Source: Flavobacteriia bacterium
Lineage (GTDB): Bacteria > Bacteroidota > Bacteroidia > Flavobacteriales > Flavobacteriaceae
Length of the DNA: 32,344 nucleotides
Direction of reading: 5' to 3'
Assembly (NCBI GenBank): GCA_030617765.1
Contig: JAUWUU010000007.1
Span: 1-32,344 of the forward strand
Shown here: positions 1 through 32,344 of the stretch, in pieces
Layout: each line of letters starts with the position of its first letter
Numbering within the stretch: the stretch's first letter is position 1
Program-made: the position numbers and the translations under genes
The notes under the pieces: model-generated
Database searches by the model: none
The model's input: only the letters and a program-made list of their open reading frames with translations
Told to the model about the DNA's origin: nothing

Positions 1-182
1 GAAATTTATAAATCAAAAATAAGAAATCATAAATAATAATTGTACATAAAATAAAAAAATAGTAATATTGCACACCTATTTTATACAGAATAATCTTTCG
101 ATTTACTGGTTATTATTTATTGAAAAAAGAATGAATTCTGGGTATCTAAATGCATGGATTTCTATTTTAAATAAAATGAGTG

Positions 183-256
183 GGGCCCATAGCTCAGTTG
201 GTTAGAGCACCTGACTCATAATCAGGGGGTCGAAGGTTCGAGCCCTTCTGGGTCCA
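183..256 (+). tRNA. tRNA with CAT anticodon (elongator Met or Ile2)
   Basis: A full cloverleaf can be folded. The acceptor stem GGGCCCA (183-189) pairs with TGGGTCC (249-255), with one G-T pair. The D-arm begins AGCTCAGTTGGTTAGAGC, the anticodon loop reads CTCATAA inside the stem CTGA/TCAG, and the T-arm contains GGTTCGAGCCC. The discriminator is A256 and no CCA is encoded, so a CCA-adding enzyme must finish the 3' end. The first pair is G-C, which argues against an initiator tRNA, where a 1-72 mismatch is expected. I cannot separate elongator Met from lysidine-modified Ile by eye. Confidence 0.95.
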
Positions 257-413
257 CAAAATTTAATTTTTAAGTTTATTAATAAATTTTTATTGATATT
301 AGAGAAGTTGACAATACATTTAAAAAGTTTTATTATAATGTTAACTATATTATTAAAAATTGATAAAAAGTAAATATTTAAAAAGAAGTTTCTTTTTTTA
401 TGAATCCTTTTTA

Positions 414-421
414 TATATTTG
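414..421 (+). promoter_or_regulatory. Candidate Bacteroidota -7 box for the 60-residue protein
   Basis: TATATTTG followed by C matches the Bacteroidota sigma-A -7 consensus TAnnTTTG. It lies 44 bases before the start codon at 466. The -33 position holds only a weak TTTC, so this is a one-box call. Confidence 0.4.
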
Positions 422-465
422 CAACATAATAAAAATATTGCCGTTATAAAGGCAAAGAAAATTAT

Positions 466-648
466 ATGGCTAAAAAATACTCAAAAGCAATTTTATTAAT
501 TTTATTAATAGTTTTTGCTAATAGTGCTTTTGCACAAGGACCTCCTCCTCCTCCTCCTCCAATTACACCAATTGATGGTGGAGTTGTTGCTTTGTTTTTA
601 GCTGGTGCAGCTTATGCAATTAAAAAGATTAGAGATAAGAATAAATAA
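466..648 (+). CDS. 60-residue secreted microprotein with a PIDGG C-terminal sorting tail
   Basis: This is a complete tiny protein with three parts. Residues 1-24 form a signal peptide (KK near the N-terminus, a Leu/Ile core, and FAQ at the expected cleavage site). Residues 25-32 are Gly plus a run of prolines. The rest is a tail with PIDGG at about 36-40, a hydrophobic Ala/Leu segment of about 15 residues and a final basic cluster (KKIRDKNK). That tail has the layout of C-terminal protein-sorting signals (short motif, transmembrane stretch, positive end), and I recall a PID-CTERM type in Bacteroidota. Nothing remains that could be a cargo domain. The ATG at 466 is chosen because it gives a perfect signal peptide. 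The stop lies 2 bp from the end of convergent ribE. No exosortase-like partner is in the window. Function unknown. Confidence 0.75.
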   Translation: MAKKYSKAILLILLIVFANSAFAQGPPPPPPPITPIDGGVVALFLAGAAYAIKKIRDKNK

Positions 649-650
649 TT

Positions 651-1238
651 TTAACGTTTATTTTGTAGTCTGGCAACATACTTTCCTATCACATCAAATT
701 CTAAGTTGACATAAGTATTTTCTTTTATCATTTGAAAATTTGTATTTTCAAATGTATAAGGTATAATTGCAACGCTAAAAGTTTCTTCTCTTGAATTTAC
801 TACGGTAAGACTAACACCATTAATAGTGATAGAACCTTTTTCTATAGTAATATTATCAAACTCAGGGTTATATTCAAAAGTGTAAAACCAACTTCCGTCA
901 GCTTCTTCAACGCTAGTACACCTTCCTATTTGATCAACATGACCTTGAACAATATGGCCATCTAGCCTGTCATTGAGTCTCATGGCTCTTTCCAAATTTA
1001 TCTTATCACCTATTTTAATATGGCCCAAATTTGTTTTATCAATCGATTCTTTAATGGCCGTTACTGTATGTGTATCATCTTTTTGAGCAATTACTGTTAA
1101 GCAAATACCATTATGTGCCAAACTTTGATCAATTTTTAGTTCGTTTGAAATATTACTTTTTACGGTAATATGCAGGTTTTCTTTGTCCTTAACTAACTTA
1201 ATCACTTCACCAAAACTTTCAATGATCCCTGTAAACAT
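651..1238 (-). CDS. ribE: Riboflavin synthase, alpha chain
   Basis: The 195-residue product catalyses dismutation of two 6,7-dimethyl-8-ribityllumazine molecules to riboflavin plus a pyrimidinedione, the last step of riboflavin synthesis in the cytosol. It begins with the hallmark MFTGIIE and contains two similar lumazine-binding repeats, about 1-97 and 98-195. The first carries GICLTV and the second GVSLTV, and RLDGHIVQGHVD lies at the join. Length is close to the usual 200-220. It is convergent with the microprotein and divergent from pdxA. No FMN riboswitch is visible in the 90-bp leader. The symbol ribC is also used for this enzyme. Confidence 0.95.
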   Translation of the reverse strand: MFTGIIESFGEVIKLVKDKENLHITVKSNISNELKIDQSLAHNGICLTVIAQKDDTHTVTAIKESIDKTNLGHIKIGDKINLERAMRLNDRLDGHIVQGHVDQIGRCTSVEEADGSWFYTFEYNPEFDNITIEKGSITINGVSLTVVNSREETFSVAIIPYTFENTNFQMIKENTYVNLEFDVIGKYVARLQNKR

Positions 1239-1257
1239 ATTAATTATTTTTATTGAT

Positions 1258-1265
1258 TAACTTTG
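1258..1265 (+). promoter_or_regulatory. Candidate -7 box for pdxA
   Basis: TAACTTTG matches TAnnTTTG and lies 63 bases before the pdxA ATG in the 90-bp divergent region. No clear TTG is seen at -33. Confidence 0.4.
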
Positions 1266-1301
1266 TAAAAATTATTTATTAGAAATACTAATTTTAAGAT
1301 T

Positions 1302-1309
1302 CAAATTTA
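1302..1309 (-). promoter_or_regulatory. Candidate -7 box for ribE
   Basis: The minus strand reads TAAATTTG, a match to TAnnTTTG about 64 bases before the ribE ATG. It faces the candidate pdxA box, so the two promoters would have overlapping transcribed leaders. In AT-rich DNA a single box is weak evidence. Confidence 0.3.
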
Positions 1310-1328
1310 ATAATAAAAAAATGGTTGG

Positions 1329-2387
1329 ATGAATAAATCAGACAAAATAAGAGTAGGAATTTCAATAGGAGATTTAAATGGAATAGGACTTGAAGTTATA
1401 TTAAAAACTTTTGGAGACAATAGGGTTTTAGAACTCTGTACACCAATAATTTTTGGTTCCAACAAAATTGTTAGTTATCATAAAAAAGCATTGGATATAA
1501 AAACTCCGATTAATGGAATAGAACAAATTCAAAAAGCTTTAGATAATAAATTAAACTTAGTGAATGTTTGGAGAGAAAATGTAGTAATTGAATTGGGGAA
1601 AGCGACAGAAATTTCTGGAAAATATGCATTTAAATCTCTAGAACAAGCAACAAATGCACTAAAAAAAGGATATATTGATGTTTTAATTACCGCTCCAATA
1701 AATAAACATAATATTCAATCGGACCGTTTTAATTTTAAAGGACATACTGAATATCTTGAGGCAAATCTATCAGGTGATAGCTTAATGATCTTACTTACAG
1801 ATGAGATTAAATTAGGATTGATTACAGGTCATATATCAATTAAAGATGTTGCCAAAACCATAACGCCTGAGCTTATCCGAAAAAAAGCTGAAATCATGTG
1901 CCAGTCATTAATACAAGATTTCAATATTGAAAAGCCAAAAATTGCAATATTAGGATTAAATCCACATTGTGGTGATAAAGGTGTTATAGGAACTGAAGAT
2001 GATGAAATAGTAAAGCCAATTATTGAAGAAATTCAAAAATCAGGTAAATTAGTGTATGGACCTTACGCTGCTGATAGTTTTTTTGGATCACAATCGTATA
2101 AAAATTTTGATGGTGTTTTAGCGATGTATCACGATCAAGGTTTAGGGCCATTTAAAACAATGTCTTTTGGTAAAGGAGTAAATTTCACTGCGGGCTTAAA
2201 CAAAATAAGAACTTCACCAGATCACGGTACCGCTTTTGAAATTGCAGGTAAGAATATTGCAAATCACAATTCGTTTATGGAGGCTGTTTTTACGGCGATT
2301 GACATTTTTAGAAAAAGAAAATTATACGATGAGTTAATAGAAAACCAGTTAAAAAGCAATAAAGGTCAACAATCCATAAAAAACTAA
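1329..2387 (+). CDS. pdxA: 4-hydroxythreonine-4-phosphate dehydrogenase PdxA
   Basis: PdxA oxidises 4-phosphohydroxy-L-threonine with NAD(P)+ in the deoxyxylulose-5-phosphate-dependent route to pyridoxal phosphate. The 352-residue protein has the expected start (ISIGDLNGIGLEV, about 11-23). Histidines at the three divalent-metal positions are present: H168 in TGHIS, H213 in NPHCGD and H268 in YHDQGLGP. The substrate-binding GHTEYL (about 138-143) and SPDHGTAFE (about 296-304) are also intact. Length is slightly above the usual 330. It is divergent from ribE and is followed by a new promoter for yceD, so it is probably its own unit. Confidence 0.95.
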   Translation: MNKSDKIRVGISIGDLNGIGLEVILKTFGDNRVLELCTPIIFGSNKIVSYHKKALDIKTPINGIEQIQKALDNKLNLVNVWRENVVIELGKATEISGKYAFKSLEQATNALKKGYIDVLITAPINKHNIQSDRFNFKGHTEYLEANLSGDSLMILLTDEIKLGLITGHISIKDVAKTITPELIRKKAEIMCQSLIQDFNIEKPKIAILGLNPHCGDKGVIGTEDDEIVKPIIEEIQKSGKLVYGPYAADSFFGSQSYKNFDGVLAMYHDQGLGPFKTMSFGKGVNFTAGLNKIRTSPDHGTAFEIAGKNIANHNSFMEAVFTAIDIFRKRKLYDELIENQLKSNKGQQSIKN

Positions 2388-2396
2388 AAAACTAAT

Positions 2397-2427
2397 TTTT
2401 ATTATAAAGGATATTTTTTTACCTTTG
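2397..2427 (+). promoter_or_regulatory. Promoter for yceD-rpmF
   Basis: TACCTTTG followed by C (2420-2427) is a strong match to the Bacteroidota -7 box TAnnTTTG. A TTTT at 2397-2400 sits at the expected 19-bp spacing for the -33 element, one base from TTTG. The start codon is only about 19 bases past the box, giving a very short leader. Confidence 0.6.
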
Positions 2428-2445
2428 CGCGCTTAAATTATTTTT

Positions 2446-2985
2446 ATGATGGGACCGTTAAAAGAATACAATATTTCTTTTACTGGCTTAAAACCAGGAG
2501 AACATCATTTTAAATATTTAATTAACAAGGAGTTCTTTGAAGCTTTTAACTATGATGATTTTTTAGATTCTAATGTAAATATTATATTAGTTTTTATTAA
2601 AAAAAGCACTTTATTTGAATTACATTTTAAAGCAAAAGGTAATGTTAAAGTAGTTTGCGATATCTCTAATGAGCCATATGATCAACCAATTCAAGGTGAT
2701 TTGGATACAGTTATTAAATTTGGCGATGAGTTTAATAATGATAATGAGGATTTAATAATTATTCCTTTTAGTGAACATCAAATAAATGTTGCTCAATTTA
2801 TATTTGAAATGATTGTATTATCTGTACCGAGTAAAAGGATTCATCCCGGAATTGAAGATGGTACGTTACAGTCAGATATTTTAGAAAAGTTAAAAGATTT
2901 ACAACCAGGGAAAAGTAAAGAAAATGATAAGATTGACCCAAGATGGGAAGATTTAAAAAAGTTAATAACAAATAAAAAACCATAG
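2446..2985 (+). CDS. yceD: DUF177/YceD-family protein (23S rRNA accumulation)
   Basis: The 179-residue protein matches the DUF177/YceD pattern in length, acidity and position directly before rpmF. In other bacteria and chloroplasts YceD homologues support 23S rRNA accumulation. The Bacteroidota form is divergent, so the role here is by family and context. A recognisable segment is the region around [13 protein letters not shown] (about 124-136), the counterpart of the conserved C-terminal strand and helix. ATG codons at 2446 and 2449 are both possible starts; related proteins tend to begin just before PLKE, which fits 2449 equally well. The stop is 2 bp before rpmF, so the two are co-transcribed and likely translationally coupled. 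Confidence 0.85.
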
Positions 2986-2987
2986 TA

Positions 2988-3182
2988 ATGGCACATCCTA
3001 AAAGAAAAATCTCCAAGCAGAGAAGAGATAAAAGAAGAACACATTATAAGGCAGTTGCTCCGCAAATTGCTAAAGACCCTACAACCGGTGAAGCTCATTT
3101 ATTTCATAGAGCTCATTGGTATGAAGGAAAATTGTACTACAGAGGTCAAATAATGATTGATACTGAAGAAAATATGGCTTAA
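2988..3182 (+). CDS. rpmF: 50S ribosomal protein L32
   Basis: This is a 64-residue L32 with the typical start [20 protein letters not shown]. It has no cysteines, so it is the zinc-free form, with HLFHRAHW where the zinc-ribbon variants carry cysteines. It starts 2 bp after yceD and is closed by a clear terminator 20 bases downstream, which makes a compact yceD-rpmF unit. Identification is very secure despite the small size. Confidence 0.97.
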
Positions 3183-3202
3183 TCAAAAAGCTTGAAAAAC
3201 AT

Positions 3203-3233
3203 AAAAAAACCCTCTTTTTTGAGGGTTTTTTTA
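3203..3233 (+). terminator. Intrinsic terminator after rpmF
   Basis: The stem CCCTC/GAGGG (3210-3214 and 3221-3225) is extended by A/T pairs, has a T6 loop and runs straight into a T-tract. It separates yceD-rpmF from fabH. Confidence 0.9.
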
Positions 3234-3373
3234 TGTTTTTGTGTTAAAAATTGATAAAAAATGAGTTTTTTGAGCTATATCAATAATATATTTCTTTACT
3301 TTGAAAACTGTTTTTTTAAATTTTTGATTTTTTATTATTTTCTTTTTTTTAATGACAATTAGAGGTTTTAATT

Positions 3374-4369
3374 ATGAATAAAATTACTGCAGCAATAACA
3401 GCCGTAGGGAAATATGTTCCGGAATACATTTTAACTAACAAAGAGTTAGAAAAAATGGTAGATACAAATGATGAATGGATTATAACAAGAACCGGAATAA
3501 AAGAAAGAAGAATTTTAAAAGGTGAGAATAAAGGCTCATCATTTTTAGCAATACAAGCTGCAAAAGATCTTTTGTCAAAAACGGACCTAAATCCAAAAGA
3601 AATTGAACTGGTTATTGTGGCTACTGCAACCCCTGATATGCAAGCTGCATCAACGTCAGCTTTTGTAGCTTCAGAAATTGGAGCAACAGAGGCTTTTTCA
3701 TTTGACCTAGAGTCGGCATGCTCCAGTTTTTTATACGGAATATCAGTAGCTTCCAGTTATATTGAATCCGGAAAGTACAATAAGGTATTATTGATTGGTG
3801 CCGATAAGAACTCATCGATGATTGATTACACGGATAGAACAACATGTATTATATTTGGAGATGGAGCCGGTGCTGTTTTATTTGAACCAAACGAAGAAGG
3901 TTTAGGATTATTAGATGAAATATTAAAAAGTGATGGTTCAGGAAGACAATTTTTAAAAGTTGAGGCAGGAGGGTCAGTTCTTTCGGCAAGTAAAGAAACA
4001 GTAGATAATAAAATGCATTTTGTAAAACAAGATGGAAAATCTGTGTTTAAAAATGCGGTTTTTAATATGGCTGATGTTTGTGAAAAAATAATTCAAAAGA
4101 ACAATCTAACCAATGAAAATGTAGCTTGGCTTGCGGCACATCAAGCTAATAAAAGAATTGTTGAAGCTACCTCAAAAAGGATAAAACTGGATGATTCAAA
4201 AGTAATGATGAATATTCAAAAATACGGAAATACTACCTCGGCTACTTTACCATTATTATTAGCCGATTATGAAAGTCAACTAAAAAAAGGAGATATTATA
4301 ATATTTTCGACTTTTGGAGGAGGATTTTCATGGGGAGCAATTTATTATAAATGGGCATATGATTCATAA
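3374..4369 (+). CDS. fabH: 3-oxoacyl-ACP synthase III (FabH)
   Basis: FabH condenses acetyl-CoA (or a branched starter) with malonyl-ACP to begin type II fatty acid synthesis. The 331-residue protein has the full Cys-His-Asn triad: C116 in SACSSFLYG, H256 in AAHQANKRI and N286 in YGNTTSAT. The thiolase-fold glycine signature FGDGAGAVLF lies at about 161-170 and the C-terminal FGGGFSWGA at about 314-322. It leads a cluster with accB and accC that joins starter condensation to malonyl-CoA supply. The usual plsX between rpmF and fabH in other phyla is absent. About 70 bases upstream there is an imperfect -7 box (TTACTTTG). Confidence 0.96.
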   Translation: MNKITAAITAVGKYVPEYILTNKELEKMVDTNDEWIITRTGIKERRILKGENKGSSFLAIQAAKDLLSKTDLNPKEIELVIVATATPDMQAASTSAFVASEIGATEAFSFDLESACSSFLYGISVASSYIESGKYNKVLLIGADKNSSMIDYTDRTTCIIFGDGAGAVLFEPNEEGLGLLDEILKSDGSGRQFLKVEAGGSVLSASKETVDNKMHFVKQDGKSVFKNAVFNMADVCEKIIQKNNLTNENVAWLAAHQANKRIVEATSKRIKLDDSKVMMNIQKYGNTTSATLPLLLADYESQLKKGDIIIFSTFGGGFSWGAIYYKWAYDS

Positions 4370-4391
4370 AAAACAAAATAAATATAGTATT

Positions 4392-4865
4392 ATGGAATTA
4401 AAAGAAATTCAAAATCTGATTAAATTCGTTGCAAAATCAGGTGCCAACGAGGTGAAATTAGAAACGAAAGATTTTAAAATTACCATTAAAACAGGTAAAG
4501 GAGAAACAGTAACGTCTTTTGTTCAGCAAGTTCCGGCAGCACCAGCTCAAGTAGTACCTCAGGCTGTTCCTGTTGTGGAACAACAAGCTGAGTCTGTTAA
4601 AGAAAAAACAGAGGAAGAGAGTTCATATATTGAATTAAAATCTCCTATCATCGGTACATTTTATCGCAAACCATCACCTGATAAACCACCATTTATTAAA
4701 GTTGGTGATATTGTTGAAGTAGGTGATACTGTATGTATTATTGAGGCGATGAAATTATTTAATGAAGTTGAGTCTGAAATTTCAGGAAAAATTGTAAAGA
4801 TCCTGGTTGATGATTCTTCACCAGTTGAATTTGACCAACCTCTATATTTAGTAGACCCGTCATAG
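4392..4865 (+). CDS. accB: Biotin carboxyl carrier protein of acetyl-CoA carboxylase
   Basis: AccB carries the biotin that shuttles CO2 between biotin carboxylase and the carboxyltransferase. Starting at ATG 4392 the protein has 157 residues: a conserved start (MELKEIQNLIKF), a Pro/Ala/Val linker at about 47-62 and a biotinyl domain at about 81-156. The modified lysine is K121 in EAMKLFNEVE. An in-frame ATG at 4314 inside fabH would add 26 residues unlike any AccB, so it is rejected. The gene starts 22 bp after the fabH stop and is followed by accC. Confidence 0.95.
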   Translation: MELKEIQNLIKFVAKSGANEVKLETKDFKITIKTGKGETVTSFVQQVPAAPAQVVPQAVPVVEQQAESVKEKTEEESSYIELKSPIIGTFYRKPSPDKPPFIKVGDIVEVGDTVCIIEAMKLFNEVESEISGKIVKILVDDSSPVEFDQPLYLVDPS

Positions 4866-4890
4866 AACAAATTACTTAATATCAGTTAAT

Positions 4891-4898
4891 TAATTTTG
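4891..4898 (+). promoter_or_regulatory. Possible internal -7 box before accC
   Basis: TAATTTTG matches TAnnTTTG, lies in the 82-bp accB-accC gap and is about 50 bases before the accC ATG. No -33 partner is seen. It may give accC a second promoter. Confidence 0.3.
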
Positions 4899-4947
4899 TA
4901 GAGAGAGATTTTTTTGGTTTTATATCAATTAATAATTATTGAAAATT

Positions 4948-6297
4948 ATGTTTAAAAAAATATTAATTGCCAATAGAGGTGAAATTGCGCTTCGAATAAT
5001 TAGAACCTGTAAAGAAATGGGTATTAGTTCGGTAGCGGTATATTCAACTGTTGATAAAGAAAGCTTACACGTTAAATTTGCAGATGAAGCAGTTTGTATA
5101 GGTCCGGCATCAAGTAATGATTCGTATTTAAAAATGTCGAATATTATTGCAGCTGCTGAAATTACAAATGCTGATGCAATACATCCTGGTTATGGATTTT
5201 TAGCAGAAAACGCTAGGTTTTCTAAAATATGTGAAGAGCATGGTATAAAATTTATTGGTGCTTCGGCTGAGATGATCAATAAAATGGGAGATAAAGCTTC
5301 TGCTATAAAGACTATGAGAGATGCAAATGTTCCAACGATTCCAGGATCGGAAGGAATAATCGAATCATTTTCAGAAGCAGTAGAAATCGCAGATAATATA
5401 AAATATCCTGTTATGTTAAAAGCCACTGCTGGAGGTGGTGGTAAAGGAATGCGCGCTGTATGGAAACCTGAAGATCTGCAAAAGGCTTGGGATTCTGCAA
5501 GAGCTGAAGCAAAAGCTGCTTTTGGTAATGATGAAATGTATTTAGAAAAATTAATTGAAGAACCACATCATATCGAGATCCAAATTATTGGGGATTCAAC
5601 CGGAAAAGCTTGTCATTTATCTGAAAGAGATTGTTCAATACAACGTCGTCATCAAAAACTTACAGAAGAAACACCATCCCCTTTTATTACGAATACATTG
5701 CGTAAAAAAATGGGTGAGGCAGCGATAAAAGCTTCTGAATACATTGAATATGAAGGAGTAGGAACAGTAGAATTTTTGGTTGACAAGAATAAGAATTTTT
5801 ATTTTATGGAAATGAATACTCGTATTCAGGTTGAGCACCCAATTACAGAACAAGTGATTGGTAACTTTGATTTGATTCGCGAACAAATTAAGATTGCAGC
5901 TGGAATACCTATAGTTGGAACTAATTATTTTCCAAGTCAACATTCTATTGAATGTAGAATTAATGCAGAAGATCCTTTTAATGATTTTAGACCTTCGCCA
6001 GGTGTGATTACTACATTCCATGCGCCGGGTGGACATGGGGTGAGGATTGATACACATGTTTATGATAGTTATATCATTCCACCTTATTATGATTCAATGA
6101 TAGCTAAGTTGATAGTTACTGCTCAAACTCGAGAAGAAGCTATTAGTAAAATGAAAAGAGCACTATCTGAATTTATCATTGAAGGTATAAAAACTACCAT
6201 ACCTTTTCATATGCAGTTAATGGATAATCCAGACTATGTTGCAGGAAATTATACTACGAAATTTATGGAAGATTTTGTATTGGAACCTGAAGAATAG
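4948..6297 (+). CDS. accC: Biotin carboxylase subunit of acetyl-CoA carboxylase
   Basis: AccC uses ATP and bicarbonate to carboxylate the biotin on AccB. From ATG 4948 it is 449 residues, the standard size, beginning [17 protein letters not shown]. The ATP-grasp glycine loop AGGGGKGM is at about 161-168 and RRHQK at about 233-237. The catalytic [10 protein letters not shown] runs from about 288 to 297, giving E288, N290, R292 and E296 as in the E. coli enzyme. A TTG three codons upstream is possible but unlikely. The gene is followed by a perfect terminator hairpin. The carboxyltransferase genes accA and accD are not in the window. Confidence 0.97.
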
Positions 6298-6320
6298 GTT
6301 TTAAATAAATATACTTATGA

Positions 6321-6355
6321 TAAAGGATATGATTTTTCATATCCTTTATTTTTTT
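6321..6355 (+). terminator. Intrinsic terminator after accC
   Basis: The stem TAAAGGATATGA (6321-6332) pairs perfectly with TCATATCCTTTA (6337-6348) around a T4 loop, followed by T7. It closes the fabH-accB-accC unit. Confidence 0.93.
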
Positions 6356-6381
6356 AATTTTACTTTTAAATTTTGATCACA

Positions 6382-6846
6382 ATGAAAAAAGAGAATTTTA
6401 GTATAGATGGTATAGATAAAATTATTTTAAAAAGTTTGATGCAGGATGCACGAACACCTATTTTGAGTATAGCTCGAGAAGTAGGAATTTCGGGTGCTGC
6501 AATTCATCAACGTTTGCGTAAGTTAGAAGTATCCGGACTAATCTCTGGTTCAAAATTCATTCTCAATCCAAAAGTTCTCGGTTTTAAAACCTTGGCATTT
6601 GTTGGTATTTTTTTAGATAGCTCAAGTAAATTTAAAGAAGCAATAAACAGGTTAAAAGAAATTGATGAGGTTATTGAAAGTCATTACACAACAGGTAATT
6701 ACGCAATTTTTGTTAAAATACTTTGCAAAGATAATGAGCACTTAATGCAAGTTTTAAACCGAAGTATTCAAAATATTAAACGTGTTTCAAGAACCGAAAC
6801 ATTTATATCTTTAGAACAACAAATCGACAGACAATTAAAAATTTAA
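6382..6846 (+). CDS. Lrp/AsnC-family transcriptional regulator
   Basis: The 154-residue DNA-binding protein has the Lrp/AsnC layout. An N-terminal winged helix-turn-helix lies at about 9-58 (IDKIILKSLMQDAR, then SIAREVGISGAAIHQRLRKL). A C-terminal RAM ligand-binding and oligomerisation domain runs from about 66 to 150. Family members sense amino acids or related metabolites as dimers to octamers. ATG 6382 is preferred over a TTG three codons upstream. It stands alone between the accC terminator and the convergent peptidase gene. The target is unknown; nearby asparaginase is only a positional suggestion. Confidence 0.9.
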   Translation: MKKENFSIDGIDKIILKSLMQDARTPILSIAREVGISGAAIHQRLRKLEVSGLISGSKFILNPKVLGFKTLAFVGIFLDSSSKFKEAINRLKEIDEVIESHYTTGNYAIFVKILCKDNEHLMQVLNRSIQNIKRVSRTETFISLEQQIDRQLKI

Positions 6847-6851
6847 TACAA

Positions 6852-7529
6852 TTAGCTTCTGCTGCTATAAATATTTAGATAATACAATAATGTAACTAAT
6901 GAACTTAATGCAGCTACCAGGTATGTTCTTGCAGCCCATTTAAGTGCATCCTTTGCAGCACCATGTTCTTTGTCGGTCAACATATTTTTATTTTCAAGCC
7001 AAGCCAGGGCTCTATTACTTGCATCATATTCTACAGGAAGTGTTACAAAAGTAAACACGACTGTAGCTGCAAAAAATATAATTCCGGCAAGTAGAAGTTG
7101 AGGAAAAGAATTTACTGTAAATATACCTGCAATCAGTAAAAATGAAGCCAATTTAGATGAGATTCCAACAGTTGGTACTAATTTTGAACGTAATTGAAGC
7201 CATGGATAAGCGGTAGCATGTTGTACGGCATGTCCACATTCATGAGCGGCAACAGCTGCTGCTGAAGCATTTTGCTGATTATAAACTACCTCACTTAAAT
7301 TTACAGTTTTTGTTTTTGGATTGTAATGATCGGTTAATGAGCCTTTTGTAGAAACTACTTTAACATCATGGATATTATTATCTGCTAACATTTTTTCAGC
7401 AATTTCTTTACCACTTAAACCATTTTGTAAGTGTAAACGAGAATAACGTTTAAATTTTCTTTTTAATTGGTATTGCACATACATTCCAATTCCACCAATC
7501 ACTAAAATTAACAAATAAGCACCAGACAT
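6852..7529 (-). CDS. Membrane zinc metallopeptidase, YugP family
   Basis: The 225-residue protein starts with a transmembrane helix (about 4-20). It carries the zinc-binding HECGH at 96-100, and a third ligand may come from the acidic VEYDASNRA segment at about 166-174. Two or three more hydrophobic helices follow (about 122-165 and 201-219). This matches the YugP/neutral zinc metallopeptidase family, whose natural substrates are not established. The catalytic Glu and both His are present, so it is probably active at the membrane. It is convergent with the Lrp gene (5 bp apart) and divergent from asparaginase (83 bp). Confidence 0.88.
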   Translation of the reverse strand: MSGAYLLILVIGGIGMYVQYQLKRKFKRYSRLHLQNGLSGKEIAEKMLADNNIHDVKVVSTKGSLTDHYNPKTKTVNLSEVVYNQQNASAAAVAAHECGHAVQHATAYPWLQLRSKLVPTVGISSKLASFLLIAGIFTVNSFPQLLLAGIIFFAATVVFTFVTLPVEYDASNRALAWLENKNMLTDKEHGAAKDALKWAARTYLVAALSSLVTLLYYLNIYSSRS

Positions 7530-7612
7530 ATTTTTATTTATTTAAGTTTTAAAAAATGTTTTCATTAAATTGTAATAAATTTACATCTTAAAATTATTCC
7601 AAAGTAATTCAT

Positions 7613-8644
7613 ATGGCAAATGTACCAAATATTCTTTTAATTTATACAGGTGGCACGATAGGTATGATTAAAGATTATAAAAGCAATGCATTAAAAGCAT
7701 TTGATTTTAAGCAAATCAAAGAAAAAATACCAGAATTAAAATTGCTCGATTGCCAGGTAAAGACAATGGCTTTTGATAAGCCCATTGATTCATCAAACAT
7801 GAGTCCAAAATATTGGGTCCAAATTGTAGACATCATTGAAAATAATTATGATAAATTTGATGGTTTTGTGATTCTAAGTGGTACGGACACCATGTCATAT
7901 ACAGCATCAGCGATAAGCTTTATGCTCGAAAATTTAAGCAAACCTGTAATTTTTACAGGATCGCAATTGCCCATAGGTGATTTGCGCACCGATGCAAAAG
8001 AAAATTTGATTACAGCAATTCAAATTGCTGGTACACAAGTTAATAATAAACCTAAAATAGTAGAGGTTTGTTTGTATTTTGAGTATAAATTGTACAGGGC
8101 AAATCGCACAACAAAAGTTAGTGCCAACCAATTTGAAGCTTTTCATTCACATAATTTCCCACTTTTAGGCGAAAGCGGTGTTCATTTAACTTTTAATGAA
8201 GCATTATTACACAAGGCTAATCCTAATAAAAGATTAATTGTTAGAAAAAGGATAGAAGATAATATAGTGATATTAAAATTGTTTCCTGGAATTACTAAGC
8301 AAGTTGTGAAAAGCATTTTAAATATACCAGATATAAAAGGTGTGTTAATGGAAACCTATGGTTCAGGAAATGCACCAACTGATAAATGGTTTATAGATCT
8401 GTTGAAATTAACTCTTAATAATAAGATTCCCATAGTAAATGTAACTCAATGTATAAACGGGAGTGTTCAATTGGGTTTTTATGAAACAAGTAGTATTTTG
8501 AAGGAAATTGGTATTATAAGCGGTAAAGATATTACTACAGAGTCAGCTATTGCAAAAATGAAATATTTATTGGGAGAAGGTATATTGTTTAAAGATTTTA
8601 AGGTATTATTTGAAAAACCACTACGAGGTGAGATGAGTTATTAA
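7613..8644 (+). CDS. ansA: L-asparaginase, type I (cytosolic)
   Basis: The enzyme hydrolyses asparagine to aspartate and ammonia. The 343-residue protein shows both threonine centres of the family: TGGTIGM with T15, and SGTDTMSY with T91-D92. The lysine of NRTTK (K168) corresponds to the active-site Lys of E. coli asparaginase I. There is no signal peptide, which fits the low-affinity cytosolic type I enzyme. The C-terminal region carries the small allosteric-type domain (ETYGSGNAP, about 244-252). It is a single gene, followed after 84 bp by tRNA-Ser. Confidence 0.93.
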   Translation: MANVPNILLIYTGGTIGMIKDYKSNALKAFDFKQIKEKIPELKLLDCQVKTMAFDKPIDSSNMSPKYWVQIVDIIENNYDKFDGFVILSGTDTMSYTASAISFMLENLSKPVIFTGSQLPIGDLRTDAKENLITAIQIAGTQVNNKPKIVEVCLYFEYKLYRANRTTKVSANQFEAFHSHNFPLLGESGVHLTFNEALLHKANPNKRLIVRKRIEDNIVILKLFPGITKQVVKSILNIPDIKGVLMETYGSGNAPTDKWFIDLLKLTLNNKIPIVNVTQCINGSVQLGFYETSSILKEIGIISGKDITTESAIAKMKYLLGEGILFKDFKVLFEKPLRGEMSY

Positions 8645-8728
8645 CAAAAATGTTAATTTTTTTTGCATTAATTTTTTCAAACAAATTTTTTTTTGTTACT
8701 TGCCATTGAATTATTAAAAAACACTTAA

Positions 8729-8815
8729 GGAGAGGTGGCCGAGCGGCTTAAGGCGCACGCTTGGAAAGCGTGTTTATAAGAGATTGTAACAAGGGTTCGA
8801 ATCCCTTTCTCTCCG
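8729..8815 (+). tRNA. tRNA-Ser (GGA)
   Basis: The acceptor stem GGAGAGG (8729-8735) pairs with TCTCTCC (8808-8814) with one G-T pair. The anticodon stem CACGC/GCGTG encloses the loop TTGGAAA, so the anticodon is GGA. The long variable arm (about 8773-8790) is the serine hallmark. The T-arm contains GGGTTCGAATCCC. The discriminator is G8815, as expected for serine, and no CCA is encoded. Confidence 0.97.
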
Positions 8816-8889
8816 CAGAATGTGTTTTATAAGATAAAAATTTATATCTTTAACCCGTTAACTAAATTATAATATAAAGATTTACAAAA

Positions 8890-9612
8890 ATGAAAAAATT
8901 ATTTACTACACTGACAATTACAGGCTTGATGGTATTAAGTTCAGCACAAAGCATTTATGCACAAGCTGAGCCTGTTCTTGAAGAAAAAACTTTTCACCAA
9001 ATTCTAAAACAACGTTTTATTGAAGGTGGTCCATTTTTTATGGGAATTGTACTGGTAACATTAATCTTAGGTTTAGCTATTGCTATTGAAAGAATTATTT
9101 ATCTGAATATGGCTACTACTAATACTGATAAATTAGTGGGTGATGTAGAAGAAGCTTTAAATAGCGGTGGAGTAGAAGCTGCAAAAGAAGTATGTAGAAA
9201 TACAAAAGGGCCAGTTGCCTCAATTTTCTACCAAGGATTAGATAGAATGGACGAAGGTGTAGAAGCAGCAGAAAAAGCTGTTGTTGCTTATGGTGGTGTT
9301 CAAATGGGATTGTTAGAGAAAAACACTTCATGGTTAGCATTATTTATCGCTCTAGCACCAATGCTTGGTTTCATGGGAACAGTAATTGGTATGATTAGTG
9401 CATTTGACTCTATTGAAGCAGCAGGTGATATTTCACCAACTGTTGTAGCAGGAGGTATTAAAGTGGCATTATTAACAACAGTATTTGGTTTGGTTGTGGC
9501 AATTATTCTTCAAATTTTTTACAATTACATTATTTCTAAAATAGATGGTATTGTAAACAGTATGGAAGACGCTTCAATTAAATTAGTTGATCTTTTGATC
9601 AGAAATAAATAA
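8890..9612 (+). CDS. exbB: MotA/TolQ/ExbB proton channel family protein
   Basis: ExbB-type proteins form the inner-membrane proton-channel oligomer that powers TonB- or Tol-like machines. The 240-residue product starts with a signal-like extension (1-25, ending in YAQA) common in Bacteroidota ExbB. Then come TM1 (about 50-68), a cytosolic loop with charged helices, and TM2-TM3 (about 148-172 and 189-213). The conserved LAPMLGFMGTVIGMI segment is at about 155-169. A weak -7 box (TATCTTTA) lies about 40 bases upstream. It heads a four-gene operon with gaps of 4-8 bp ending in a terminator. No tonB is in the window, so the driven partner must be elsewhere. Confidence 0.92.
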   Translation: MKKLFTTLTITGLMVLSSAQSIYAQAEPVLEEKTFHQILKQRFIEGGPFFMGIVLVTLILGLAIAIERIIYLNMATTNTDKLVGDVEEALNSGGVEAAKEVCRNTKGPVASIFYQGLDRMDEGVEAAEKAVVAYGGVQMGLLEKNTSWLALFIALAPMLGFMGTVIGMISAFDSIEAAGDISPTVVAGGIKVALLTTVFGLVVAIILQIFYNYIISKIDGIVNSMEDASIKLVDLLIRNK

Positions 9613-9619
9613 AAATATT

Positions 9620-10093
9620 ATGAATAGTAAGTTATCAAAAATATTATCATTAGTTGCAGGTGCGATTGGTATTATTGCAGTCTTCTTTTTGGTAAGAATA
9701 ATCATGGTAGGAGATGATGCATTTGATGCAGTTAATCCTGATGCTGCCAGTTTACAAGGCAGTATTATTTCACCATATATATCATTTGCTTTAGCATTGT
9801 TATATATTACTGCTGGTTTAGCAGTTGTATTCTCATTGTGGAATTTGATCAGACACCCAAAAGCATTGAAGAAAGCTTTATTTTCTGTCGGGGCTTTAGC
9901 AGTTTTATTGTTAGTGGCTTATTTTCTTTCACCAGATAATGCAGTAACAGATGCTACAGGTACTAAAATATTAATAGAACAAGGCTCTATTTCAAAATGG
10001 TCTAGCACAGGCATATGGTATGCAGTAATATTAGGAGGAATAGGACTAGCTTTCTTTCTAGTAGATTTTGTTAAAGGAATTGTAAAAACTTAG
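9620..10093 (+). CDS. Uncharacterised four-helix membrane protein of the exbBD operon
   Basis: I do not recognise a named family. The 157-residue protein has four predicted membrane helices at about 8-28, 51-74, 87-103 and 131-150. The loop after the first helix is acidic (GDDAFDAVNPD, about 31-41), and a short RHPKALKK cytosolic-type loop lies between helices 2 and 3. That pattern puts the acidic loop and the 104-130 loop on the periplasmic side. It begins 7 bp after exbB and ends 4 bp before the first exbD, so it is almost certainly part of the same complex or of its assembly. A structural or accessory subunit of the energiser is an inference. Confidence 0.75.
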   Translation: MNSKLSKILSLVAGAIGIIAVFFLVRIIMVGDDAFDAVNPDAASLQGSIISPYISFALALLYITAGLAVVFSLWNLIRHPKALKKALFSVGALAVLLLVAYFLSPDNAVTDATGTKILIEQGSISKWSSTGIWYAVILGGIGLAFFLVDFVKGIVKT

Positions 10094-10097
10094 AATT

Positions 10098-10721
10098 ATG
10101 GCTAAAAGAGATATACCGGAAATTAATGCTGGCTCTATGGCCGATATCGCTTTCTTGTTACTAATATTCTTCTTGGTAACAACAACTATGGATGTGGATA
10201 CAGGGATATCAAGAAAACTAACTGAGAAACAAGATTCTGATATCAAACCCCCTAAACTTAAAGAAAAAAATGTTTTTATTGTTACTGTAAACCGTAATAA
10301 CGATCTTTTAATAGAAGGCACAAAATTTATTCAGGTAGATGAATTGCGTGAAGAAGTTATTAAGTTTATTGATAATGGTGGTGGATTGGGCAATCCTATA
10401 GACGGAGCCGAACCTGCTGAATGTGATTGGTGTGAAGGAGTAAAAGATCCTGCATCATCTGATCATCCTAACAAAGCAGTAATTTCTTTAGAAAGTGATA
10501 GAGGAACTTCGTACGGTACCTATATATCGGTTCAAAATGAATTAGTAGGTGCTTATACAGATCTGAGAAATCGTTTGTCAAATAAGTTATATAATGTATC
10601 TTATACAGAGCTTTTAAAACAATCTAAAAACGATATGCAAAATGAGTCTTTGAAAGAAAAGATCAAGAATATTAAGGGAAAATATCCTCAGATAATTTCT
10701 GAAGCAGAACCAACAAAATAA
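10098..10721 (+). CDS. exbD: ExbD/TolR-family energy transducer with a periplasmic CxxC insert
   Basis: The 207-residue protein has the ExbD plan. A short cytosolic N-terminus precedes one membrane helix (about 15-30) containing the proton-path aspartate D16 in SMADIAFLLLIFF. A periplasmic domain follows. Compared with ordinary ExbD (about 140 residues) this domain holds an insert at about 93-127 with Gly/Pro/Asp-rich sequence and the pair C109-C112 (CDWC), plus a charged C-terminal helix at about 174-195. The two cysteines are the only ones in the protein. It starts 4 bp after the four-helix protein and is followed by a second exbD 7 bp later. Confidence 0.9.
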   Translation: MAKRDIPEINAGSMADIAFLLLIFFLVTTTMDVDTGISRKLTEKQDSDIKPPKLKEKNVFIVTVNRNNDLLIEGTKFIQVDELREEVIKFIDNGGGLGNPIDGAEPAECDWCEGVKDPASSDHPNKAVISLESDRGTSYGTYISVQNELVGAYTDLRNRLSNKLYNVSYTELLKQSKNDMQNESLKEKIKNIKGKYPQIISEAEPTK

Positions 10722-10728
10722 TATAGAT

Positions 10729-11187
10729 ATGTCGAAATTTAGAAAAAAGAAAAAAGGAATGCCAGGTATATCTACGGCATCTTTACCAGATATTGTATTT
10801 ATGTTATTATTCTTTTTTATGGTTACTACAGTGATGCGTGAAACTGATTTAAAAGTTAAACAAACACTTCCTTTTGCTACTGAAATAAAAAAATTGGAGC
10901 GTAAGAGTTTGGTAAGTTATATTTATGTTGGTAAAGTTGAAGGACAAGGTGGTGATAAAATCCAGTTGAATGACCGTATTTCAAGTGTTGAAGATATTAA
11001 ATATTTTATCTTTGCTGAAAGAGATACGCACTCAGAGGATGAGATTCCTTTGCTAACGACATCTATTAAGGCTGATATCAACTCAAGTGTTGGTACGATT
11101 ACTGATATTAAAGAAGAGCTAAGAAATATAAATGCTTTAAAAATTAACTACTCTACAAGAAAAGGAGACATTACTAAAAATAAATAG
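10729..11187 (+). CDS. exbD: ExbD/TolR-family energy transducer, second copy
   Basis: The 152-residue protein has a very basic N-terminus (FRKKKKG), one membrane helix at about 22-38 with aspartate D21 in SLPDIVFMLLFFF, and a periplasmic domain of ordinary length ending near NALKINYSTRKGD. It lacks the CxxC insert of its neighbour, so the operon encodes two non-equivalent ExbD proteins that may form heterodimers in the ExbB pore. That pairing is an inference from the known ExbD dimer. A strong terminator follows after 19 bases and ends the operon. Confidence 0.9.
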   Translation: MSKFRKKKKGMPGISTASLPDIVFMLLFFFMVTTVMRETDLKVKQTLPFATEIKKLERKSLVSYIYVGKVEGQGGDKIQLNDRISSVEDIKYFIFAERDTHSEDEIPLLTTSIKADINSSVGTITDIKEELRNINALKINYSTRKGDITKNK

Positions 11188-11206
11188 TAATTAATAAATT
11201 ATTTTT

Positions 11207-11248
11207 AAAGGCAATCAAACTTAATAAAAAGTTTGATTGCCTTTTTTT
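11207..11248 (+). terminator. Intrinsic terminator of the exbBD operon
   Basis: AAAGGCAATCAAACTT (11207-11222) pairs perfectly with the 16 bases at 11229-11244 around a six-base loop and runs into T7. Confidence 0.93.
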
Positions 11249-11267
11249 ATTTAAAAAAGTATCTTTG
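11237..11267 (+). promoter_or_regulatory. Promoter for the outer-membrane barrel gene
   Basis: TATCTTTG (11260-11267) matches TAnnTTTG, with TTG (11237-11239) 20 bp upstream. The TTG lies inside the 3' arm of the preceding terminator. The predicted leader is about 120 bases, long for this window. Confidence 0.5.
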
Positions 11268-11284
11268 ATAAATTATATTTTTAA

Positions 11285-11372
11285 ATGAAACATTCATAAC
11301 CAAAAATATAGTCACACATGGAAATGATTAGATGAATGTTTCACCTGCCTCGCCGAAAGACGGGTATGACCG
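11285..11372 (+). other. Structured leader: perfect inverted repeat and GC-rich hairpin
   Basis: TGAAACATTCAT (11286-11297) is perfectly repeated in inverted form at 11332-11343, with 34 bases between. Directly after it comes a GC-rich stretch (11343-11372), anomalous in this AT-rich DNA, that can fold as ACCTG/CGGGT (11343-11347 with 11361-11365) or as CCG/CGG around AAAGA. The block lies between the promoter and the ATG of the barrel gene, so it would be transcribed. It matches no riboswitch class I can recognise. A palindromic repeat element is an alternative. Confidence 0.5.
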
Positions 11373-11397
11373 ATAAAAAATCAATAATTATAAACAG

Positions 11398-12051
11398 ATG
11401 AAAAAAATAACTATTTTTTTTCTACTTTTTTTCTCGACTTTACAAGCACAGGAAGAAGATTATATTATTGATCAAAAATATTTAGAGGATCAAATATATA
11501 TAACTGCCGTATTTCAAAAGCTTTTAAATCTCCCTGATGAGATTACAAGTACTGGTTTTCCGTATGGTATTGGGCTTGGTGTTATTAAAGATCTTCCATT
11601 AAATAAAAACAGAAATATCGGTATAGGTATTGGTTTGGGTTATGAATTTGATGTTCATTATTTTAATGTAAAAGAGTTTATACCATCTACTGATGAAGAA
11701 AATGAGATTAAAAGCAACAAAATTGCTTTGCATATGATAGATCTTCCCATAGAGTTTCGTTTTAGAACCTCGACACCTCAAAAATATAAGTTTTGGAGAT
11801 TTTATCCCGGATTTAAATTATCTTATGCTTTTGCACAAAACTCTAAATTAAAGCAAAGTGAAGATTTTGAAGTTGATAAGGTAATAAAAGTAAATGATTT
11901 TCAATATGGTATAACTTTATCAGCAGGTTTCAATAAATGGAATTTACATGTTTATTACGGTTTAAGTGAATTATTTAATGAGGTTGATAATAATAACTTT
12001 CAAATTGCTCCACATGAACTTAAGATTGGAATAATTTTTTATCTATTATAA
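11398..12051 (+). CDS. Outer-membrane beta-barrel protein (PorT-like)
   Basis: The 217-residue protein has a signal peptide (1-17, cleavage after LQA). It continues as alternating strands with glycine-rich turns: GIGLGV, IGIGIGLGYEF, FRFRT, FYPGFKLSYAF, YGITLSAGF and LHVYYGLSELF. It ends in a hydrophobic strand (LKIGIIFYLL), as expected for an 8-strand barrel. It resembles the porin/PorT-like family in Bacteroidota. Lying just downstream of the exbBD operon it could be a functional neighbour, but it has its own promoter and leader. Its last 6 bases overlap those of the convergent PAP2-like gene. The exact family is uncertain. Confidence 0.75.
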   Translation: MKKITIFFLLFFSTLQAQEEDYIIDQKYLEDQIYITAVFQKLLNLPDEITSTGFPYGIGLGVIKDLPLNKNRNIGIGIGLGYEFDVHYFNVKEFIPSTDEENEIKSNKIALHMIDLPIEFRFRTSTPQKYKFWRFYPGFKLSYAFAQNSKLKQSEDFEVDKVIKVNDFQYGITLSAGFNKWNLHVYYGLSELFNEVDNNNFQIAPHELKIGIIFYLL

Positions 12052-12648
12052 TAATTGATAACTTATAAATTGAGAGATCATTCCCAAAAACACACCCAAA
12101 TACACTTCTTTGGGTTGATGGGCATTTAATTTTAACCTTGAAGTCGCTATCAAACCAAATATTAAAGTAAAAATGGCTATTAATAGTGTTAAGTTGATTT
12201 GGTATTCTATACTCATCACTATTGTTAAACCAATTAATGAACCAATTCCTAAAGTATGTAAACTTGTTTTAATATGAAAAGAGAATAATAAAAAAACAGT
12301 TATTAATGCCATTGTACCACCATAAAAAGAAATACCTAATAGACTAACAATTTTAGTACTTAAAAGCATTTTACCAAGCATAAAAGTCAGAACAATTAAA
12401 AATAAAATAGGAAATTTCCTTTCTTCTATAGTTTTTAATTTAAAAGATTGGATCAATTTCAATTTTTTAAGAATTATCAATAAAATTAATGGTAAAACAT
12501 AAGTGCTAATAAAGATCACAGAAATTATTATTTTTTTATACTTATCAGGAATATATTGTGGTGATATTAGAAAATAGAATATTGTTCCTATTGATGAAAA
12601 AAAAATCGGATGAAAAATAAATGAAATAATTTTATAGAATAAAGTCAT
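12046..12648 (-). CDS. PAP2-like polytopic membrane protein, divergent
   Basis: The 200-residue protein has about six membrane helices. It keeps a recognisable but altered set of phosphatidic acid phosphatase type 2 motifs: K70-x6-R77 followed by KFP, SLH at 129-131 (standard SGH), and S170-R171-x5-H177-x3-E181 (standard ends in Asp). Active members dephosphorylate lipid phosphates such as undecaprenyl diphosphate, so that is the best guess. The Gly-to-Leu and Asp-to-Glu changes leave activity open. It abuts rpoN with no gap (rpoN stop 12649, start here 12648), so it is the second gene of that transcript. Confidence 0.65.
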   Translation of the reverse strand: MTLFYKIISFIFHPIFFSSIGTIFYFLISPQYIPDKYKKIIISVIFISTYVLPLILLIILKKLKLIQSFKLKTIEERKFPILFLIVLTFMLGKMLLSTKIVSLLGISFYGGTMALITVFLLFSFHIKTSLHTLGIGSLIGLTIVMSIEYQINLTLLIAIFTLIFGLIATSRLKLNAHQPKEVYLGVFLGMISQFISYQLL

Positions 12649-14103
12649 TTACAATATTTCTTTTCTTAACCTCGCCACAGGAATATCTAGTTGTTCTCTG
12701 TATTTTGCCACGGTTCTTCTTGCAATCAAGTACCCTTTTTCCTTCAAAATCAAAGATAATTTCTCGTCGGTTAACGGAATTTTTTTATCTTCATTTTTGA
12801 CTACGGTTTGAAGTATTTTTTTTATTTCTTTAGTTGAGATATCTTCACCTTTTTTGTTTTTCATCGATTCAGAAAAGAATTCTTTTAAAAGTTTTGTTCC
12901 ATAAGGTGTATCAACATATTTGCTATTGGCAACTCTTGAAATGGTTGAAATATCCATATCAATATTATCAGCAATATTTTTTAGAATCATAGGTTTTAGG
13001 TTGCGTTCATCACCAGTCAAAAAATATTCTTTTTGATATTGCATAATTGCATTCATTGTGAGTAATAGTGTTTGTTGACGCTGTTTAATAGCATCTATAA
13101 ACCATTTAGCAGCATCAAGTTTTTGTTTGATGAACATGATGGCATCTTTATGGGTTTTAGATTTATCTTTTGATTTAGCATACCCATGTAGCATGTCATT
13201 ATAATCTTTCGAAATATGTAATTCAGGAGCATTTCTAGCATTTAATGTTAAATCTAAATTTCCTTCATTAATTTTTATTGTAAAATCAGGAACAATTTGT
13301 TCAACATTGCTATTGCTATTTGAGTAAGCGCCACCTGGTTTGGGATTCAGTTTTTCAATTTCACCTATAGCACCTTTTAAATTCTCTTTTGAGATATTTA
13401 ATTTTTGAAGTAATTTATTATGGTGTTTTTTCACAAAAAGATCAAATGAATTATCAATAATTTCAATTGCAATTTTTCTTTCAGGAGTTACTTTTTTTTG
13501 ATTTAATTGAATTAATAAATTCTCTTTTAAATTTCTTGCACCAACTCCAGGGGGATCAATTTGTTGTACTATTTTTAAAACTTTTTCAATTTCGTCTTCT
13601 GTTGTATAAATATTTTCAGAAAACGCCAGATCATCAACAATATCTTCAATAGATCTTCGTATATATCCATTCCCATCAATATTACCAACTAAAAATTCGG
13701 CAATTTGTGTTTCTTGATCAGAAAGTTTAAAAGTGTTTAATTGACTTAATAAAAATTGATTGAATGAAATACCTGCAGAATAGGGAATACGATTTTCATC
13801 ATCATCACTACTATAGTTATTTGATTGAATTTTGTAATTTGGTATTTCATCATCGCTTAAATAATCATCAATATTTATTTCAGTTTCAATAGTATCAGAA
13901 CCTGAATCATCATATTCATCTGTAATGTCATTTGAGAAGTCGTCATTATTTTCTTTGCCACTTTCTAGAGCGGGGTTTTCTTCAATTTCGTATGCCAGTT
14001 TTTGCTCAAAAGCTTGAGTAGGTAATTGAATTAACTTCATCAACTGAATTTGTTGAGGAGATAATTTTTGTTGTAGTTTTTGTTGTAAACTTTGTTTGAG
14101 CAT
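12649..14103 (-). CDS. rpoN: RNA polymerase sigma-54 factor
   Basis: Sigma-54 directs RNA polymerase to -24/-12 promoters and needs AAA+ activators. The 484-residue protein shows all three regions. The Gln/Leu-rich activator-interacting N-terminus is at 1-50 (SLQQKLQQKLSPQQIQLMKLIQLP), followed by an acidic spacer at about 51-105. The core-binding domain contains IDPPGVGARNLKE, and the DNA-binding domain ends in the RpoN box ARRTVAKYRE at 461-470. Nothing nearby looks like an activator, and I did not identify a -24/-12 promoter in the window. A terminator separates it from asnS upstream. Confidence 0.97.
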   Translation of the reverse strand: MLKQSLQQKLQQKLSPQQIQLMKLIQLPTQAFEQKLAYEIEENPALESGKENNDDFSNDITDEYDDSGSDTIETEINIDDYLSDDEIPNYKIQSNNYSSDDDENRIPYSAGISFNQFLLSQLNTFKLSDQETQIAEFLVGNIDGNGYIRRSIEDIVDDLAFSENIYTTEDEIEKVLKIVQQIDPPGVGARNLKENLLIQLNQKKVTPERKIAIEIIDNSFDLFVKKHHNKLLQKLNISKENLKGAIGEIEKLNPKPGGAYSNSNSNVEQIVPDFTIKINEGNLDLTLNARNAPELHISKDYNDMLHGYAKSKDKSKTHKDAIMFIKQKLDAAKWFIDAIKQRQQTLLLTMNAIMQYQKEYFLTGDERNLKPMILKNIADNIDMDISTISRVANSKYVDTPYGTKLLKEFFSESMKNKKGEDISTKEIKKILQTVVKNEDKKIPLTDEKLSLILKEKGYLIARRTVAKYREQLDIPVARLRKEIL

Positions 14104-14155
14104 AAAATATTTCTAATGGTATAAAAATACAAAAAACTAATAAAAGATAATGTGT

Positions 14156-14199
14156 AAAAAAAATGAAGTACTACTTTAAAAAAGTAACACTTCATTTTT
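14156..14199 (-). terminator. Intrinsic terminator after asnS
   Basis: On the plus strand AAAAATGAAGT (14159-14169) pairs with ACTTCATTTTT (14189-14199), and an inner ACTTT/AAAGT pair continues the stem. On the minus strand the hairpin is followed by T8. It lies 25 bases past the asnS stop. Confidence 0.85.
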
Positions 14200-14223
14200 A
14201 TATAACTTAGGCTAATTATTTAC

Positions 14224-15657
14224 TTAAAATTCAGCATTTTGAGGAGTTCTTGGATAAGGAATAACATCTCGTATATTACCCATACCCGTAGCAAATTGAA
14301 CTAATCTTTCAAATCCAAGACCAAATCCAGAATGAATTGCACTTCCATATTTACGTGTATCTAAATACCACCACAATTCTTTTTCATCAATATTTAAAGC
14401 TTTAATCTTTTCTTTTAAAACATCTAAACGTTCTTCACGTTGGCTACCACCTACAATTTCGCCAATACCAGGAAATAGAACATCCATAGCTCTAACTGTT
14501 TTTCCATCTTCATTCAAACGCATATAAAATGCTTTTATATTTGCTGGATAATCAAATAATATTACAGGACTTTTAAAATGTTTTTCAACTAAAAAGCGTT
14601 CGTGTTCGCTTTGAAGATCAGCTCCCCATTCATTGATAATATATTTGAATTTTTTCTTTTTATTGGGTTTGCTGTTTCGTAAAATATCAATTGCCTCTGT
14701 ATAAGTTACACGTTTAAAATTATTATCGATAACAAATTGTAATTTTTCTAAAAGTGACATATCACTACGCTGGATTGCGGGTTTACTTTTTTCTTCTTGT
14801 AAAAAGCGTTGATTCAAAAATTGTAGATCTTCATCACAATTATTTAAAATATATTTTAAAACATATTTAATAAAATCTTCTGACAGATCCATATTGGCAT
14901 CCAGATCATTAAAAGCAACTTCAGGTTCAACCATCCAAAATTCTGATAAGTGTCTTGAAGTATTTGAATTTTCAGCTCTAAAAGTTGGACCAAAAGTATA
15001 AACCTTTCCCAAAGCCATAGCATAAGTTTCTGCTTCTAGTTGACCGGAAACAGTTAAGCTGGTTTCTTTACCAAAAAAGTCTTTTGAATAGTCGGTTTTA
15101 CCTTCTTCTGTTTTTTGTGTATTTTCCAAATCAAGTGTAGTTACCCTAAACATTTCACCTGCACCTTCTGCATCACTTCCGGTGATAATGGGTGTATGGA
15201 CATGATAAAAACCATTTTGTATAAAATATTGATGGATAGCAAATGAAAGTGAAGATCGGATCCTCATAACAGCACTAAATGTGTTGGTTCGCACCCTTAA
15301 ATGTGCATTTTCACGCAAAAACTCAAGACTGTGTTTTTTTGGCTGAATAGGATAATCATCAGGATTTGAATCACCTAAAACCTCAATATTATTTACCTGT
15401 ATCTCAACATGCTGACCTATTCCTTGACTTTCAATTAAAGTGCCGGATACTGAAAGAGCAGCACCTGTTGTAATGCGTTTTATCAGGTTTTCATCAAAGT
15501 TATCATAATCAATTACACATTGAATGTTTTTTATGGTTGAACCATCGTTTAAAGCAATAAAACGATTGCTTCTAAATGTTCTTACCCAGCCTTTTATGAT
15601 TACTTCTTGTAAATATTTTTCTGATTGTAATAATTCAGAAATACTGTATCTTTTCAT
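14224..15657 (-). CDS. asnS: Asparaginyl-tRNA synthetase
   Basis: AsnS is a class IIb synthetase charging tRNA-Asn. The 477-residue protein has an N-terminal OB fold (about 15-110, beginning [12 protein letters not shown]) for the anticodon and a C-terminal catalytic domain. Motif 2 is [15 protein letters not shown] and motif 3 is [15 protein letters not shown] near 446-460, followed by the AsnS-typical [28 protein letters not shown] is the aminoacyl-adenylate site. Length is normal. It is a single gene with a -7 box upstream and a terminator downstream. Confidence 0.97.
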
Positions 15658-15719
15658 TTTTCAATTCTTAAATTATCAATAAATAATCAAATGATAATCA
15701 CCTGATATTTTAATCATGG

Positions 15720-15727
15720 CAAAGATA
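15720..15727 (-). promoter_or_regulatory. Candidate -7 box for asnS
   Basis: The minus strand reads TATCTTTG followed by CC, a strong match to TAnnTTTG. TTTT lies at the -33 distance (19-bp spacing). The asnS ATG is about 62 bases downstream. Confidence 0.5.
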
Positions 15728-15764
15728 AACTTTGTAAGCAAAAATTAAAATGTGAATGTAGTTT

Positions 15765-16628
15765 TTATTCTTTAATTATATTGATCAAGTATTCACCATA
15801 GCCACTTTTCAATAAAGGTTTGGCTACTTTTTTGAGTTGATTGGCATTAATAAAACCTTTTCGGAAAGCAATTTCTTCAATACAGCCAATCTTTAAACCT
15901 TGACGTTCTTCAATTACTTGCACAAATTGTTGTGCTTGAATCAATGAATTAAAAGTTCCGGTATCTAACCAAGCAGTACCTCTTCCAAAAACTCCAACTT
16001 TTAATTTACCTTGTTGTAAATATTCATTGTTAATATCGGTAATTTCATATTCACCTCGTGCAGATGGTTTGATATTTTTAGCAATGTCAACAACTGTATT
16101 ATCATAAAAATATAAACCTGGAACAGCATAATTTGATTTAGGATGAACAGGTTTTTCTTCTATTGATGTTGCCCGATAATTTTCATCAAACTCAACAACA
16201 CCATAACGTTCAGGGTCATTAACATGATAAGCAAACACAACGCCTCCATCAGGGTTAATAGCTTTTCTTATGCGTTTTTCTAGGTCGGCTCCATAAAAAA
16301 TATTATCACCTAAGATTAAGGCAACACTATCTTTACCAATAAAGTCTTCGCCAATAACAAAAGCTTGAGCTAAACCGTTAGGGATTTTCTGAACTGCATA
16401 TTGAAAATTGCAACCTAAGTTTTTTCCATTACCTAATAAGCGTTCGAATTGGGGAAGGTCAGTAGGCGTTGAAATAATTAAAATATCTTTAATTCCGGCA
16501 AGCATGAGAACAGACAATGGATAATAGATCATCGGTTTATCATAAATGGGCATTAATTGTTTACTTACTGCTAAAGTTAGGGGGTGTAATCTTGTTCCAC
16601 TTCCACCTGCTAGAATGATTCCTTTCAT
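15765..16628 (-). CDS. rmlA: Glucose-1-phosphate thymidylyltransferase
   Basis: RmlA (RfbA) makes dTDP-glucose from dTTP and glucose-1-phosphate, the first step to dTDP-L-rhamnose and other deoxysugars of surface polysaccharides. The 287-residue protein begins with the nucleotide-binding loop [13 protein letters not shown] (G8-R13). It carries [18 protein letters not shown], the GDNIFYG metal site (about 102-108) and the long-form RmlA ending. The partners rmlB, rmlC and rmlD are not adjacent. It starts 13 bp after the RND exporter gene, so both sit on one transcript. Confidence 0.95.
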
Positions 16629-16641
16629 TAAATTTTATTTT

Positions 16642-19011
16642 TTAGTTTTCTTCTTCCTCTTTAGGGATTATTGATATTGTAGGTTTCTTAAATGTTTTTT
16701 TGTTAGCTATTGTAGATTCTAGAGATAATAATAGTGACGGTAATAATAATAAATTAGATACCATAGCAAATAGTAAAGTTACAGATACCAATCCGCCTAG
16801 AGCTTTTGTACCTCCAAAACTGGAAACGGTGAAAACCAAAAACCCAAAAAATAATACAACAGAGGTATAAAACATACTTGTGCCTGTTTCGCGTAATGCA
16901 GCATAGACCGATTTCCGAACTTTCCATTTCCGAGCAATTAATTCTTGTCGGTATTTAGCCAAAAAATGTATTGTATCATCAACCGAGATACCAAAAGCAA
17001 TACTAAAGACCAATATAGTTGAAGGTTTAATCGGTACTCCCAGATAACCCATTAAACCTGCAGTGATTAAAAGAGGTAAGATATTTGGTATAAGCGATAT
17101 AATTATCATTTTAAAAGATCGGAACATCCATGCCATAAACAAGGATATTAAAAAGATTGCCAACGACAACGAAATGACCAGATTTTTTACTAAATAATTC
17201 GTGCCTTTTATAAATAGTAATGCTTTCCCGGTTAATGAAACATCATACTTTTTATCAGGAAAAACTTTGTTAATCTTTTCGATCAATCGTTCTTCAATTT
17301 GCTCCATTTTATCAGTACCGATATCTTTCATGAAAGTTGTGATACGTGCATATTGTCCTGTAGAATCTACAAAATTTTTAAGCATATCACTATTTGTATC
17401 TGAGTTCTTTGTATAGGATAATATGAAATTTTGTTCTTGCTGGGTAGGCAATTGATAGTATTTAGGATTGCCGTTATAAAATGCCTGTTTAGAATATTTT
17501 ACCAAGTCTAGAACGGATATTGATTTAGAAAGTTCAGGAATTTCATCAATCTCTTCATCGAGTTTATTCATTCGCTTTAAGGTTGATAGATTCATCACAC
17601 CCTTTTTTTGTTTTGTATCAATCAAGATCTCCAAAGGCATAATTCCGCCAAATTCATCTTCAAAAAATAAGATATCTTTATAGAAGGTTTTTCCTTGCGG
17701 CATGTCTTCGATCAAACTTCCCGAAACACGAATCATATTCATACCAATTAAGCTGATTATAATGATAACTACAGTGATAACATAAATAGCGATTCGGTGG
17801 TGTCTAACCATTTTTTCCATCCAATTAACAATGGCATCCATCCATTTTCTCTCTAAATGTTCTAAGTGCCTTTCTTTTGGCTTATGCATAAAACTATAAA
17901 AAATAGGGATGAGCAATAATGAAAGAAAAAATATTGCCATGATATTTATGGATGCAATGATACCAAATTCTCTTAATAATTGACTATTGGTAAATATGAA
18001 TGTAGCAAAACCTGATGCTGTTGTAATGTTTGTCATTAAAGTAGCATTACCAACTTTAGAGATTACCCGTTGTAAAGATTTTGCTTGATTACCGTGCTTT
18101 TTTACTTCATTTTGATATTTATTAATGAGAAATATAGCATTAGGCACACCTATAACGATAATTAAGGGAGGAATTAATGCCATTAAGACGGAAATTTCAT
18201 ATTGAAATAAGCCAATTAGACCAACTGCCCAAATAACACCAATGCTCACAACTAGGAAGGTTATAAATGTGGCGCGATATGATCGAAAAAAAATGTAAAA
18301 AATGAGTGAAGTTACCAACAAAGCCAAACTAACAAAAAGACCAATTTCGTCTTTAATGTTTTGAGCATTCATGGTGCGTATATATGGCATTCCTGAAACA
18401 TAAACATTTAATCCGGTATCTTTTTCAAATTTTTTAACTGTAGGGTTTAATACATTAAATATGAATTCTTCACGAATGATTGTGTTGACGACTTTTTGGT
18501 CAATATAGATAACGGTTCTGATAGTACCCGTTTTTTTATTATATAAAAAATTATCGAAAAAAGGTAAGTTGTCAAATAATTCTGTTCTAATATTTTCAAC
18601 ATCTTCGTTTGATTCAGGTTTATTGTCGTATAGTGGTTCAATGATGAATCTTTGATTTTTTTTATCCTTTTTAAGCTTTTTAATATCACCTACAGATACT
18701 GAGAAATCAATTTCCGAAAATGTTTTTAATTTATTAGAAAGGTCTATCCATTGGTTAAAATTATCAACAGAAAAAAGAGTAGAATCCTTAACAGCTAAAA
18801 TTATCAAGTTACCTTCATCACCAAAGATATTTGTGAATTCTTCATACTTGATATTTTCTTCATGGTTTTTGGGTAATAAGTTGGGCTCACTATGTGAAAA
18901 TTGAATGTATTTGATGTTATAAGCCATAAAGATTGTTATGACTGTTAAAACTAACAAAATTATTATTCGTTGTTTTAAAATAAATCTTGCTACCCGAGCC
19001 CAAAAATTCAT
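16642..19011 (-). CDS. RND-superfamily exporter, MMPL/COG1033 type
   Basis: The 789-residue protein has the duplicated RND plan. TM1 is at about 14-32, a periplasmic domain at about 33-220, and a five-helix sterol-sensing-like block at about 222-376. TM7 is at about 406-426, followed by a second periplasmic domain and a second block from about 610 to 765. The two halves carry matching motifs, GVPNAIFLINKY (about 288-299) and GISVDDTIHFLAKYR. Such proteins move lipids, hopanoids or other hydrophobic molecules with proton drive. The substrate here is unknown. No membrane-fusion or outer-membrane partner is adjacent. It precedes rmlA on the transcript, which hints at envelope biogenesis. Confidence 0.88.
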   Translation of the reverse strand: MNFWARVARFILKQRIIILLVLTVITIFMAYNIKYIQFSHSEPNLLPKNHEENIKYEEFTNIFGDEGNLIILAVKDSTLFSVDNFNQWIDLSNKLKTFSEIDFSVSVGDIKKLKKDKKNQRFIIEPLYDNKPESNEDVENIRTELFDNLPFFDNFLYNKKTGTIRTVIYIDQKVVNTIIREEFIFNVLNPTVKKFEKDTGLNVYVSGMPYIRTMNAQNIKDEIGLFVSLALLVTSLIFYIFFRSYRATFITFLVVSIGVIWAVGLIGLFQYEISVLMALIPPLIIVIGVPNAIFLINKYQNEVKKHGNQAKSLQRVISKVGNATLMTNITTASGFATFIFTNSQLLREFGIIASINIMAIFFLSLLLIPIFYSFMHKPKERHLEHLERKWMDAIVNWMEKMVRHHRIAIYVITVVIIIISLIGMNMIRVSGSLIEDMPQGKTFYKDILFFEDEFGGIMPLEILIDTKQKKGVMNLSTLKRMNKLDEEIDEIPELSKSISVLDLVKYSKQAFYNGNPKYYQLPTQQEQNFILSYTKNSDTNSDMLKNFVDSTGQYARITTFMKDIGTDKMEQIEERLIEKINKVFPDKKYDVSLTGKALLFIKGTNYLVKNLVISLSLAIFLISLFMAWMFRSFKMIIISLIPNILPLLITAGLMGYLGVPIKPSTILVFSIAFGISVDDTIHFLAKYRQELIARKWKVRKSVYAALRETGTSMFYTSVVLFFGFLVFTVSSFGGTKALGGLVSVTLLFAMVSNLLLLPSLLLSLESTIANKKTFKKPTISIIPKEEEEN

Positions 19012-19032
19012 TAGCGTTTACGTATTTAGTGT

Positions 19033-19048
19033 CTTGTTTTTAAACAAG
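19033..19048. promoter_or_regulatory. Short palindrome upstream of the RND exporter gene
   Basis: CTTGTTT (19033-19039) and AAACAAG (19042-19048) form a perfect 7-bp inverted repeat separated by two bases, 22 bases before the exporter ATG. The size and position suit a repressor operator or a small leader hairpin. No adjacent regulator gene is present. Confidence 0.3.
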
Positions 19049-19120
19049 GATATTAAATGAATATATTTACTTAAAAAAAATTTAAAAAAGTGTGACAAGC
19101 AAATAAACAGATGAATTGAA

Positions 19121-19150
19121 GAAATAATGAAATTAAACTTTCATTATTTC
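19121..19150 (-). terminator. Hairpin at the end of frr
   Basis: GAAATAATGAAA (19121-19132) pairs perfectly with 19139-19150 around a six-base loop. The stem includes the last frr codons and encloses the stop. The T-tract after it on the minus strand is weak, so it may stabilise the 3' end as much as terminate. Confidence 0.5.
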
Positions 19151-19642
19151 TTTTTCTTTAATTGCGTAATGGTCATCAATGATTTTGTTAAATTTATCTG
19201 TTAAATCCTGAATATCAATCTCCGAATTCTTAAGTAAATCTTCAGAGATATCAATTTTTTTCAACTCGTTATTGGCTTCTTTTCGATCATTTCTGATACT
19301 TACTTTAGCAAATTCAGCTTGATTTTTTGCTTGTTTAGCCAGGTCTTTACGTCGTTCTTCAGTTAATATTGGTACATTTATTATAACACTCTCTCCATTA
19401 TTCATTGGGTTAAAACCTAAATTGGCATTCCTGATACCTTTTTCAATTTCATTGATCAAAGATTTTTCCCATGGTTGTACTGTTAATGTATGGGCATCTA
19501 GTGTATTAATATTTGCAACACGGCTTAAAGGAGTACTTGAACCATAATAATCAACCGTAACACTTTTAAGCATTATAGGTGAAGCTTTTCCCGCTCTGAT
19601 ATTTGATAATTCATGCTCAAGGTGAGTAATTGCACTTTGCAT
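19133..19642 (-). CDS. frr: Ribosome recycling factor, N-terminus cut off by an in-frame stop
   Basis: RRF splits post-termination ribosomes together with EF-G and is normally essential. The readable product from ATG 19642 has 169 residues against the usual 184-186. Everything from the middle of helix 1 onward is typical: NIRAGKASP, DYYGSSTPL, GFNPMNNGE, LTEERRKDLAKQAK and the C-terminal KEKEIMKV. The missing N-terminal residues are encoded upstream (MNEELQFIIDSTK from ATG 19687) but are cut off by TAA at 19646-19648. Flavobacterial relatives, from memory, have Glu there, and GAA to TAA is a single change. Domain I would lose about half of helix 1. A sequencing error, a tolerated truncation or a stop-restart are all possible. 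It follows pyrH in the same direction. Confidence 0.9.
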   Translation of the reverse strand: MQSAITHLEHELSNIRAGKASPIMLKSVTVDYYGSSTPLSRVANINTLDAHTLTVQPWEKSLINEIEKGIRNANLGFNPMNNGESVIINVPILTEERRKDLAKQAKNQAEFAKVSIRNDRKEANNELKKIDISEDLLKNSEIDIQDLTDKFNKIIDDHYAIKEKEIMKV

Positions 19643-19687
19643 TTGTTATTTAGTACTGTCTATAATAAATTGAAGTTCTTCGTTCAT
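19643..19687 (-). other. Detached frr N-terminal segment: 13 codons plus TAA, then CAA and the restart ATG
   Basis: Read on the minus strand from 19687 the codons give M-N-E-E-L-Q-F-I-I-D-S-T-K, then TAA (19646-19648), CAA, and ATG (19642). The 13 residues match the conserved RRF N-terminus and are in frame with the main gene, so this is the same gene interrupted. Only three bases lie between the stop and the next ATG, close enough for a terminating ribosome to restart. Confidence 0.85.
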
Positions 19688-19731
19688 GATTGTCTATTTT
19701 TAAAAAGATTTTATTCAATAAATTTAACAAA

Positions 19732-20439
19732 TTATAAATCAACTTTTGTTCCAATATTTTCTCCAGAAATTATATTATTTAAATTATCTTCTTTATTCAT
19801 ATCAAAAACAATAATGGGTAATTTATTTTCTTCACTTAAGGTAATAGCAGTCATATCCATAACCTTTAAACCTTTATTCATTACTTCTTTAAAAGTTATT
19901 TCACCAAACTTTTTAGCATTTGGGTCTTTTTCAGGATCAGAAGTATAAATACCATCGACTCTTGTGCCTTTTAAAATTACGTCAGCATTAATTTCAATAG
20001 CCCTTAGAACAGCTGCAGTATCAGTAGTGAAATATGGGTTTCCGGTTCCACCGCCAAAGATTACTACTCTTCCTTTTTCTAAATGTCTTACAGCACGTCT
20101 TTTGATAAAAGGTTCAGCAACTTGTTTCATTTCAATTGAAGTGAGTAATCGGGTATTTAAATCAGCATCTTCTAAAGCACTTTGCAAAGCTAAACCATTG
20201 ATTATTGTTGCCAACATTCCCATATAATCTCCCTGAACTCTATCCATTCCATTGCTAACTCCTGTTAAGCCTCTAAAAATATTTCCACCACCAATTACAA
20301 TAGCTACTTCTACATTTTTTTCAACAATTTTTTTAATTTCCTGAGCGTATTCAGAGAGGCGTTTTGGATCAATTCCGTATTGTTGATTACCCATTAATGC
20401 TTCGCCACTAAGTTTTAAAAGTACTCTTTTGTATTTCAT
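19732..20439 (-). CDS. pyrH: UMP kinase
   Basis: PyrH phosphorylates UMP to UDP with ATP as a hexamer of the amino-acid-kinase fold. The 235-residue protein starts [15 protein letters not shown] and contains [10 protein letters not shown] (about 48-57), [15 protein letters not shown] and the [16 protein letters not shown] segment (about 129-144). The C-terminal [19 protein letters not shown] is also typical. Length is standard. It precedes frr by 44 bp measured to the original frr ATG, the very common pyrH-frr pair. Confidence 0.96.
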
Positions 20440-20466
20440 ATGTTTTAAATAGAATAATAAGTTCTA

Positions 20467-20474
20467 CAAATATA
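20467..20474 (-). promoter_or_regulatory. Candidate -7 box for pyrH-frr
   Basis: The minus strand reads TATATTTG, a match to TAnnTTTG, 28 bases before the pyrH ATG and past the tsf terminator. No -33 partner is evident. Confidence 0.4.
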
Positions 20475-20513
20475 ATAAAATTTACTTTTAGGTTTTCAGA
20501 ATTTGAAATGTAT

Positions 20514-20547
20514 AAAAAAATCCCGATATTTTAATATCGGGATTTTT
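20514..20547 (-). terminator. Intrinsic terminator after tsf
   Basis: TCCCGATATT (20521-20530) pairs with AATATCGGGA (20533-20542); the innermost pairs open to form the loop. On the minus strand the stem runs into T7. It lies 29 bases past the tsf stop and isolates pyrH-frr from the ribosomal protein unit. Confidence 0.9.
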
Positions 20548-20570
20548 AAAAAATATTTTGTGCAAAAAAA

Positions 20571-21536
20571 CTATCCTAAAGCAACGCGTTTAAAGTCAAC
20601 AACTTTAACATCGCCAAAAGAATTCACATAATCTGAAACAGATTTTTTAGCATCTTTGATAAATTCTTGATCTAATAAACATTGTTCATTGTCTAATGTT
20701 GTATTATCAGAAATAAATCTTTCTAATTTACCAGGAAGAATCCTATCCCAAATGTGTTCGGGTTTACCTTCTGCTTTTAATTCTGCTTTAGCAACTTCTT
20801 TAGCTTCAGTAAGAACTTCATCGGTCAATTGCGCCATAGAAATATATTTAGGCACATTTTTAAGTGTTTTTCCTAATCTGCCAAGCTCAATATTTTCTTT
20901 CTTAATAATAGCGATTCTAGCCTCAGTTTCAGATGCAATAAATTCAGGATCAAAATCTTTATAAGATAAAGTTGTAGCACCCATTGATGCAATCTGCATT
21001 GCCATATCTTTAGCAAGAACGTCACCATTATCAACTATAGCAGATAGACCAACAATAGCGGCAATTTTATTACCGTGTATATAAGAACCAACAAAAGGAG
21101 CTTCAATTCTTTCAAAAGCAGTTATCTCTAGTTTTTCACCAATAACTCCGGTTTGTTCAATGATTTTATCAGCAACAGTCATTCCCTCAAAATCTGCATT
21201 TAAGAAAGATTCCTTGTCTTTATAATTTAAAGCAGTTTCCGCAAGTTTATTTGCTAAAGTTACAAAATTTTCATTTTTTCCAACAAAATCAGTTTCGCAA
21301 CCAAGAACTATTACAGTACCAATGGTATTAGAATTATTTACTTTTGCTATTGCAGAACCTTCACTAGAAGCTCTATCGGCTCTTTTTGCGGCTACTTTTT
21401 GACCTTTTTCACGTAAGATTTTTATAGCATTATCAACATCACCTTCTGCTTCAACCAATGCATTTTTACAATCCATCATACCTGCACCGGTCATTTTTCT
21501 TAGTTTATTTACTTCTGCGGCGGTTATTTTTGCCAT
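20571..21536 (-). CDS. tsf: Translation elongation factor Ts
   Basis: EF-Ts is the GDP/GTP exchange factor of EF-Tu. The 321-residue protein has an N-terminal UBA-like domain (1-55, KLRKMTGAGMMDCKNAL), the core TDFV motif at 82-85 followed by GKNENF, and a C-terminal module near VDFKRVALG. Length fits the Bacteroidota form, which is longer than E. coli EF-Ts. It lies 27 bp after rpsB, the usual rpsB-tsf pair, and ends the rplM-rpsI-rpsB-tsf series. Confidence 0.96.
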   Translation of the reverse strand: MAKITAAEVNKLRKMTGAGMMDCKNALVEAEGDVDNAIKILREKGQKVAAKRADRASSEGSAIAKVNNSNTIGTVIVLGCETDFVGKNENFVTLANKLAETALNYKDKESFLNADFEGMTVADKIIEQTGVIGEKLEITAFERIEAPFVGSYIHGNKIAAIVGLSAIVDNGDVLAKDMAMQIASMGATTLSYKDFDPEFIASETEARIAIIKKENIELGRLGKTLKNVPKYISMAQLTDEVLTEAKEVAKAELKAEGKPEHIWDRILPGKLERFISDNTTLDNEQCLLDQEFIKDAKKSVSDYVNSFGDVKVVDFKRVALG

Positions 21537-21563
21537 AATATATAAGTTATAATTAAATTATTA

Positions 21564-22346
21564 TTATTTTTCTTCTTCAGTTGTTGCTGCTTTATTCTTT
21601 TCAACAACAGTTTTTTCAACTTTCGGTTTAGCTTCAACTTTTGCTGCTTCTTTATTTGATTTTCTATCTTCTAAACCATCAGCTACTGCATTGGTTAAAT
21701 ATGATAAAATCTTTTCGATAGATTTTGAAGCATCATCATTTGAAGGGATTACATAATCTATAGCTCTTGGATCAGAGTTAGTATCCACCATTGCAAAAAT
21801 AGGAATGTTTAATTTTTGGGCTTCAGCAATAGCAATATGCTCACGTTTGATATCAATAACCAATATTGCTCCAGGAAGGCGCGTCATATCAGTAATTGAA
21901 CCTAGATTCTTTTCTAATTTGGCTCTTTGACGATTGATCTGTAATTTTTCTCTTTTAGAGAGTGCTTCAAAAGATCCATCTTTTTTCATCCTATCAATTA
22001 GCCCCATTTTTTTAACAGCTTTACGGATAGTAACAAAATTTGTTAACATTCCGCCCGGCCATCTTTCTGTGATATAAGGCATTTTTACACTTTCAGCTTT
22101 TTCAGAAACGATATCTTTTGCTTGTTTCTTTGTAGCTACATATAATATTTTTCTTCCTGAAGCAGCAATCTTTTGTAAAGCTTTAGAGGCTTCATCAATT
22201 TTGGCAACTGTTTTGTAAAGATCAATAATATGAATTCCTTTACGCTCTGTGTAAATGAAAGGAGCCATGTTTGGATCCCATTTTCTTGTTAGATGTCCAA
22301 AATGGACACCAGATTCGATTAATTCTTTGATTTCAATGTTTGTCAT
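21564..22346 (-). CDS. rpsB: 30S ribosomal protein S2
   Basis: S2 binds the neck of the 30S subunit. From ATG 22346 the protein has 260 residues beginning MTNIEIKELIESGVHFGHLT, which matches the family. The upstream in-frame extension (to 22388) lacks family similarity and is rejected. RWPGGMLTNFVTIRKAV, TRLPGAILVIDIKRE and the DTNSDP segment are diagnostic. The C-terminal 40 residues are a Lys/Ala/Glu-rich tail typical of Bacteroidota S2. It follows a 166-bp gap after rpsI that contains a large palindrome and two GTTCCG repeats (22364-22369 and 22392-22397). Confidence 0.96.
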   Translation of the reverse strand: MTNIEIKELIESGVHFGHLTRKWDPNMAPFIYTERKGIHIIDLYKTVAKIDEASKALQKIAASGRKILYVATKKQAKDIVSEKAESVKMPYITERWPGGMLTNFVTIRKAVKKMGLIDRMKKDGSFEALSKREKLQINRQRAKLEKNLGSITDMTRLPGAILVIDIKREHIAIAEAQKLNIPIFAMVDTNSDPRAIDYVIPSNDDASKSIEKILSYLTNAVADGLEDRKSNKEAAKVEAKPKVEKTVVEKNKAATTEEEK

Positions 22347-22469
22347 AATGTTTTTTAGTTTACGTTCCGTTTTAGTAGCAATAAACAAGTAGTTCCGAGA
22401 TATAGGAAATCTTAATTATTTGGATGCTAGACTTAAATGCGACAACAAATTATTTGATTTATAAAAAGT

Positions 22470-22507
22470 TAAACATAATTCAATTTTTAAAAATTGAATT
22501 ATGTTTA
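22470..22507. repeat. 38-bp perfect palindrome between rpsI and rpsB
   Basis: TAAACATAATTCAATTTTT (22470-22488) is followed directly by its exact reverse complement (22489-22507). It starts 5 bases past the rpsI stop. As RNA it gives a long A-U hairpin with a moderately T-rich flank on the minus strand, so it could be an inefficient terminator or attenuator that lowers rpsB-tsf expression relative to rplM-rpsI. Confidence 0.75.
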
Positions 22508-22512
22508 GAATA

Positions 22513-22899
22513 TTAACGTTTAGAGAACTGGAATTTCTTACGAGCTTTTTTCTGACCGAATTTTTTACGTTCAACCATTCTTGGATCTCTTGTAAGTAAT
22601 CCGTCTGATTTCAGAATACTTCTGTTTTCCTCATCAAGCTCAACCATAGCTCTTGAAATTGCCAAACGAATTGCTTCGGCCTGACCAGTAACACCACCAC
22701 CAAATACATTGACCTTAATATCAAATGATTCAAGATTTTCTGTTAGTGTTAAAGGTTGCATTACTTTGTACTTTAAAGTATCTGTAGTGAAATAATTTTC
22801 AAATGCTCTTTCGTTTATGGTGATGTTACCTTTACCTTTAGTAATATAAACACGGGCAACAGCAGTTTTTCTTCTACCAATTTTGTGTAAAGTATCCAT
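22513..22899 (-). CDS. rpsI: 30S ribosomal protein S9
   Basis: S9 reaches the P site of the 30S subunit with its basic C-terminal tail. The 128-residue protein begins MDTLHKIGRRKTAVARVYI, contains GGGVTGQAEAIRLAISRAM (about 68-86) and LTRDPRMVERKKFGQKKARK, and ends in QFSKR, the tRNA-contacting tail. It follows rplM with a single base between stop and start, the standard rplM-rpsI pair. Confidence 0.97.
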   Translation of the reverse strand: MDTLHKIGRRKTAVARVYITKGKGNITINERAFENYFTTDTLKYKVMQPLTLTENLESFDIKVNVFGGGVTGQAEAIRLAISRAMVELDEENRSILKSDGLLTRDPRMVERKKFGQKKARKKFQFSKR

Positions 22900-22900
22900 A

Positions 22901-23356
22901 TTATTTAATATCGTTTAGGTTAATAGTTTTTGGATTTTGTGCTTCTTGTTTGTGTTCTCCACCTGAATAAACAAATAGGTTTCTAAATAAAGCACTACCA
23001 AGTTTATTTTTTGGTAACATACCTTTAACGGCTTTCTCTACTACTCGAATTGGATCTTTAGAAAACAATTCAATAGCAGTAAGCGTTCTTTGTCCTCCCG
23101 GATAACCTGTATGACGAACGTAAGTTTTATCGTTCCACTTGTTTCCGGATAATTTAATTTTGTCTGCGTTGATAATTACAACATTATCCCCACAATCAAC
23201 ATGAGGAGTGTAATTAGTTTTGTACTTACCTCTAATTAGCTTAGCAACCTTAGAGGCTAGACGACCCAACGTTTGACCGTCTGCATCAACCAAAACCCAT
23301 TCTTTTGTAACGGTATTTTTATTAGCTGATACTGTTTTGTAACTTAATGTGTTCAC
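22901..23356 (-). CDS. rplM: 50S ribosomal protein L13, probable GTG start
   Basis: L13 is an early-assembling 50S protein. The family start aligns with a GTG at 23356 (V/M-N-T-L-S-Y-K-T), giving 151 residues. No ATG exists in frame between the upstream promoter and this point. The only farther candidate is a TTG at 23422, which lies inside the promoter -7 box region and is rejected. Diagnostic segments are VLVDADGQTLGRLASKVAK, YTPHVDCGDNVVIINADKI, HTGYPGGQR and the KGMLPKNKLG segment. A small hairpin (CTCTTT/AAAGAG) sits in the leader about 40 bases before the start and might be an autoregulatory site. Confidence 0.93.
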   Translation of the reverse strand: MNTLSYKTVSANKNTVTKEWVLVDADGQTLGRLASKVAKLIRGKYKTNYTPHVDCGDNVVIINADKIKLSGNKWNDKTYVRHTGYPGGQRTLTAIELFSKDPIRVVEKAVKGMLPKNKLGSALFRNLFVYSGGEHKQEAQNPKTINLNDIK

Positions 23357-23411
23357 AATAAATTCTTTGTTAATGATTAAACTTCTGTTTCTCTTTTCTC
23401 GAAAGAGTTTG

Positions 23412-23442
23412 CAAAAATACAACTAATTATTTATTTAGCAAA
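23412..23442 (-). promoter_or_regulatory. Promoter of the rplM-rpsI-rpsB-tsf unit
   Basis: This is the best promoter in the window. On the minus strand TTTG (23442-23439), exactly 19 bp, then TATTTTTG followed by C (23419-23412) match both Bacteroidota sigma-A boxes at consensus spacing. The predicted start near 23405 gives a leader of about 50 bases before the GTG. Confidence 0.75.
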
Positions 23443-23712
23443 CAGGATTTTAGAGATATTTTTCTTAAAAATATTTTTACATGGATTTTAACTTAAATAG
23501 GTGATAATCACACTATTTTTTTAACTTAATTTTATAATTCAATTCTATAATGATCAAAAAAATCTTTCTTAATTTTCCAAATAATTCGTAACATTTTAAT
23601 TAAGGGAGAGTCTATTAAACTGTAGTGAAAGATTAAGATTATTTAAACAGCTAGCAATCAATCAGTAAGGCATGTTTTAAAACTTTATACTCGATCGTTA
23701 TTGTTAGATTAT
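23443..23712. other. Intergenic region without a supported gene
   Basis: The whole non-coding gap between rplM and the DUF5916 gene is about 390 bases. Its edges hold the rplM promoter and the candidate -7 box at 23713. The interior is AT-rich and shows no RNA fold, repeat or believable reading frame; the short frame starting ATGATCAAAAAA near 23550 encodes only 13 residues. Confidence 0.6.
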
Positions 23713-23720
23713 TATTTTTG
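23713..23720 (+). promoter_or_regulatory. Candidate -7 box for the DUF5916 gene
   Basis: TATTTTTG matches TAnnTTTG. If real, transcription starts near 23727, which rules out the TTG at 23718 as a start codon and favours the TTG at 23751 or 23769. Confidence 0.4.
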
Positions 23721-23750
23721 GTTGACCCTAAATTATTTATCAATTGTTTA

Positions 23751-26390
23751 TTGAATAAAAATAAGAATTTGAAAAATTTAATAATATTTATCTTCTTTGT
23801 GTTTTTGCAATTGTCAATGAGCGCTCAGGAAACAAAAGATAAAATTCCAAGAAGAATTTATACAACCCAAAGTGTTGGAAATGCAAAAGTTCCTGAGATT
23901 GACGGTATTATTGATGAGGACGTTTGGAATCTGGTAGATTGGGATGGTGATTTTATTGAACGAAGTCCTGATGAAAATACACCACCGACACAACAAACCA
24001 AATTCAAAATTCTGTATGATGATAAAAATCTGTATTTCGCTGTAAGAGCTATTGATACTGAACCAGATAAAATTGAAAAAAGATTATCGAGAAGAGATGG
24101 TTTTGAAGGAGATTATATTGAAATTCATTTTGATAGTTACCATGATTTACGAACAGCTTTTTCGTTTACGGTTACTGCTGCAGGCGTAAAAGGAGATGAA
24201 GCAATTTCAGATAATGGTGAAAATTTTGATGAGAGTTGGAATCCGATATGGTATACAAAAGCAAATATTGATAAAGAAGGTTGGACAGCAGAGTTAAAAA
24301 TTCCGCTAAGTCAGTTGAGGTTTGGTAAAAGTGAAGAACAGATTTGGGGTATGCAGGTGATGAGAAGATTGTTTAGAGAAGAAGAACGGTCTCTTTGGCA
24401 AAGAATTCCACAAGATGCACCGGGGTGGGTGAGTGAATTTGGTGAATTACGGGGTTTAAAAAATTTAAAACCTCAAAAGCAAATTGAGATCCAACCATTT
24501 TTATTGGCACAGTATGATACTTATCCAAAAGAAGAAAATAATCCTTTTCGCGATGGTGATGATTTTTCTTTTAATGGGGGAGTTGATGGTAAAATTGGAA
24601 TCACAAATGATTTGACTTTAGACTTCACAATAAATCCTGATTTTGGACAAGTTGAAGCTGATCCGGCTGCAATTTCTTTAGATGGATTTCAAATATTTTT
24701 TGAAGAGCAAAGGCCATTCTTTATTGAAAACAAGAATATTTTCGATTACAGTTTTGCTGATAATCAAGATAATATCTTTTATTCAAGACGAATTGGAAGA
24801 CAACCACAAGGATATCCAGATTTATTAGAAAATGAATTTACGGATCTGCCAAATAATACCACTCTATTGGGTGCTGCAAAATTTAGTGGCAAAACAAAAA
24901 GTGGATGGTCAATCGGAATTTTAGAGAGTGTTACAGCAAAAGAGTATGCCAAAATTGATTTAAACGGAGAAAAGAGAGAAGAATTGGTTGAACCTTTAAC
25001 CAATTATTTTGTAGGAAGACTTCAAAAGGATTTTAATAAAAAGAATACATTTATCGGTGGAATTTTTACAGCTACAAACCGAAAAATTGAAGGCAATTTA
25101 GATTTTTTAAGGGAAAAGGCATATACGGGCGGTATTGATTTTAAACATCAATGGCAAGCAAGAAAGTATTATGTTGAGGGTAATATGATCGTTAGTAATG
25201 TTCAAGGAAGTAAAGAAGCCATTACTCAAACACAAGAATCACTCACCCATTTATTTCAAAGGGTAGATGCCAAACATGTTAGTGTTGACCCAAATAGGAC
25301 TTCTTTAACTGGTACTGGTGGGAAACTTGAAGCAGGGAAGAATGGAAGTGGGAATTGGGATTATAACGGAGGATTAACTTGGCGTTCACCGGAATTAGAA
25401 TTAAACGATATTGGATTTTTACGTCAGGCAGATGAAATTAATCAATTCGCCAATATCCAATATCAAACATTAAAACCATTTGGGATTTTTAGAAAAATTA
25501 ATGTAAGGCTCAATCAATATACTGGTTATGATTTTGATAAAAATTTCAACAGACTACAGTTTAGATTGAATTCCGGAATTGAATTTAAAAATAATTGGGG
25601 TGCCGATTTTGGATTAATAGGACGACCCAGATCCTATTCAAATACTGCTTTAAGGGGTGGCCCTCGTTTTAGATATTCTGAAGAATTTGTTAATTGGCTA
25701 TTTGTAGGTTCTGATTCTCGAAAAAAATTCAGATTTGTTGTAGGTTCGGTAATATCAAAATCCAAACAAGATCATGAATCCTTTTTTAAATTTGAAACAA
25801 GATTTAGCTATCAACCCACCAATGCATTAAATTTTTCGGTAGTTCCTGAGTTTTCTATCAATAAGAATAAAACTCAATATGTTGATGAAAAAGACTATTA
25901 TGGAGACCCAAGATATGTTACTGGTGAGATCGATAATCAAACTTTTAGTACTTCTTTTAGGATAAATTATACTATAAATCCTGATCTATCAATCCAGTTT
26001 TATGCAGAGCCTTTTGTATCTATTGGTAACTATACAAATTTTAATCATATCACAGATCCGGTTGCAGATGACCTTTATGATCGATTTAATCCTTACGATG
26101 ATAATCAGATAAGAATTAATGATGGAACCTATGAAGTTGATGAGAATAATGATGGATTAATTGATTATTCTTTTAGTGATCCGGATTTTGCATTTGTTCA
26201 ATACAGATCAAATTTGGTAGTCCGATGGGAATATATTCCCGGATCAGAGATTTATTTGGTTTGGTCACAAGGCACAACCGGATTTGGTGACCCGAATGAT
26301 AGATTATGGGGAAATATTGATAATGAAATTATTCAGCAAAAACCTGAAAATACATATTTGGTAAAAGTTACATATAGGTATATTTTTTAG
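23751..26390 (+). CDS. DUF5916 outer-membrane protein with N-terminal CBM9-like domain
   Basis: This large secreted protein (about 879 residues) has a signal peptide with a strong Ile/Phe core ending in LSMSAQ. A CBM9-like sandwich follows (about residues 35-225: PEIDGIIDEDVWN, then FKILYDDKNLYFAVRA and DGDYIEIHFDSYHD-like strands). The long remainder is a beta-strand-rich DUF5916 region ending in VTYRYIF, as barrel proteins do. IFFEEQRPFFIENKNIFDY is the characteristic DUF5916 segment. The molecular function of the family is not established; an outer-membrane role in binding or transport is inferred. No ATG precedes the signal peptide in frame. TTG 23751 or TTG 23769 (giving MKNLIIF) are the likely starts. 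It stands alone. Confidence 0.85.
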   Translation: MNKNKNLKNLIIFIFFVFLQLSMSAQETKDKIPRRIYTTQSVGNAKVPEIDGIIDEDVWNLVDWDGDFIERSPDENTPPTQQTKFKILYDDKNLYFAVRAIDTEPDKIEKRLSRRDGFEGDYIEIHFDSYHDLRTAFSFTVTAAGVKGDEAISDNGENFDESWNPIWYTKANIDKEGWTAELKIPLSQLRFGKSEEQIWGMQVMRRLFREEERSLWQRIPQDAPGWVSEFGELRGLKNLKPQKQIEIQPFLLAQYDTYPKEENNPFRDGDDFSFNGGVDGKIGITNDLTLDFTINPDFGQVEADPAAISLDGFQIFFEEQRPFFIENKNIFDYSFADNQDNIFYSRRIGRQPQGYPDLLENEFTDLPNNTTLLGAAKFSGKTKSGWSIGILESVTAKEYAKIDLNGEKREELVEPLTNYFVGRLQKDFNKKNTFIGGIFTATNRKIEGNLDFLREKAYTGGIDFKHQWQARKYYVEGNMIVSNVQGSKEAITQTQESLTHLFQRVDAKHVSVDPNRTSLTGTGGKLEAGKNGSGNWDYNGGLTWRSPELELNDIGFLRQADEINQFANIQYQTLKPFGIFRKINVRLNQYTGYDFDKNFNRLQFRLNSGIEFKNNWGADFGLIGRPRSYSNTALRGGPRFRYSEEFVNWLFVGSDSRKKFRFVVGSVISKSKQDHESFFKFETRFSYQPTNALNFSVVPEFSINKNKTQYVDEKDYYGDPRYVTGEIDNQTFSTSFRINYTINPDLSIQFYAEPFVSIGNYTNFNHITDPVADDLYDRFNPYDDNQIRINDGTYEVDENNDGLIDYSFSDPDFAFVQYRSNLVVRWEYIPGSEIYLVWSQGTTGFGDPNDRLWGNIDNEIIQQKPENTYLVKVTYRYIF

Positions 26391-26471
26391 GGTCTAAGTC
26401 TAATGTAAAATTTAACATACTTTATAGGATAGTGTCTTGAAACTTAAAACTCTAAATTTTATACTAAAATC

Positions 26472-29306
26472 CTAATGCGCTTCCAACCAATTATCACCTT
26501 CACCCAAATCAACAACCAAAGGAATGGATAATTTATAGGCATTTTCCATTTCTTGTTTGATTAATGGTTTTAGTTTTTCAAGCTCATCTTTGTGGACATC
26601 AAAAACCAATTCATCATGAACCTGTAGAAGCATTTTTGACTTAAAAAGCTCTTTATCCATTTTTTTATGGATATTTATCATAGCTATCTTGATAATATCT
26701 GCTGCACTCCCTTGTACAGGTGCATTAACAGCATTTCGTTCATCACCAGATCTAACAATGGAATTTCTAGAATTAATATTATTTAAATATCGTCTTCTGC
26801 CTAAAATCGTTTCTACATAACCGTTTTCTCTAGCAAAATCAATTTGTTTAGATATATACGCTTTTAGTGTAGGGTAGGTTTTGTAATATGCATCTATCAA
26901 TTCTTTGGATTCTGACCTACTTAAATTGGTTTGTTGACTTAATCCAAAAGCAGATACGCCATATATAATTCCAAAATTTACTGTTTTTGCATGACTTCTT
27001 TGCTCGCGTGTTACATCTTCTAACAGAACATTAAATACTTTAGCTGCAGTTGATCTATGAATATCTTCACCTCTTAAAAATGAGGCTTTCATTTCTTCAT
27101 CACCACTCATTTCTGCAATTAAGCGCAATTCAATTTGAGAATAATCTGCTGCAAGTAAAGTGTAGTTTTTATCTCTTGGAATAAATGCTTTCCGAATCAA
27201 TTTTCCTCTTTCTGTACGAATAGGGATATTTTGTAAGTTAGGATTATTAGAACTCAATCTTCCTGTTGCTGCAACTGCCTGACTGTAGGTTGTGTGAATT
27301 CTTCCGGTTTTTTTATTTACTTCATTGGGTAAAGCATCAACATAAGTATTTTTTAATTTTATCAATCCTCTCCACTCTAAAATATTTGCAACAATTGGAT
27401 GTTTGGGAGCTAATTTTGATAAAATTTCTTCACCGGTTGCATATTGTCCGGTTTTGGTTTTTTTAGGTTTTTCAACTAATTTTAGTTCTTCAAATAAAAC
27501 AACCCCTAATTGTTTGGGCGAAGCAAGATTAAAGTTTGTATTAGACTCGCTATAAATTTTATTTTCGAGAATAATAATTTCTTCAGTAAATTGATCTGAA
27601 AGAGATTTTAAGAAATCAAGATCAATATTAATACCTTCTAATTCCATTTGGGCTAAAACGTCAATTAATGGAATTTCAATATTTTCAAATAATTTAGTAA
27701 GGTTATTTTTCTCTAATTCTTTTTTAAAGATCTGTTTTAATTGCCAAGTGATGTCTGCATCTTCAACAGCATATTCGGTTTGTTTATCAATGTCAACATT
27801 TCGCATTGATCCTTGATTTTTACCTTTTTTACCGATTAATGAAGTAATGGAAATTGGTTGATAATTCAAATAAGTTTCAGCCAAAACATTCATGTTATGA
27901 CGCATATCAGGATTGATTAAATAATGTGCAATCATGGTATCATAGATATTACCTTTAATCTTTATTCCGTAATTGTTTAAAATTTTGATGTCGTATTTGA
28001 TGTTCTGTCCGATTTTTTCAATTCCACCATCTTCAAAAAAGGGCTTAAAGAATTCTAATAATGCTAAAGTTTCTTCTCTATTTTCAGGAAATGAAACATA
28101 ATATCCTTTTCCTTTTTCGTACGAAAATGAAATTCCAACCAATTCAGCAGTTAGCGTATTTAGACCTGTGGTTTCGGTATCAAAGCAAACCGACTTTTGT
28201 TGCAATAATTTTTTTAATAGTAGTTTTTGCGCAGTAGAAGTGTTTACAGATTGATAAAAATGATTTGTATTTATAGAAGTATTAAAACCAGTGTTTAATT
28301 CTTGTAAGCTACCTTCAACCGGAGTGGCAAAAATATCTAATTGCTGACTTTTTTCATTTGGTTTTTTTGGTGGTTGATCTTTTGGTTCTACATTCTTTAA
28401 AGGCGAAATATTTTGTGTAGGTGCAGAAAATATATTGTTCATAGTTTCCTGCATACGACGAAATTCAAGCTCTTGAAAGATTTCACTTGCTTTTTGAAAA
28501 TCAGGAGTATTTAATTCAAAAACTTCTTCATGAAATTCAACAGGGCAATCTAGCATAATAGTAGCTAATTGTTTTGAAAGAATTCCAAGATCAGCATTGG
28601 CTTCAATTTTTTCTTTTATTTTTCCTTTGAGTTCGTGAGTATTGGCTAAAAGATTTTCCATACTACCATATTGTTTGAGAAATTTTTTAGCAGTTTTATC
28701 TCCAACACCTGGCAACCCAGGTATATTATCAACAGCATCTCCTTTCATGCCTAAGAAATCAATTACCTGTTTTGGATCATCAATTTCAAAAACTTCTTTT
28801 ACTTTATCCACTCCCCAAATTTCAATACCATTTCCCATTCGTGATGGTTTGTACATAAAAACATTATCAGTAACCAATTGTGCAAAATCTTTATCTGGTG
28901 TGACCATATAGGTTTTATATCCGGCTTTTTCAGCTTGTATTGATAAGGTTCCAATTAAGTCGTCTGCTTCAATTCCTTCTTTTTCAATAATTGGAATATG
29001 CATTGCCTTTAAGATCTCATAAATATATGGAATGGCAATTTTTATGGCTTCGGGAGTTTCTTGACGATTAGATTTGTATTCAGCGAAAGCTTCAGTTCTA
29101 ACATGAGATCCGCCTTTATCAAAAGCAACTGCTAAGTGGTCGGGTTTTTCTCTTCTTATCACATCTAATAATGAATTCATAAAACCTAAAATTGCCGAAG
29201 TATCCATTCCTTTAGAATTAATTCTAGGATTTTTTATTAAAGCGTAATATCCTCTAAAAATTAATGCGAAAGCATCTAATAAAAAAAGACGTTTTTGTTG
29301 AGCCAT
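26472..29306 (-). CDS. polA: DNA polymerase I
   Basis: PolA fills gaps and removes RNA primers in replication and repair. The 944-residue protein has all three domains. The 5' nuclease (1-300) starts LFLLDAFALIFRGYYAL and contains GIEADDLIGTL and DFLGMKGDAVDNIPGLPGVG. The 3'-5' exonuclease has its DTE motif intact at D376 and YAVEDADITWQL later, so proofreading should work. The polymerase has motif A DYSQIELR (D721), motif B RSHAKTVNFGIIYG and motif C QVHDELVFDV (D898). Length is typical for Bacteroidota. It is divergent from the thioredoxin-like gene and convergent with the DUF5916 gene. Confidence 0.98.
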   Translation of the reverse strand: MAQQKRLFLLDAFALIFRGYYALIKNPRINSKGMDTSAILGFMNSLLDVIRREKPDHLAVAFDKGGSHVRTEAFAEYKSNRQETPEAIKIAIPYIYEILKAMHIPIIEKEGIEADDLIGTLSIQAEKAGYKTYMVTPDKDFAQLVTDNVFMYKPSRMGNGIEIWGVDKVKEVFEIDDPKQVIDFLGMKGDAVDNIPGLPGVGDKTAKKFLKQYGSMENLLANTHELKGKIKEKIEANADLGILSKQLATIMLDCPVEFHEEVFELNTPDFQKASEIFQELEFRRMQETMNNIFSAPTQNISPLKNVEPKDQPPKKPNEKSQQLDIFATPVEGSLQELNTGFNTSINTNHFYQSVNTSTAQKLLLKKLLQQKSVCFDTETTGLNTLTAELVGISFSYEKGKGYYVSFPENREETLALLEFFKPFFEDGGIEKIGQNIKYDIKILNNYGIKIKGNIYDTMIAHYLINPDMRHNMNVLAETYLNYQPISITSLIGKKGKNQGSMRNVDIDKQTEYAVEDADITWQLKQIFKKELEKNNLTKLFENIEIPLIDVLAQMELEGINIDLDFLKSLSDQFTEEIIILENKIYSESNTNFNLASPKQLGVVLFEELKLVEKPKKTKTGQYATGEEILSKLAPKHPIVANILEWRGLIKLKNTYVDALPNEVNKKTGRIHTTYSQAVAATGRLSSNNPNLQNIPIRTERGKLIRKAFIPRDKNYTLLAADYSQIELRLIAEMSGDEEMKASFLRGEDIHRSTAAKVFNVLLEDVTREQRSHAKTVNFGIIYGVSAFGLSQQTNLSRSESKELIDAYYKTYPTLKAYISKQIDFARENGYVETILGRRRYLNNINSRNSIVRSGDERNAVNAPVQGSAADIIKIAMINIHKKMDKELFKSKMLLQVHDELVFDVHKDELEKLKPLIKQEMENAYKLSIPLVVDLGEGDNWLEAH

Positions 29307-29426
29307 ATTTATTTCTTGTATTTTTTGTAAAAATAATCAAATGATTTGCTTTTGTAATATATAAAAAAATATTGTATTGAAAATGTTTTTTCACGAATGA
29401 TGAAAGGGCTAATCGATTAAATATGT

Positions 29427-29434
29427 TATATTTG
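29427..29434 (+). promoter_or_regulatory. Candidate -7 box for the thioredoxin-like gene
   Basis: TATATTTG matches TAnnTTTG and lies 27 bases before the ATG at 29462 in the polA divergent region. No TTG is found at the -33 position. Confidence 0.45.
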
Positions 29435-29461
29435 TATGTGTTGTACTAAAAAATTATTTAT

Positions 29462-29758
29462 ATGACTAAGTTTGGCGAGCTTATAAAATCGAATGCTCCT
29501 ACTTTAATTGACTTTTATTCGAGAAAGGAAAAAGAAATCGATGGTCTTCATTCGGTATTGCGTGATGTTGCTGAAGCTTTAGGAGATAATGCCAGAATCG
29601 TTAAAATTGATATTTCTAAAAATGAATCTCTGGCAAATGCACTTCGTATAAAAGGAAATACAACATTTATTATCTACAAAAAGGGCGAAATGAAGTGGCG
29701 CCAAACGGGTATGCAGGATGCTAATACTTTGATCAGTTTGGTAAAGCAGTATATATAA
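29462..29758 (+). CDS. Thioredoxin-fold protein lacking the redox cysteines
   Basis: The 98-residue protein follows the thioredoxin pattern: a strand with LIDFYS (15-20), helix 2, the KIDISKNESLANALRIKG segment, then FIIYKKGEMKWRQTG (69-83) and a last helix. The place of WCGPC is taken by RKEKEIDG and the protein has no cysteine at all, so it cannot be a disulfide reductase. The cis-proline before the third strand is also replaced (GNTT at 65-68, where IPT is usual). Cysteine-free small thioredoxins occur in Flavobacteria. A binding or chaperone-like role is inferred. It is a single gene with its own promoter and terminator. Confidence 0.85.
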   Translation: MTKFGELIKSNAPTLIDFYSRKEKEIDGLHSVLRDVAEALGDNARIVKIDISKNESLANALRIKGNTTFIIYKKGEMKWRQTGMQDANTLISLVKQYI

Positions 29759-29761
29759 TAA

Positions 29762-29794
29762 AAAAAGATTGCCATTAGTTGACAATCTTTTTAT
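29762..29794. terminator. Bidirectional terminator between the thioredoxin-like gene and the PiT gene
   Basis: AAAAAGATTG (29762-29771) pairs with CAATCTTTTT (29783-29792) around an 11-base loop. T or A runs flank both sides, so it can serve both convergent genes. Confidence 0.85.
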
Positions 29795-29817
29795 CCTCAT
29801 TTTTAGTTTTTTTTAAA

Positions 29818-32082
29818 TTATATTTTAATCTTTTCTTTTTTCATATTAAGATCAAATTCTTGAAATAATTCTAATAAATGCATAATTGCCTGAATCAGAT
29901 CTTTTGTTTCAAGAAGATTACCAAAATATAGAGTAGTATTTTTTGGACTAGATTCTTCAGTTCTGATTCTTCTAATTTGCTTTTCAATAGATTCTGAAAC
30001 GTGATGAAATAATTCCTGTTTTTCAGAAATTATAGTACTAATATTTTCAAATTTTCTATCAACAAAAGTATGTTCAATGTCATTCAACATTTCACTTAAT
30101 TGCTTATCAATAATTTTTAGATCGTTAATTTGACTATTTTTGAGGTTTTTATGATTGTTGTTAACGTGTTTGTAACTTGCTTTTGATATATAACTTATTG
30201 ATTGAGAAATATCTTGTAAATACCCTAAAATTAAAAGGTAAAATCTACTTGCTTCAACAGATGACTCATCTAAAGATCGTATAAAATAAAAAACGCCATC
30301 TTTTAAAATATCAACTTCATTATTTAATTTATTAATACGCTTTTCAGTTTTTTTTAACTTATTCAAATCATGAGATGATAGGTCTTTTACAACACTTGAG
30401 TATAATTTATTCACTCTCCGTACTACTTCTGAAATATGGTCGGAAGTTTCTTCAATCACCTCGTTTACCGTTATTAATTCAGCTTTTTTAATCACTTTTT
30501 TCTCTTTTTTCTCTTTTTCTTCTTTTTTGTGATTGATAAAATTTCGTATGATCAAAAAGAAAACCAAAGTTAAAATTAGAGCAATGGCAGTTATACCGCC
30601 TGTATGAATTAGATATGCAAAAACCGCTGAAGTTATAAAGGCAGCCAAAGCTGTAAAAAACCAGCCTCCAACAACATTTACCACACCCGCAACTCGATAA
30701 ACAGCACTTTCTCTATCCCATGCTCTATCGGCTAAAGAAGTACCCATGGCTACCATAAAAGTTACATAAGTAGTTGATAGTGGTAATTTGTAGGAAGTAG
30801 CTATTGAAATTAATATACCGGCAACCATTAAATTGGTTGAAGCTCTAATCGCATCAAAAGCAGGAATTTCATAGGTTTTATGTTTTGGTAATGATACCAC
30901 TGGTTTTTCAAATCTTTTTTCAATTTTATGTTTTATTGATTTTGGCATAACGAAGCCTGTAACACTCGAAATACCCATTGTACCTCTCACAATTAATCTT
31001 GACAAATTATTGGGTTGAAATCTCTCATAACCATCATCTTGTCGGGCTAAATTAACTTCAGTTGCTGCAACTTTACGTGCTTTTGATGAAAACCATAATG
31101 TTAGCACCATTATTAATCCGGCAACAAGCAAGAAAATTTGTGGTGTTGGTACTTTTCCTGCCAAGACTTCCATGCTAAATTCATTAGGAGCAATTCCTGA
31201 AACTTTCCATGCTTCGTATGAATTCCATGCAGCCATTGGTACGCCAATAAAGTTTACCAAGTCATTCCCTGCAAAGGCAAGTGCCAAAGCAAATGTACCA
31301 ACCGAAATAATAATTTTAAAAATATTTATTTTTAAAACAGTGGTTAAAAAATATGATAAACCTGTCCAAAATGCTAAAGCACCAATAATAATATAGATTT
31401 CATTCCCTTCAATAAATCCTTTTAGATCTTTGTAATAGACGGTTCCTTTTAACCCTTTCATAAAGATAAAATATGTAATTGCAGTAAGCGCAAACCCTCC
31501 AAATAAAGCAATATAGATCTTTGGTTTTTGTTCAAAATTAAATGTTAACAATAAACGGGTAATATATTGTACGATAGCGCCTATTGTAAATGCAAAAACT
31601 ACTGATAATAAAATTCCTAATATGATCGTTATCGCTTTTTCAGAATTGATATATTGCGATATGTTTGAGATTGTTTCAGTGTCTGAGGATGCAATTTTTA
31701 TTAATGCCATGGCAACTGCAGCACCCAATAATTCAAAAACTATAGAAACAGTTGTTGAAGTTGGCATTCCTAAAGTGTTGAAAAAGTCGAGCAGCAGGAT
31801 ATCGGTTACCATAACTGCCATGAAGATGATCATGATCTCATTAAAGTAAAACTCTCCAGGATTGAAAATTCCTTTTCGGGCAACTTCCATCATTCCGCTA
31901 GAAAAAACAGCCCCCAAAGCAATACCTAAACTCGCAACTATCATAATAGTTTTCAAAGTGACCACTTTTGATCCAATAGCCGAATTTAAAAAATTAACTG
32001 CATCGTTACTAACACCCACAACTAAATCAATAATTGCTAAAGCTACCAAAGCAATAAGCATTAAAATGTAAATATTTTCCAT
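29818..32082 (-). CDS. PiT-family inorganic phosphate permease with C-terminal PhoU-like domain
   Basis: PiT permeases import phosphate (as metal phosphate) with H+ or Na+. The 754-residue protein has the duplicated signature GVSNDAVNFLNS (23-34) and LAFAGNDLVNFIGVP in the second block. There are about a dozen membrane helices up to about residue 513, and PTSTTVSIVFEL and LPLSTTYVTFMVAMG form the paired inner repeats. After a very basic linker (about 518-535) residues 540-754 form long amphipathic helices that resemble a DUF47/PhoU bundle, normally a separate protein that gates the permease. No pho box or separate phoU is in the window. A 262-bp AT-rich region upstream shows no clear promoter box. 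Confidence 0.93.
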   Translation of the reverse strand: MENIYILMLIALVALAIIDLVVGVSNDAVNFLNSAIGSKVVTLKTIMIVASLGIALGAVFSSGMMEVARKGIFNPGEFYFNEIMIIFMAVMVTDILLLDFFNTLGMPTSTTVSIVFELLGAAVAMALIKIASSDTETISNISQYINSEKAITIILGILLSVVFAFTIGAIVQYITRLLLTFNFEQKPKIYIALFGGFALTAITYFIFMKGLKGTVYYKDLKGFIEGNEIYIIIGALAFWTGLSYFLTTVLKINIFKIIISVGTFALALAFAGNDLVNFIGVPMAAWNSYEAWKVSGIAPNEFSMEVLAGKVPTPQIFLLVAGLIMVLTLWFSSKARKVAATEVNLARQDDGYERFQPNNLSRLIVRGTMGISSVTGFVMPKSIKHKIEKRFEKPVVSLPKHKTYEIPAFDAIRASTNLMVAGILISIATSYKLPLSTTYVTFMVAMGTSLADRAWDRESAVYRVAGVVNVVGGWFFTALAAFITSAVFAYLIHTGGITAIALILTLVFFLIIRNFINHKKEEKEKKEKKVIKKAELITVNEVIEETSDHISEVVRRVNKLYSSVVKDLSSHDLNKLKKTEKRINKLNNEVDILKDGVFYFIRSLDESSVEASRFYLLILGYLQDISQSISYISKASYKHVNNNHKNLKNSQINDLKIIDKQLSEMLNDIEHTFVDRKFENISTIISEKQELFHHVSESIEKQIRRIRTEESSPKNTTLYFGNLLETKDLIQAIMHLLELFQEFDLNMKKEKIKI

Positions 32083-32344
32083 TGTGTGATATAATTTTTG
32101 AAATGAAAATCTAAAATAGTTAATTTTATCTAAATTAACAGAATGTTATTAAATCATTTTTTTAAATAATTAAAGTAACATAAACTAAATATAAAATTTA
32201 CATAAATGAGTGCTTTTGGTTTCTTTGCCAAAAAAAATGTTTTGTTAAATTAAGTAAGTTTTATTTGAAAATTAGCAAAAATAAAACCAAATCGTATCAA
32301 GATAAATCTAATATATTATTAATAAACTTTTACCTATTTCTTGT

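Follow-up and report, generated by a model that had tools for sequence, protein, structure and literature searches.

Codon 14 of the only frr found in a draft Flavobacteriaceae genome is an in-frame TAA, one codon before an invariant methionine codon

The interrupted frr gene

The window, the whole stretch of 32,344 nucleotides analysed here, belongs to the draft genome of an uncultured Flavobacteriaceae bacterium (2.2 Mb in 166 contigs, 90% completeness). On its minus strand lies frr, the normally essential gene for ribosome recycling factor (RRF). The frr frame begins at ATG 19687-19685 and after 13 codons meets a TAA at 19648-19646, which is followed by CAA and a second ATG at 19642-19640 (ATG AAC GAA GAA CTT CAA TTT ATT ATA GAC AGT ACT AAA TAA CAA ATG). 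Past codon 14 the frame is open as far as a TAA ending at 19133. The features of the locus are:

19646..19687, minus strand: leader ORF of 13 codons (MNEELQFIIDSTK) plus TAA, the former 5' end of frr; its protein is conserved in relatives
19646..19648, minus strand: in-frame TAA at frr codon 14; missing from 112 other family loci and, by pattern search, from 399 genomes
19640..19642, minus strand: ATG of Met16, the proposed restart codon, one codon after the TAA; ATG in 113 of 113 family loci
19133..19642, minus strand: rest of the frr ORF, 169 aa when begun at Met16; supported by TIGR00496, dN/dS and fold prediction
19732..20439, minus strand: pyrH (UMP kinase), intact, the upstream neighbour of frr; TIGR02075, 342 bits

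The preliminary description of this DNA had reported the in-frame TAA and RRF similarity on both sides of it, and both observations held, as the pieces 5' and 3' of the stop align with RRF in one frame. The 169-aa ORF scored 174.6 bits against the frr equivalog model TIGR00496 (cut-off 149.1), which places it in the family, and frr matched PF01765 with 192 bits (cut-off 29.7). The gene is still frr by descent, even with a start at Met16. That Met16 is the normal start, and the upstream start a misannotation, was rejected because the first 15 codons are protein-conserved across the family. A second intact frr, for which a search had been proposed, was not found: the whole 166-contig assembly gave a single match, and a copy elsewhere was rejected on that ground. 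No alternative frr variant was present in the bin, and no frr relatives were found in the viral sequence collection.

Comparison with relatives and age of the stop

We compared codon 14 across an alignment of 113 Flavobacteriaceae frr loci, a few of which are one genome reached twice. As the preliminary description had advised, this took in the closest relatives, and all 112 other loci carry a sense codon (GAA in 82, GAG in 28, GAT in 1 and CAA in 1); TAA occurs here only. The five congeners have GAA or GAG at this position and an open frame of 185–188 codons. We also searched 400 family genomes by pattern for a stop lying two codons ahead of an ATG that opens an RRF-like frame, and only this genome qualified; the one further match, in genome G150, proved to be TGG and hence no stop. 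We found frr in 395 of these 400 genomes, and among the matches listed every frame was at least 185 codons long. The stop was thus not conserved across relatives, as conserved recoding or regulation by a leader ORF would require. In the literature searched, which took in few subscription papers, we came across no RRF described as shortened at its N-terminus.

The invariant ATG at codon 16 aligns with residue 13 or 14 (Met13/14) of distant RRFs with solved structures. This codon is retained for the sake of the protein, yet it places a start codon three bases after the new stop.

Comparison of the frr body with the two nearest relatives gave a dN of ~0.026 and a dS of ~1.0, which indicates strong purifying selection. 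The 13-codon leader differs from its counterparts in the nearest relatives by one synonymous and one conservative change and shows no decay. By our estimate, a leader free of selection over half that divergence would have accumulated ~16 amino-acid changes at its 33 nonsynonymous sites. Since the leader is undecayed, its sequence indicates either that the nonsense change is recent or that the leader still codes.

Restart at Met16 and other ways past the stop

A short RRF, readthrough, restart and a base error had been listed as options at the outset, and all of them agree with a private change, an intact downstream frame and a single frr. The comparative data narrow this list, and restart at Met16 is the most plausible way for the cell to cope. 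We consider the best explanation to be a recent private nonsense substitution in the only frr, survived by restart at the invariant Met16, and we give it about an even chance of being correct. A single-base substitution would have turned codon 14 into TAA; ribosomes starting at ATG 19687 would make a 13-residue peptide and terminate at the UAA, and some of these terminated ribosomes, or fresh initiating ones, would start at the AUG at 19642, three bases beyond the stop. Ribosomes may also initiate independently at Met16. The result would be an RRF of 169 residues, short of 15 residues at the N-terminus (about half of helix 1), and it would have to retain recycling activity sufficient for growth.

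In Escherichia coli, when translation ends at a UAAUG that lacks a Shine-Dalgarno sequence, ~25% of the ribosomes restart, and an AUG placed as far as 4 nt beyond the stop serves about equally well (PMC9955659). The 3-nt spacing here falls within that E. coli range, so the restart geometry is plausible. The position of the stop within the gene bears on the same reading. There are 88 possible single changes that create a stop in frr, and 8 of them lie in codons 2–15; that the stop sits within this stretch, the only one open to rescue by restart, weighs roughly tenfold towards a tolerated mutation and away from random error. Against restart, no other family genome searched had an RRF interrupted in this way.

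We next compared the context of the two ATGs with a start-site profile. The profile was drawn from few genes, namely 108 whose ATG start is conserved in a congener, and it measures likeness of context, not use. It is rich in A and peaks at -12/-11 and -3, in agreement with the Kozak-like A at -3 of Flavobacterium johnsoniae (PMC6847099). ATG 19642 scored 1.73 against 2.01 for the original start, a likeness that puts it at the 36th percentile among the conserved starts of the profile and at the 96th among 4,815 in-frame ATGs internal to genes. Its score tops those of ATG16 in the 86 loci compared (median -2.03), with the nearest relatives at 0.38, and over the scored 20 bases the substitution alone separates this genome from those relatives. 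There is little RNA structure around either start, the fold being no better than that of shuffled sequences and locally weaker. As judged from its letters, TAA-CAA-ATG has the form of a termination-reinitiation junction, with a start-like context only a few bases from the stop.

Whether a protein begun at Met16 could work was approached by modelling. Helix 1 spans residues 3–29 in a relative's model and is 13 residues long in the model that starts at Met16, for which a fold is predicted with a mean pLDDT of 87.6; such a prediction is no proof of stability or function. According to the model, translation from Met16 would leave domain I without a full helix 1 and hence without its complete three-helix form. 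Residues E3, F7 and E14, invariant in the relatives aligned, all lie in the lost stretch. Because these residues and half of helix 1 would be missing, it is uncertain how active the short protein would be. The strong purifying selection seen in the body of frr lends indirect support to a possible recycling activity with EF-G.

The cell could instead read through the stop often enough to make some full-length RRF, which we think improbable. The base after the stop is C, the rarest base following TAA in this genome (30 of 505), and may mark a weaker termination context, and the leader is still protein-conserved. However, this C stems from the pre-existing codon 15, which is CAA in the nearest relatives too. 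General suppression would be costly, since TAA ends 505 of 698 ORFs, and no stop-decoding tRNA was seen among the ~20 tRNA genes found, an incomplete set. Nor was there a recoding-like RNA structure: a candidate RNA element at the junction was rejected, with nothing relevant in Rfam and local folding weaker than in shuffles. Readthrough is without positive support. Recoding is likewise unsupported, given that TAA is the main stop and that no tRNA to decode it appeared in that incomplete set. The preliminary description had argued against recoding on the ground that all other genes here end in TAA; this premise needs a slight correction, as the window has 19 TAA and 8 TAG stops, but its conclusion stands on the TAA count, made over 0.97 Mb.

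The junction could also be a regulatory device, in which scarce RRF would leave unrecycled ribosomes at the leader stop that restart more often at Met16 and thereby raise RRF synthesis. The TAA-CAA-ATG geometry is compatible with termination-reinitiation, and heat inactivation of RRF in an E. coli reporter sent more ribosomes downstream when all frames were counted (54% versus 25%), but the same data gave no rise without RRF in the AUG frame (20.7% versus 24.7%) (PMC9955659). In another study, RRF depletion left coupling unchanged genome-wide (PMC7538156). The arrangement is moreover missing from the congeners and from the 399 other family genomes, and the junction needs one substitution in an existing codon. 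We regard such a device as very improbable. Conserved termination-reinitiation regulation is excluded at the family level, since the search of 400 genomes returned this one alone, and its private invention is unlikely; that a private frr leader ORF ties RRF synthesis to Met16 restart and to the factor's own recycling, as a new self-regulating circuit, is a proposal to which we attach very little weight.

Known systems offer partial likenesses to restart at Met16. The lacI gene of E. coli is the classic case in which an early nonsense codon is followed by restart at an internal AUG. As there, frr has an early stop, an in-frame AUG a few codons downstream and, in our proposal, a shorter folded product; unlike lacI, it is normally essential and is known here from sequence alone, in a natural draft genome. 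The release factor gene prfB regulates itself by a programmed frameshift at a widely conserved site with its own signals. It shares with frr an early stop codon in a termination/recycling factor gene, whereas the frr stop is private to this genome, keeps to the gene's own frame and has no accompanying signal. In translational coupling of the UAAUG type, stop and start likewise lie a few bases apart and a Shine-Dalgarno sequence is unnecessary (PMC9955659, PMC6728339), but the two frr ORFs are parts of one gene and are spaced by one codon, with no overlap.

Reliability of the base and meaning of the finding

The close rival to restart at Met16 is that the TAA is absent from the population's working gene, being either an erroneous base or the variant of a minor or dying strain in a mixed-strain draft. 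We hold this to be a serious possibility, if on balance a doubtful one, and the assembly is the main doubt. The draft is fragmented, in 166 contigs at 90% completeness, the gene is normally essential, and the undecayed leader codons would fit a stop that is young or absent in life. Contig ends share duplicate stretches of 94–99% identity, which suggests co-assembled strains. A private TAA also interrupts a second gene, acyl-CoA synthetase-like, whose frame is unbroken in the two nearest relatives; elsewhere in the bin lies a partial copy of it, 96% identical, with an open frame. On the other side, the frr stop sits in the small rescuable part of the gene, and the bin's lack of another frr variant also speaks against this reading. 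So does a comparison of 148 orthologues, in which clear frameshifts were lacking and no further stop fell within the body of an intact-copy gene.

This comparison covered 148 genes in common with a congener (55,877 residues), and frr was the sole intact-copy gene whose body holds a stop; the other eight stop matches were located in gene termini, over-called 5' ends or a partial second cinA. The survey of stops spanned 0.97 of 2.2 Mb here and 0.63 of ~2.7 Mb of the congener. When ten other same-frame split ORFs were read through and searched against Pfam, no domain extended across the stop. The literature searched on stops in draft environmental genomes yielded nothing usable. The 148-gene comparison favours a sound assembly, while the signs of strain mixture and the second private TAA limit trust at the level of single bases. 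We have kept restart at Met16 and an artefact close in probability because a random error in a given gene and a surviving early nonsense change are both rare.

Several of these observations can be located precisely. The second private TAA is at 967-969 of L141:202-2274 (G000:C5), in a gene with CoA-binding, Succ_CoA_lig and ATP-grasp domains; both of the nearest relatives have an orthologue with an open frame over 691 codons. The partial copy, with its 425-codon open frame, is at G000:C144:14915-15685. The contig-end duplicates pair L153:1-1185 with L190:1-1185, L185:1-757 with L221:1-747, L139:1-549 with L145, and L208:2489-2699 with L233:1-211. The partial second cinA, which has an in-frame stop (L211:5217-5477), lies ~1.3 kb from an intact cinA (L211:2659-3915). 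Two tRNA-Met genes (window:183-491 and L226:7114-7425) share ~240 bases of downstream DNA at 95% identity, representing either a duplication or a strain variant.

If the base is not real, the case is a reminder that lone stops in draft environmental genomes require read support. If it is real, a natural bacterium lives with an RRF minus half of helix 1, made by restart. Such a bacterium would offer a natural experiment on how much of domain I is needed for recycling, and also on the efficiency of restart in a phylum without Shine-Dalgarno sequences.
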